DNA of 64,000 nucleotides from Nitrosomonadales bacterium. GTDB taxonomy: Bacteria; Pseudomonadota; Gammaproteobacteria; Burkholderiales; Gallionellaceae. A program made the position numbers and the translations under genes. The stretch's first letter is position 1. Each line of letters starts with the position of its first letter. The stretch covers positions 1 through 64,000 of the forward strand of contig JAHFQY010000009.1 in the NCBI GenBank assembly GCA_023259065.1, read 5' to 3'. The notes under the pieces were generated by a model, which searched no databases, had not been told where the DNA came from, and worked only from the letters and a program-made list of their open reading frames with translations. Below are positions 1-64,000 of the stretch, piece after piece.

Positions 1-23
1 ATGCCAATACGGGTAATATCCAT
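1..23 (-). CDS. 5' end of an IS110-family (DEDD) transposase, truncated by the window edge
   Basis: Reverse strand reads AAAGGAGGAGGTGTGAA-ATG GAT ATT ACC CGT ATT GGC AT (MDITRIG..), a strong SD followed by the typical IS110-family N-terminus (M.ITxxGIDLAK). Only about 8 codons are visible. Confidence 0.6.
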
Positions 24-250
24 TTCACACCTCCTCCTTTTGACTGATTGGTTGGACTTTCAGTCTGGCACATTACGATGCCGTTTAGGTGGGAGGTGTC
101 CATTCCATTGCCCTAGCAGCTTGCACACCCCGCAAGCTGCCGCGGAGCTCGGACAGTGCTCGCCGACCCCTCCGCTTGTTTCTACCTGAGCGAGGCGACT
201 CTCAAGGGGAGTGAAAAGCAACTGAAGTGCGGTGTGCGCTCCGCGCACGC
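24..250 (-). mobile_element. Probable noncoding end of an IS110-family element (candidate bridge RNA region); outer boundary unknown
   Basis: Sequence upstream of the transposase start contains two consecutive stem-loops: perfect 9-bp stem 116-124/132-140, and 142-147/170-175 with an inner stem 149-152/163-166. Confidence 0.4.
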
Positions 251-267
251 TCTTTCAATCAAACAAA

Positions 268-296
268 GTGGTGTGGGCACACCGTGCCCACACCAC
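268..296. repeat. Perfect palindrome (13-bp arms, 3-nt loop), REP-like
   Basis: GTGGTGTGGGCAC-ACC-GTGCCCACACCAC. Confidence 0.8.
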
Positions 297-299
297 AAC

Positions 300-575
300 A
301 AGTCGTTGGTTTTCTGGTTTTGACTTTTAATCCCCTTATCCGCCACCGAGTAGCGGAGGACAGACGGGGGTAGTCCGACGAATATGTTTGAGCACGTGGC
401 CGCGCAGCGGATCGTGCGAGTTTATGAGGAGGCCCGGCTGTTCGAGCAACGCAGGGAACCTCGAAGAGGTGGCGGATCGGGGTCGCCTTTTCTTGGGTTA
501 CTTTCTTTTGGCGAAGCAAAAGAAAGTGACTAGCTGTCGGGCTACCCCCGACGGTTTTGAGTTTGGTTTTTAGAA
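300..575. repeat. Noncoding, dispersed-repeat-like intergenic block with internal hairpins
   Basis: Contains ACTTTCTTTT-GGCGAAGC-AAAAGAAAGT (500-527) and GTCGGGctacCCCCGAC-type inverted repeats; ORFs here look like translated repeat rather than proteins. Confidence 0.4.
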
Positions 576-590
576 AACTTCAAATGCACC

Positions 591-1037
591 CTACACCGCC
601 ACCTTGAAAATCACCTTGCGTATCTTCCCGCTGCCCACCAGCGGCGCATGCGCATCCTCCGGGAAGAAGATACAGAAGTGATCCGGCGGCACCGCCACCC
701 ATGAGGCGGGTGCATCGTCGAAGAAGCGGATGTCCTTTTCCAGGCTGTGTTCGCTCACCGGATTCAGGCAGTCAGCCAGCGGTTTCCAGCCCATCACCTC
801 ATCGCCGTCCAGTACTAGCTGGATGTCGATGTACTTGCAGTGAGCCTCCAGCCGCGTGTGCTCCTTGGGCTTGCCTTGCGCATGTTCGACGATGACGAAC
901 AGGTCTTCTTCAATGATGGGATAACGCCCCGGTGCGAGCGCAAACAGGTCGGTGTTGCGGATGTAGTCGAAGGCGCGCGCAAACAGCGGATGCAGCGTGG
1001 CGTAACGATCGGATTGGGAGAGGGCGGAGAAAATCAT
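591..1037 (-). CDS. YhcH/YjgK/YiaL (EbgC-like, DUF386) family protein
   Basis: 148-aa ORF; motif HxxYxDIQ (HCKYIDIQLVLDGDEVMGW) and FFPEDAHAPLV typical of the family. Confidence 0.8.
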   Translation of the reverse strand: MIFSALSQSDRYATLHPLFARAFDYIRNTDLFALAPGRYPIIEEDLFVIVEHAQGKPKEHTRLEAHCKYIDIQLVLDGDEVMGWKPLADCLNPVSEHSLEKDIRFFDDAPASWVAVPPDHFCIFFPEDAHAPLVGSGKIRKVIFKVAV

Positions 1038-1315
1038 GCCGCCTTCTTCAACCGCAATTCCAGCCTGATTTCTGCTGCCGCCAGCATGTTGACCAGTGTG
1101 TCAATGGAGAAGACGTCCACCTTGCCGCGCATCAGATCGGAGATGCGTGGTTGGGTGACACCGAGTGTTTTTGCGGCTTCCGCTTGGGTCATGCCGCTAC
1201 TGCGGACGTATTCGCAGATGGCGCGCATCAGCTCTGCCCGCGCCTTCATGTTTGCTGCTTCGCCGGGCGTATCTTCGATGGCGTCCCACACACTTTTGAA
1301 TCGTTGTTTACTCAT
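1034..1315 (-). CDS. XRE-family helix-turn-helix antitoxin (HigA-like)
   Basis: HTH: GMTQAEAAKTLGVTQPRISDLMRGK; overlaps the toxin ORF by 4 nt. Confidence 0.85.
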   Translation of the reverse strand: MSKQRFKSVWDAIEDTPGEAANMKARAELMRAICEYVRSSGMTQAEAAKTLGVTQPRISDLMRGKVDVFSIDTLVNMLAAAEIRLELRLKKAA

Positions 1316-1650
1316 TTCACACCTCGCATGAGTTCGTTATACCGTTTGCTTGCCAGCGCGATGTCCTGCGCAGAAGTCCGCTGTGTTTTCTTCTGGAAGC
1401 AGTGAAGCACATAGACCGCATTTTTCAACTTGGCGATGTAGATTACGCGGAATGCGCCAGATTCATCCTGAATGCGGATTTCCTGTACGCCTGCCCCGAT
1501 AGTTTTCATCGGCTTCCAGTCATCCGGTTCTTCGTTGTGTTGAACCTTGTCGATCTGGTATCCGGCTTCGCGGCGTGCTGAAAGTGGGAAGGAACGCAGG
1601 TCATTCAATGCGCTACCCAAAAATTCCACCGCTTTGGTATTTGCTTGCAT
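1312..1650 (-). CDS. RelE/HigB-type toxin (phage Gp49-like family)
   Basis: ORF 1312..1665; internal start MQANTKAVEFLGSAL preferred. Motifs DDWKPMKTIGAGVQEIRI and FRVIYIAKL..AVYVLHCFQKKTQRT typical of the family. Confidence 0.85.
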   Translation of the reverse strand: MQANTKAVEFLGSALNDLRSFPLSARREAGYQIDKVQHNEEPDDWKPMKTIGAGVQEIRIQDESGAFRVIYIAKLKNAVYVLHCFQKKTQRTSAQDIALASKRYNELMRGVK

Positions 1651-1654
1651 GAAC

Positions 1655-1680
1655 GAATTATACATAATTTTGTATAATTC
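1655..1680. promoter_or_regulatory. Palindromic operator/promoter of the toxin-antitoxin operon
   Basis: Perfect inverted repeat GAATTATAC-8 nt-GTATAATTC with an embedded TATAAT on the reverse strand. Confidence 0.65.
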
Positions 1681-1703
1681 AAAAGAGGGATCAGTGGCTG
1701 GCG

Positions 1704-3041
1704 CTAGACAAAACGCGCAATCATGCCCTTTTCAACATTGCCTGTTAGCGGGATGCGCACGCGGTGGCCGCTGCCGGGAGCAACGCTTAATGCTTCCCCC
1801 TTCATGGAGCGCATCTCGGTTACATCGACAATGCGGTTGCCGGAGGGGTGGATGATTTCCAGTTTGTCGCCCACACCGAAACGATTTTTTACGTCGATCT
1901 CGGCCATGCCGTCTGCACAGTGCACGATGTCGCCCACGTATTGCTGGCGCGTGCTTTCGGAGTGGCCGCGCATGTAGTTCTGTTGCTCGTGGGTGTGGTG
2001 GCGTTCGTAGAAGCCATCGGTGTAGCCGCGGCTGGCCAGCGCGTCCAGCGCGCCGAGCAGGCCGTAGTTGAAGGGGCGGCCTGCCACCGCATCGTCGATT
2101 GCCTGGCGATACACCTGTGCGGTGCGCGCCACGTAGTAGATGGACTTGGTGCGCCCTTCCACCTTGAGCGAGTCGATGCCGATCTTTGCCAGTTTCTCCA
2201 CATGTTCCACGGCGCGCAGGTCCTTGGAGTTCATGATGTAGGTGCCGTGTTCGTCTTCCAGCACCGGCATCAATTCGCCCGGATGATCGGGGCGCGAGAT
2301 GACGTAGGCGCGATCTGCCAGCGGGTGGCGCGGCTGCGCTCCGCAGTCGGACAGCGCGCTTTCGCTCAGCGCCTTGTCAAAGTCAAAATCGATTTTCTGG
2401 ATATGGCCCGCGCCGTCCTCTTCCGCGTTCTCCACCTTGTAGTCCCAGCGGCAGGAGTTGGTGCAAGTGCCCTGGTTGGCATCGCGGTGGTTGAAGTAGC
2501 CGGACAGCAGGCAGCGGCCGGAGTAGGCGATGCACAGGGCGCCGTGCACAAACACTTCCAGTTCCATGTCGGGGCATTCCTGGCGGATTTCCTCAATTTC
2601 ATCCAGCGACAATTCGCGCGACAAAATCACGCGGGTGAGGCCGAGCGATTTCCAGAATTTAACTGCCGCGTAGTTGACAGTGTTGGCCTGCACCGACAGG
2701 TGCACATCCACTTCTGGCCAGCGCTCGCGCACCATGGCGATGAGGCCGGGGTCGGCCATGATCAGCGCGTCCGGCTGCATCTCGATCACCGGTTGCATGT
2801 CAGCCATATAGGTTTTTACCTTGGCGTTGTGCGGCATCAGGTTGCTGGCGACAAACAGCTTCTTGCCCAGCGCGTGTGCTTCGGCGATGCCGGTGCGCAG
2901 CTCTTCCAGCTTGAATTCGTTGTTGCGCGCACGCAGGCTGTAGCGCGGTTGCCCTGCGTACACCGCGTCTGCGCCAAAGGCGTAGGCGGTGCGCATTTTG
3001 TCCAGCGTGCCGGCGGGTAGTAAGAGTTCGGGTGCTTTCAT
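1704..3041 (-). CDS. trhP: Peptidase U32 family protein, YegQ/TrhP-like tRNA hydroxylation factor
   Basis: 445-aa ORF; ELLLPAGTLDKMRTAYAFGADAVYAG and EVFVHGALCIAYSGRCLLSGYFNHRDANQGTCTNSCRW. Confidence 0.85.
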   Translation of the reverse strand: MKAPELLLPAGTLDKMRTAYAFGADAVYAGQPRYSLRARNNEFKLEELRTGIAEAHALGKKLFVASNLMPHNAKVKTYMADMQPVIEMQPDALIMADPGLIAMVRERWPEVDVHLSVQANTVNYAAVKFWKSLGLTRVILSRELSLDEIEEIRQECPDMELEVFVHGALCIAYSGRCLLSGYFNHRDANQGTCTNSCRWDYKVENAEEDGAGHIQKIDFDFDKALSESALSDCGAQPRHPLADRAYVISRPDHPGELMPVLEDEHGTYIMNSKDLRAVEHVEKLAKIGIDSLKVEGRTKSIYYVARTAQVYRQAIDDAVAGRPFNYGLLGALDALASRGYTDGFYERHHTHEQQNYMRGHSESTRQQYVGDIVHCADGMAEIDVKNRFGVGDKLEIIHPSGNRIVDVTEMRSMKGEALSVAPGSGHRVRIPLTGNVEKGMIARFV

Positions 3042-3051
3042 GTTAAATACC

Positions 3052-3138
3052 TTTGTCAGCCGATTGCACGGATTAAATGGATTGGATATCCAGAGTCAGT
3101 TTGTTTCCGTCAATCTGTCTAATCTGCAGATGACACAA
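3052..3138. repeat. Dispersed long-loop palindrome, family A copy 1 (divergent)
   Basis: TTTGTCAGCCGATTGCACGGATT ... AATCTGTCTAATCTGCAGATGACACAAA; related to copies at 9413, 32794 and 46769. Confidence 0.6.
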
Positions 3139-3139
3139 A

Positions 3140-3979
3140 TTATGCGTGATAGCCCAGGCGCTGCAGGATTTCGCGCGAGGCCTTGGCCTGATTCAGGGTG
3201 TAGAAGTGCACACCCGGTGCGCCGGCCGCGAGCAGTTTTTCGCACAGCTGCGTCACCACATCGAGTCCGAAAGCCTGTACCGACTCCACGTCGTCACCGT
3301 AGCCTTCCAGTGTCTTGCGCATCCAGCGCGGTATCTCCGCGCCACAGGCATCGGAGAAGCGCGCCAGTTGCGAGAAACGCACGATGGGCATGATGCCGGG
3401 CACGATGGGGGCGGTGACGCCGAGTTTGCGGCTTTCTTCGACGAAGCGGAAGTAGGCGTCGGCATTGTAAAAATACTGGGTAATAGCCGAGTTGGCGCCC
3501 GCGCTCATCTTGCGTTTGAAGTTGAGCAGGTCATCGCGCGCCGATTTAGCCTGCGGATGAAACTCGGGGTAGGCCGCTACTTCGATATGGAAATGCTCTC
3601 CGGTTTCGGCACGAATAAACGAAACAAGTTCATTGGCATATTGAAATTCACCGATGCTGGCCATGCCCGAGGGCAGATCGCCGCGCAGTGCAACGATGCG
3701 TTTGATGCCGGCATTTTTATAGGTTTGCAGCAGGGCGCGGATGTTCTCGCGCGTGGAGCCTACGCAAGACAGGTGCGGCGCGGCATCGTGGCCTTCGGAT
3801 TTTATCTGCAGCACGGTTTCCAGCGTGCGCTCCTGTGTGGAACCGCCCGCGCCAAAGGTGACCGAGAAAAATTCCGGCTTGAGCATGGCCAGTTGCTTGC
3901 GTGTGGCCGTCAGTTTTTCCATGCCTTCCGCGGTCTGCGGCGGGAAGAATTCAAAACTGAAAGATTTGTTTTGTGACAT
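3140..3979 (-). CDS. metF: 5,10-methylenetetrahydrofolate reductase
   Basis: 279-aa ORF; SFEFFPPQTAEGMEKL, VTFGAGGSTQERT, GVHFYTLNQAKAS. Confidence 0.95.
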   Translation of the reverse strand: MSQNKSFSFEFFPPQTAEGMEKLTATRKQLAMLKPEFFSVTFGAGGSTQERTLETVLQIKSEGHDAAPHLSCVGSTRENIRALLQTYKNAGIKRIVALRGDLPSGMASIGEFQYANELVSFIRAETGEHFHIEVAAYPEFHPQAKSARDDLLNFKRKMSAGANSAITQYFYNADAYFRFVEESRKLGVTAPIVPGIMPIVRFSQLARFSDACGAEIPRWMRKTLEGYGDDVESVQAFGLDVVTQLCEKLLAAGAPGVHFYTLNQAKASREILQRLGYHA

Positions 3980-3993
3980 GTTTGAGTCTCCGC

Positions 3994-4368
3994 TTATCCG
4001 TGCAAATTGTTGCCGGATGTTGGTGGCTTGCGCGAGAAGATGAGCATCGCGAGCACGGATGAAAAAATACTGTACAGCAAGGCACCCGCCACGCCGACCC
4101 AGAAGCCGCTGACTTCAAAGCCCTTCAGCACCGAGCCGGCGAACCAGAACAGCAGTCCGTTGATGACCAGGATGAACAGCCCCAGCGTCACCACGGTGAC
4201 CGGCAGGGTGAGCAGAATCAGCAACGGCCGCAGCAGGGTGTTGATGAGGCCGAGTATCAGCGCAGCAATCAGCGCGGATTCAATGCCATCCACGGTGATG
4301 CCGGGCAGCACATAGGCCACGGTCAGCAGCGCCAGGGCATTGAGTATCCAGATGACGATGAGTTGCAT
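3994..4368 (-). CDS. Phage holin family / 4-TM membrane protein
   Basis: Start at MQLIVIWILNALALLTVAYVLPGITV; family-typical hydrophobic pattern and GLINTLLRPLLILLTLPVTVVTLGLF. Confidence 0.8.
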   Translation of the reverse strand: MQLIVIWILNALALLTVAYVLPGITVDGIESALIAALILGLINTLLRPLLILLTLPVTVVTLGLFILVINGLLFWFAGSVLKGFEVSGFWVGVAGALLYSIFSSVLAMLIFSRKPPTSGNNLHG

Positions 4369-4479
4369 GTTCAGTATCCAAAAATTGTGCGTAGCAAGAC
4401 AAGAGGGGCGGAATGATTCCGCCCCAATGACTGCTACGCCGTAAAATGTTACCAAGGGTACACTGAACAAGTCCCATTT

Positions 4480-4549
4480 GTCGTTCCCGCGAAGGCGGGA
4501 ATCCAGTCATATCAACAAGCTGGATCCCCGCCTTCGCGGGGATGACGAC
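4480..4549. repeat. Dispersed inverted repeat (CCCGCGAAGGCGGG type)
   Basis: GTCGTTCCCGCGAAGGCGGGAATCCAG ... CTGGATCCCCGCCTTCGCGGGGATGACGAC. Confidence 0.8.
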
Positions 4550-4571
4550 TTAATCAGTGTTTCCCTAAATC

Positions 4572-5984
<1,413 letters not shown>

Positions 5985-6089
5985 GAGTGACTCCATTCAA
6001 GTTAATGAATGGGCGCAGTTGAAACTTGGAACCGCACCTCCGAGCCTGACAGTCATTACTGCTGCAGCGCCCCTCGGAGGGGGTAAATG

Positions 6090-6174
6090 TGTAGGGTGGG
6101 TTAGCGCAGCGTAACCCACCATCTGGATTGTCGCTGTGGTTGGTGGGTTACGGCTGCGCCTAACCCACCCTACA
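6090..6174. repeat. Dispersed palindromic element, family B (GTAGGGTGGGTTAGCGCAGCGTAACCCACC)
   Basis: Left arm 6090-6120 is near-perfectly complementary to right arm 6142-6174. Confidence 0.85.
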
Positions 6175-6182
6175 TGTTGAAT

Positions 6183-7346
6183 TTATAAACCGGCGTCAGC
6201 CCTGAGTGCTGCGGCTTTGTCCGTTACTTCCCAGGTAAAGCCCGGCTCTTCGCGGCCAAAGTGGCCGTAAGCGGCGGTGTTCTGGTACACCGGGCGCAAC
6301 AGGTCGAGCATCTGCACGATGCCCTTGGGGCGCAGGTCGAAATGCTTCTTCACCAGCTCAGCGATTTTCTCGTCCGATACCTTGCCGGTGCCGTAGGTGG
6401 TGACCCACACGCTGGTAGGTTGCGCTACGCCGATGGCGTAGGAAATCTGGATCAGGCAGCGGCTGGCCAGCCCTGCAGCCACGATGTTCTTGGCCACATA
6501 ACGGCCGGCGTAGGCGGCAGAGCGGTCAACCTTGGAGGGGTCCTTGCCGGAGAATGCGCCGCCGCCATGGGGGGCTGCGCCGCCGTAGGTGTCCACAATG
6601 ATCTTGCGGCCGGTCAAGCCGCAGTCGCCCTGCGGGCCGCCGATTACGAAGCGGCCGGTGGGGTTGACCAGAAACTTGATGTTGCCCTTGATCAGCTCCT
6701 TGGGCAGCACAGGCTTGATAATTTCCTCGATTGCGGCTTCGCGTATCTGTTCGAGAGACATTTCCGGTGCGTGCTGCGTGGACAGCACCACGGTGTCGAT
6801 GGAGTGCGCCTTGCCATCCACATATTTGATGGTAACCTGAGACTTCGCATCCGGACGCAGCCAGTTCAAACGACCGTCCTTGCGCAGCTGTGACTGGCGC
6901 TCGACGATGCGGTGCGCCAGATAAATCGGCAGCGGCATCAGTGTGTCGGTTTCGTCGCAGGCATAGCCGAACATCAGACCCTGGTCGCCGGCGCCCTGAT
7001 CGAGGCCATCGTCATAGGCCTTGTTCACGCCCTGTGCTATGTCCGGGCTCTGCTTGTCATAGGCTACCAGCACCGCGCAACCCTTGTAGTCGATACCGTA
7101 TTCGGTGTTGTCGTAGCCGATGCGCTTGATGGTGTCGCGCGCAACCTGGATGTAGTCAACATTGGCGCTGGTGGTGATCTCACCGGCCAGCACAACCAGT
7201 CCGGTGTTGCACAACGTTTCGGCAGCAATGCGCGAATGCTTGTCCTGCGCCAGGATGGCATCCACGATGGCATCGGAGATCTGGTCCGCGACTTTGTCCG
7301 GATGACCTTCAGATACAGATTCAGAAGTAAAAAAATATTCGCTCAT
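6183..7346 (-). CDS. metK: S-adenosylmethionine synthetase
   Basis: 387-aa [55 protein letters not shown]. Confidence 0.98.
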
Positions 7347-7435
7347 ATATAACCACTCCAGGTAGCAGTGGACAGGCAGGATGTATCGAGAGATTTGAGC
7401 TCACCCAAGCACCCCGTGCCTGGCACAGGTTAACA

Positions 7436-7493
7436 GGTGAGCGTCGTTAAGACTTGCCGAGCCTGGCGGATATCCGTCGCAACGCTCCTCAGC
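7436..7493 (-). promoter_or_regulatory. SAH riboswitch aptamer (Rfam SAH_riboswitch class) upstream of metK
   Basis: Reverse-strand RNA GCUGAGGAGCGUUGCGACGGAUAUCCGCCAGGCUCGGCAAGUCUUAACGACGCUCACC: P1 GCUGAG/CUCGGC, hairpin CGGA-UA-UCCG, pseudoknot GAGCGUUG/CGACGCUC, all consistent with the known SAH aptamer consensus. Confidence 0.92.
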
Positions 7494-7643
7494 AGCGATA
7501 ATTATACATTGAATCCAGATTTCAGGACAAATCCGGCCCATGACCTGAAATGCTGCCCACCAGGCAGGTGGCTTGCGCTAAAATGCCACGCGTCCGCAGG
7601 CCAGCCGTAATCTGGCCATAAACCATGCTCTCCCGAATCGCTT

Positions 7644-8534
7644 ATGAGTTCATCTATTGTCGTGTGGTTATTCGACCTACTGGCACGCTTGCCCTTGAGT
7701 GTGTTGCATCGTCTGGGCACGCTGCTGGGCTGGTTCATCTATCTGTTGTCCGGACGTTATGCCGAGCGCCTGCGCGATAACCTGGGCCATGCCCATGACG
7801 GCATGCCGAAAATGGAGTTCCGTAAATTGTTGCGCGCCAGCGTGGCCGAGGCAGGAAAGAGTGTGGCCGAGCTGCCCTGGATCTGGAGGCGATCACTACC
7901 CGAACTGGCGGGCAAGGTGCGCCAGATTCATGGCATGGAGCATGTGGAGCGCGCTCGTGCCGCCGGCAAGGGGCTGATTTACCTGACGCCGCACATGGGC
8001 TGTTTCGAGATACTGGCGCTGCACATGGCTGTGCAGGCGCCGCTGACGGTGATGTATCGTCCGGCCAAGCTGGCCTGGCTGGATCGCGTGATGCGTGAAG
8101 GGCGTCAGCGCGGCCAGGTTACCCTGGCGCGCACCGACATTGGTGGCGTGCGCACCATGTTCAAAACCCTGAAGCGTGGTGAGAGCATCGGCCTGCTGCC
8201 AGACCAGGTGCCCGGCAACGGCGAGGGCGAGTGGGCGGAATTTTTTGGCCGCCAGGCTTACACCATGACGCTGGTCGGGCGCCTGGCCGAATCCAGCGGT
8301 GCAACGGTATTGATGTCGTATGCGATCCGGCTGCCCAATGGCGAAGGTTATGATTTGCACTTCGAGCCTCTGCAACTGGCCTTCGGGCAATCTGTGGCGC
8401 AGCAGATCAATGATGCGCTGGAGAAAGTGGTGCGCACCTGCCCCACCCAGTATTTGTGGAGCTACAACCGCTACAAGACGCCGAGCGGGATTGCCACGCC
8501 AGCTGCGGCCGGGCATGTGGAAGGCAAGGCTTGA
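7644..8534 (+). CDS. Lysophospholipid acyltransferase family (LpxL/HtrB-like lipid A biosynthesis)
   Basis: 296-aa ORF; GLIYLTPHMGCFEIL (HxxxxE variant), LLPDQVPGNGEGEWAEFFGR. Confidence 0.88.
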   Translation: MSSSIVVWLFDLLARLPLSVLHRLGTLLGWFIYLLSGRYAERLRDNLGHAHDGMPKMEFRKLLRASVAEAGKSVAELPWIWRRSLPELAGKVRQIHGMEHVERARAAGKGLIYLTPHMGCFEILALHMAVQAPLTVMYRPAKLAWLDRVMREGRQRGQVTLARTDIGGVRTMFKTLKRGESIGLLPDQVPGNGEGEWAEFFGRQAYTMTLVGRLAESSGATVLMSYAIRLPNGEGYDLHFEPLQLAFGQSVAQQINDALEKVVRTCPTQYLWSYNRYKTPSGIATPAAAGHVEGKA

Positions 8535-9406
8535 TGATACGCGTAGGCATCTTTCTGTTGTGGTTGCTGCATTTCCTGCCGCTGCGCGTGTTGGGATGGG
8601 GCGGCAACGTACTGGGCATGGCGCTGTATGCGTTGGCCAAGGAGCGGCGTTTCGTGGCTCGCACTAATTTGCGCCTGTGTTTTCCTCACATGAGTGCAGC
8701 AGAGCGTGAGAAGCTGGTGCGGCGCAATTTCCGCGCGTTTGCGCGCAGCATTCTGGAGCGCAGCATTTTGTGGTGGTCCAGCCCCAGGCGTCTGGATCGG
8801 CTGGTGCGCGTGGCAGGGCTGGAGCATCTGGAGCAATCACGCGGAAAGCCCACGATCCTGCTCACCGCGCATTTCGTCGCGCTGGATGTGGGTGGCTCGT
8901 GGCTGGCACGACATACCGATGTGGTGACGGTATATTCGCTGCAGAAAAATCCCTACATGGAGCAACTACTGTTGCAGAAGCGCAAGCGTTTCGGCCAGCC
9001 CATACTTTATTCGCGGCAAGACGGTTTGCGTCCGGTGATCAAGGCGGTGCGCGAAGGTCACCCCTTCTTTTATTTCACCGATCAGGACCAGACCGTCAAG
9101 GACGGCGCGTTCATTCCTTTCTTCGGCATACCCGCGGCCACCATGACCACACTGCCGCGCATAGCGGAAATGACCAAGGCCAGAATCGTGCCGTGTATCA
9201 CCCGTGTGCTGCCGGATTACCAGGGCTATGAGGTGCGTTTCTATCCGGCGTGGGAAAACTACCCCAGCGGCGACATGATGGCTGACACGCTGCGCATGAA
9301 CGAGTTTATCGAGCAGCGCGTGCTGGAAATGCCGGAACAGTATTTCTGGCTGCACAAGCGTTTCAAGACGCGGCCCGAGGGCGAGGCGGCGTTTTATCCG
9401 GAATAA
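8534..9406 (+). CDS. Second LpxL/LpxM-like lipid A acyltransferase
   Basis: Start MIRVGIFLLW overlaps the stop of the previous gene; TILLTAHFVALDVGG, FYFTDQDQTVKDGAFIPFFGIPAATMT. Confidence 0.88.
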   Translation: MIRVGIFLLWLLHFLPLRVLGWGGNVLGMALYALAKERRFVARTNLRLCFPHMSAAEREKLVRRNFRAFARSILERSILWWSSPRRLDRLVRVAGLEHLEQSRGKPTILLTAHFVALDVGGSWLARHTDVVTVYSLQKNPYMEQLLLQKRKRFGQPILYSRQDGLRPVIKAVREGHPFFYFTDQDQTVKDGAFIPFFGIPAATMTTLPRIAEMTKARIVPCITRVLPDYQGYEVRFYPAWENYPSGDMMADTLRMNEFIEQRVLEMPEQYFWLHKRFKTRPEGEAAFYPE

Positions 9407-9412
9407 AAAACC

Positions 9413-9537
9413 TTTGTCCGCAGATTGCACAGATTCTCGCAGATTCATCAAACAGCCCATTTCATTGCAAGCAGTTTAAAAACGCTCAAGTTCTCATGTT
9501 TGATAATCTTTCTAATCTGTGTAATCTGCGGATATAA
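9413..9537. repeat. Dispersed long-loop palindrome, family A copy 2
   Basis: TTTGTCCGCAGATTGCACAGATT ... TAATCTGTGTAATCTGCGGATA. Confidence 0.75.
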
Positions 9538-9564
9538 CGGGTTTTGACTTAACAGAAAGCTGAA

Positions 9565-11043
9565 ATGAAATATCACGATTTACGCGATTTCATCGCGCAA
9601 CTGGAAAAACTGGGTGAGCTGAAGCGCATCACTGCGCCTGTCTCCACGCATCTGGAGATGACGGAAATTTGCGACCGCGTGCTGCGTGTGCAAGGGCCGG
9701 CCATCCTGTTTGAAAATGTAGTCGGCCCCGATGGGAAAAAGAGTGACATGCCGGTGCTGGCCAACCTGTTTGGCACGCCGCGCCGGGTGGCGCTGGGCAT
9801 GGGCGAGGAGAGCACTGATGCGCTGCGCGAGGTGGGCAAGCTGCTGGCTTATCTGAAAGAGCCGGAGCCGCCCAGGGGCTTGAAAGACGCATGGGATAAA
9901 TGGCCGGTGCTGAAGCAGGTGCTCAATATGTCACCCAAGGTGGTGTCGAGTGCGCCGTGTCAGGAGGTGGTATGGGAGGGCGCGGAGGTTGATCTGGGCA
10001 AGCTGCCTATCCAGCACTGCTGGCCCGGCGATGTGGCGCCGCTGATTACCTGGGGGCTGGTGGTAACGCGCGGCCCCAACAAGCCGCGGCAGAATCTGGG
10101 CATCTATCGTCAGCAGGTGATCGCGAAGAACAAAGTGATCATGCGCTGGCTGGCGCATCGCGGCGGCGCGCTGGATTATCGCGAGCATTGCGAAAAAAAT
10201 CCGGGGCAGCCCTACCCTCTCGCGGTGGTGATCGGCGCCGATCCTGCCACCATCCTCGGCGCGGTGACGCCGGTGCCGGATTCACTCTCCGAATATCAGT
10301 TCGCCGGCTTGTTGCGCGGCGCCAAGACCGAGCTGGTGAAATGCATGGGCTCCGATTTGCAGGTGCCCGCCAGCGCCGAGATCGTGCTGGAAGGCGTGAT
10401 CCATCCCGGCGAGACGGCGCTGGAAGGGCCGTATGGCGACCACACCGGCTACTACAACGAGCAGGAAACCTTCCCGGTGTTTACCATAGAGCGCATCACC
10501 ATGCGCCGTGACCCTATCTATCACTCCACCTACACCGGCAAGCCGCCGGATGAACCGGCCATGCTGGGCGTGGCGCTGAATGAAGTGTTCGTGCCGCTGC
10601 TGCAAAAACAGTTTCCCGAGATCGTGGATTTTTACCTGCCGCCGGAAGGCTGTTCCTATCGCATGGCGGTGGTGTCTATCAAGAAACAGTATCCGGGGCA
10701 TTCCAAGCGCGTGATGTTCGGCATCTGGTCTTTTCTGCGCCAGTTCATGTACACCAAGTTCATCATCGTGGTGGACGACGACATCGATGTGCGCTCGTGG
10801 CCCGAGGTGATGTGGGCCATCACTACCCGCGTCGATCCTTCGCGCGACACATTACTGGTAGACAACACGCCGATTGACTATCTGGATTTCGCCAGTCCGG
10901 TGTCCGGCCTCGGCAGCAAGATGGGACTGGACGCCACCAACAAGTGGCCGGGCGAGACGCAGCGCGAATGGGGCACGACGATAGAGATGGATGCTGCGGT
11001 GAAGGCCAGGGTCGATGAGATGTGGGATGAACTGGGGGTGTGA
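9565..11043 (+). CDS. ubiD: UbiD family decarboxylase (4-hydroxy-3-polyprenylbenzoate decarboxylase)
   Basis: 492-aa [44 protein letters not shown]. Confidence 0.96.
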
Positions 11044-11062
11044 TTTACTGCGCAGGAAATAA

Positions 11063-11087
11063 AAAGCCGGGCTAGCCCGGCTTTTTT
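11063..11087 (+). terminator. Rho-independent terminator after ubiD
   Basis: AAGCCGGGCTAGCCCGGCTTTTTT. Confidence 0.8.
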
Positions 11088-11102
11088 GACTTCACACTTC
11101 AA

Positions 11103-11675
11103 TTAGAAGTTGTAAACAAGGCCTACAGAGAGACGAGTCAAATCAAGCCCAGTTGCTGATGAATCAGGCGTGGTTTTTCCCAGGCTCTCATACTGTGCGC
11201 GGATGCCAACTTGCTTGTTGAAATTGTACTGTGCGCCAATGCCGTAAATTACACTGCTTGTGGTTGCATTTAAGCTGGTATTGGTAACACCATTCAATGT
11301 TGTTGTACCAGTGACCGCTGCTTTTGCGGAAACCATTCCCAATCCCAGTTTGCCAAATACGTCAAAGCTGTCGTTCACAGCATAAGTTCCTACGGCCGCC
11401 GCACTCCACATGGATTGGCTATATGTGAAAGTCCCAGTTCCATTGGAACTGAAAGTTGAGTCAGCGATTGAAGTGTAGCCGCCTTCAACAGCCCAGATTG
11501 GTGAAAAATGGTAGCCTGCTGAAAAACTCAATGAGCCTGGATTTTCCAATGTCCAATTGGCCATCGCCAAAGTTCCATAATCAATAGCACTGTAAACGGT
11601 GCCGCTGTTACCGGCAGCAAAAGCTGGCGTTGCAACAAAAGCAGAAAGCAAGGCAACGATAAGAGTTTTTTTCAT
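11103..11675 (-). CDS. Outer membrane beta-barrel protein (paralog 1)
   Basis: Start MKKTLIVALLSAFVATPAFA (signal peptide); C-terminal ..GIRAQYESLGKT...RLSVGLVYNF with terminal Phe. Confidence 0.85.
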   Translation of the reverse strand: MKKTLIVALLSAFVATPAFAAGNSGTVYSAIDYGTLAMANWTLENPGSLSFSAGYHFSPIWAVEGGYTSIADSTFSSNGTGTFTYSQSMWSAAAVGTYAVNDSFDVFGKLGLGMVSAKAAVTGTTTLNGVTNTSLNATTSSVIYGIGAQYNFNKQVGIRAQYESLGKTTPDSSATGLDLTRLSVGLVYNF

Positions 11676-11719
11676 TTTTTTCCTAAGTTTAGTTATGACG
11701 TGCAAACGCGCGGGGCGAA

Positions 11720-11781
11720 ATTCTATGGATTGAGAGGGGGCAGTGCAAGAAAAATAATGGCCTAACTATCTACCTAGATAG
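11720..11781 (-). promoter_or_regulatory. Sigma70-like promoter plus upstream palindrome for OMP paralog 1
   Basis: Reverse strand: CTATCTAGGTAGATAG ... TTGCAC-N17-TAGAAT. Confidence 0.6.
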
Positions 11782-11865
11782 GATGGTCGATTGACAGTTT
11801 TTACTCATGCGCGTGTGAAATAAAAAACCGGAACAAATCCGGCTTTTTATTTAGGATGATTTCAA

Positions 11866-12405
11866 TTAGAAATTGTAGACAATACCAACAGAGACTGCTG
11901 TTGCAGAATAGGGTGGTGGAACATTATCGAAATCACCAAAGCTTTCATATTGAACGCGCATGCCAAGTTGCTGGTTAAGGTTATATTGGCCGCCAAATGC
12001 GAAATAGGTAGAGTTTTGCGAGTAGCTTGAAGTAGAGAGAGTTAGGTTGGATGTGTATTTCTCGCTATTTATCGCCAGCCCGAATTTTCCGAAAACACTG
12101 AACTGATCGTTGACTGGGAGTGTGCCTACAACAGCTGGATGTAGGGAGGATAATTTCATCGTCAACCAGTTGGAGCCAGAGGTTATTTTCGAGTCGCCAA
12201 AAAATGTATAGCCGAGTTCAGCTGCAATATTGGGCGAGAAGCGATATCCGGCTCCAAAACTAATTACTCCTGGATCTGGGAAGGGGGCAGCATTTTTTAA
12301 AGTAGCGGAGCCCAAGTCAGCAGAAATATATGCGCCTGTATCAGCAGCAAATGAGGGGGCTGCGACAAAGGTGGACAACAATGCAACTGCGAGAATCTTT
12401 TTCAT
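11866..12405 (-). CDS. Outer membrane beta-barrel protein (paralog 2)
   Basis: MKKILAVALLSTFVAAPSFAADTGAYISADLG...GMRVQYESFGDF...VSVGIVYNF; clearly paralogous to the flanking gene. Confidence 0.85.
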   Translation of the reverse strand: MKKILAVALLSTFVAAPSFAADTGAYISADLGSATLKNAAPFPDPGVISFGAGYRFSPNIAAELGYTFFGDSKITSGSNWLTMKLSSLHPAVVGTLPVNDQFSVFGKFGLAINSEKYTSNLTLSTSSYSQNSTYFAFGGQYNLNQQLGMRVQYESFGDFDNVPPPYSATAVSVGIVYNF

Positions 12406-12450
12406 TTTTTCCCTAAATTTGTTATTTGAAGTGCAAATGCACGGGGCGCG

Positions 12451-12512
12451 ATTCTATTGATTGCAAGGGGACAGGGCAAGAAAAATAATGGTCTAGCTAT
12501 CTATCTAGATAG
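12451..12512 (-). promoter_or_regulatory. Sigma70-like promoter plus upstream palindrome for OMP paralog 2
   Basis: Reverse strand: CTATCTAGATAG ... TTGCCC-N17-TAGAAT; duplicated from the paralog 1 region. Confidence 0.6.
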
Positions 12513-12597
12513 GATGGGCGATTGACATTTTTCACTTATGCGCATGGAAATAAAAAAACCGGCGCAAGGCCGGTTTTTCTTGGGGTGCGACAGTCGA

Positions 12598-13092
12598 TCA
12601 GAAGCGAACCAGTGCGCCAATATACAGGTCGTTGGTGTAGGCGTTGTTGAAGTTCAGGCCCAGGCGTGCGCTTACAGTCTGGTTGAAATCATACTGTGCG
12701 CCACCGCCAAAGGCCACGTCGATGCGGCTCTCGGAGTAAGTCCAGCCTGCATAATTGGCAGTGATCTGTGTGCGCACCAGGCCCAGGCGAGCGAATACGG
12801 ACAGGCCGGCAGCGCCTTTCAGGTTCAGCGGAAATTTGCCCACGCCAAACACGCCCAGGCTGGAAGCGTCTGCATAGTTGCCGCAGTTGGTAAAGCCACA
12901 ACCGCTGTAGCTGGAGCGGTGGCCATAGCTGGTGTATTCGGCTTCGGCCGAGAGGGTCTTGTCGATCTGGTAGCCGCCCATCAGGGTGAGGCCGTCACCT
13001 ACGGCCAGGCCGGCGTAGAAAGGGGTGGCCGCGAAGGCGGGGGCTGCAAAAACAGCGGAGAGCAACAGTACGGCAGCAATAATTTTCTTCAT
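12598..13092 (-). CDS. Outer membrane beta-barrel protein (paralog 3)
   Basis: MKKIIAAVLLLSAVFAAPAFAATPFYAGLAVGDGLTLMGGYQIDKTLS...; ends with LYIGALVRF. Confidence 0.8.
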   Translation of the reverse strand: MKKIIAAVLLLSAVFAAPAFAATPFYAGLAVGDGLTLMGGYQIDKTLSAEAEYTSYGHRSSYSGCGFTNCGNYADASSLGVFGVGKFPLNLKGAAGLSVFARLGLVRTQITANYAGWTYSESRIDVAFGGGAQYDFNQTVSARLGLNFNNAYTNDLYIGALVRF

Positions 13093-13259
13093 GATTTCCT
13101 TGGAGATAATTTTGGGTTAAGTGTTTTGAAGTAAAGCCCGGATATTTTGAATCTAGGGCCGGGTCAAATGAGTTCAAGTTTCTGAAGCGCGCGCATCTTA
13201 ATCAATAACTGCGTCGAGAACAACCCGCCGGCCTGTGCGGGTTGAATAAGCCCTATGGT

Positions 13260-14804
13260 CTAGTAGTGCTGCTCCAGCCATTCAATCAGCGCATCCTGGG
13301 CGCGCTGCCCGGCGGAGGCATTGGGATGATTGATGAGAAACACCATGATCCACTGCCTGCCGCTGCGCGACTGAATGTATCCGGCAATCGCCTTTACCCC
13401 TTCCAGTGAACCGGTTTTGAGGTGCGCATGATTGCTGACCGGGCAGTTGTCCAGGCGTTTTTTCAGCGTGCCATCCACGCCGACGATGGGCAGCGATGCC
13501 TCGATTTCTGCCGAGAGAGGGCTTTGTTGCGCGCTTTGCAGCAGCAGCGACAGGTTGATTGGGGTGATGCGCTCCTTGCGCGAGAGGCCTGCGCCATTTT
13601 CCAGCACCAGCTCGGGGAAGCTCAACCCCTTGTGGGATAGCCAGTTGCGCAAGGCAAGTTCGCTGCGCGCAATGCTGGCCGGCGGCGGGGTGTGCGGGTT
13701 CAGTATTTCTGCCAGCTTGGTGGAGGGTGGCGCAGCTGGCTGGATGAGTGGGGGTGCTGTTTGTTCAGTGCCGGTTTCTGTCGGCGCGGCATCGCCCGGC
13801 TGTGGAATGTCCATGGCAGGAGCCGTGCTGCCGTTGTTGGCGCCCAGGCTGAGGAACAACTGGCGCGCCATGACGTTGTTGCTGAATTTGTTGATGTCGC
13901 GGATCAGCTCGCTGAGCGGTTGCGAATAGTGCGTGGACAGCAGCGTGGCATTGGCGGGGGTGATGCCCTCGCGCGCATTGCCGCGCAGCGTGCCGCCGAC
14001 CTCTTGCCACAATGCGCGAAACACGGCATCAAAGTAACGGCCGTGCGGTAGCAGGCTGATGGGCTTGTCATGCTCGCCGCAGTTGAGCGGATAGCTGCCG
14101 CGGATTTGTATGCTGGCGCCATTCAGCTGGATGTGCACGTTGTCATCCCAGTTGCCGCAATGATTGCCGCGCCCGTTCACCACGAGGCGATTGTCCAGTG
14201 TGTAGCCCGCGAGCTCCGGCTCGGTGATGACATTGATTTTTCCATCGGCTGGAATGAAGCGCAGGCGGATGGCGTTGAAATTCAGCAGCAGCGCATCGGG
14301 GCCCACGTTATAAGCGCGCCCGGGGTCATTGTCGAAAGCGGCGGGGTCAACTTCCATCGCTTCGAAGGCGCTGCGATCCATCACCACATCGCCGGCAATC
14401 TCGCGCAAGCCGCGATTGCGCAACTCGTGCAGCCACAGCCACATCTGCTCCATGGTGATTTTGGGGTCGCCATAACCTTTCACAATCAGGTTGCCGTGCA
14501 GCACGCCATGCTCCAGCTTGCCATCCAGCCAGGCCTCGGTTTTCCAGCTGTAGGCGGGGCCAAGCAGCTCCAGTGCGGCATAGGTGGTGAGCAGCTTCAT
14601 GGTGGAGGCGGGGTTCATCGGGCGTTTGCCGTTAAGCTGAAGCAGCGGGGTGTCCGCATTTATTTCACGCACCACCACGCCCACGCTGGCAACGGGAATG
14701 CGCGCCTGCTGCAGTGCATCCAGCACGGGTTGTGGCAATTCGCCGGCGTGGGTGCAGGGTGTTGCGATGAGTGCGGTGAAGAAACAGGCGTAAACAAATT
14801 TCAT
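13260..14804 (-). CDS. dacB: D-alanyl-D-alanine carboxypeptidase/endopeptidase (PBP4 family)
   Basis: SxxK: NPASTMKLLTTYAAL; SxN: FSNNVMARQ; KTG: HLKTGSLEGVKAIAGY. Confidence 0.93.
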   Translation of the reverse strand: MKFVYACFFTALIATPCTHAGELPQPVLDALQQARIPVASVGVVVREINADTPLLQLNGKRPMNPASTMKLLTTYAALELLGPAYSWKTEAWLDGKLEHGVLHGNLIVKGYGDPKITMEQMWLWLHELRNRGLREIAGDVVMDRSAFEAMEVDPAAFDNDPGRAYNVGPDALLLNFNAIRLRFIPADGKINVITEPELAGYTLDNRLVVNGRGNHCGNWDDNVHIQLNGASIQIRGSYPLNCGEHDKPISLLPHGRYFDAVFRALWQEVGGTLRGNAREGITPANATLLSTHYSQPLSELIRDINKFSNNVMARQLFLSLGANNGSTAPAMDIPQPGDAAPTETGTEQTAPPLIQPAAPPSTKLAEILNPHTPPPASIARSELALRNWLSHKGLSFPELVLENGAGLSRKERITPINLSLLLQSAQQSPLSAEIEASLPIVGVDGTLKKRLDNCPVSNHAHLKTGSLEGVKAIAGYIQSRSGRQWIMVFLINHPNASAGQRAQDALIEWLEQHY

Positions 14805-14813
14805 GGAGTCGCT

Positions 14814-16139
14814 TCAGATGAGTTGTTCAATGACGCTTAGCGTGCGTGCCAGCAGCAGGTCGATTTCTGCATCGCTGATCACATAGGGCGGCATGAAATA
14901 CACGGTGTTGCCCATGGGGCGCAGCAGAATTTCATGTTGCAGCGCGAGCGAGAAGCAGCGCTGGGCAAAATCGGCGTGCGGACTTTCCACCTCAAAGGCC
15001 CAGATCATGCCGCTGTTGCGGAAGTGCTTGACCTTGAGGTGTTCGCGCAAGGGAGTGGCGGCGCGATTGAAGTAGGCTGCCCTGCCGCGATTGGCCTGAA
15101 GCACGTCATCCGCCTCGAAAATATCCAGGGTGGCGAGCGCGGCGCGACAGGCCAGCGGGTTGCCGGTGTAGGAATGCGAGTGCAAAAAACCGCGCGCCAC
15201 TTCATCGGCATAAAATGCCTGGTAGATGTGGTCTTGCGTCAGCACCACCGATAGCGGCAGGTAACCGCCGGTAATGCCTTTGGATAGCAGCAGGAAATCC
15301 GGCGCGATATTGGCCTGTTCGCATGCAAACAGCGTGCCGGTGCGGCCCATGCCCACGGCAATTTCGTCGGCGATCAGGTGCACGTTGAAATGCTTGCACA
15401 ACTCGCGCGCACGGCTTAAATAAATCGGGTGGTACATCGCCATGCCTGCCGCGCCCTGCACCAGCGGCTCGATGATAAAGGCGGCGAGGTGCTGGTGGTG
15501 CTGTTGCAGATGCGCTTCCAGCTGTGCGATGCAACGCAGTGCGACATGGGCCGCGCTTTCGCCCGGCGCAGCTTCGCGCCAGTCCGGGCTGGGCACCGTG
15601 GCGTTGTGCCTGATCAGCGCGCCATAAGCGTCCTTGAACAGCGCCACATCAGTCACCGAGAGCGCGCCCAGCGTTTCGCCGTGGTAGCTGTTTTGCAGGC
15701 TGATGAAATCGGTCTTTTGCGGCTGTCCGTTGTTGCGCCAGTAGTGCGCGCTCATCTTCAGCGCAATCTCGGTGGCCGAGGCGCCATCCGAGGCATAGAA
15801 GCAATGCCCCAACCCGGCCGGCGCCAGCTGCGCCAAGCGCTCGGAAAGCTGCACCACCGGCTCATGGGTAAAGCCCGCCAGCATCACGTGCTCCAGCTTG
15901 CCCAGTTGATCCACCAGCGCCGCATTGATGCGCGGATTGCTGTGCCCAAACAGGTTGACCCACCAGGAGCTTACCGCGTCCAGATAGCGTTTGCCCTCCA
16001 CGTCATACAGCCACACCCCGCTGCCACGCGCGATCGGCAGCAGTGGCAGGGTTTCATGGCGCTTCATTTGCGTGCAGGGGTGCCACACGGCGGCGAGAGA
16101 GCGGGCCAGCAAATCTGCGTTACTGCGTTTGTTCGGCAT
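14814..16139 (-). CDS. bioA: Adenosylmethionine--8-amino-7-oxononanoate transaminase
   Basis: Start MPNKRSNADLLARSLAAVWHPCTQMKRHE; LLSKGITGGYLPLS PLP-lysine motif. Confidence 0.95.
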   Translation of the reverse strand: MPNKRSNADLLARSLAAVWHPCTQMKRHETLPLLPIARGSGVWLYDVEGKRYLDAVSSWWVNLFGHSNPRINAALVDQLGKLEHVMLAGFTHEPVVQLSERLAQLAPAGLGHCFYASDGASATEIALKMSAHYWRNNGQPQKTDFISLQNSYHGETLGALSVTDVALFKDAYGALIRHNATVPSPDWREAAPGESAAHVALRCIAQLEAHLQQHHQHLAAFIIEPLVQGAAGMAMYHPIYLSRARELCKHFNVHLIADEIAVGMGRTGTLFACEQANIAPDFLLLSKGITGGYLPLSVVLTQDHIYQAFYADEVARGFLHSHSYTGNPLACRAALATLDIFEADDVLQANRGRAAYFNRAATPLREHLKVKHFRNSGMIWAFEVESPHADFAQRCFSLALQHEILLRPMGNTVYFMPPYVISDAEIDLLLARTLSVIEQLI

Positions 16140-16450
16140 GGTGTGCGATTCCTTGAATAGGCAGGCGCGATTCAATGTTGCCGCTTGCATGGCTGCGAGG
16201 CGGAGAGGAAGCGGGTTGCGGCATATATTTCACCTGAAGATTATAAATTAAGCTGCCATGCAAGCCGCTGTGATTTTGATGCTGCGAGAGCGAGATTGCC
16301 ATGCTGTTTTTACTTTACGCACCAAGCCGAATAAATACTTGAGTCAAATGCTTGGTTTTTGGGTAGTATATGCCCCTTGTGTCCGGCTGCAAGGCTGACA
16401 GACCCATAAATACGGGCATCAATTGGAATGAACTTGATAATTTTTGAAGG

Positions 16451-16696
16451 ATGATGGAAATGACTAAAGCTGTATGTGCGCAAAAGAGCCCTTATAAAGT
16501 TGAGCTGGAGGCGGGCGACTATTTCTGGTGTGCCTGTGGCCGTTCCAAGAACCAGCCTTTTTGCGATGGTTCTCATGCCGATACTGGCATTTCGCCGGTC
16601 ATGTTCAGCGTGGAGCAAAAAGAAACGAAGTACCTGTGCGGCTGCCGTGCTAGCCAGGGCCAGCCTTTCTGTGACGGGTCGCATAACAAGCTGTAA
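16451..16696 (+). CDS. CDGSH iron-sulfur domain protein
   Basis: Two motifs: CACGRSKNQPFCDGSHADTG and CGCRASQGQPFCDGSHNKL. Confidence 0.92.
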   Translation: MMEMTKAVCAQKSPYKVELEAGDYFWCACGRSKNQPFCDGSHADTGISPVMFSVEQKETKYLCGCRASQGQPFCDGSHNKL

Positions 16697-16704
16697 ATCA
16701 CACA

Positions 16705-16731
16705 ACCCCGCCCATTTGGCGGGGTTTTTAG
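16705..16731 (+). terminator. Rho-independent terminator after the CDGSH gene
   Basis: AACCCCGCCCATTTGGCGGGGTTTTTAG. Confidence 0.8.
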
Positions 16732-16781
16732 TTTCATATCTGCTTCAACCCCCTGCATCAAAAAGAAATTTCCACTACGCA

Positions 16782-16810
16782 CTTGAAATAACTGCCTCTC
16801 GCCCCTATTA
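16782..16810 (+). promoter_or_regulatory. Sigma32-type heat-shock promoter upstream of groES
   Basis: CTTGAAA-N13-CCCCTATTA. Confidence 0.75.
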
Positions 16811-16837
16811 TTAGCAGTCGCTGGCGTAGAGTGCTAA
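16811..16837 (+). promoter_or_regulatory. CIRCE element (HrcA operator)
   Basis: TTAGCAGTC-N9-GAGTGCTAA; one mismatch to consensus TTAGCACTC-N9-GAGTGCTAA. Confidence 0.85.
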
Positions 16838-16882
16838 GAGCCGCGCCGAATTTTTTAACTGTTTGTTTTAGGAGAATAAAGC

Positions 16883-17173
16883 ATGAAAATCCGTCCTTTG
16901 CACGACCGCGTAATCGTTAGACGCATGGAAGAAGAGCGTAAAACAGCGTCCGGAATTGTGATTCCAGATGCGGCGACAGAGAAGCCGGATCAGGGCGAAA
17001 TCATCGCTGTTGGCAACGGTAAGGTGGGCGATGACGGTAAATTGCGTCCAATGAACGTCAAGGTGGGCGACAAGGTTCTGTTTGGCAAATACGCCGGCCA
17101 GACTTTCAAGATGGATGGCCATGAATTCATGACTATGCGCGAAGATGACATTATCGGCGTAGTAGAAGCCTAA
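16883..17173 (+). CDS. groES: Co-chaperonin GroES
   Basis: [40 protein letters not shown]. Confidence 0.99.
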
Positions 17174-17181
17174 GAATTTAA

Positions 17182-18849
<1,668 letters not shown>

Positions 18850-18879
18850 TAGCCGGAATATCGGCCGCTGTAATCGACA

Positions 18880-18907
18880 AACCCCGCTCTGCGGGGTTTG
18901 TTTTTTT
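18880..18907 (+). terminator. Rho-independent terminator after groEL
   Basis: AACCCCGCTCTGCGGGGTTTGTTTTTTT. Confidence 0.8.
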
Positions 18908-18938
18908 CCGCTTACACCAAGATTGCATGGCAAGCGGT

Positions 18939-18966
18939 TTGCATAAATCGAGTTTGCCGCTATAAT
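18939..18966 (+). promoter_or_regulatory. Sigma70 promoter of tRNA-Phe
   Basis: TTGCAT-N16-TATAAT about 50 nt before the mature tRNA 5' end. Confidence 0.65.
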
Positions 18967-19017
18967 GCGCGACTTCGCGAGAATCGCAAGATTCTGGCAG
19001 CAGTAAAAAAGCAGTAC

Positions 19018-19093
19018 GGCTCGGTAGCTCAGTCGGTAGAGCAGAGGATTGAAAATCCTTGTGTCGGTGGTTCGATTCCGCCCCGAGCCACCA
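19018..19093 (+). tRNA. tRNA-Phe (GAA)
   Basis: GGCTCGG acceptor pairs with CCGAGCC-A-CCA; anticodon loop GATTGAAAATC with GAA; T-loop TTCGATT; CCA encoded. Confidence 0.97.
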
Positions 19094-19107
19094 TATTCAA
19101 GCAAAAG

Positions 19108-19140
19108 AAAGCCAGGTCGAAAGACCTGGCTTTCTTCATT
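19108..19140 (+). terminator. Terminator downstream of tRNA-Phe
   Basis: GAAAGCCAGGTCGAAAGACCTGGCTTTCTTCATTT. Confidence 0.75.
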
Positions 19141-19255
19141 TCAGCGTCCCATGCAATTCACGGTGCGTATATATCGGGCTTGTCTTCGTGGCACTTCGTT
19201 GTCATGATTGTCGAAAGACACATGAAGCAATCTGTTGCTATCCTGACCAATACAC

Positions 19256-21310
19256 GTGAAAGTGCACAAAATGGTTCTGTCGTTTCTGGCTGAAAAGCTG
19301 ATGGGGAAAGGCATGAAAGCCATCTCCCTGATGCTTGCTTTCATATCCGTGTTCAGTGTTCTTTCTCTTTATTACAACCAGAATTCATTTCTGGAAGCAT
19401 TCGAGGCCAAGACCTACGATTTGAGGTTCACGCGCTTGCGTGGCCCGATTCCCCCCAGTCCTGAAATCGGCATTGTAGCCATTGATGACAAGAGCATTGC
19501 AGAGCTGGGGCGTTTCCCCTGGAGCAGAAGTCAATATGTGCCCTTGTTGCAAAAGCTCTCAGCGGCAGGCGCCAGAGTTGTCCTGTTTGATGCTTTCTAT
19601 CCCGAGCGCGAGAGCATGGCGGCAGATCGCGCTTTTGCGGCAGCAATCAAAAAGGCCGGTAACGTGGTTCTGGCCGTTGCATTTGATTTTGACAAAGAGC
19701 TGCATATAACCGGCAGTACACGTTCTCTGGCTGAAATTGAACGCAATGCAAGCGGAATAGGGCACATTAATTTTTTGCCGGAGGATGACGGTATCAATCG
19801 CCGCAACCGGCTATTGATCGATGTGGATGGCAAGCAGATCCCGTCGCTGGGACTGGTCGGGGCCATGGCGGCGCTGGGGGAAAAAGAGTTTGTGCTGGGC
19901 TCGTTTGAAATCAGGGTGGGTGAGCGGAGTATCCCGGTGGATGGCAGGTACTCGATGTGGATCAACTATACGGGTCCTGGCGGCAACTATCCGCATTTTT
20001 CCTTTACCGATATTGTGCATGGGCGGGTTGATCCGGCCTTGCTGAAAGGCAAGGTGCTGTTCCTGGGAGCCACGGCACTGGGTATATACGATATGCGCGT
20101 GACGCCGTTTCATGGCAATACTCCCGGGGTGGAGGTGCATGCGACGATAGCCGATAATATCATCAGCGGCCGTTTTATCCGGCAGACAGGGCTGGAAGCC
20201 CTGTTTGACATGGCGATGATCGTGGTGCTGGGTTTGCTGGCCTATTACATCACCATGCGCATGCGCTTGTATGGCGCGTTCCCGGCAACCCTGGTGTTGT
20301 CCTCCGCGTACATCTGGCTGAGCTACTGGTTGTTCAAGGAGGGCCACTGGGTCAGCATGATTTACCCGCCACTGGCCGCCATTGTTGCCTTGCTGGTAGG
20401 TGGCAGCTTCCGCTATCTGGTGCTGGAGCGCAGTGCGCGCGAGATGCGCTCGATGTTTTCCAGTTACCTGTCGGACAAGCTGGTTTCACGCCTGGAAAAA
20501 GACCCGGATGCAGCCAGGATAGGCGGTGACAACAAGCATGTGACTATCCTGTTCACGGATATCAAGGGTTTTACCACATTTAGCGAGAAACACACGCCAC
20601 AGGAAGTGGTGGCGCGCCTGAATGAATATCTCGCGGCCATGGTGCAGGTGATTGAGCGCCATGACGGCACGGTGGACAAGTTTATCGGCGATGGCATCAT
20701 GGCCTATTGGGGTGCCCCCCTGGAGCAGCCTGACCATGCGAAGCTGGCCATAGCCTGCATGCTGGCCATGCAGGCAAAGATGCAAGAGCTGTGCGGGAAA
20801 TGGGAGCGCGAAGGAGTAGAGCCATTTTATTTTCGTGGCGGGGTGCAGTCGGGTGAAGTGGTCGCTGGCAATATCGGCTTCCGCGGCAAGAAAATGGAAT
20901 ATACGGTGATAGGCGACACCGTGAATCAGGCTGCCAGGCTGGAAGGTACGGCGAAATATTATGGAGTGCAATTTCTGGTGGGCGAGAGCACCTATCTGCT
21001 GACCAGTGGCAGTTATCGTTACCGTGAGCTGGACAAGGTGCGCGTGGTAGGCAAGCAGGTGCCTGTTACAATTTACGAGCTGTGCGGAACCTTGGTCGAG
21101 CCGGAGAGCGAGCTGGTGCGGCAGTTTAATGCGGGCTTGCTTCTGTTCAGGGCACGCAAGTGGGTAGAGGCAGCAGCTTGTTTCAGGGCCATAGTTAACG
21201 AGCTTGCTGACGACAGAACGAGCAGGATTTATCTGGAACGTTGCGAGGGATTTCAGAAGTCTCCACCGCCGCAGGATTGGGATGGCGTGTCAAATCGGCG
21301 GGATAAATAG
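19256..21310 (+). CDS. CHASE2-domain class III adenylate cyclase
   Basis: 684-aa ORF (GTG start at 19256, or ATG at 19271); extracytoplasmic CHASE2 region IGIVAIDDKSIAELGRFPWSR; TM helices; cyclase motifs ILFTDIKGFT, DKFIGDGIMAYWGAP, KMEYTVIGDTVNQAARLEG. Confidence 0.92.
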   Translation: MKVHKMVLSFLAEKLMGKGMKAISLMLAFISVFSVLSLYYNQNSFLEAFEAKTYDLRFTRLRGPIPPSPEIGIVAIDDKSIAELGRFPWSRSQYVPLLQKLSAAGARVVLFDAFYPERESMAADRAFAAAIKKAGNVVLAVAFDFDKELHITGSTRSLAEIERNASGIGHINFLPEDDGINRRNRLLIDVDGKQIPSLGLVGAMAALGEKEFVLGSFEIRVGERSIPVDGRYSMWINYTGPGGNYPHFSFTDIVHGRVDPALLKGKVLFLGATALGIYDMRVTPFHGNTPGVEVHATIADNIISGRFIRQTGLEALFDMAMIVVLGLLAYYITMRMRLYGAFPATLVLSSAYIWLSYWLFKEGHWVSMIYPPLAAIVALLVGGSFRYLVLERSAREMRSMFSSYLSDKLVSRLEKDPDAARIGGDNKHVTILFTDIKGFTTFSEKHTPQEVVARLNEYLAAMVQVIERHDGTVDKFIGDGIMAYWGAPLEQPDHAKLAIACMLAMQAKMQELCGKWEREGVEPFYFRGGVQSGEVVAGNIGFRGKKMEYTVIGDTVNQAARLEGTAKYYGVQFLVGESTYLLTSGSYRYRELDKVRVVGKQVPVTIYELCGTLVEPESELVRQFNAGLLLFRARKWVEAAACFRAIVNELADDRTSRIYLERCEGFQKSPPPQDWDGVSNRRDK

Positions 21311-21382
21311 TGTGTGTAGTGTGGAAATTATCGATACCGATGCGAAGAAATAAATCGGTTTAGGCAAATCACGAATTAACGA

Positions 21383-24300
21383 ATGGTGCTCACGATGCGT
21401 TTTATTACAACTGCAATTCTTTCGATAACGCTGGTTGCATCAGCCAACGCAGCTTCTTCCGACCTGGCGCCGTCTATCGGGCTGCCGCGGGTGGACTTTG
21501 TAAAAGAAATCCCCATAAGCGGGGCAAAGAAATTGCTGGGCTGGAATGCGGGAAATTTCTATGTCGCACAGCCGGATGGTGATGTTGATGTGCTGGACAA
21601 GGACGGGCGCAAACTGCTCACCCTGCATGGCAAGGACGCCAAGGGTGGAGTGCTGCTCAAACAGCCAGAGGCCGTGGCCGTCGCCGACAACACGATTTAT
21701 GTGGTGGACAGCGAAACCAGCCAGGTTGTCATGTTCTCCCCGGATGGAAAACTGAAAGGCGCGTTTGGCACCAGGAAGGGCGGCTTCTTCAAGAGTGGCG
21801 GCAGCAATGAACTGAACTCACCCCACGGCATTGCCGTGCATGAAGGCATAGTCTATGTGGCCGATACCGGGAATCGCAGGGTGCAGCTGTATGGCAGCAA
21901 CGGCGTGTTTCTGACTGCACTGGAAATTGACAGTGCAACAGGGAACAAGGCGGCCAGGGAGAAAAGCCTGCCTTACAAACTGGTTGAGCCCACAGATATT
22001 GCGATCAATGCACAGGGACAGATTTATGTACTGGACGCAGATGACTCCTTGATCAAGGTTTATGACACCAACGGTGTTTACCTGAGGAACCTTCCCAAAA
22101 GCGGCAAGCCGCTGACATTCAGCATGGCACAGGACGGAATCTACGTGGCCGATCGCGATTCTCTGGTGATCCAGAAATATGATTTCAATGACAAGTTGGC
22201 GTATTCATTTGGTGTCAAGGGAGACGGTCGTGCGCAGCTCAAGAGTATTGCGGGCGTGCTTGCTGCCAAGGACAGGCAGGTGTTCGTGGGCGACAGCAGA
22301 AAAGGTGTAATCAATGTGTTTCTGGCCGAGGCGGGAGAGGCGCTGGAAGCGTTGCCCAAGGCGGCTTCCAGGACATCGGTGCAATATCAGGCCAGCGTTG
22401 CCGCCAGCATGGACAGGATGGCGTGGAATGGCAAGGACACGCTGTACGGCGTAGATGCGGAAAGCAAGGCGGTCATGCGCTTGCGCAACGGGACGGCTGC
22501 GGAAGACATGAAGTTGAAGGACATGACGCCGTTATCTGTTGCGACTGATAAAAGTGGCGCGCTGTGGGTGCTGGACAAGAAAAAAATGCGCGTGGTGAAG
22601 CTGGACGATGCCGGCAATGTACTCGGCAGCATCGGCAGTGAAGGCAGCAAGCCCGGGCAGCTGGACGAACCCACGGATATCGCCATCTCCAGCACGGGCA
22701 GCGTGTTTGTGGCAGACAGCGGCAATCACTGGGTGCAAGTGTTCAACCCTGAAGGCGTGTTCCTGTATGCGATACGCAGCAGCACGGTAGCCAAGCTGGA
22801 TGAGCCTGTTGCAGTGGCGCTGGATCCGCAGGACAAGGTGTTCATTCTGGACAAGTCGCGGGCGGCGGTTTCGACCTACTCGGCCAAGGGCGAGCCCATG
22901 GCCGAATTTGGCAAGACAATGGAAGGTGTGGCTGCGCTGGTCAAGCCGGTGGCGCTGATGGCAACCCAGGACGAGGTGTTTGTTGTCGATTCCGGCATGG
23001 TCAAGGTGTATTCACACCAGGGGCAATTTATCCGCGCATTTGGCGCCAAGGGCAGCGGCAACGGAGAGTTTGACGAAGCGGTTGCCATCGCTGCCAAAGA
23101 CGGCACGACTTTCTATGTTGCAGAGCGCGGCAACAAGCGCGTGCAAACCTTCGCCACCTTGCACAAGCCCGCTGCCCCGCAGCAGCTGGGTGCAAGCGGT
23201 GCTGTGCACGCGGTCTCGCTGCGTTGGGCGGCATCAGCCCTGCCCTACATCAAGCAATACAATATCTACCGCTCGCGCAGCGAAAACACCGGCTATGTGC
23301 GCGTTGCCAGCAGCTCGGGCAGTCAATATACGGACCAGGGGCTGGAGGCGGACGGGCGCTATTATTATCGTGTTGTCGCAGAGACGACAAATGGCTACGA
23401 GGGTGCCACCAGCAATGCGGTGCAAGGCGTTGCCGAAAAATTCACCCCGCCGGTATTGACCCAGGCTCAGGCTGATCCCACGCCCTGGCAGATCAAGATG
23501 AGCTGGAAGGCAATCGATCCGCAGCTTCTCAGTGCTTACCTGATCTATCAGAAAGAGGGCGATGGATTTACCAAGGTGGGTGAATCCATGCTGCCCGAGT
23601 TTACGAAAGATGCGCTGACGCCGGACACAAAATATACCTTCTATATTTCAACCCGCAGCAACGATGGAATTGAATCGGAGAAATTTGCCGTCAGCGCAAC
23701 CACGCTGAGTTTCAACAGGGCGCCGCTGGAAATTGATGTCATCAAGTTGCGCGATGTTTTCTCCAATACCTACAAGCTGTATGAGCAGGACGGGGTGGGC
23801 CGCATCAAGCTGACCAACAACACCGACAAGCCCATAGAGAAAATCAAGGTGAGCTTCCTGCTGAAGAACGTCATGGATTTCCCGACCGAGGACAAGATAG
23901 ACAAGCTCATGCCCGGACAGAGCGAGGAAATCAACCTGCTGGCCGTGTTCAACAACAGCATCCTGACGCTGTCAGAGGACAGCTCGGTGCAGGCCATGAT
24001 AGAAGCCAGCTATTTCGAGAATGGCAAGCGTGTGGTTTACAGCAAGAATTCCACGGTAAAAATCTATGACAAGCACCGTCTCACCTGGGATGAGCGCGGG
24101 CGCTATGCTTCCTTTGTCACGCCCAAGGATCAGCCGGTGATGAATTTCGTGCGCTCGGTGGTAACCCAATTCAAGGACACCAAGGACGAGTCGCAACTTG
24201 CGGCCATGGTGTTTGACGCCATGGGGGTCGCCGGGCTGACCTATATTCCCGACCCCAGCAACCCCTATCAGGTGGCCTCGGGCAAGGCCGACACGGTGGA

Positions 24301-25159
24301 CTATATCCAGTACCCGCGCGAAACCCTGGGGCGCAAGTCCGGCGATTGCGATGATCTCACCGCCTTGTATTCGGCGGCGCTGGAGAGTATGGGTATCTAT
24401 ACCCTGGTGGTCGAGGTGCCGGGTCATATGTTCATGATGTTCTCAACCGGCATTAATGCCGATGGCGACGGCTACACCATGGACGACATGTATGTCATTC
24501 ACGAAGGAAAGTTGTGGATTCCGGTGGAGGCCACGGTGGTGGGGAGCTCGTTTGTGAAAGCGTGGGAGCTGGGTGCTGCCAATTATTACAAATGGAAGGA
24601 CAAGGGGCTGACGCTGCTGGATGTCCATTCTGCATGGGCCACATACAAGCCGGCCACCCTGCCGGATGTGGCGCTGAAATCAATGGACGTTACGCCGGGA
24701 GAAATCGAGAAGCGCTTTCCCGGGGAATTCATGTCGGTGCTGAAAATCAGCTCGCAGACCAAGACCCGGCGTTATCTGCAGGCCATTGCAAAGAAGCCGG
24801 GCGATATGGAAGCGCACCTGCAGGTGGGTATAGTCCTGGCCAAGCTGGGAGACAGGAATGAGGCGATGAAATATTTTGACAAGGTGATTGCCGCCGAGCC
24901 CAAGAACGCAGCCGCACATAACAATCGCGGCAACCTGCTGATGATGGAGGCAAAATATGCGGAAGCCCAGAAAAGCTATACGGCCGCGGCGCAATATGGC
25001 GCCAATGACCCGGATATCTGGGTAAACTTGGCTAAATCCTACAAATTGGTAAATAATACAAAAAAGGCCAAAGAAGCCTTTGTTCAGGCTGACAAGCTGG
25101 ACCCTTCCGTCAGGAAGAAATACAAGGCGCTGGCTTTGGAACTGCTCAACTCGTTGTAA
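21383..25159 (+). CDS. Large exported protein: NHL/6-bladed beta-propeller repeats, fibronectin type III, transglutaminase-like domain, C-terminal TPRs
   Basis: 1258-aa ORF; signal peptide; repeats such as ELNSPHGIAVHEGIVYVADTGNRRVQLY and QLDEPTDIAISSTGSVFVADSGNHWVQVF; FN3-like 600-790; Cys/His motifs KSGDCDDLTALYSAALESMG and VPGHMFMMF; TPRs EAHLQVGIVLAKLGDRNEAMKYF. Confidence 0.85.
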   Translation: MVLTMRFITTAILSITLVASANAASSDLAPSIGLPRVDFVKEIPISGAKKLLGWNAGNFYVAQPDGDVDVLDKDGRKLLTLHGKDAKGGVLLKQPEAVAVADNTIYVVDSETSQVVMFSPDGKLKGAFGTRKGGFFKSGGSNELNSPHGIAVHEGIVYVADTGNRRVQLYGSNGVFLTALEIDSATGNKAAREKSLPYKLVEPTDIAINAQGQIYVLDADDSLIKVYDTNGVYLRNLPKSGKPLTFSMAQDGIYVADRDSLVIQKYDFNDKLAYSFGVKGDGRAQLKSIAGVLAAKDRQVFVGDSRKGVINVFLAEAGEALEALPKAASRTSVQYQASVAASMDRMAWNGKDTLYGVDAESKAVMRLRNGTAAEDMKLKDMTPLSVATDKSGALWVLDKKKMRVVKLDDAGNVLGSIGSEGSKPGQLDEPTDIAISSTGSVFVADSGNHWVQVFNPEGVFLYAIRSSTVAKLDEPVAVALDPQDKVFILDKSRAAVSTYSAKGEPMAEFGKTMEGVAALVKPVALMATQDEVFVVDSGMVKVYSHQGQFIRAFGAKGSGNGEFDEAVAIAAKDGTTFYVAERGNKRVQTFATLHKPAAPQQLGASGAVHAVSLRWAASALPYIKQYNIYRSRSENTGYVRVASSSGSQYTDQGLEADGRYYYRVVAETTNGYEGATSNAVQGVAEKFTPPVLTQAQADPTPWQIKMSWKAIDPQLLSAYLIYQKEGDGFTKVGESMLPEFTKDALTPDTKYTFYISTRSNDGIESEKFAVSATTLSFNRAPLEIDVIKLRDVFSNTYKLYEQDGVGRIKLTNNTDKPIEKIKVSFLLKNVMDFPTEDKIDKLMPGQSEEINLLAVFNNSILTLSEDSSVQAMIEASYFENGKRVVYSKNSTVKIYDKHRLTWDERGRYASFVTPKDQPVMNFVRSVVTQFKDTKDESQLAAMVFDAMGVAGLTYIPDPSNPYQVASGKADTVDYIQYPRETLGRKSGDCDDLTALYSAALESMGIYTLVVEVPGHMFMMFSTGINADGDGYTMDDMYVIHEGKLWIPVEATVVGSSFVKAWELGAANYYKWKDKGLTLLDVHSAWATYKPATLPDVALKSMDVTPGEIEKRFPGEFMSVLKISSQTKTRRYLQAIAKKPGDMEAHLQVGIVLAKLGDRNEAMKYFDKVIAAEPKNAAAHNNRGNLLMMEAKYAEAQKSYTAAAQYGANDPDIWVNLAKSYKLVNNTKKAKEAFVQADKLDPSVRKKYKALALELLNSL

Positions 25160-25201
25160 GGTCGAATGCACCGAGGTCTCAGCAATTAACTGGAGAAGAA
25201 G

Positions 25202-25600
25202 ATGAAGAAATTTATTGCCTTGCTGGTCATGTCGGGAATGGCTCTGGTTTCCACGACACTCTATGCCGCTGAAGCCGGCGACGCTTCCCTGGGTTTCTGG
25301 GAAAAGCTGCGCAGGAAGGTCGAGTTGATGGCGCCGCACAAAAATGTCAGCGCAACCACGGCGGTGGGTGGTGTGCGCGGCGCTCAGGTGACCGCCAACG
25401 ACACCTACTGGAAGGGCGAAAAAACCGTGCAGGAAGTTGATTCCGATGAGCTGGCAGCCTTCCAGAAAGCCATGGGATTGGCCGAAGCGGGCGAGGTAAA
25501 GCAGGCGCAAGCTGCTTTTGCCGACTTTATCAAGAAAAACCCTGATAGCCCCCTGCGCAAGGATGCTGATCAGGCATTGGCGCAACTGCAGACCAAATAG
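25202..25600 (+). CDS. Small exported protein of unknown function with TPR-like C-terminus
   Basis: Signal peptide MKKFIALLVMSGMALVSTTLYAAEA; good SD GGAGAAGAAG; 42 nt after the large exported protein gene. Confidence 0.75.
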   Translation: MKKFIALLVMSGMALVSTTLYAAEAGDASLGFWEKLRRKVELMAPHKNVSATTAVGGVRGAQVTANDTYWKGEKTVQEVDSDELAAFQKAMGLAEAGEVKQAQAAFADFIKKNPDSPLRKDADQALAQLQTK

Positions 25601-25635
25601 AGCACGTGGCCAAATAGAGTACGGGGATAGACCTG

Positions 25636-25663
25636 AAAAGGCTTGCGCAATGCAGGCCTTTTT
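25636..25663 (+). terminator. Rho-independent terminator
   Basis: AAAAGGCTTGCGCAATGCAGGCCTTTTT. Confidence 0.7.
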
Positions 25664-25770
25664 GTATTGGCCCGCTGCAGCGCCACCATCTCGCATCCAA
25701 CTGGATAATCTGGGATAATCGCGCCCCGGCTTAGTCTTTGCCTCCCATTTTTTGCTTCCCGTCTGATTCT

Positions 25771-27024
25771 ATGCAGTTATTCGCTTTTGGCATAAACCAT
25801 CAAACCGCACCGCTAGCCGTGCGCGAGCAGATTGCGTTCAATGTCGATGCGATGGAGCCGGCATTGCGCGACCTGGTTGGGCATGGCGCGGCCAAGGAAG
25901 CCACCATACTGTCCACCTGCAACCGCACCGAGGTGTATTGCAGCACGCACGAGCCGGATCAGGCAATCAACTGGCTGGCGGCGTATCACAAGCTATCGGC
26001 AGAGCAGATTGCGCCCTACATTTACACCATGCAGCAGGACGAGGCGGTGAAGCACGCCTTTCGCGTGGCCAGCGGGCTGGATTCCATGGTGCTGGGCGAG
26101 CCGCAGATACTGGGGCAGATGAAGCAGGCCGTGCGCTATGCCGAGCAGGCGGGTACGCTGGGCTTTCTGCTGCATAAACTGTTCCAGCGCACCTTCTCGG
26201 TGGCCAAGGACGTGCGCACGCAAACCGAGATCGGCGCCAACCTGATTTCCATGGCGGCTGCCGCAGTCAAACTGTCCGAACGCATCTTCCCCAGCATCGC
26301 CGAGCAGCGCGTGCTGTTTGTCGGCGCGGGCGAGATGATAGAACTCAATGCCGTGCACTTTGCCGCCAAGTCGCCCAGACATATCACCGTGGCCAACCGC
26401 ACGCTGGAACGCGCGCAGGTGCTGGCGCGGCGCATCAACGGCCACGCCATCACCCTGACCGAGCTGCCCGAGCAACTGGCGCAGCACGACATTATCGTGA
26501 CCTGCACCGCCAGCACCCTGCCCATCATGGGCAAGGGCATGGTGGAGCGCGCGCTCAAGGCGCGCAAGCACCGCCCGCTGTTTATCGTGGACCTGGCCGT
26601 GCCGCGCGATGTGGAAGCCGAAGTGGCCGAGCTGAACGACGTATTCCTGTACACCGTGGATGATTTGTCCGAGGTGGTGCGCGACGGCCTGGATGCGCGC
26701 CAGGGCGCGGTAAAAGAGGCCGAGGTGATTATCGACTCAGGCGTGAATGAATTCATGCACTGGATGGAATCGCGCGGGGTGGTGCCCACCATCCGTGCCC
26801 TGCGCGACAACGTCGAACGCCAGCGCCGCAGCGAAATGGAAAAAGCCTTGCGCCTGCTGGCCAAGGGCGAGCCTGTCGAAAAGGTGCTGGAGTCACTCAG
26901 CAGCGCACTGGTCAATAAATTTTTGCATGCCCCCACGCAGGCGCTGAATCAGGCGCAGGCCGAAGAACGCGAGGCGCTGCTGGAAACCATACACCGTCTC
27001 TATCACCTGAATACTCCCGAATGA
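25771..27024 (+). CDS. hemA: Glutamyl-tRNA reductase
   Basis: [46 protein letters not shown]. Confidence 0.97.
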
Positions 27025-28103
27025 AACCCAGTATCGCCGCAAAACTCGCCCAGCTGGGCGACCGCCTGGATGAGGTGAGCACCCTGCTGAGCAGCGAGGA
27101 GGCCACGCGCGACATGGATACCTTCCGCAAGCTCAACCGCGAGCGCTCGGAGCTGGAGCCGGTAGTGGGGCTGTATCACGCATGGCAGTCCTGCGAGGCT
27201 GATATCGCCACTGCCCTGGAAATGGCGGAAGACCCGGAGATGCGCGAATTCGCCGATGCCGAGGTAAAAGAAGGGCGTGCGCGGCTGGAGCAGATCGAAA
27301 TCGATTTGCAGAAACAGCTGCTGCCGAAAGACCCCAACGACGATCGTAACGTGTTTCTGGAAGTGCGCGCCGGCACCGGCGGCGACGAGGCAGCGCTATT
27401 TGCCGGCGACCTGTTCCGCATGTACGTGCGTTTTGCCGAACGCCGCCGCTGGCAGGTCGAGATCATTTCCGAGAGCGTGGGTGAAAAGGGCGGCTACAAG
27501 GAAGTGATCGCCCGCATCATCGGCCAGGGTGCGTATTCGGTGCTGAAATTTGAATCCGGCGTGCATCGTGTGCAGCGCGTGCCCGCTACCGAAACGCAGG
27601 GGCGGGTGCACACTTCTGCCTGCACCATTGCCATCCTGCCGGAGGCGGACGAGGTCAGCGACGTGGTGCTCAACCCGGCAGATTTGCGCATAGACACCTT
27701 CCGCGCCAGCGGCGCCGGCGGCCAGCACATCAACAAGACCGACTCCGCCGTGCGCGTCACCCACCTGCCCACCGGCACCGTGGTGGAATGCCAGGACGGC
27801 CGCTCGCAGCACAAGAACAAGGCGCAGGCGCTGGCCGTGCTGGCGGCGCGCATCAAGAACAAGCAGGAGCACGAGGCGCATTCCAAGCAGGCCGCCGAGC
27901 GCAAGTCGCTGGTGGGCAGCGGCGACCGCTCCGAACGCATCCGCACCTACAACTTCCCGCAGGGGCGTGTCACCGACCACCGCATCAACCTCACCCTGTA
28001 CAAGATGGACCACATCATGGACGGCGACATCAGCGAGCTGACCGATGCGCTGATGGCCGAGCATCAGGCCGAGCAGCTGGCGGCGCTGGCGGACGAGAAT
28101 TGA
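27021..28103 (+). CDS. prfA: Peptide chain release factor 1
   Basis: [22 protein letters not shown]; 360 aa. Confidence 0.98.
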
Positions 28104-28107
28104 TGCC

Positions 28108-28965
28108 TTGTCCTGCTCCCTGCAAAGCCTCATTGCACAAGACGCAGCGCAGCTAGCCGGCGCACTGGCCCTTGATGGCAGCACGGCGCGCATCGAGGTG
28201 CAGTGTTTGCTGCAGCACCTGTTGCACGTCCCGCGCTCTTATCTGCTGGCGCATCCCGAGCGCTGCCTGAATGCGGATGAGTACAGCCAGTACCAGGTGT
28301 TATTGCAGCGCCGTCTGCGCGGCGAGCCTGTCGCCTATATTCTGGGCGAGCGCGAATTTTTTGGTTTGAAGCTGAAGGTTACCCCAGCCACCCTGATACC
28401 GCGCCCGGATACCGAGCTGCTGGTTGAGCTGGCGTTGCAGCACCTGACAAACACTGCTGAGAGCCGGGTGCTGGACATGGGCACAGGCACAGGCGCAATT
28501 GCGCTGGCCATAGCGCATGAGCGCCCCGCTGTGCCGGTGCTGGGCGTGGATGCCTCTGCTGCAGCCTTGCAGGTGGCGCAAGAGAATGCCCAGGTGTTGG
28601 GGCTTACTAACGCGCACTTTGTGCAGAGCAACTGGTTCTCTGCCCTGGCCGGCCAGGGCTTTGAACTGATAGTCTCCAATCCGCCCTATATTGCGGCCGC
28701 GGATGAGCATTTAAGCCAAGGCGATGTGCGCTTTGAACCCGCGACCGCGCTGGCTTCGGGGGCGGATGGTCTGGATGACATCCGCCATATCGTGAGTCAC
28801 GCCGGGGATTACCTGCAGCCCGGTGGCTGGCTGTTGCTGGAGCATGGTTATGATCAGGCCGGGCGTGTGCGCACACTCTTGCAACAGGCCGGCTTTGACG
28901 CAGTGTTTTCCGCCTGTGACCTGGCAGGAATCGAGCGTGTCAGTGGTGGCCAGATTTGTTCTTGA
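28108..28965 (+). CDS. prmC: Peptide chain release factor N5-glutamine methyltransferase (TTG start)
   Basis: VLDMGTGTGAIALAIA and NPPY (IVSNPPYIAAAD); the nearby ATG at 28103 is out of frame and quickly stops. Confidence 0.95.
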   Translation: MSCSLQSLIAQDAAQLAGALALDGSTARIEVQCLLQHLLHVPRSYLLAHPERCLNADEYSQYQVLLQRRLRGEPVAYILGEREFFGLKLKVTPATLIPRPDTELLVELALQHLTNTAESRVLDMGTGTGAIALAIAHERPAVPVLGVDASAAALQVAQENAQVLGLTNAHFVQSNWFSALAGQGFELIVSNPPYIAAADEHLSQGDVRFEPATALASGADGLDDIRHIVSHAGDYLQPGGWLLLEHGYDQAGRVRTLLQQAGFDAVFSACDLAGIERVSGGQICS

Positions 28966-29027
28966 CGGCAAAAGCCATGCCGCCTAAAATACCCGAGTTA
29001 AATACTCAACCAAACGGAGACGTCAAC

Positions 29028-29348
29028 ATGGATATTCAAGAAGTAATCAAGCAGCAGGTCACTAGCCACCCGGTGGTTGTGTATATGAAAGGCACGCCAC
29101 AATTTCCGCAGTGCGGTTTTTCCGGCAATGTCATCCGCATCCTGAATTCGCTGGGTGTCAAAGACATTTTCAGCGTCAACATCCTGCAGGATGACGAAAT
29201 CCGCAAGGGCATCATCGAATACGCAAACTGGCCTACCGTGCCCCAGGTTTACATCGGCGGTGAATTTATCGGCGGCTCCGACATCACCACCGAGATGTAC
29301 CAGAGTGGCGAGTTGAAGGAAATGTTGAGCAAACTCGGCAGCAAGTAA
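29028..29348 (+). CDS. grxD: Grx4 family monothiol glutaredoxin
   Basis: VVVYMKGTPQFPQCGFSGN (CGFS); WPTVPQVYIGGEFIGGSDI. Confidence 0.96.
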   Translation: MDIQEVIKQQVTSHPVVVYMKGTPQFPQCGFSGNVIRILNSLGVKDIFSVNILQDDEIRKGIIEYANWPTVPQVYIGGEFIGGSDITTEMYQSGELKEMLSKLGSK

Positions 29349-29375
29349 GTTCTGAAGAAAGATGCAAATGCAAAC

Positions 29376-29403
29376 GGCCTAGATAATTATCTAGGCCGTT
29401 TGG
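29376..29403 (+). terminator. Terminator-like hairpin after grxD
   Basis: AACGGCCTAGATAATTATCTAGGCCGTTT. Confidence 0.65.
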
Positions 29404-29424
29404 CTTATATGTTTAAGGATGTAG

Positions 29425-29522
29425 AGTCACTACAATACGAGCCGAGTGTTAGAAAACAGGTGTAAGCCTCTTTTTATACTCTCCTCCAACTCTGGGCAGC
29501 CGCAAGGTTGCCCGTTTTTTTT
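29425..29522 (+). ncRNA. Candidate intergenic small RNA ending in an intrinsic terminator
   Basis: Possible -10 TACAAT near 29433; unstructured CUCCUCC stretch; terminator GGGCAGCC-GCAA-GGUUGCCC (29494-29513) followed by a run of 8 T. Confidence 0.35.
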
Positions 29523-29542
29523 GCCCGTTTTCAGAATTTCGC

Positions 29543-30934
29543 TCAGCCCGCCAGGGCTTTCCTGGCGCGAGCAATTGCCGCTTCCACCTGCTTGGGCGCG
29601 GTGCCACCGGTATGATTGCGTGCGGCCAGCGAGCCCTCCAGCGTCAGCACCGCAAAGATGTCGTCCTCTATCAGCGTGGAGAACTGCTTCAGCTCCTCCA
29701 GCTTCAGCTCGGCCAGGTCGCAGCCGCGCTGCTCGGCAAAGCGCACCGCCAGGGCAACCGCCTCATGCGCATCACGGAACGGAAGGCCCTTCTTGGCCAG
29801 GTAGTCGGCCAGGTCGGTGGCGGTGGCGTAACCCTGCAGCGCGGCGCGGCGCATGGCTTCCGGCTTGACGGTGATGCCGCCCATCATGTCGGCGTAGATG
29901 CGCAGGGTCTGAGTCAGCGTGTCCACAGTGTCGAACAGCGGCTCCTTGTCTTCCTGGTTGTCCTTGTTGTAAGCCAGCGGCTGGCCTTTCATCAGGGTCA
30001 GCAGTGACACCAGGTTACCGTTCACGCGGCCAGTCTTGCCGCGCACCAGCTCGGGCACGTCGGGATTTTTCTTCTGCGGCATGATGGATGAGCCGGTGCA
30101 GAAGCGGTCGGCAATGTCGATAAAGCCGAAACGCGGACTCATCCACAGAATCAGCTCTTCCGACAGGCGCGACAGGTGCGTCATGATCAGGGCGGCGCAG
30201 GCGGAAAATTCAATGGCGAAGTCGCGGTCGGAAACCGCATCCAGCGAGTTCTCGCACACACCGTCAAAGCCCAGCAGCTCGGCTACATATTCGCGCTTGA
30301 TGGGGTAGCTGGTGCCGGCCAGGGCTGCGGCCCCCAGCGGCAGGCGGTTCACCCGCTTGCGGCAGTCGGCCAGGCGCGCGGCATCGCGCTGGCACATCTC
30401 GAAATACGCCATCAGGTGGTGGGCAAAGCTCACCGGCTGCGCCACCTGCAAATGGGTAAAGCCAGGCATGATGGTGTGGGTGTGCTGGCCGGCCAAGTCC
30501 AGCAGTGAGGTCTGCAGGGCGCGCACCAGCAAAATCAGCTCGTCGATGGCGTGGCGCAGATACAGGCGCACATCGGTGGCTACCTGGTCATTGCGCGAAC
30601 GCCCGGTATGCAAACGCTTGCCGGCATCGCCCACCAGCGTGGTGAGGCGCTTCTCGATGTTCAGGTGCACGTCTTCCAGGTCGAGCAGCCACTCAAATTG
30701 GCCGCTGAGGATTTCATTCTCGATCTGCGCCATGCCGCGCTTAATGTCGCTCAAGTCCTGCGTGCCTATGATGTTGCAGGCGGCCAGCATCTGCGCGTGG
30801 GCGAGCGAGCCCTGAATGTCAAACAGCGCCAGGCGCTGGTCAAACTCCACCGAAGCGGTATAGCGCTTCACCAATTCTGCCACTGGTTCGTTAAATCTGC
30901 CCGACCAGGTTTGATTGTCTTGCATCGTTGCCAT
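29543..30934 (-). CDS. argH: Argininosuccinate lyase
   Basis: [49 protein letters not shown]. Confidence 0.98.
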
Positions 30935-30969
30935 GTCTTGTCCAGAATGTGCGGCACATAGGGGGTGCC

Positions 30970-32007
30970 ATGCCTAAGGTGCAAAGTATAAATCAAAATC
31001 TACTCGCCGATGCGTTGCCCAACTTCCGCAACCTCGGTGCAACCCTGCGCATCGTGCTGCTGGTGAATGCTGCCGTGCTGCTTGCCAGCCTCGCCCAGGC
31101 GTACTCATGGCAGGATGCGGCACAGCGATTTATCGACAACTCGGCATTTTTCCAGCCGGTGTTGCTGTCCTGTTTACTATTGCTGTTTGCGCTCAATCCA
31201 CTGCTGGCACGGCTGAATTACTGGCAGGGAGCCATTGTCGTGATATGCCTGGCGGCGCTGGCTGCGGTGGCGATATTTTTGCTGGGGGGCGAGCTGTATG
31301 CCTCGGCCATGGACAAGGGTGATTTCCACGCCTGGCGCAATGGCTTGCTGAGTGCCGCCTGTGCGACGGTGCTGCTGGCTTACTTCAAGTTGCGCGCACA
31401 GGCGCTGTCGCCGGCCTTGCACAACGCCAGGCTGCAGGCGCTGCAGGCGCGCATCCGCCCGCACTTCCTGTTCAACAGCATCAATGCCGTGCTGAGCATA
31501 GTGCGCGCCGAGCCGGCGCGCGCGGAGACCGCGCTGGAAGATATGTCCGACCTGTTTCGCATGGCCATGGCCGACAACCAGTACATGGTTCCGCTACAGC
31601 AGGAAGTCGAGCTGTCACGCCAATATCTGGCGCTGGAACAATTGCGCCTGGGCGAGCGCCTGAGCGTGAACTGGCATATTGATCCCGCACTGAGCGCTGC
31701 GCTGATCCCGCCGCTGATGATGCAACCCCTGCTGGAGAATGCCGTGTATCACGGCATCGAGCCACTGGAGCAGGGCGGCGCAATCGACATCACCCTGCAA
31801 CGCAGCGGCAAGGAATTGCACATTGATGTGCGCAACCCCAGTGGTGCACAAGGCAAACACCACAATGGCAACAAGATGGCGCTGGAAAATATACGCGAGC
31901 GCCTGGCCTTGCAATTTGATGTCGAGGCGCAATACGCGGTGGAAAGCGGTGGCGGCTTTTACCATGTGCATATTCAAATGCCCTATGTAAGCGAGGAAGA
32001 AAAATGA
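30970..32007 (+). CDS. Sensor histidine kinase (LytS/AlgZ-type, His_kinase family)
   Basis: ORF 30928..32007, start MPKVQSINQ preferred; [38 protein letters not shown]. Confidence 0.9.
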
Positions 32008-32768
32008 GCAGCGTAGACCTCCCCCTTGCCGTGTTTGTCGTGGACGACGAAGCGCCTGCGCGCAACCGCCTGAAGGACTTGCTGGGCGACTGTGCCGCGC
32101 AGTTGCCGCTGGAGTTTGTGGGGGAAGCCGGCAATGGCCGCGAGGCGCTGGACAAGCTGGCGGAGATACACGCCGATGTGGTGCTGCTGGATATACGCAT
32201 GCCGCAGATGGACGGGCTGGAGCTGGCGCAGCATCTCAACAAACTGGACAAGCCACCGGTGATTGTTTTCACCACCGCTTTCGACAGCTATGCGATCCAG
32301 GCCTTCGAGCAGCGCGCGATTGATTACCTGCTCAAGCCCATACGTTTGGGGCGATTGTTTGAGGCGCTGACCCGTGCGCGTGCCGCGGTGCCGGTGAAAA
32401 GCGAGGTGCTGCAGGAGCTTACGCCGGAGCCGCGCAAGAATCTTTCCATCCACGAGCGCGGCAAGATCCACCTTATTCCCATCGAACAGGTGCTGTTCCT
32501 GCGCGCCGAGCTGAAGTACATCACCGTGCGCACGGCGGAGCGCGAATACCTGATCGAGGAACCCCTCAGCGCACTGGAAAAGGAATTTGCCGCGCGCATG
32601 ATACGCATACACCGCAACTGCCTGGTGGCGAAAAGCGCCATTCAGGGATTTGAAAAGGTGGCGGAAGAAAGCGGCGGGGAAAGCCACTGGACCGTGAAAC
32701 TCAAGGGGCTGGAGGAAAGGCTGCCGATCAGCCGCCGGCAGCAGTTCATTGTGAAAGAGTTTGGCTAG
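32004..32768 (+). CDS. LytTR-family response regulator (AlgR-type)
   Basis: VFVVDDEAPARNRL, VVLLDIRMPQMDGLEL; LytTR domain VLFLRAELKYITVRTAEREYLIEEPLSALE. Confidence 0.92.
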   Translation: MSSVDLPLAVFVVDDEAPARNRLKDLLGDCAAQLPLEFVGEAGNGREALDKLAEIHADVVLLDIRMPQMDGLELAQHLNKLDKPPVIVFTTAFDSYAIQAFEQRAIDYLLKPIRLGRLFEALTRARAAVPVKSEVLQELTPEPRKNLSIHERGKIHLIPIEQVLFLRAELKYITVRTAEREYLIEEPLSALEKEFAARMIRIHRNCLVAKSAIQGFEKVAEESGGESHWTVKLKGLEERLPISRRQQFIVKEFG

Positions 32769-32793
32769 CCCCGCATCATCCAAAAAACAGTAG

Positions 32794-32948
32794 TTGTCCG
32801 CAGATTACCTCGAAGAGGTTCTTGTGCCCTGCGGGTACTCGGATTAACGCCGATTAAGCATCGTGTTACTTTCACAGTACAACTCACCAAAGTGGTGAGC
32901 ATGAATCTTCAGCTTTTAAATCAATTTAATCTGCGTAATCTGCGGATA
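32794..32948. repeat. Dispersed long-loop palindrome, family A copy 3
   Basis: TTGTCCGCAGATTA ... TTTAATCTGCGTAATCTGCGGATA. Confidence 0.7.
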
Positions 32949-32985
32949 GCACTGCTTTTTCCAGGATCACCGCTGATGCGGGGCT

Positions 32986-35900
32986 TTACTGTTTCTTCAG
33001 CAAGGCCGCAAATTCAAGCGCCGGCACTGGCCTGGAGTACAGGTATCCCTGCATGACATCGCAGCCGTTTTGCTCCAGGAATGCCTGCTGCGCCGCAGTT
33101 TCCACCCCTTCGGCCACCACGGCAAGGTCCAGGTTTCGGGCGAGCTGGATAATGGACAAGGGTATGGCCGTCACCGACAAGCGTTCTTTGGCGGCCAGCG
33201 CATCGCTGATTTCCATGATGAAGGTGCGGTCGATCTTCAGTTCGTCTATGGGCAGGCGGCGCAAGTAGCTCAGGCTGGAATAGCCCGTGCCAAAATCATC
33301 AATCGACACCTTGAAGCCGTGCTTGCGCAACTCAAGCAGGTTGGCCATCGTGGCCTCCGAGTCGTTCATGACCACGCCTTCCGTCAACTCAATTTGAAAC
33401 ATTGCTGCATCCAGCTGGTGGGCCTTGAGTTGCTCCAGCAGGGTTGCTATGACTTTGCCGCGCTGGAAATGGCGCGGTGAAATATTGATGGCGATGGGCA
33501 CCAGCGGGGCTTTGTTGAGCTTCCAGTCGGCCACCTGCTTGAATACCGTGGCGATGACCCACTCGCCAATATTCACGATAAAGCCGGTTTCTTCCGCTAT
33601 CGGGATAAACTCCACGGGCGAAACATTGCCCAGAGTCGGGCTGCTCCAGCGTATCAGTGCCTCAGCGCCCACGATACTTTTTTTCGAGAGCGAGTATTTG
33701 GGCTGGTACACCATGGAGAACTCGTCATTGATCAAGCCCGAGCGCATGCCCTGCTGGATGGCGAGCAGGTGCTGGCCGCGGTCGTCGTGCCGGGCGTCAA
33801 AGAAGCAGTAATGGTTGCGCCCGCTCTCTTTGGCTGCATTCAGGGCGCTTTCGGCATATTTGACCAGGCTCTCGGCATCCCCGCCATCGCCGGGATAAAA
33901 GCTGATGCCTATGCTGATACCCACTTGCAAATCCATGCCCGCAATATGACGCGAAACGTTAACAGCCCCGATGATTTTGCTGGCAACCCTTTCGACCATC
34001 TCGCGCGAACCGGCGTTGGGTAGGAGGATGGCAAAGCCGTCGCCCCCCAGGCGGCACACGGTATCGGTGGTGCGCACGCAATCTACCAGGGTGCTGGCCA
34101 GGGCGCATAGCAACTCGTCCCCCGCGCTATAACCCAGGGAATCGTTTATGGTCTTGAAATGATCAATATCCAGATACATCACGGCCAGGGATGCACTCTC
34201 ACGCTGTGCCAGCAACACGCCCTGGCGCATGCGATCCATGAACAGCACGCGATTGGGCAGGTTGGTGAGGCTGTCGTGCTGTGCCAGGTGGCGTATTTTG
34301 GCATCCGCCGTATTGCGCTCGGTTACATCGGCAAAAACCGAGACAAAATGTATCACTTCGTTGTTTGCATTCTTGACGGCACTGATGGTGATCCACTCCA
34401 GAAATAGTTCGCCACTCTTGCGCCGGTTCAGGATCTCACCAGACCAGGAGCCGGTTTCATTGATGGATGCCCACATGGTCTTGTAGAAAGCGGCATCATG
34501 CTTGCCCGAGCTGAGTAGCCTGGGGTTGCGCCCCAGCACCTCGTCCACGGCATAGCCGGTAATGTTGCAGAACGCGGGATTGACTGCGATGATTTCGCGC
34601 TCCTTGCTGGTAATGGTGATGGCCAATGGCGTGTTGAGGAATACCGAGGCGGAGAGGTTGACGTCAAAGTTGCTGTCAAATTGATTGACGCTTTCAACCA
34701 GCGCCTTGCGCAGCCTGTTCATGTCTACTGGCTTGAGCAGGAACTTGGTCACATTAAGGTCGAGCATGGCCTCAACTCTTTCGGCTTCCATGGAGCCGCT
34801 GATCAGGATGATGGGCACATCTTTATCCAGGGCGCGTATGGCTTTCGTCATGGACACGCCGGACATAATGGGCATGCGTACGTCGGAGATAACCAGTTGC
34901 GGGCGCAGCTCGATGAATTTCTTAAGCCCCTCGTCGCCATCCCGCGCGGTATGTAATACCCCGACACGCCGGTTAAGGTAGCGCGACATATATTCAAACG
35001 AGTCGTCATCATCCTCGACCAGAAGTACGCTCATCTTTTTCAGCCTGGCATCATCCAGGTCGTGGCTGTTTTCCGCAGGGGGCTGCGGGTTTGCAGGGGG
35101 AGATTGCAGAGGGGCGGTATGGCCGGGTTTGTCCTGGAATTTAATTTCCAGCAGGGTGAGATCGTCGTAGCGCTTGTGTGCGGTGATTTCATTTACCTGC
35201 GTCTCAAGCCGGCCAAACAGCTCTGCGGGCGCGCTCTGGCTGAATACTTCCTTCAGCTCGAAATCCAGGGAATGCTCATGGTTCAGCGTGTCGGTCAGGC
35301 CATCGGTGAAGACGTAAAGGCGGGCAGGTTGCTGGTATTCGTAGCGCTGCACATCGGCATCGAAATCGTCCACGTCCACCATGCCCAGTGCAAATGAGTT
35401 GGAGCCGAACTCCTGCAGCAATTCACCGTCCTGGTTCAGCAAAATCGCATCGGGGTTGCCGCAGTTGAGCACTTCGATAAAACCCTGGCGGTAATTCATG
35501 CGCACCAGAGTGGCTGCCAAAAAATGATCAACAAGGTGCTGGTCATGCAGGGAACGGTTGATTTTATCGGCAATGGTCAGCAATGAAAAACCCTGGCGCA
35601 CCTGTTCCCTGAAAATATGTGGAACCTGTAACGCGGGCAGCACGGCTGAGGCGCCGTGCCCGCTGCCATCGGCAATAATGCCGTAAAGCGTGTCGCCAAA
35701 ATACTCTATGCAGAAAAAGTCGCCGCTGACATCATTCATCGGGATGTATAAATGGCGCACGCAGGGGAGCTCACTCTGGCGGTCTATCTTCATGGTGCGT
35801 GCAACATACGACTGTATTTTTTCCGCCTCATGCGCGGACGCGCTGATGGCTGCTCCCATCTTTTCCAGTCTGGATTCCAGTTGGCGCTTCTTTTCGATCA

Positions 35901-36294
35901 GATTGGCAACTGACGCAATCGTCTCCATCAGCTTGTTGGGGTCGACCGGTTTCAGGATGTATTTCACCGCCCCGAAATTGATGGACTCCATTAGCAGCTC
36001 CGCCTCGTTGTGTGCGGTGGCGATAATGATGTAGGCATCCGGGTCGATGGCATGTATGGCACGGCTCATCTCCATGCCGTCCATTTCGGGCATGCGCACG
36101 TCCGAAATGACCAGCTGGGGGCGATGCTGCCTAAACAGTTCCAGACCGGTCTTGCCGTTGCTGGCGCAGATGACAGCCAGCCCCTGGCGCACCAGGAAAT
36201 GCTGCATGACATCAAGCGTCAACGGGTCGTCTTCAACGTAGAGCACACGCAGGCCGGAAAAACTGGCATTCATTTCCTTGTTGTTATCGCTCAA
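32986..36294 (-). CDS. Multidomain response regulator: REC - SpoIIE/PP2C phosphatase - REC - PAS - GGDEF (degenerate GGDGF) - EAL
   Basis: REC DVRMPEMDG and DVRMPIMSG; phosphatase DVSGDFFC..IADGSGHG; PAS; RLGGDGFAIL; EALIRW, DDFGTGYSS, EGVE. Confidence 0.92.
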   Translation of the reverse strand: MSDNNKEMNASFSGLRVLYVEDDPLTLDVMQHFLVRQGLAVICASNGKTGLELFRQHRPQLVISDVRMPEMDGMEMSRAIHAIDPDAYIIIATAHNEAELLMESINFGAVKYILKPVDPNKLMETIASVANLIEKKRQLESRLEKMGAAISASAHEAEKIQSYVARTMKIDRQSELPCVRHLYIPMNDVSGDFFCIEYFGDTLYGIIADGSGHGASAVLPALQVPHIFREQVRQGFSLLTIADKINRSLHDQHLVDHFLAATLVRMNYRQGFIEVLNCGNPDAILLNQDGELLQEFGSNSFALGMVDVDDFDADVQRYEYQQPARLYVFTDGLTDTLNHEHSLDFELKEVFSQSAPAELFGRLETQVNEITAHKRYDDLTLLEIKFQDKPGHTAPLQSPPANPQPPAENSHDLDDARLKKMSVLLVEDDDDSFEYMSRYLNRRVGVLHTARDGDEGLKKFIELRPQLVISDVRMPIMSGVSMTKAIRALDKDVPIILISGSMEAERVEAMLDLNVTKFLLKPVDMNRLRKALVESVNQFDSNFDVNLSASVFLNTPLAITITSKEREIIAVNPAFCNITGYAVDEVLGRNPRLLSSGKHDAAFYKTMWASINETGSWSGEILNRRKSGELFLEWITISAVKNANNEVIHFVSVFADVTERNTADAKIRHLAQHDSLTNLPNRVLFMDRMRQGVLLAQRESASLAVMYLDIDHFKTINDSLGYSAGDELLCALASTLVDCVRTTDTVCRLGGDGFAILLPNAGSREMVERVASKIIGAVNVSRHIAGMDLQVGISIGISFYPGDGGDAESLVKYAESALNAAKESGRNHYCFFDARHDDRGQHLLAIQQGMRSGLINDEFSMVYQPKYSLSKKSIVGAEALIRWSSPTLGNVSPVEFIPIAEETGFIVNIGEWVIATVFKQVADWKLNKAPLVPIAINISPRHFQRGKVIATLLEQLKAHQLDAAMFQIELTEGVVMNDSEATMANLLELRKHGFKVSIDDFGTGYSSLSYLRRLPIDELKIDRTFIMEISDALAAKERLSVTAIPLSIIQLARNLDLAVVAEGVETAAQQAFLEQNGCDVMQGYLYSRPVPALEFAALLKKQ

Positions 36295-39287
36295 GCCTCT
36301 TCTCCTGTCACTGGTTTGGGGAGCCTGATGGTAAAACGTGCTCCCTTGCCGACATTTTCAACCTGGATCTGCCCGCCCATGTTTGCCTCGATGGATATGT
36401 GCGTCATATACAGCCCTATGCCCAGGCCATCAGCCTTGGTGGTGAAATAGGGGTCAAAAATTTTTGTGATGATATCAGCAGGAATACCGCCGCCGTTGTC
36501 GCTGACAGTCACGATTCCATAATGCTCATCTTCGGAAATTGCGATGGCTATTTCGCCATGCGTGATTTTTTGCTGGCCTATGGCATCCTTGGCATTGGCC
36601 AGTAAATTGATGACGCACTGCGAGAAATCATTCGCACGCCCGAACACGACGGGATTGCCGGGATTGTCCAGGGTAATGGAAATGTGATGGTGCTTCAGCG
36701 TCGCATCCATGATCTCCATGCTTTCCCGGATGATCTTGCCCATGTTGAAACTGGCCGGAGTATTGTCCGTTTTAAAGAAATTCTTGAAGTCGTCAATCGT
36801 GCTGGACATCTTCCTGATAAGAAGATTGGATGTGGTCACCGCGTTATTGAGATAGCGGGTGTCGCACTCACCGTGCTTGAACGAGTCTTCCAGGTCGAAC
36901 AGGATCAGCCCCAGGGCGTTGATGGGTTGCCGCCACTGATGCGCTATGTTGCCTATCATTTCGCCCATGGTGGCCATACGCGATTGCTGCAACAGCATGA
37001 CGTCCTTCCTGTGGCGCTCGCTAAGATCGGTGATGAATGCAAATATCTGCCCGCCCTCTGTCGCAGAATAATTGGTGACTATCTGCACCGGGAACATGCT
37101 GCCATCCTTCCTCCTGTGTTCGCTTTCGAAGCGCGCGCTGCCGTCACGCCGGATTGCCTCGATGTTGGCTGACGTCTCTGCGGGGCGCTCCTTGGCTTCA
37201 AGGTCGGGGATGGTCATGGTGAGCAGTTCTGCACGGCTGTATCCTGACATGCGTGCATAGGCTTCGTTTACCTGGGTTAGCCTGCCCCGCATGTCGACCA
37301 TCAGGAATCCATCAGTCGAAGTCTCGATAGCCTTGCGGTACTGCGACTCCTTTTCAAGCAGGGCGGCTTCCGCCAGTTCGCGCGCGGAAGTGTCATGCAC
37401 AAAGCCCTCCAGATAAGCGATCGCGCCATTTTCATCCGGCACGGAGCGCACAGCCAGGTCGGCGTGCATGATGCTGCCATCCTTGCGGCGATACTGGTTT
37501 TTGACCTGCACCCAGACATTGGGGTTGTCCAGCGCAGCCTTGAGGATTAGCGGACGCCTGTCCTGGTCAACATACAGTTGCGAGCCAATATCGGTAACCG
37601 TGGATACAAGCTCTGCAGGTGTGGCATACCCCAGCATGTTTGCCAGCGCCGGGTTGGCCATGAGAAAGCTGCCTGCAGGGGTGGAATGAAAGATGCCGAT
37701 CAGGGCATTCTGTATCAGGCTGAGCAAATCCTGTTCACTCTTCAAGTGCGAAAGCTCTGCCAGTTTGCGCTCCGTAATATCGCGCGACAGGATGATAAAG
37801 CGAGCCTGACCTTCATGCCCCTGTGCTTTGCGTGCAATGGAAAGTTCAAACCATTTCTTCTGTTCGTCCAGAGTCAGTGAGAATTGCTGTCCGGAGGCAT
37901 ACCCGTATTCATTGGCCTTGCGCAAGCCGTCCATGCAAACGGCGGCGGCATCGCCGGGGAGAACATCGGAGATGAGTTTTCCAATCAGTAATTCTGGTGG
38001 AACGGCCAACAATTGCGTGCGAGGTGCATGCACAGCGTAGTAACGTCCCTCCAGATCCACTTCAAACAGCAGGTCCGGAATGGCGCTGAGCGTGCTGGCC
38101 AAATCATTTTGTGCTGCGATCAGGGCAAGCTTGTCCTGCATCTGTGCGCTGATGTCCTGCACCGTGCCCAGAGAGCGCACAGGCCGTCCCTGTTCGTCAT
38201 AAGACGTTTCACACATTTCAATCACCCATTTGATTCTTCCGTCCGGCATCTTCAAGCGATGGGTGATTTCGTATTTGCTCTTGTTCGCGAGTGAGCTGGT
38301 GTAGGCATGGTTTACCAGTTCACGATCATCCGGATGGATGACGTTAAGAAATGCTTCGAAGGTGGCGCCGAATCTTGACTGGTCAATTTCAAAGATGCGG
38401 AATATTTCATCTGACCAGATCAGCTGGCCTGAGGCAAGGTCAAGCTCCCAGCTGCCCAGATTGCCGACTTTCTGTGCTTCTGACAGAAGCAATTGATCCT
38501 TCTCCAGGCGCTGGATCAGCTTGCCCTGCATCTCTATGCTTTCGTGCACTTTCAGCGCCATGGTGTCGAGCGTGCGCCCCAGACTGGACAGCTCATTGTT
38601 GCCTTGCAGCCGGGTACGCGCCGTGTAATCTCCATCAGCCAGTTTTCTGGCGGTGCTGGACAGAACGCCGAGCCGGCGTGCAACCATAAAATGCAGCAGC
38701 AATGCCGCCAGCAGCGCGGATAACAGCGTGATTGCGGCAAACACCAGGGTCTGCTTGAGAGTTCTGCTTTGAGCAGCTTTTAGCACCGGGGCAATGTCGT
38801 ATTCGACATAGAGCATCCCCATGACCTTTCCCAATCCGCCCGGCTTGTATTCGATGATCAGGGGAAAATAGCCCTGCAACAGACTATCGTTGCGGGAATT
38901 GAAATCCAGCTGGCTGGACGCACTCAGGATGGCCCGGCCAGCCGCCGTGGCATCGTAATCAGACACTGTGCTTGCGTCGCTATCCCTCCAGCTGTAGCGA
39001 TTGGCCATTAATATGCGGTGGCTCTCGTTCGTCAGCATCAGGCTGCGAGTGTTGGGATACGTGGCTGCCAGGGTCAGACTGAGCAAGGCTTCCTGCCGGT
39101 TACCCTGGGTCAGGAGGTTGTGCAGGACATTCTGCAGCCCGCTCATGTGATACTTGATGTCCTCTTTGGCAAGCCGTGTAATTTCGATCCGGTTAGCCTG
39201 CTCTTCCTGCATATAGATCAGGGGCGAAGTGACCAGCGCCACGCCCAGCAGAATCAACGGAATTTGTATGGAAAGGCTACACCTCAT
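36291..39287 (-). CDS. Membrane PAS-domain sensor histidine kinase with HAMP and multiple PAS domains
   Basis: 998 aa; N-terminal TM/periplasmic sensor, HAMP, several PAS/PAC, GEMIGNIAHQWRQPINALGL H-box, DNGGGIP and GLGIGLYM. Confidence 0.93.
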   Translation of the reverse strand: MRCSLSIQIPLILLGVALVTSPLIYMQEEQANRIEITRLAKEDIKYHMSGLQNVLHNLLTQGNRQEALLSLTLAATYPNTRSLMLTNESHRILMANRYSWRDSDASTVSDYDATAAGRAILSASSQLDFNSRNDSLLQGYFPLIIEYKPGGLGKVMGMLYVEYDIAPVLKAAQSRTLKQTLVFAAITLLSALLAALLLHFMVARRLGVLSSTARKLADGDYTARTRLQGNNELSSLGRTLDTMALKVHESIEMQGKLIQRLEKDQLLLSEAQKVGNLGSWELDLASGQLIWSDEIFRIFEIDQSRFGATFEAFLNVIHPDDRELVNHAYTSSLANKSKYEITHRLKMPDGRIKWVIEMCETSYDEQGRPVRSLGTVQDISAQMQDKLALIAAQNDLASTLSAIPDLLFEVDLEGRYYAVHAPRTQLLAVPPELLIGKLISDVLPGDAAAVCMDGLRKANEYGYASGQQFSLTLDEQKKWFELSIARKAQGHEGQARFIILSRDITERKLAELSHLKSEQDLLSLIQNALIGIFHSTPAGSFLMANPALANMLGYATPAELVSTVTDIGSQLYVDQDRRPLILKAALDNPNVWVQVKNQYRRKDGSIMHADLAVRSVPDENGAIAYLEGFVHDTSARELAEAALLEKESQYRKAIETSTDGFLMVDMRGRLTQVNEAYARMSGYSRAELLTMTIPDLEAKERPAETSANIEAIRRDGSARFESEHRRKDGSMFPVQIVTNYSATEGGQIFAFITDLSERHRKDVMLLQQSRMATMGEMIGNIAHQWRQPINALGLILFDLEDSFKHGECDTRYLNNAVTTSNLLIRKMSSTIDDFKNFFKTDNTPASFNMGKIIRESMEIMDATLKHHHISITLDNPGNPVVFGRANDFSQCVINLLANAKDAIGQQKITHGEIAIAISEDEHYGIVTVSDNGGGIPADIITKIFDPYFTTKADGLGIGLYMTHISIEANMGGQIQVENVGKGARFTIRLPKPVTGEEA

Positions 39288-39481
39288 CGGGCGATGCAGC
39301 CTGCAAGCCCGCTATCCAGCGCGGAGTCGATCTCAAGGTGGCGCTTCAGCTGCCTTTCTGCCAGCATCACGCTGACCAGATTGTGCGCGGGAACCGCGAT
39401 GGCTGGTGATTTTCCGGCGATCAGGCGCAAATTTTCCGCCATGCTATCCATTGCCGACCAGGACAAATTGCAATGTGACAT
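39284..39481 (-). CDS. Possible 65-aa small protein overlapping the histidine kinase start
   Basis: In-frame ATG (MSHCNLSWSAMDSMAENL...) with upstream CAGGGGGAGAT and a 4-nt stop/start overlap with the kinase gene. Confidence 0.45.
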   Translation of the reverse strand: MSHCNLSWSAMDSMAENLRLIAGKSPAIAVPAHNLVSVMLAERQLKRHLEIDSALDSGLAGCIAR

Positions 39482-39861
39482 ATCTCCCCCTGAGAAATCT
39501 TGTTGTGCCACGCATGCCGGACAGTTTTGCGATCCACCCATTATTGATTTTGGTGTGCGGGTGTAATCCCTACAGATGCAGGGGGAATATATCAAAGAAG
39601 CGGGGGAAGGGATACAGCGGGTTCGCCAAGAAGGCTCTCTGTATCTTTGCAGGAAAACGGGCCAATGGGTTTGTGCTTGCGCGCTTTCTTCTGCGGGGCA
39701 GTCATTCAAGGAACCCGCAGGGCGATACGGCAGGGTGTACGAGTCAAGGACATCGGTAACACTTTAATTCTGGGTTGCTTTGCTTGGCGAAGCAGGGACA
39801 GCGACTCGCTTCCGCGCTACCCCAGACCATCCATGCGCACCGTAAAATCTACAGCAAGAAA

Positions 39862-42633
39862 CTAACCGCTATTCCTCAAGCCCGCCGCAATACCGTTGAT
39901 GGTCAGATGAATCGCACGTTTGACCTTCTCGTCGGTGTCACCCGCGCGGTGGCGGTGCAGCAGGCCAACCTGCAGGTGGTTGAGCGGGTCGATGTAGGGC
40001 GTGCGATTGGTGAGGCTGCGCGCCAGGGTGGGGTTGTCGGCGAGCAGGGTGGTGGCGCCGGTGATGGCAAACAGCATCTCCACGGTGCGGTTCCACTCGG
40101 CTTCGATCTCGCCGAAAATCTTGTGGCGCAGCGCTTCGTCCGGCACCAGCTCGGCATAGCGTGAGGCGATGCCCATGTCGGTCTTGGACAGCACCATGTC
40201 CATGTTGGAAAGCAGGCCGCGGAAGAAGGCCCAGTTTTTGTACATTTCCTGCAGTTGCCTTAGTGCGGCTTCGCCCTCGCTCTCCACCAGCTGTTTCACT
40301 GCGCTGCCAAAGCCATACCAGCCGGGCAGGATGGCGCGGTTCAGGCTCCAGCTGAACACCCAGGGGATGGCGCGCAGGTCTTCGATGTTGTCGGAAGCCT
40401 TGCGTGAGGAGGGGCGGCTGCCGATGTTGAGTTCGGCAATTTCACGTATCGGTGTGGCGGCGAAGAAATACTCGGTGAAGCCGGGAGTTTCGTATACCAG
40501 TTTGCGATAGGCGGCAAACGCATCGACGCTGAGCGCTTCCATGATGCGGTGGAATTCCGGCATGGTGGTATCGTCGCCGTGGCGATGCACCAGCGTGGCT
40601 TCCATGGTGGCGGCAATTAGGATCTCCAGATTGCGCCGGCCGATTTCCGGGTCGGAATATTTGCTCGAGATCACCTCGCCCTGTTCGGTGATGCGGATCT
40701 GCGCGTTGACGCTGCCCGGTGGCTGCGCCAGGATGGCCTGGTAGCTGGGGCCGCCGCCGCGACCCACGGTGCCGCCGCGGCCATGGAACAGGCGCAGCTC
40801 GACGCCGTGCCTGGCAAAAACTTTAACCAGTTCCACTTCAGCCTTGTACAACTCCCAGTTGGCGGTGAGGTAGCCGCCGTCCTTGTTGCTGTCGGAGTAG
40901 CCCAGCATCACTTCCTGCGTGTCGCCGCGGCTCTTCAGCAACTGGCGGTAGTAGGGGATGGAGAACAGCGCGTCCATGATGGGGCCGCAGGCGCGCAGGT
41001 CGCCTATGGTCTCGAACAGCGGAATGATGTTGATGTGCAGCAACGGATGTTTGCCGCCCTCCAGCAGACCGGTCTGTTGCACCATCAGCGCCACTTCCAG
41101 CATGTCGCTCACGTCATCGGTCTTGGAGATAATGTAGTTGGGCAGGGCGGCGCGGCCAAAGCTCAGGTGGATCTCGGCGGCAGCCTGCATCAGGCGCAAT
41201 TCGCCCTGGGCCAGCTCGGTGAATTTTTCCAGATCGCCGGCCAGTGGCTGGGCGGCTTGCAGCGCCGCAACCACGGCCTTGCGCCGCGCCTGTTCGTCCA
41301 TTTCGTTGTAGTTGTCCACGCCGGCCTGCTTGAGCAGCTCGCTCACCACCTGCTGGTGTATCGCGCTGTGCTGGCGCATGTCCAGCGGCGCCAGGTGGAA
41401 GCCGAACACTTCGGCGGCACGGCGCAGGTAGGCGATGCGCCCGCGCGACAAGTACACCGAGCCGTGGAATTCCAGCGAGTTGACCAGGATGTCGAGCTCG
41501 GCAATGAATTCCTGTGCGTTGGCATAAGGCTGCACATCGCGGCTGACCGGATGCAGGTGCTCGACGCGATGGCCCATGTGCTCGGTGGTGGCAACCAGGC
41601 GCGAGTAGATGGCAATCAGCGCGCGACGGTAAGGTTCATCTTCACGGCTGACAGCCTTGTCCGGTGAGCTTGCGGCAAAGGCTTCCAGCTCGTCGCTGAC
41701 CTTGACCAGGCGTGTGGACAGGCTCAGGCGCGTGCCCAGCAGGTGGGTTTCAGCCAGGTAGTATTCGAGTGCGGTGGCGGAATGGCGCTTGGCTGCATCC
41801 AGCATGACCTTGTGCGTTACAAACGGGTTGCCGTCGCGGTCGCCGCCTATCCAGCTGCCCACGCGCAGGAACGGGGGAATGCGCAGGCGTTTGCCGAAGC
41901 GCGCCTCGACCAGTTTTTCCAGGCCGGCGTAGACCCTGGGAATTTCGCGCAGGAAGGTGTAACGATAGAACGACAGGCCGTTCTTGATCTCGTCGGGCAC
42001 GGTCAGCTTGGCGGTGCGCAGCATGCGCGTGTGCCACAGTATCAGCACGAAGCGGCGCAGGGCTTCCTCGTTGTCGCCCAGCTCGTCCGGGGTCATGTCG
42101 AGGCGGTCGCGGTCGGACAGCAGGCTGGTGATGATCAGCTGGCAGTCGAGTATGCTCTTGCGCTGCACTTCGGTGGGATGCGCTGTAAGCACGGGGGAGA
42201 TCACCGCCTTGTCGAAAAATTCCTGCAGCGCGGCAGCATTGATGTGCTTGTCTTCCAGGCGATCCAGCGCCAGTTGCAGGCTGCCTTCCTGCGGTGGCGA
42301 ACCGGCCTTCAGGTGGGCGCGGCGGCGGCGGTTGTGGTGCAGGTCTTCGGCAATGTTGGAAAGCTGCGAGAAGAAGCTGAAGGCGCGCACCACCGACAGG
42401 GTGTCGCGCGGGGACAGCGCATCCAGCACCTGTTCCAGCTGGTCGCGGTCGCGGTCGTCCTGCGATTTGCGGAAGCGCACCGCGGCGCGACGCACATTTT
42501 CAATCAGCTCGAAGGTGGCATCGCCTTCCTGTTCGCGCAGCGTGTCACCGAGTATGCGCCCGAGCAGGCGAATATCGTCGCGCAGGGGGATGTCTTTGCT
42601 GGAAAGGTCTGGCGGAGCTGAAAGCAGATTCAT
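39862..42633 (-). CDS. ppc: Phosphoenolpyruvate carboxylase
   Basis: [28 protein letters not shown]-terminal AAGLRNSG. Confidence 0.98.
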
Positions 42634-42734
42634 GGCGTTTATCTCGACAACATGGGCAACGACGCGCGCGCATTAGCGCTCATGCTAAAATGCGGCGCGA
42701 CGGATCATCAAAAAATAGATACTCAGGAAAATCA

Positions 42735-43700
42735 ATGAAACAGGCATCCCAGGCACAAACATTCGGTGAACAACCCGCCCCCGCAAAACTGGTCATTGCA
42801 TCGCGCGAGAGCGCCTTGGCAATGTGGCAGGCAGAACATATCCGGGACCGACTGCGCGCATTATACCCAGAAACTGACGTTAGCATCCTGGGCATGACTA
42901 CCCAGGGCGACCAGATTCTCGACGTTACCCTCTCCAAAATCGGCGGCAAGGGCTTGTTTGTCAAGGAGTTGGAGACGGCTCTTGAAGAGGGACGTGCAGA
43001 TATCGCGGTGCACTCGCTCAAGGACGTGCCCATGCACCTGCCCGCAGGCTTCATGCTGGCCTGCATAGGCAAGCGCGAAGACCCGCGCGACGCCTTTGTT
43101 TCCAACAATTTCGCCAATCTGGAAGCGCTGCCCCACGGCAGCGTGGTGGGCACTTCCAGCCTGCGCCGCGAAAGCCAGCTGCGCGCGCGCTTCCCGCACC
43201 TCAACATCGAACCGCTGCGCGGCAACGTGCAGACCCGTTTGCGCAAGCTGGACGAGGGCAAGTACGCCGCCATTATCCTGGCCGCAGCCGGACTCAAGCG
43301 CCTGGGCCTGGGCGAACGTATCCGCGACCTGATCAGTTCCGAGAACAGCCTGCCTGCAGTGGGGCAGGGCGCGCTGGGCATCGAGTGCCGCGCCGACCGC
43401 CCCGATCTGGAAGCCTTGCTGCGCCCGCTGCACGACGCGGAAACTGCAGCCTGCGTGCTGGCCGAACGCGCCATGAGCCGCGCGCTGGCTGGCAGCTGCC
43501 AGGTGCCGCTGGGCGGCTTTGCCGAAGTCAGCGGTGACAAGCTGCGCATGCGCGGCTTTGTGGCCAGCCCGGATGGCAAGCGCATGTTGCGTGCCGAACA
43601 GACCGGCAGCGTGAGCGCGCCTGAAGCACTGGGTGATGCAGTTGCGCAGGCATTGCTGCAGCAGGGTGCGGGCGAAATTCTTGCGGCGCTGAATGGCTGA
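42735..43700 (+). CDS. hemC: Hydroxymethylbilane synthase
   Basis: Start MKQASQAQ preferred; [17 protein letters not shown]; cofactor motif [11 protein letters not shown]. Confidence 0.97.
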
Positions 43701-44463
43701 TCCACAACCTCTAGCCGGCCTCAGCATCGTCGTCACCCGCCCGCGCGAGCAGGCGGCGGAACTGGCGCGGCGCATCGAAGATCTGGGTGGGACAAGCATC
43801 CTGTTCCCCCTGCTGGAAATCACCCCGCTGGCCGACCAGCGCTCCTTGCACGCCGTGGTAACGCGATTGCACGAATTTCAACTGGCCATTTTCATCAGCC
43901 CTAACGCGGCGCGCTTTGGCATGCAGGCCATACTTGCAGCGGGCAAGCAGCCTGCCCCCGTGCGCGTGGCAAGCGTGGGGCCGGGAACCAGCAAGGTTCT
44001 GCATGGTCTGGGCGTACAGGACGTGCTGGCGCCGCGCGACAAATTTGACAGCGAAGCCCTGCTGGCCCTGCCCGAGTTGCAGCTGGTGCAGGGCTGGCGC
44101 GTGGCGATTTTTCGCGGCGAAAGCGGGCGTGAGTTATTGGGCGATACGCTGCAAGCGCGCGGGGCAATTGTGGAATATGTGGCGTGTTACCAGCGCGGCA
44201 AGCCGCAGCAGGATGCCGCGCCCTTGCTGGCGCAGATGCCTGATGCCATAACCGCGAGCAGCAGCGAGGCGCTGGGGTATATGGCGGAAATGCTGGGCGT
44301 TGCAGGCATGGAAAAATTTGTACAGCTGCCTTTGTTTGTGCCGCATGAGCGCATCGCGCAAGCCGCAACCAAGCTGGGCTGGCGCAATGTCATTGCCACT
44401 GCGGGCGCAGATGACGGCCTGCTGGCAGGGCTGGTAACATGGGCGGAACAGCAACGGAACTAG
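43693..44463 (+). CDS. hemD: Uroporphyrinogen-III synthase
   Basis: [24 protein letters not shown]; position between hemC and hemX. Confidence 0.93.
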
Positions 44464-44487
44464 TGCAACACGTCCTAACTGGGGTTA

Positions 44488-45561
44488 ATGATAATGAACG
44501 AACAAACACCGCAAACCAATCAAGGCGAAACAGGCGCTGCGCCGCGTGTCGCTCACCGCAACCCGCTGGCGGCGATCGCGCACCTGAGCCTGACCCAGCT
44601 GACGCTGGCGGTGCTGGTGCTGGTGTTCTTGTGGCAATGGTTTGATGCGCAGCACCAGCTTGGCCAGATGCAGCAAACGCTGGCGCAGCGCCTGAGCGAG
44701 ATCGATGGCAGCAGCAAGGCCAACCAGACGCTGACCATGCAGAACCAGGAGGTGGTGCGCGAGCTGGGCGGCAAGCTCAGCCTGCTGGAAAGCAAATATG
44801 CGGAAACGCAAAACCAGCGTGCCGCGCTGGAAAGCATGTACCAGGAACTGTCCAGCAGCCGCGACCAGATGCTGCTGGCCGAGGTTGAGCAATTGTTGCT
44901 GATGGCCGGCCAGCAATTGCAATTGGCTGCCAACGTGAAAGCGGCGCTGATTGCACTGCAGCAGGCAGACAGCCGTTTGCAACGCGCCGACAGGGCGGCG
45001 TTGGGGGGCTTGCGCCAGAGCATAGGCCGCGACATGGACAAGCTGCGCGTATTGCCCAATGTGGATGTGGCGGGCATCAATGCGCGCCTGGACAGCCTGA
45101 TTGCCGTGGTGGAGACATTGCCGCTGGTGCAGGATGTGCAGTTTGCCGAAGCCGTTGCTGCGCCTGCTGCGGCGCCCGCCCCAAGCGGCTGGCAAAAACT
45201 GCTGAGCGAAATGTGGCTGGAAGCAAAACATCTGGTACGCATCGAGAATACGGAAAGAACCGAGTTGCCGCTGCTGTCTCCCACGCAATCTTTCTTTCTG
45301 CGCGAAAACCTCAAGCTGCGCCTGCTGTCGGCGCGTTTGGCGCTGTTGACTCGCGATGAAGCCAGCTTCAAACGCGACATGAAGACATCTCAGGCATGGA
45401 TCAAGACTTATTTTGATGTGAGATCCGCTGTAGGTGCGCAAAGCCTCGCTACCCTGCAGAAATTGAATGCATCCAGCATCAGCATAGAGTTGCCGGATAT
45501 CAGCGCCAGTCTGGAAGCGGTGCGCCGTTACCGTGCGGCACACGAGAAGGGGGCGCGATGA
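44488..45561 (+). CDS. hemX: HemX-like uroporphyrinogen-III C-methyltransferase homolog
   Basis: Single TM then coiled coil; EVEQLLLMAGQQLQLAANVKAAL; hemCDXY order. Confidence 0.9.
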   Translation: MIMNEQTPQTNQGETGAAPRVAHRNPLAAIAHLSLTQLTLAVLVLVFLWQWFDAQHQLGQMQQTLAQRLSEIDGSSKANQTLTMQNQEVVRELGGKLSLLESKYAETQNQRAALESMYQELSSSRDQMLLAEVEQLLLMAGQQLQLAANVKAALIALQQADSRLQRADRAALGGLRQSIGRDMDKLRVLPNVDVAGINARLDSLIAVVETLPLVQDVQFAEAVAAPAAAPAPSGWQKLLSEMWLEAKHLVRIENTERTELPLLSPTQSFFLRENLKLRLLSARLALLTRDEASFKRDMKTSQAWIKTYFDVRSAVGAQSLATLQKLNASSISIELPDISASLEAVRRYRAAHEKGAR

Positions 45562-46736
45562 AATTTCTGGTCTGGCTCCTGGCCTTGTTTGCGGCGGCGG
45601 TTGCGCTGACCATGGTGGCGCACAATCCCGGTTATGTCGTGCTGGTTTATCCGCCATACCGCATGGAAATGTCGCTGACCCTGTTTGTGATCGGGCTGTT
45701 GCTGCTGTTTGTCGTCGGGTATTTTGCAGTGCGGCTGTTTTTTGCCGCATTGCAGCTGCCCAGCCACGTGCGCGTATTCCGCGAAGAGCGCGCGCAGGGC
45801 AAGGGACGCACAGCCATGATGGAAGCGCTCACCGCATTTTTCGAGGGGCGTTATGCCATTGCCGAGAAGGCCGCAGCACGCGCGATAGAGCTGGGTGAGA
45901 AATCCGGGCTCAACCACGTGATCGCCGCGCGCTCGGCGCATGAGCTGCGCGAATTTTCCAAGCGCGATGCCTATCTCGCCAGCGCCGAGGGAAAATCGGT
46001 GGGTGAAAGCACCATGCGCTTGATGGCGAAAACCGAATTCATGCTCGACCAGAAGCAGCCGCAATCAGCGCTCAACTCCTTGAAGGAAATGAGCGAGGGC
46101 AGCCTGCGCAAACATGTGGGCGCCCTGCAACTGGAACTCAGGGCGCAACAGCAGGCGCGCAACTGGGAGGCGGCGCTGGAAGTGCTGGCGCAGCTGGAGA
46201 AGCGCTCAGCCATCGACAAGGTGCTTGCCGAACAATTCCGCCTGCAGGCATGGCTGGAATTACTGGATGCGCATACCGGCGACCTGATGGCTTTGCATGC
46301 ACTGTGGAAACGAATTCCGGATGAATACCGGCTGCGCACCAAGGTGACGGCAATGGCGGCCAGCGCCTTCATCAAGTTCCAGGATTGCAAGCAGGCCAGC
46401 CAGGTATTGAGGGACAGCCTGAATGCGCAGTGGGACAGCGAGCTGGTGACGCTGTATGGCGATTGCCAGGGCGAAACCGTGCTGGCGCAAATCGAGCAGG
46501 CGGAGAAATGGCTGAAGCAGCACGCTGACGATGCCGGCCTGCTGCTGGCGCTGGGCAAGCTGTGCCTGCACAAGGGCTTGTGGGGCAAGGCGCAAAACTA
46601 TCTGGATGCCAGCAACAGCCTGCAGCCCAGCCGCGCAGCCTATGCCGGGCTGGCGCAGCTGGCGGAAAAGCTGGGCCAGCATGAGCGCGCAGCGGCGAAC
46701 TTCCAGAAAGCGATGGAGTTGGGGCAGTGTGACTAA
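45558..46736 (+). CDS. hemY: HemY-like TPR membrane protein
   Basis: MKFLVWLLALFAAAVALTMVAHNPGYVVLVYPPYRMEMSLTLF; follows hemX. Confidence 0.92.
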   Translation: MKFLVWLLALFAAAVALTMVAHNPGYVVLVYPPYRMEMSLTLFVIGLLLLFVVGYFAVRLFFAALQLPSHVRVFREERAQGKGRTAMMEALTAFFEGRYAIAEKAAARAIELGEKSGLNHVIAARSAHELREFSKRDAYLASAEGKSVGESTMRLMAKTEFMLDQKQPQSALNSLKEMSEGSLRKHVGALQLELRAQQQARNWEAALEVLAQLEKRSAIDKVLAEQFRLQAWLELLDAHTGDLMALHALWKRIPDEYRLRTKVTAMAASAFIKFQDCKQASQVLRDSLNAQWDSELVTLYGDCQGETVLAQIEQAEKWLKQHADDAGLLLALGKLCLHKGLWGKAQNYLDASNSLQPSRAAYAGLAQLAEKLGQHERAAANFQKAMELGQCD

Positions 46737-46768
46737 GGTTTGATTGCCTTACAGCTAGAGGCAGTTTG

Positions 46769-46889
46769 TGTCCGCAGATTACACAGATTAACGCCGATTA
46801 CAGGCAGCATACATTTCATTACCAACCAGTTGGCTAACTCAAGATTTTGATTGGCTTGTAATCAATCTAATCTGTGTAATCTGCGGACA
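46769..46889. repeat. Dispersed long-loop palindrome, family A copy 4
   Basis: Perfect 22-nt inverted arms TGTCCGCAGATTACACAGATTA (46769-46790) and TAATCTGTGTAATCTGCGGACA (46868-46889). Confidence 0.85.
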
Positions 46890-46909
46890 ACCGCCTTTGC
46901 ATTCCTGCA

Positions 46910-47923
46910 TCAATCCTTGGGCATGAAGGTAAACGCATCGGAGAAGAATTCCTCGTTGGGCAGTTTGCGCTGCGAGGTGTAGTCGCGATGTGCGGCCTCA
47001 ACCACCACCGGCGCGCCGCAGGCATAAACCTGATAGCCGGAAAGATCAGTGTAATCTTCCATTACCGCCTGGTGCACGAAACCCGTGCGCCCCTTCCAGT
47101 TGTCGCTGGGCAGGGCTTCCGACAGCACCGGGGTGAATTTGATGCCGCGTGCTTCCCATGATTTGGCCTTGTCCAGCATGTAGAGGTCGGCCAGCGTGCG
47201 CGCGCCCCAGTAGAAATGCATGGGGCGCTGGATGCCGATCTGCAGCGCGTGCTCGATAATGCCCTTGATCGGCGCAAAGCCGGTGCCGCTGGCCACGAAG
47301 ATGATGGGCTTGTCCGAGTCTTCACGCAGGAAGAAAGTGCCGAGCGGCCCCTTGATGCGCAGGATGTCGCGCTCCTTCATTTCGGTGAACACGTGGTTGG
47401 TGAAGTGGCCGCCGGAGATGTTGCGCACGTGCAGCTCAAGGAACTCGTCGTCATGCGGCGCATTGGCCAGCGAGAAGCTGCGCGGTTTACCTTCCTTCTG
47501 CAGGATGTCGATGTACTGGCCGGAAAGAAACTGCAGGCGCTCATTGGCGGGCAGCTTGAGAAAAATGATCATCACGTCGTCGGCCAGCTTTTCCATCTTG
47601 TGCACGCGAGTGGGCAGGGTGCGCACCGGAATGTCATTGAGCGTTTTTACTTCGCGGCATTCGATGACCAGATCCGACTTGGGCTTGGCGCAGCAGAATA
47701 AAGCCATGCCCAGGCTCTTCTCCGTGTCGCTCAGGGTGCTGCCCTGATACTTGCCGTGATCCACTTCTCCTTGCATTACCTTGCCCTTGCACGCGCCGCA
47801 CACGCCGTCACGACAGCTGTAGGGCAGGGTGTAGCCATGACGCAGAGCGGCCTCGAGTATGGTTTCGTCGGCTTCCACGGGGAAGCTGTGGCCGCTCGGC
47901 TGGATGGTGGTGGTAAATGCCAT
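46910..47923 (-). CDS. Ferredoxin-FAD/NAD(P)H reductase (CDP-6-deoxy-delta-3,4-glucoseen reductase-like)
   Basis: N-terminal 2Fe-2S: PYSCRDGVCGACKGKV; FAD motif PRSFSLANAP; NAD motif FVASGTGFAPIKG. Confidence 0.9.
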   Translation of the reverse strand: MAFTTTIQPSGHSFPVEADETILEAALRHGYTLPYSCRDGVCGACKGKVMQGEVDHGKYQGSTLSDTEKSLGMALFCCAKPKSDLVIECREVKTLNDIPVRTLPTRVHKMEKLADDVMIIFLKLPANERLQFLSGQYIDILQKEGKPRSFSLANAPHDDEFLELHVRNISGGHFTNHVFTEMKERDILRIKGPLGTFFLREDSDKPIIFVASGTGFAPIKGIIEHALQIGIQRPMHFYWGARTLADLYMLDKAKSWEARGIKFTPVLSEALPSDNWKGRTGFVHQAVMEDYTDLSGYQVYACGAPVVVEAAHRDYTSQRKLPNEEFFSDAFTFMPKD

Positions 47924-47974
47924 GGTGAATATTCTGCGTACGCGAAAACGACAATTTTAACGCATAATTGATGC

Positions 47975-48873
47975 ATGAAACGCATTCTCATTATAGGCTG
48001 TGGGGACATTGCCCTGCGTATAGCAGCGCTGTTGTGCTCGCGTTACCGCCTGTTCGGGCTGGTGCGCAACCCCGATCGTTTCGAGGCGCTGCGCGCGGCG
48101 GGCATGGTACCGCTATGGGGCGATCTGGACGAGCCGCGCAGCCTGCACCAGCTGCGCGGCCTGGCGCACATCGTGCTGCACCTGGCCCCGCCGCCGGGCG
48201 AGGGAGAGCGCGACACGCGCACCAAACACCTGCTGGCGGCGCTGTCGCAAGCCTGTCCTGAGCATGGTCGAAGGAGGCGCTTGCCGCAGCGTGTGGTGTA
48301 CATCAGCACCAGCGGCGTGTATGGCGATTGCGGCGGCGAGGTGGTGAGCGAGACCCGCCCAACGCGTGCGCAAAATGCGCGCGCCAAACGCCGTGTCGAT
48401 GCGGAAAAACAGATACGTCACTGGGCCATGAATAACGGCGTGCACGCCAGCATCCTGCGCGTGCCCGGCATCTACGCCGCAGACCGCCTGCCGCTGCAAC
48501 GCCTGCAACAAGGCACGCCAGCCATCGTGGCGGCAGAAGATGGCTACACCAACCACATCCATGCCGATGATCTGGCGCGTTGCGTGATTGCCGCCATGCA
48601 ACGCGCAAAACCCAATCGCGTTTATCACACCACGGATGATCTGCACCTGAAAATGGGCGATTATTTTGACGCGGTGGCGGACACTTTCAACTTGCCACAC
48701 CCGCCCCGAGTAACGCGAGCAGAAGCGCAAAGCGTGCTGTCGCCGATGTTGCTGTCGTTTATGAATGAATCACGCAGGCTGAGCAACACGCGCATGAAAA
48801 ATGAATTGAGGGTGGTGCTGCGCTATCCGGCGGTGGTGGATGCGCTGGCAGAAATCAGGCGAGATAAAATTGG

Positions 48874-48877
<4 letters not shown>
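47975..48877 (+). CDS. NAD(P)-dependent epimerase/SDR family protein
   Basis: [17 protein letters not shown] Rossmann start; [17 protein letters not shown] region altered. Confidence 0.85.
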
Positions 48878-49901
<1,024 letters not shown>

Positions 49902-49905
<4 letters not shown>

Positions 49906-50471
49906 GGCTTACCCTCCAGAAAATTCTTCAGCATGTCGTGACCGTGCTCGGTCAGGATGGACTCGGGGTGGAACTGCACGCCGTGTACTTCCAGAGTCTT
50001 GTGGCGCACGCCCATAATCTCGCCGTCGTCGGTCCACGCGGTCACTTCCAGGCAGTCCGGCAGTGTCTCGCGTTCGATTACCAGCGAATGGTAGCGCGTG
50101 GCGGTAAACGGGCTGGGCAGGCCGGTGAACACGCTGGTGCCGTGATGATGTATAGGCGATGTCTTGCCATGCATCAGCGTCTTGGCGTGGATGATGCGCC
50201 CGCCGAAAGCCTGGCCTATGCTCTGGTGACCCAGGCACACGCCCAGCAGCGGAATCTTGCCGGCAAAGTGCTGGATCGCCGGTACCGAGATGCCGGCTTC
50301 CGTAGGTGTGCATGGCCCGGGCGAGACCACCAGGTGCTGAGGTTTCAGCGCCTCGATCTGCTCCAGCGTGATTTCGTCGTTGCGGAACACGCTCACGTCT
50401 GCGCCCAGTTCGGCGAAGTACTGCACCAGGTTGTAGGTGAAGGAATCGTAGTTGTCGATCATCAATAGCAT
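49902..50471 (-). CDS. trpG: Anthranilate synthase component II
   Basis: Start [34 protein letters not shown]. Confidence 0.97.
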
Positions 50472-50482
50472 GGTCGTGTTCC

Positions 50483-51970
50483 TTATTTGTGGACTTTGGC
50501 GTCGAGGCCGTCCAGCACCATTTCTGCTGCGCGCAGTACGGCGCGCGCCTTGTTCTGGGTTTCCATCCACTCGCTGTCCGGCACCGAGTCGGCCACGATG
50601 CCGGCGCCGGCCTGGACAAACAGCGTGTTGTTTTTCACCACTGCGGTGCGCAGCGCGATGGCCAGGTCCATGTCACCGTTGAAGCCAAGGTAGCCCACCG
50701 CGCCGGCATAGATGCCACGCTTGCTGGGCTCCAGTTCGTCGATGATCTCCATCGCACGCACCTTGGCGGCGCCGCTCACGGTACCGGCGGGGAATGTCGC
50801 CTTGAGCACGTCCATGGCGTGCACGCCGGGTTTGAGTTTAGCCTCCACGTTGGAGACGATGTGCATCACGTGCGAGTAGCGCTCGATGATCATCTTGTCG
50901 GTGAGTCGCACCGTGCCGCGCTCGGCCACGCGGCCGATGTCGTTGCGGCCGAGATCGATCAGCATCAGGTGTTCGGCCAGCTCTTTCGGATCGGCCAGCA
51001 GCTCTTCCGCGAGATCGGCATCCTGCTCCGGTGTCTTGCCGCGTGGACGGGTGCCGGCGATGGGGCGCACGGTGACGTTGTCGCCCTCCAGCCGCACGAG
51101 AATCTCGGGCGAGGCGCCGACCACGTGGTGGTCGCCCATGTCGTAATAGAACATGTAAGGCGAAGGGTTCACGCTGCGCAGCGCGCGGTACAGCGACAGC
51201 GGCGAGCCGGGGAAGGGCTGCGCCATGCGCTGCGACAGTACGACCTGCATGATGTCGCCGTCGAAGATGTAGCGCTTGGATTTCTCCACGGCGGCCTTGA
51301 ACGCATCCTCGCCGAATTCGGAATGCGCGGCATGCTTGGGGAAGGCGGGTGCTTCCGGAATCTTCACCGGCTGGCGCAACGCGCGCTGCAGCGAGTCCAG
51401 CTGTTTCAACGCATGCTGGTAGGCGTCTTTCTGCGCCGGATCGGCATACACCACGAAGGTCAGCTTGCCCGAGAGGTTGTCCACTACGGCCAGCTGCTCG
51501 GTCAGCATCAGCAGGATGTCGGGCGTGCCCAGCACATCCTTCTTCTGTGCCTTCGCGAGTTTGGGCTCGATGTAACGCACTGTGTCATAGCCGAAGTAAC
51601 CCGCGAGGCCGCCGGTAAAGCGCGGCAGTCCGGTGAGCGGCGCCACCTTGAAGCGAGATTGATAGTCGCGGATGAAGTCGAGCGGATTGGAGGTTTCCTG
51701 TGTGGTGTCGCCGGAAGGTTGCGTAAGCGTTACGTTGTTGCCGCACACTGTGATGCGCGTGCTGGCGGGCAGGCCGATAAAGGAATAGCGGCCGAAGCGC
51801 TCGCCTCCCTGCACTGATTCCAGCAGGTAGGAATAGGGCTTGTTGGCCAGCTTGAGATAGAGCGACAGCGGGGTGTCGAGATCGGCAAAGGTTTCGACTA
51901 CCAGCGGAATGCGGTTGTAGCCCTGCTTGGCCAGCTCTTGAAATTCTTGTTCAGTGACGGGATGCAACAT
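50483..51970 (-). CDS. trpE: Anthranilate synthase component I
   Basis: 495-aa [59 protein letters not shown]. Confidence 0.98.
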
Positions 51971-51988
51971 TAAAACCTCCAGTATTTT

Positions 51989-52078
51989 GTAGGTTGGGTT
52001 AGCGTTTTTGCGTAACCCAACAGGTGTTGTTGGTGTGCGATGTTGGGTTACGCGATGAGCCTGCTAACCCAACCTACA
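51989..52078. repeat. Dispersed palindromic element, family B
   Basis: TGTAGGTTGGGTTAGCG ... GCTAACCCAACCTACA. Confidence 0.8.
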
Positions 52079-52123
52079 TACGCATCAGCACCATCGCCAA
52101 TTGAGGAGGTTGTTTGTTTTCAT

Positions 52124-52810
52124 TTAAATGCGCTTGATCAGTGGCGTTACTGCAGCCAGGTCCGGAATGACGGCATCCACGTTGAGTGTTTCCACCGGTT
52201 CGCCGTGATTGTAACCGTAAGGCACGCAGATGATGGGGCAGCCTGCGGCGCGGGCGGCTTGCGCATCGCTGAGCGAGTCGCCCACCAGCAGCAACTGTTC
52301 GATAGGCACACCGAAAAACTTGGCCGAATGCAGCAGCGGCATCGGGTGCGGTTTCTTCTCGGGCAGTGTGTCGCCTGCCACCACGATCTCGAAATAGGGC
52401 GCAAGACCGGCACTCTTCAGGATCGGGGTGGTGTAGCGCTCAACCTTGTTGGTGATGCACCCCAGACGGAAACCGGCCGCCTTCATCGCATCCAGACCCT
52501 GCTTCACATTTGGGAACGGTTTGCTTTGCGTCGCCAGCTCGGTGTAATGCTTCTCGAAAATCGGCAGCGCCTGGTCGAACAGCGCCGCATCCGGTTCGGC
52601 ATGCATGTCACCGGTCAGCGCACGCTTCACCAGCCAGTGGATGCCATTGCCGATGTAGCTCATCAGCAGGTCCTGCGATACGGGCGCACGGCCCATGTCG
52701 CGCAACATGCGGTTGGCCGATTCGGCCAGCTCGGGTGCGGTGTGCAACAGCGTGCCGTCGAGGTCGATGACGATCGCCTTGACCTGCAGTGGGAGATTCG
52801 TGAACGCCAT
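52124..52810 (-). CDS. gph: Phosphoglycolate phosphatase
   Basis: VIDLDGTLLHTAPELA; LGCITNKVERYT; VGDSLSDAQAARAAG. Confidence 0.94.
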   Translation of the reverse strand: MAFTNLPLQVKAIVIDLDGTLLHTAPELAESANRMLRDMGRAPVSQDLLMSYIGNGIHWLVKRALTGDMHAEPDAALFDQALPIFEKHYTELATQSKPFPNVKQGLDAMKAAGFRLGCITNKVERYTTPILKSAGLAPYFEIVVAGDTLPEKKPHPMPLLHSAKFFGVPIEQLLLVGDSLSDAQAARAAGCPIICVPYGYNHGEPVETLNVDAVIPDLAAVTPLIKRI

Positions 52811-53496
52811 TACTTCTTGACCTTGGCCAGTTCCGCTCGCATTTCGGCGATCACGGTGTTGTAATGGTTCTTGTCCTTGTCGTTCTTCTTGCCGAATACC
52901 GCAGAGCCGGCCACAAAGGTATCCACGCCAGACTCAGCCACTTCGCGGATGTTGGCCGGGCCCACGCCACCGTCGATTTCCAGACGGCAGTTGTATTTGC
53001 CGGCGTCGATCATCTTGCGCACGGCACGTGCCTTGTCCAGCACGTAGGGAATGAATTTCTGGCCGCCGAAACCGGGGTTCACCGACATCAGCAGTACCAT
53101 GTCCAGCTTGGGCAGGGTGTATTCCAGCACGTCCAGCGGAGTGGCAGGGTTGAACACCAGGCCGGCCTTGCAGCCGCTTTCCTTGATCAGACCGATGGTG
53201 CGGTCGATATGCTCGGAAGCTTCAGGATGGAAGGTGATGTAAGTGGCGCCAGCTTTGGCGAAATCTGGAATGATGCGGTCAACCGGCTTGACCATCAGAT
53301 GCACGTCGATCGGTGCTGTCACGCCATGCTTGCGCAGCGCTTCGCATACCAGCGGGCCGATAGTCAGGTTGGGCACGTAATGATTGTCCATCACGTCGAA
53401 GTGCACGATGTCCGCGCCGGAGGCGAGCACGTTGTCGACTTCCTCGCCTAGCCTGGCAAAGTTTGCGGAAAGAATGCTGGGGGCGATCTGGTACAT
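52810..53496 (-). CDS. rpe: Ribulose-phosphate 3-epimerase
   Basis: [47 protein letters not shown]. Confidence 0.97.
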
Positions 53497-53661
53497 GGCA
53501 AGTCCTTTTACAAGTTTGAATTCGAAACGCCTATTCTACCCGATTATTTTATGGACGCTAATTGCAGGGGGTTAGCCCTGCGAATTAACCGTGCGGAGTG
53601 TCGGGACTTGGCCGGTGTCAGCAGCCTTGCCATGAAAGGAAAAATGCGGTGAAATGCACGG

Positions 53662-54045
53662 ATGGATAAAACTTCTGCATCCCCGATAAAAGTTGTAGCG
53701 CTGGTAAAACACCTGGCGGAGCAGTCCGACGAGGATGACAACCGCTATGTTTTTTCGTACACCATCACCCTCACCAATGAAGGCGACAGCACGGTGCAGC
53801 TGCTCAGCCGCCATTGGGTGATCACCGACGCCAACAGTCATGTGCAGGAAGTGCGCGGCCAGGGGGTAGTGGGCGAGCAACCCACGCTGCGTCCGGGGCA
53901 GAGTTTCGAGTACACCAGCGGCACCGTGCTTGCCACGCCGGTAGGTACCATGAAGGGCAGTTACCAGATGGTGGCTGAAGATGGCACCAAATTTGATGCG
54001 CCGATTCCCCAGTTTGTCCTGAGCGTGCCGCGCGTGCTGCACTGA
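53662..54045 (+). CDS. apaG: Co2+/Mg2+ efflux protein ApaG
   Basis: YTITLTNEGDSTVQLLSRHWVITDANSHVQEVRGQGVVGEQPTLRPGQSFEYTSG. Confidence 0.96.
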   Translation: MDKTSASPIKVVALVKHLAEQSDEDDNRYVFSYTITLTNEGDSTVQLLSRHWVITDANSHVQEVRGQGVVGEQPTLRPGQSFEYTSGTVLATPVGTMKGSYQMVAEDGTKFDAPIPQFVLSVPRVLH

Positions 54046-54162
54046 CCGGCAAGCTTGCAAATCCATACCCCTGTAGCATCAGGCGGCTTGAAATCCGCGC
54101 TTGCCAACATCCTTGGAAATTTTCCAGACTGTTCAACCATAAACATCTGACCGGGTATCCTG

Positions 54163-54762
54163 ATGTCACTGCAAACCAGCTACCGCTTTATTGCCCCGTT
54201 CTACGATGCCTTCCTGCGCGGCGCCACTGCCGCGCAGCGCCAGCGCAGCCTGGCGCGCTTGCCGCAACAGGGCGCGCGGGTGTTGCTGAGCGGTGCCGGC
54301 ACCGGGCTCGACTTTCCGTACTTGCCCGCACTGCATGATTACACCGCGCTCGACCTGACTGCGGCGATGCTGGATCGCTCGCGCAAGCGGGCGCGTGACC
54401 TGCGCATGGAGTGGGTGCAGGGCGACAGCATGAAGCTGCCCTTTGACGATGCCAGTTTCGATGTTGTGGTGCTGCACCTGATCGTGGCCGTGGTGCCCGA
54501 GCCGCAGCGCTGCCTGGCGGAAGCGGCGCGTGTGCTCAAGCCGGGTGGGCGCATTTTGCTGTTCGACAAATTTTTGCGGTGCGGGGAACGCGCCTGGCTG
54601 CGGCGTGGTCTCAGCCCGTTAGTGGCACAACTTGCGACACGCCTGGATGTGGTGTTTGAGGATGTGCTGGCAGCCACACCGGGGCTGAGTGTCCTGTCGG
54701 ATGAGCCTGCATTGGCCGGCGGCTGGTTTCGCCGCATTGAATTACTGAAGGAAAGCAGATGA
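54163..54762 (+). CDS. Class I SAM-dependent methyltransferase
   Basis: GARVLLSGAGTGLDFPYLP; GDSMKLPFDDASFDVVVLH. Confidence 0.88.
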   Translation: MSLQTSYRFIAPFYDAFLRGATAAQRQRSLARLPQQGARVLLSGAGTGLDFPYLPALHDYTALDLTAAMLDRSRKRARDLRMEWVQGDSMKLPFDDASFDVVVLHLIVAVVPEPQRCLAEAARVLKPGGRILLFDKFLRCGERAWLRRGLSPLVAQLATRLDVVFEDVLAATPGLSVLSDEPALAGGWFRRIELLKESR

Positions 54763-55925
54763 TGTTAGTGCAGAAAAAAATCGGCTTGCTACTGGGTGTG
54801 GGCGTCATGCTGGTCGCCTGCAAAACCACTCCCATGATAGCGCCGCCGCCCTCCAATATCGCCGTGGTGCCGCCTGCCGTGCAATATGCGCCGAGCAAAT
54901 GGGCCATGTTGCCGGACTGGGCCACCCTGGATCTCACCCCGTCATGGGCGGCGCTGTTGCAGAGTTGCCGCGCGCTCAAGGCCAGGCCGCAGTGGCAGCA
55001 GGTGTGCACGGGCGCGGAGCAGGTGGATAAAAGCGATAGTGCCGCGCAACGCGCGTTTTACGAAGACAAGCTCACCCCGTATCAGGTGTTCAATCCCGAC
55101 GGCACCGATCAGGGCATGATTACCGGCTACTACGAACCCCTGCTCAAGGGCAGCCGCGTCAAGAGCGAGCGTTTTGCCTATCCACTGTACGCCGCACCCG
55201 AGGATATGCTGGAGATTGATCTTGGCGACGCCTATCCGGAATTGAAAGGCAAGCGTCTGCGCGGCCGCCTGCAGGGCAAGCGCGTGCTGCCGTATTACAA
55301 GCGCGCCGAGATCGATGCCGGTGCGGGCGCCTTGAAAGGTCGTGAACTGTTCTGGGTGGAAAATGCGGTCGAATTGTTTTTCCTGCAGATCCAAGGCTCG
55401 GGCCGCATCGAGCTGGCGGACGGGCAGCAGATCAAGGTCGGCTATGCCGAGCAGAATGGCTACCCTTACGTATCCATAGGCAAGAAACTGGTGGAAATAG
55501 GCGAGCTGAAACTGGAAGAGGCTTCCATGCAGGGCATCAAGGCCTGGGGGGAAAGAAACCCCACGAAACTGACTGCGCTGCTTGAGCTCAACCCAAGTTA
55601 CGTGTTCTTCCGCGAGTTGCCGGAGCATCTTTCCGCCCCGCTGGGTGCGCTGGGTGTGCCGCTCACCAACGAATACAGCATTGCCGTAGATCCGCGTGCA
55701 ATACCGCTGGGTTCGCCGGTGTTTCTGGCCACTACCCAACCCAACAGCGAAACACCGCTTAACCGCCTGATGCTGGCGCAGGATACCGGAGGGGCGATCA
55801 AGGGCGCGGTGCGTGCGGATTTCTTCTGGGGATTTGGTGAAGGCGCCGCCATGCAGGCGGGGCGCATGAAGCAGCAGGGGCGCATGTGGGTGCTGTTCCC
55901 CAAGGGCGGGGAGCCGGCGCTATAG
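54759..55925 (+). CDS. mltA: Membrane-bound lytic murein transglycosylase A
   Basis: Lipobox-like LVACKTT; GMITGYYEPLLKGSR; LAQDTGGAIKGAVRADFFWGFGEGAAMQAGRMKQQG. Confidence 0.95.
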   Translation: MMLVQKKIGLLLGVGVMLVACKTTPMIAPPPSNIAVVPPAVQYAPSKWAMLPDWATLDLTPSWAALLQSCRALKARPQWQQVCTGAEQVDKSDSAAQRAFYEDKLTPYQVFNPDGTDQGMITGYYEPLLKGSRVKSERFAYPLYAAPEDMLEIDLGDAYPELKGKRLRGRLQGKRVLPYYKRAEIDAGAGALKGRELFWVENAVELFFLQIQGSGRIELADGQQIKVGYAEQNGYPYVSIGKKLVEIGELKLEEASMQGIKAWGERNPTKLTALLELNPSYVFFRELPEHLSAPLGALGVPLTNEYSIAVDPRAIPLGSPVFLATTQPNSETPLNRLMLAQDTGGAIKGAVRADFFWGFGEGAAMQAGRMKQQGRMWVLFPKGGEPAL

Positions 55926-55944
55926 CATTGTCTGGGCAGGAATA

Positions 55945-55974
55945 AAAAAGCACGGCATGCCGTGCTTTTTTATC
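55945..55974. terminator. Bidirectional terminator between mltA and the rhodanese gene
   Basis: AAAAAAGCACGGCATGCCGTGCTTTTTTA. Confidence 0.8.
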
Positions 55975-55990
55975 GGGTAATGCGTATGGA

Positions 55991-56326
55991 TCAGGCCAGT
56001 GCGACTGGGGCAAACCCGTTCTGCACCCAACCTATCATGCCGCCGCGCAGGTTGAACACATTCTCAAAGCCGTGCTGCTGCAAAAACATGCAGGCCTGGG
56101 CCGAACGCGCGCCGCTGCGGCAGATGAATACCAGCTTCTCTTCACGCTTCAGTTCATTGACCTTTATCGGCAGGGTGTGCAAGGGCACGGCCTCGGCGCG
56201 GGGTACGGTGCCCGCTGCAATTTCATTCATGCCGCGCACGTCGATCACGCGAATATTCTGGTTTTCTTCCTTTACCCACTGGGCGAGTTCGGGAGCGTCG
56301 ATTTCCTTGATGCTGTTCATAAACAT
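55991..56326 (-). CDS. Rhodanese-like sulfurtransferase
   Basis: RVIDVRGMNEIAAGTVPRA; active-site loop FICRSGARSAQA; start at MFMNSIKEIDAPEL. Confidence 0.88.
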   Translation of the reverse strand: MFMNSIKEIDAPELAQWVKEENQNIRVIDVRGMNEIAAGTVPRAEAVPLHTLPIKVNELKREEKLVFICRSGARSAQACMFLQQHGFENVFNLRGGMIGWVQNGFAPVALA

Positions 56327-56353
56327 TTCATTACTCCTTGGTTGACCATGTTT

Positions 56354-56375
56354 AATATTAGATAATGCTAATATT
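56354..56375. promoter_or_regulatory. AT-rich palindrome upstream of the rhodanese gene (possible operator)
   Basis: AATATTAG-ATAATG-CTAATATT, perfect 8-bp arms. Confidence 0.45.
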
Positions 56376-56561
56376 GTACTGGAATAGTGGGGCAATATGC
56401 AACGTGCCTTGTTTTACTGGGTTTGCAGCGGCTTTTGCAGTCGTCCCGGCTGTAAAAGCCGCATTTGAGCGCAATTAGACAGTGGATATCGGCATATCAC
56501 AATATGCCAAAAGGCCTAGATAATTTGGCCAGGTGAGCTTGTGCTCACCGTCAACCGCAGA

Positions 56562-57260
56562 TCAGTGGCTGGCTGCCGCATTCAGGGCTTTGTCCAGCTC
56601 GGCTGCGCGCATGTAGCCGGGATTGATGGTGCCGTCGGAGAAAATCAGGGCAGGCGTGCCGTTCACTTTCAACTGGCGCCCCAGTGCTATTACCTTGTCG
56701 GTAGGTGTGCTGCATTTTCCGGCAGGGGGCATGATGTCTTTTTGCATCAGGTCATCCCAGGCCTTAGCCTGGTTCTTGCTGCACCACACGGCGGCCACTT
56801 TTTCAGCCGATCCCTGGAAAATCGGGTAGAGGAAATAATACAGCGTCACGTCGTCAACTTTCAGCAGTTCGTGTTCCAGCTTCTTGCAGAAGCCGCAATT
56901 CGGGTCGGAGAATATGGCCAGTTTGCGCGTGCCCTTGCCTTTGACTTTTTTCATGGCGAGGTTGAGCGGCAGGCTGTTGAAGTCGATGGCAAACAGCTGG
57001 CGTGAGCGTGCTTCAGTCAAATTGCGCATGGTCTTCAGGTCAAACATGGCTCCGTCGATCAGGTACTGCGCATTCTCATCGGTGTAGAACAGGTGATCTT
57101 GGGTAACGACTTCATACAAACCGGGAACCGGTGATTTGCTGACTTGGCGCAACTGCCCCAATTGCGGCAATTTCTTTTGCAGCGCTTCCTGAATGTCGGC
57201 TTCGCTGGCGTAAGCGCAGGAAATGCTGCTGGCCAGAAGAAACAAGAATATTTTGATCAT
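56562..57260 (-). CDS. dsbC: Thiol:disulfide interchange protein DsbC
   Basis: Signal peptide; FSDPNCGFCKKLEHEL (CGFC); INPGYMRAAEL. Confidence 0.93.
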   Translation of the reverse strand: MIKIFLFLLASSISCAYASEADIQEALQKKLPQLGQLRQVSKSPVPGLYEVVTQDHLFYTDENAQYLIDGAMFDLKTMRNLTEARSRQLFAIDFNSLPLNLAMKKVKGKGTRKLAIFSDPNCGFCKKLEHELLKVDDVTLYYFLYPIFQGSAEKVAAVWCSKNQAKAWDDLMQKDIMPPAGKCSTPTDKVIALGRQLKVNGTPALIFSDGTINPGYMRAAELDKALNAAASH

Positions 57261-57279
57261 GGTGCGTCCTGAAGTTAAG

Positions 57280-58443
57280 TTAATTGAGAGCGTGTCGCGC
57301 CAGCAGTTTTTTCAGCGGCGTGAAGCGATTGGTAAAAGCGAGCCCCAGATTGCGCAGCGTGCGCAGCAGCGGGTCATGGTTGACGAACAGGTGCTTCAAG
57401 GCATCGGTGGTGAGCTGCATGGAGAGTATGTCCTCGCGCCGTGCGCGCTCGTAGCGGCGCAGCAGATGGGTAGCGCCGCAATCGCTTTGCGCACCGCGCT
57501 GGATCAGCACCTGCGCCAGCTCGCGCGCATCGCGGAAGCCCAGATTCACCCCTTGCCCGGCCAGCGGGTGCACATTGTGCGCGGCGTCTCCCACCAGTGC
57601 CAGGCGCGGGGCGGTGATGTGCGGCAGGTTGAGCACGCGCAGCGGGAAGGCGGCAGGCGGGGTGACCAGTTTCAGTTCGCCCAGCGTGTGCTGCGAGGCG
57701 GCGGCCACCTGTGCGCACAGCTCATCATGCGGCAGCGCCAGCAGCGCGGCAGACTGCTCCGGGCTGACCGACCACACCATCGACACCATCTGCCCGGGCA
57801 GTGGCAGCAAGGCCAGTATGCCCTCGGGCTGAAACCACTGGAAGGCGGTGCCGCGATGATTTTTTTCGATGCTGAAATTGGCAACCACGCCGTGCTGCTG
57901 GTATGGCGTGGGCGAGGCGCTGATGCCGGCCTGCTGGCGCACCCAGGAGTCGCGCCCGTCGGCGCCCACGATCAGTTTGGCGCGTATCTCGCGCCCGTCT
58001 TCCAGTTGCAATAGTGCCGCATCTTCCTGCCAGCGCAGGCTGGCGCAGCGCGCCGGGTTGAGCAGGGTGAGGTTGTCCTGCACGCGCAGTTCCTGCCACA
58101 GGGCCTGCAACAGCAAACGGTTTTCCAGAATAAAGGTGAGTTCGGGTGCGCCTATCTGGTAGGCGCTGAAATCCAGTTCGGACTCATCATCACCAAACAC
58201 GCGCATCTGCTCCACGGCCTGCACGCGGCTCATGTCCAGGTGCTGCCAGGCGCCGCAGGCCGAGAGAAACGCCGCGTTGCCGGGCGTCACCGCGTAGATG
58301 CGGCTATCCCAGCCGGCTACAGATGCAGAGGTCGGCATGGCCTGGCCTTCCACCAGCGCAACGCTGAGGCCGCTGGGCTTGAGCGCGGCAGCCAGGCTGG
58401 CGCCAACCAGGCCGCCGCCGATGATGACTACATCAAAATCCAT
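57280..58443 (-). CDS. UbiH/UbiF/VisC/COQ6 family FAD-dependent hydroxylase
   Basis: FDVVIIGGGLVGASLAAALKPSGL; GADGRDSWVRQ; LVGDAAHNVHPLAGQGVNLGFRDA. Confidence 0.93.
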   Translation of the reverse strand: MDFDVVIIGGGLVGASLAAALKPSGLSVALVEGQAMPTSASVAGWDSRIYAVTPGNAAFLSACGAWQHLDMSRVQAVEQMRVFGDDESELDFSAYQIGAPELTFILENRLLLQALWQELRVQDNLTLLNPARCASLRWQEDAALLQLEDGREIRAKLIVGADGRDSWVRQQAGISASPTPYQQHGVVANFSIEKNHRGTAFQWFQPEGILALLPLPGQMVSMVWSVSPEQSAALLALPHDELCAQVAAASQHTLGELKLVTPPAAFPLRVLNLPHITAPRLALVGDAAHNVHPLAGQGVNLGFRDARELAQVLIQRGAQSDCGATHLLRRYERARREDILSMQLTTDALKHLFVNHDPLLRTLRNLGLAFTNRFTPLKKLLARHALN

Positions 58444-58708
58444 AAGGGATGGGGCATATTAGAAGAGGTAAATATTGCGTAAATGATAGCACAGGGGGCG
58501 GGCGGGCTTTCTGTGCCGCGCAGCTTTCCGATGAGTGGTCAGTATGCGTTAACTAGCGTCGATAAACCGTGAATTCCCGTCAATTTTATTTCCTGCGGAT
58601 TGGGATACCGGACTCCCGAAATGCTCGTCACGAGTGAAATATATAAATGATAGTTAGCATGCCTATTCTGCTTCATTTATAATCGCCGCCCCCCGTTGGA
58701 TAATCAAA

Positions 58709-59716
58709 ATGCATATCGGTCCCTACCAGCTCAAGAATAATCTGATCGTCGCACCCATGGCGGGCGTGACGGACAGGCCATTCCGCATGCTGTGCAAGAG
58801 CATGGGCGCGGGCATGGCGGTGTCCGAGATGGTGGCCTCCAATTCGCTGCTGTACGGCTCCGAGAAGACCAAGCGCCGCGCCAACCATGAAGGCGAGGCC
58901 GATCCGATCTCGGTGCAGATACTCGGCACCGATCCCGAGATGATGGCGCGTGCCGCCAAGCACAATGTGGATGCGGGGGCGCAGATCATCGACATCAACA
59001 TGGGCTGTCCGGCCAAGAAAATTTGCAACGTCATGGCCGGCTCGGCCCTGATGCAGAATGAAAAATTGGTGGCGCAGATACTGGAAGCGGTGGTGGGCGC
59101 GGTGAATGTGCCGGTAACGCTGAAGACGCGCACCGGCTGGGACAAGGCTCATCGCAATGCCATCAATATCGCGAAGATCGCCGAATCCAGCGGCATCCAG
59201 GCGCTGGCCATCCACGGCCGTACGCGCGCCTGCGGCTACACCGGCGATGCAGAATACGAAACCATCGCGGCGGTGAAAGCCGAAATAAAAATTCCCCTGA
59301 TCGCCAACGGCGACATCACCACACCGGAAAAAGCCAAATTCGTGCTGGAACAAACCGGCGCCGATGCGGTGATGATAGGTCGTGCCGCGCAGGGGCGGCC
59401 GTGGCTGTTCCGCGAGATCGAGCATTTCATCAGCACCGGCGAGCACCTGCCGCCGCCTTCCGTGGCGGAGATCCAGCGCGTGCTGGTGCTGCACATGCAC
59501 GACTTGTACGACTTCTACGGTGAACACACCGGCACACGCGTGGCCCGCAAGCATATCTCCTGGTATACGCGCGGCCTGCCCGGATCGGCACAATTCCGCC
59601 ATCACATGAACGAGCTGCCCAGCAGCGCCGAGCAGATGATGGCAGTGCGGGATTTTTTTGATGAACAGTTGCAGCGCGGGGAACACCTGCAATACGGTGA
59701 GGAGCTGGCAGCATGA
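58709..59716 (+). CDS. dusB: tRNA dihydrouridine synthase B
   Basis: NNLIVAPMAGVTDRPFRMLC; INMGCPAKKICNVMAGSALM; upstream of fis. Confidence 0.96.
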   Translation: MHIGPYQLKNNLIVAPMAGVTDRPFRMLCKSMGAGMAVSEMVASNSLLYGSEKTKRRANHEGEADPISVQILGTDPEMMARAAKHNVDAGAQIIDINMGCPAKKICNVMAGSALMQNEKLVAQILEAVVGAVNVPVTLKTRTGWDKAHRNAINIAKIAESSGIQALAIHGRTRACGYTGDAEYETIAAVKAEIKIPLIANGDITTPEKAKFVLEQTGADAVMIGRAAQGRPWLFREIEHFISTGEHLPPPSVAEIQRVLVLHMHDLYDFYGEHTGTRVARKHISWYTRGLPGSAQFRHHMNELPSSAEQMMAVRDFFDEQLQRGEHLQYGEELAA

Positions 59717-59973
59717 ATATGGGATGTGAATGCATGCAGGAAGAAAATGAAATTGCGCGCTACGTGCGCAAGGCAGTAAACGAATATTTCAAGGACCTGG
59801 ACGGCGAAGAGCCCTCCTGCGCCATGTTCAACATGGTGATGAACTGCGTGGAAAAGCCGCTGATCGAGACCGTGCTGATCCATGCCGAAGGCAACCAGAC
59901 GCGCGCGGCCGAGTTGCTGGGCATCAACCGCAATACCCTGCGCAAGAAGATCCAGGAACACGGCATCAAATAA
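59713..59973 (+). CDS. fis: Fis-family DNA-binding protein (start may be 59734)
   Basis: GNQTRAAELLGINRNTLRKKIQEHGIK; dusB-fis order. Confidence 0.95.
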   Translation: MNMGCECMQEENEIARYVRKAVNEYFKDLDGEEPSCAMFNMVMNCVEKPLIETVLIHAEGNQTRAAELLGINRNTLRKKIQEHGIK

Positions 59974-60003
59974 TCTTTCAATCTAACGGACAGGATGTAA
60001 AAC

Positions 60004-61572
60004 ATGGCAGCCATCAAACAAGCCCTCATCAGCGTCTCCGATAAAACCGGCGTGCTCGAGTTCGCCAAAGGACTGCATGCACAGGGTGTGAAGATCCTTT
60101 CCACCGGCGGCACCGCCAAGCTGCTCGCCGACAACGGCGTGCCGGTGACCGAGGTGGCTGACTACACCGGCTTCCCCGAGATGCTGGATGGCCGTGTTAA
60201 AACCCTGCAGCCGAAAATCCACGGCGGCATCCTGGCGCGGCGCGACCTGCCCGAGCACATGGCCACCCTCAAGCAGCACAACATTCCCACCATCGACCTG
60301 GTGTGCGTGAACCTGTATCCGTTCAGCGCCACCATTGCCAAGCCGAACTGCACCTTTGAAGACGCCATCGAGAACATCGACATCGGTGGCCCCGCCATGG
60401 TGCGCTCTGCCGCCAAGAACCACGCGCATGTGGCCATCGTCACCGATGCCGCCGACTACGGCAAAATCCTCGCCGAGATGAAAGCCAGCGGCGGCGCGGT
60501 CAGCGCCAAGACGCGTGTCGAGCTGGCCAAGAAAGCTTTCTCGCATACCGCAGCCTACGATGGCACCATCAGCAACTACCTCACCGCATTGGCGGAGGAT
60601 GGCAGCAAGCAGCAATTCCCGGAAGTGATCAACTTCCAGTTCGGCAAGGCGCAAGCCATGCGTTACGGCGAGAACCCGCATCAGGGCGCCGCGTTCTATG
60701 TGGAGACGGATGCCAAGGAAGCCTCGATTGCCACCGCGCGCCAGCTGCAGGGCAAGGAGCTGTCCTACAACAACATCGGCGATGCCGATGCCGCGCTGGA
60801 GTGCGTCAAGCAATTCGACGGCGCACCCGCCTGTGTCATCGTCAAGCACGCCAATCCGTGCGGCGTGGCCATTGGCAAGGATATGCTGGAAGCCTATGAC
60901 CGCGCCTACAAGACCGACCCGGAATCTGCCTTCGGCGGCATCATCGCCTTCAATGGCGAGCTGGATGCCAAGACTGCCGCTGCCATTGTCGAGCGCCAAT
61001 TTGTGGAAGTGATCATTGCACCCAAGGTATCCAAGGCGGCGAGCGACATCGTGGCGGCCAAGAAAAATGTGCGCCTGCTTGAATGCGGCCAGTGGCCGAA
61101 TGAGCCGGCCCTGCGCATGGATTTCAAGCGCGTCACCGGTGGTTTATTGGTGCAGCACGCCGACCTTGAGCTCTACAACGAACTCAAGGTGGTGTCCAAG
61201 CGCAAGCCCACCGAAGCCGAAATGGCCGACCTGCTGTTTGCCTGGCGCATTGCCAAATTCGTCAAATCCAATGCGATCGTGTATGCCAAGGGCAACATGA
61301 CCATAGGCGTGGGCGCGGGACAGATGAGCCGCATCAACTCGGCACGCATTGCGGGAATCAAGGCAGAGCATGCAGGCCTGAAAGTGGAAGGTTCAGTCAT
61401 GTCTTCCGACGCCTTCTTCCCCTTCCGCGACGGTATCGACGCTGCGGCAAAAGCCGGCATCGCTGCAGTGATCCAGCCCGGCGGCTCGATGCGCGATGAA
61501 GAAGTGATTGCCGCTGCGGATGAACACGGCATGGCCATGGTGTTTACCGGCATGCGTCATTTCAGACATTAA
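60004..61572 (+). CDS. purH: Bifunctional AICAR transformylase/IMP cyclohydrolase
   Basis: [34 protein letters not shown]-terminal [11 protein letters not shown]. Confidence 0.99.
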
Positions 61573-61696
61573 TATCAAACGCGTGATAAGCAATGGGTGA
61601 TAGGTAAAATCACCGCGAATTAATCCTCGCAGCAGCGAGAAGAATATTACTTCTCACCTGTCACTTTTCACGCATTTTTTATCACGGATTCAAATT

Positions 61697-63016
61697 ATGA
61701 AGATTCTCGTTGTAGGTTCTGGTGGTCGTGAGCACGCGCTGGCGTGGCGTTTGGCGCAGGGTGCGCGGGTGCAGAAGGTGTATGTTGCACCGGGCAATGC
61801 TGGCACCGCGCTGGAAGATGGCGTGGAAAACCTGCCCATTACCTCCATTCCCGAGCTGCTGGCTTTTGCCAAAAACGAAAATATCCACTTCACTGTGGTC
61901 GGGCCGGAAGCGCCTTTGGCTGAGGGCATCGTCGATGCCTTCCGCGCCGGGGGGCAGGCGATCTTTGGCCCCACCAGGGCGGCAGCGCAGCTGGAATCCT
62001 CCAAGGATTTCGCCAAGCGCTTTATGGTGCGCCACAACATTCCCACCGCGTTTTATGAAACCTTCAGCGATATCGCAAACGCAAAAGCCTATGTCGAAAA
62101 GCATGGCGCACCCATCGTGGTGAAGGCCGATGGTCTGGCCGCAGGCAAGGGTGTGGTGGTGGCGATGAGCAAGGCAGAAGCCTTTGCCGCCATCGACATG
62201 ATGTTGTCCGGCAACAAGGTCGAATCACACCCCGAGCCGCACCGCCGCGCTGATGATGTGGATACCGAGCCTGCCAGCGCACGCGTGGTGATAGAGGAAT
62301 TCCTCGAAGGCGAAGAAGCCAGCTTCATCGTCATGGTAGACGGCAAGAATGTATTGCCGCTGGCTACCAGCCAGGACCACAAGCGCCTCAAGGATGCAGA
62401 CCAGGGCCCCAACACCGGCGGCATGGGCGCCTACTCGCCGGCGCCGGTGATCACTCCCACACTGCATGCACGCGCACTGCGCGAAGTGATCAACCCCGTA
62501 GTGCAGGGCATGGAAAAAGAAGGCATCACCTACACCGGCTTCCTCTATGCCGGCCTGATGATCTCGCCCGATGGCGGGATCAAGGTGCTGGAATTCAACT
62601 GCCGCATGGGCGACCCGGAAACCCAGCCCATCATGATGCGCCTGAAGACAGACTTCTCCATCATGGTCGAGCACGCCATTGCCGGCACGCTCAACAAGAT
62701 AGACGTGGATTGGGACATTCGTGCGGCCTTGGGTTACGTGATGGCCGCCGCCAACTATCCGGAGACGCCGCGCAAGGGCGATGAAATCACCGGCCTGCCA
62801 AAGTCTGAAGATGATGCGCATGTGTTCCACGCCGGCACCACACTGAAGGATGGCAAGGTCGTCACCAATGGCGGGCGCGTGCTGTGCGTCACCGCGCTGG
62901 GCGGCAACGTCTCGGCTGCGCAGCGCCGCGCTTACCAGTTTGGCGAGTCCATCAACTTCAGCGGCATGCAGATACGCACCGACATCGGCTACCGCGCCAT
63001 CAATCACAGGAAGTAA
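61697..63016 (+). CDS. purD: Phosphoribosylamine--glycine ligase
   Basis: MKILVVGSGGREHALAWRLAQ; DQGPNTGGMGAYSPAPVI; FNCRMGDPETQPI. Confidence 0.98.
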   Translation: MKILVVGSGGREHALAWRLAQGARVQKVYVAPGNAGTALEDGVENLPITSIPELLAFAKNENIHFTVVGPEAPLAEGIVDAFRAGGQAIFGPTRAAAQLESSKDFAKRFMVRHNIPTAFYETFSDIANAKAYVEKHGAPIVVKADGLAAGKGVVVAMSKAEAFAAIDMMLSGNKVESHPEPHRRADDVDTEPASARVVIEEFLEGEEASFIVMVDGKNVLPLATSQDHKRLKDADQGPNTGGMGAYSPAPVITPTLHARALREVINPVVQGMEKEGITYTGFLYAGLMISPDGGIKVLEFNCRMGDPETQPIMMRLKTDFSIMVEHAIAGTLNKIDVDWDIRAALGYVMAAANYPETPRKGDEITGLPKSEDDAHVFHAGTTLKDGKVVTNGGRVLCVTALGGNVSAAQRRAYQFGESINFSGMQIRTDIGYRAINHRK

Positions 63017-63020
63017 CCAG

Positions 63021-63083
63021 CACCCTCTCCCGCGCTATCGCGCTCCCCTCTCCCGCTTGCGGGAGAGGGGTTGGGGAGAGGGT
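63021..63083. repeat. Dispersed inverted repeat of CCCTCTCCCGC...GCGGGAGAGGGG type
   Basis: CACCCTCTCCCGCGCTATCGCGCTCCCCTCTCCCGCTTGCGGGAGAGGGGTTGGGGAGAGGGT. Confidence 0.8.
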
Positions 63084-63103
63084 TATTGTTCGGAGAGACT
63101 TGC

Positions 63104-63661
63104 TTGCTTCGTTCTGACTTTTCCACCCGATGCATTGCCGCTCATCTCAGGCGCGGCGGCCTTGTCGCCTATCCCACGGAATATTGCTACGGCCTCGGCT
63201 GTGATCCGCGCAACCGCACTGCCGTCAAGCGCCTGCTCAAATTAAAATCCCGCCCGCAATACAAGGGCCTGATCCTTATCGCCGGGAAATATCAGCAGCT
63301 CACCCGTTTCCTTCTACCCATCACACCAGCGCAGCAAGACCAGCTGTGTGCAGACGGCGCGCAGGCCATCACCTACCTGATGCCGGTAAAACAAAGCACC
63401 CCGCGCTGGCTGCGCGGCATGCACCCCACCCTGGCCGTGCGCATCACCGCGCACTCGGGTGCTGCTTCACTGTGCAACGGACTCGATATGGCACTGGTTT
63501 CCACCAGCGCCAACCGCAGCGGCGCGCAGCCCGTGCGCACCTATGCAGAATGCCTGCGTCAGTTCGGCAAAGAAGTGAAGGTGTTGCCGGGCCGCGTGGG
63601 CAAGCGCAAAAAACCATCCACGATACGCGCATGGGGCGATGGTAAAATCGTGCGCAAATAA
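63104..63661 (+). CDS. tsaC: Threonylcarbamoyl-AMP synthase (TsaC/YrdC family); start uncertain, TTG at 63104 proposed
   Basis: IAAHLRRGGLVAYPTEYCYGLGCDPRNRTAVKRLLKLKSRPQYKGLILIAG; VSTSANRSGAQP. Confidence 0.88.
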   Translation: MLRSDFSTRCIAAHLRRGGLVAYPTEYCYGLGCDPRNRTAVKRLLKLKSRPQYKGLILIAGKYQQLTRFLLPITPAQQDQLCADGAQAITYLMPVKQSTPRWLRGMHPTLAVRITAHSGAASLCNGLDMALVSTSANRSGAQPVRTYAECLRQFGKEVKVLPGRVGKRKKPSTIRAWGDGKIVRK

Positions 63662-63675
63662 TTGTAAATGGTCAT

Positions 63676-63724
63676 TGTAGGAGCGGCTCTTAGCCGCGAT
63701 TCGCACGCAGGGCGTGCTCCTACA
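63676..63724. repeat. REP-like element (GTAGGAGCGGCTCTTAGCCGCGA type)
   Basis: TGTAGGAGCGGCTCTTAGCCGCGATTCGCACGCAGGGCGTGCTCCTACA. Confidence 0.85.
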
Positions 63725-63773
63725 AAAGTTCATCGCTCAATAGGAAAGATAAAATTAAGCAAAGGGATTTAAC

Positions 63774-64000
63774 ATGGATAGCGCCGCAGTCAAAACCTAC
63801 CTGCTCGATCTGCAGGACCGCATCGTCACAGGCCTGGAGCAAGTGGACGGCAAACCATTTCTGCGCGACAAGTGGACGCGCGCCACCGGCTCGGGCGGTA
63901 TCGGCAAGGGCGAGGGCATCAGCTGCATCATCGAGGAAGGCAATGTGATCGAGCGCGGCGGCGTCGCCTTTTCACATGTGCAGGGCGACAAGATGCCGGC
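63774..64000 (+). CDS. hemF: Oxygen-dependent coproporphyrinogen III oxidase, truncated by window end
   Basis: [68 protein letters not shown]. Confidence 0.96.

Follow-up and report, generated by a model that had tools for sequence, protein, structure and literature searches.

The CYC-BIG-SML locus

The window analysed here, a 64,000-nt stretch of a Gallionellaceae-type genome, carries three plus-strand open reading frames, denoted CYC, BIG and SML, between a tRNA-Phe gene (19018-19093) and hemA, for which homologues favour a start at about 25771. The nearest relatives of the locus are found in Gallionellaceae, Sideroxydans and Nitrosomonadales bins. A previous reading of the sequence alone (hereafter, the sequence-only reading) described three co-oriented genes separated by gaps of 72 and 42 nt, and this arrangement is confirmed, with all three frames present on the plus strand. 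Two plus-strand terminator-like hairpins flank the set: one follows tRNA-Phe upstream of CYC (19105-19136; fold of 19094-19230, z -5.1), and the other, located after SML (25635-25663), has a stem of 12 bp that runs into a stretch of T residues (-17.1 kcal/mol, z -3.0). Given that no terminator-like hairpin was detected in either intergenic gap, the three genes look like a single transcription unit bounded by predicted terminators. Compared with the related locus L035, the dN/dS values are 0.091 for CYC, 0.099 for BIG and 0.109 for SML, with 0.071 for hemA as a reference. All three genes are intact; with dN/dS values of about 0.1, they evolve under strong purifying selection and behave as working genes.

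CYC (19271..21310, +) encodes a CHASE2-containing class III adenylate cyclase of 679 aa; homologues favour the ATG codon at 19271 over the earlier-called GTG at 19256, which would yield a protein of 684 aa. The CHASE2 (PF05226, E = 4.7e-59) and class III cyclase (PF00211, 6e-29) domains span residues 35-327 and 427-604, respectively, in the 684-aa numbering. Hydrophobic helices at residues 15-33 and in the 311-385 region (679-aa numbering) bracket the CHASE2 domain, placing it outside the cytoplasm. Six residues, D435, D479, K475, D554, N557 and R561, are invariant across 20 orthologues; going by what is generally known of class III cyclases, we take these to be the two metal-binding Asp, the Lys/Asp pair conferring adenine specificity and the Asn/Arg transition-state pair. 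The extracytoplasmic sensor and the intact metal-binding and catalytic motifs that had been proposed for the cyclase are thus upheld by the PF05226 match and the invariance of these residues. Judging from these features, CYC is a membrane CHASE2 receptor with an intact cytoplasmic class III cyclase active site, and is predicted to produce cAMP.

BIG (21395..25159, +) is an exported multidomain protein of 1254 aa, when counted from the ATG at 21395 favoured by homologues over the earlier-called start at 21383 (1258 aa). Accordingly, the sequence-only description of a 1258-aa protein combining a beta-propeller, FN3, a Cys-His transglutaminase-like domain and TPRs holds for the domains, as recognized by Pfam, but not for the length. 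From the N-terminus, BIG consists of a signal peptide, NHL propellers, two FN3 domains, an Ig-like domain, a transglutaminase-like (TG) domain with Cys, His and Glu, and C-terminal TPRs. Pfam recovers NHL (7e-38), fn3, TPR and DUF553 (PF04473; 22.1 bits versus a cut-off of 20.5); judged by length, the propellers would comprise approximately 12 blades. Both BIG and SML carry an N-terminal signal peptide and no further strongly hydrophobic segment. The AlphaFold model of BIG (pLDDT 83.5, pTM 0.57) is of low confidence just before the catalytic Cys, and the matches listed in its structure comparison, which include propeller, FN3 and giant receptor folds, are uninformative on the TG domain.

The Ig-like and TG domains form the core of BIG (23720..24757, +; residues 780-1125 in the 1258-aa numbering), delineated by alignments, PF04473 and dN/dS, the last of which reaches its lowest values within the protein in these two domains (0.04-0.05 versus L035). 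The putative catalytic triad, C989, H1015 and E1049, was assigned by alignment with known transglutaminase-like domains rather than measured on the structural model; its third residue is Glu rather than Asp. The Cys, His and Glu are retained in every aligned TG-core protein, with the exception of an orphan BIG (locus L034, see below). Furthermore, C989 is the sole cysteine of the mature window BIG, and SML has none. The PF04473 score of 22.1 bits for the whole protein becomes 21.3 bits for a 157-aa fragment and 19.8 bits, under the 20.5 cut-off, for a 346-aa fragment; the score of PF01841 is below its own cut-off, and the Ig+TG core retrieved nothing significant in a profile search against PDB. 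The PF04473 match of the whole protein over the curated cut-off, along with the Cys-His-acid triad, places BIG in the transglutaminase-like superfamily.

SML (25202..25600, +) is an exported protein of 132 aa, characterized through conservation among relatives, an AlphaFold model and a sequence profile. Its signal peptide is followed by an N-terminal helix, a conserved, predicted-disordered TTAVGGVRGA...YWK segment and a TPR that, in the profile, is most similar to those of CpoB and BamD. The segment contains many of the invariant residues of SML and is conserved even though AlphaFold leaves it disordered; its broader form, G-[VIT]-[RK]-G followed by YWK, is found in nearly all relatives. Further conserved Lys residues are present besides the YWK motif. 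Thus, the signal peptide and conserved motif ascribed earlier to the third protein are both found. The SML model (pLDDT 66.7) has no significant match among PDB structures.

Distribution of the trio and of the BIG-SML pair

The sequence-only reading had staked its proposal on the three genes recurring together elsewhere, and they do. One scan of genome contigs yielded 27 loci. With further genomes included, CYC-BIG-SML occurs in this order at 26 distinct loci, 24 of Gallionellaceae type, including the window, and two from Desulfuromonadales. The genomic contexts, read from the sequences of the flanking genes, include groESL/hemA, panC-panD/purB, ABC exporter/ubiD, ruvB, tgt and one other, several of which are unrelated. 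In one of the bins, a frame break interrupts BIG (L054, 7908-11747), reflecting either an assembly error or a pseudogene.

A search with the Ig+TG core shows that BIG and SML extend as a pair to Gammaproteobacteria, Nitrospirota and Desulfobacterota. By hand count, 55 loci from Pseudomonadota, Desulfobacterota and Nitrospirota have enough sequence downstream of BIG to accommodate SML, and SML adjoins BIG in 50 of them; the five others are L034, L138, L139, L140 and L143. In Gammaproteobacteria, the two genes are adjacent at all seven loci, and BIG is about 1650-1690 aa long, with extra TPRs. Three of the gammaproteobacterial genomes carry BIG-SML divergently from a MoxR-DUF58-TgpA operon (L070, 14089-17996; L072, 13952-17778; L076, 9605-13431; Pfam was run on L070), that is, next to a second transglutaminase-fold system. 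The Ig+TG-core proteins without an adjacent SML include three from Desulfobacterota (L138, 2777-6121; L139, 834-3881; L140, 7381-10977). The N-terminal part resembles a two-component-regulator propeller in L138 and L140, and the latter adjoins a gene for a small exported, FecR-like-looking protein (6823-7290).

CYC has a narrower range. Full-length CYC orthologues (>700 bits) were detected in 10 of 25 BIG-bearing and none of 55 BIG-less genomes, in an 80-genome test with kinship uncontrolled. A CYC orthologue is absent from the BIG-SML carriers tested in Gammaproteobacteria and from most of those in Nitrospirota. We therefore rejected CYC as a universal partner of BIG-SML: the only CHASE2 cyclases in the gammaproteobacterial genomes tested are 740-770 aa long, with paralogue-like scores. 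At L137, CYC again lies near BIG-SML, but in a different orientation, and three Nitrospirota genomes contain CYC unlinked to the pair. Hence, the initial view of the trio as one set needs qualification: it is conserved as a unit at 26 loci, but the wider conserved core is BIG plus SML, to which CYC is an added, lineage-specific third partner in Gallionellaceae-type genomes and Desulfuromonadales. Because BIG-SML occurs without a CYC orthologue, cAMP is not the only output of the pair, which must act on another output in the lineages lacking CYC.

Other gene sets containing CHASE2 were also encountered. Downstream of their unlinked CYC, the three Nitrospirota genomes have the same two kinds of gene, for a 233-241-aa protein and a 172-184-aa TPR-like, apparent lipoprotein (L107, 1987-5358; L185, 5309-8424; L186, 964-4149), possibly another partner set of CHASE2 cyclases. 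A second CHASE2 set is present in the same genome as the trio (L108, 6106-12570, on contig C38 of G000). Its first member is an 852-aa CHASE2 protein resembling a Ser/Thr kinase; next come an apparent PP2C protein, an apparent FHA protein and a CHASE2 cyclase of 745 aa. The kinase, PP2C and FHA assignments were made by reading the sequence. Relatives of all four proteins are encoded close together in G145 (L109).

Coupled decay of the partners

Two natural losses bear on whether the three proteins work together. G001 and G003, from the genus of the window, lack both BIG and SML and retain CYC immediately upstream of hemA. In this CYC, CHASE2 is gone, a short N-terminal hydrophobic region being fused to the second membrane segment, and all cyclase catalytic residues are kept. 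In the tree, the two genomes form one clade beside L036, and the loss of CHASE2 may have been a single event. The second case is the orphan BIG of G031 (L034), located between panC and purB, where relatives carry the whole trio; no SML match or CYC orthologue was detected in this genome. This is the only aligned BIG without the catalytic Cys and His, replaced by S and R (GDSLDL, PDR, PLD). Thus, the triad, conserved elsewhere, has disappeared solely in the absence of the partner genes. Although few events in draft genomes are involved, and each of the two losses may represent one evolutionary event, CHASE2 seems to be needed only alongside BIG-SML, and the TG active site only alongside its partners. 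The loss of CHASE2 with BIG/SML and of the triad with CYC/SML supports the view that the products form one machine.

One objection is that BIG-SML and CYC are functionally separate and found together by chance or through shared regulation, as could be suggested by the many genomes that contain BIG-SML without the cyclase and by the three Nitrospirota genomes in which the cyclase is unlinked. However, the same gene order is maintained across several unrelated contexts, linkage persists in rearranged form at L137, and both losses are coupled, so that we consider such independence improbable, the least likely of the explanations weighed here.

A putative periplasmic sensing module

The best explanation for these observations, to which we assign a probability of about 0.5, is a periplasmic BIG-SML sensing module coupled to a cAMP-producing CHASE2 receptor. 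BIG and SML would be exported to the periplasm, where the propellers, FN3 domains and TPRs of BIG might bind an envelope ligand or partner. The Cys-His-Glu domain would act on a peptide, probably proteolytically, with the predicted-disordered TTAVGGVRGA segment of SML as the likeliest target; this segment trails the N-terminal helix, much as the LapG cleavage motif trails a targeting helix. The state of BIG-SML, whether bound, cleaved or modified, would then be read by the CHASE2 domain of CYC, perhaps by direct contact, and CHASE2 would switch the cytoplasmic class III cyclase, producing an outside-in cAMP signal.

The sequence-only reading left the putative activity of BIG between crosslinking and proteolysis. 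Conceivably, the TG domain makes isopeptide bonds, linking SML to envelope proteins, for instance, and the resulting assembly is what CHASE2 monitors. The transglutaminase-like fold, the conserved Lys residues of SML and its YWK motif are compatible with this activity, but the same fold is employed by proteases, such as LapG and HvyA, and cleavage better fits the layout of SML, with a helix preceding a small-residue motif; we regard crosslinking as unlikely. A somewhat stronger, if still doubtful, contender dispenses with catalysis altogether: BIG-SML would be a binding assembly, the ligand-bound form of which touches CHASE2 and sets cAMP levels, with the TG domain only binding peptide. Indeed, binding repeats account for the bulk of BIG, SML is TPR-like and catalysis by BIG is only predicted. 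Yet, a pure binding domain need not retain Cys, His and Glu together, whereas the triad is kept in all aligned relatives but the orphan, and its cysteine is the only one in the mature protein. Returning to the sensing module with a proteolytic BIG, a more specific proposal, which we advance tentatively, is that BIG and SML constitute a hitherto undescribed but widespread pair of periplasmic cysteine protease and substrate, the output of which is wired to cAMP via CHASE2 in some lineages.

Relationship to known systems

No paper describing CYC-BIG-SML emerged from literature searches that combined CHASE2 with either transglutaminase or NHL; together with the conservation of the trio as a unit, this bears out the suggestion that the system is undescribed. 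Several known systems were considered as possible classifications. BIG does not belong to the BTLCP/LapG family (Peptidase_C93, PF06035): BIG fragments gave no match up to E = 10, and no PF06035 match over the cut-off was found in any of six genomes. The model of the anti-phage protein ProA (NCBIfam NF058533), for which our literature searches found no founding description, scores 46.2 bits against a curated cut-off of 1500 and covers the Ig+TG region only, as explained by shared domains. Assignment to Pycsar was likewise rejected: the PADLOC PycC models recognize nothing but the cyclase domain, no cNMP-activated effector was identified next to the cyclase, and neither BIG nor SML is matched by any PADLOC model.

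Exported Ig, TPR or FecR proteins are already known as genomic neighbours of CHASE2 cyclases; what is new is the BIG-SML partner pair, which also occurs where the cyclase is absent. In magnetotactic bacteria, the gene for MtxA, an exported Ig+TPR protein, adjoins that for a CHASE2 adenylate cyclase, and a role in periplasmic signalling has been proposed, although mtxA deletion caused no discernible phenotype under standard conditions (PMC4439547). Unlike BIG, MtxA is a protein of 313 aa for which propellers, a transglutaminase-like domain or an SML partner have not been reported (PMC4439547). The CHASE2 cyclase cluster of Campylobacterota, for which horizontal transfer has been inferred, similarly includes exported partners, namely, a FecR-domain protein and a TPR protein, along with a phosphodiesterase (PMC9239204). 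However, no giant transglutaminase-like protein has been reported there (PMC9239204), and the trio has no FecR or phosphodiesterase gene.

Among transglutaminase-like proteins, HvyA, a BTLCP capsulation regulator of Caulobacter, is, like BIG, an exported cysteine protein, with catalytic residues required in vivo, but it is a 272-aa BTLCP-domain protein whose gene belongs to a capsule export locus and has no cyclase partner (PMC4241560). The closest parallel is with LapD-LapG and DvhD-DvhG, in which c-di-GMP controls periplasmic proteolysis and, as in the trio, a transglutaminase-fold cysteine domain is combined with a membrane nucleotide-signalling receptor (PMC13090378, PMC4359373). LapG-type proteases recognize a targeting helix followed by an unstructured [T/A/P]AAG motif (PMC13090378); SML similarly combines a helix with an unstructured small-residue motif, and acidic residues flank the catalytic Cys of BIG as in LapG/DvhG. 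The trio differs in the Pfam family, the Cys-His-Glu triad, the 1254-aa multidomain carrier and the use of a cAMP cyclase instead of a c-di-GMP receptor.

BIG-SML adds a broadly distributed, uncharacterized protease-like pair to the known parts of the bacterial envelope. As a sensor domain, CHASE2 is widespread in bacteria; in the thin CHASE2 literature that we searched, no paper naming its input was found. Because gene order and two natural losses tie BIG-SML to CHASE2, the input of a CHASE2 cyclase becomes directly testable. If the proposed coupling is correct, BIG-SML/CHASE2 would provide a natural CHASE2 input and represent a cAMP-based analogue of LapG-LapD assembled from different parts.
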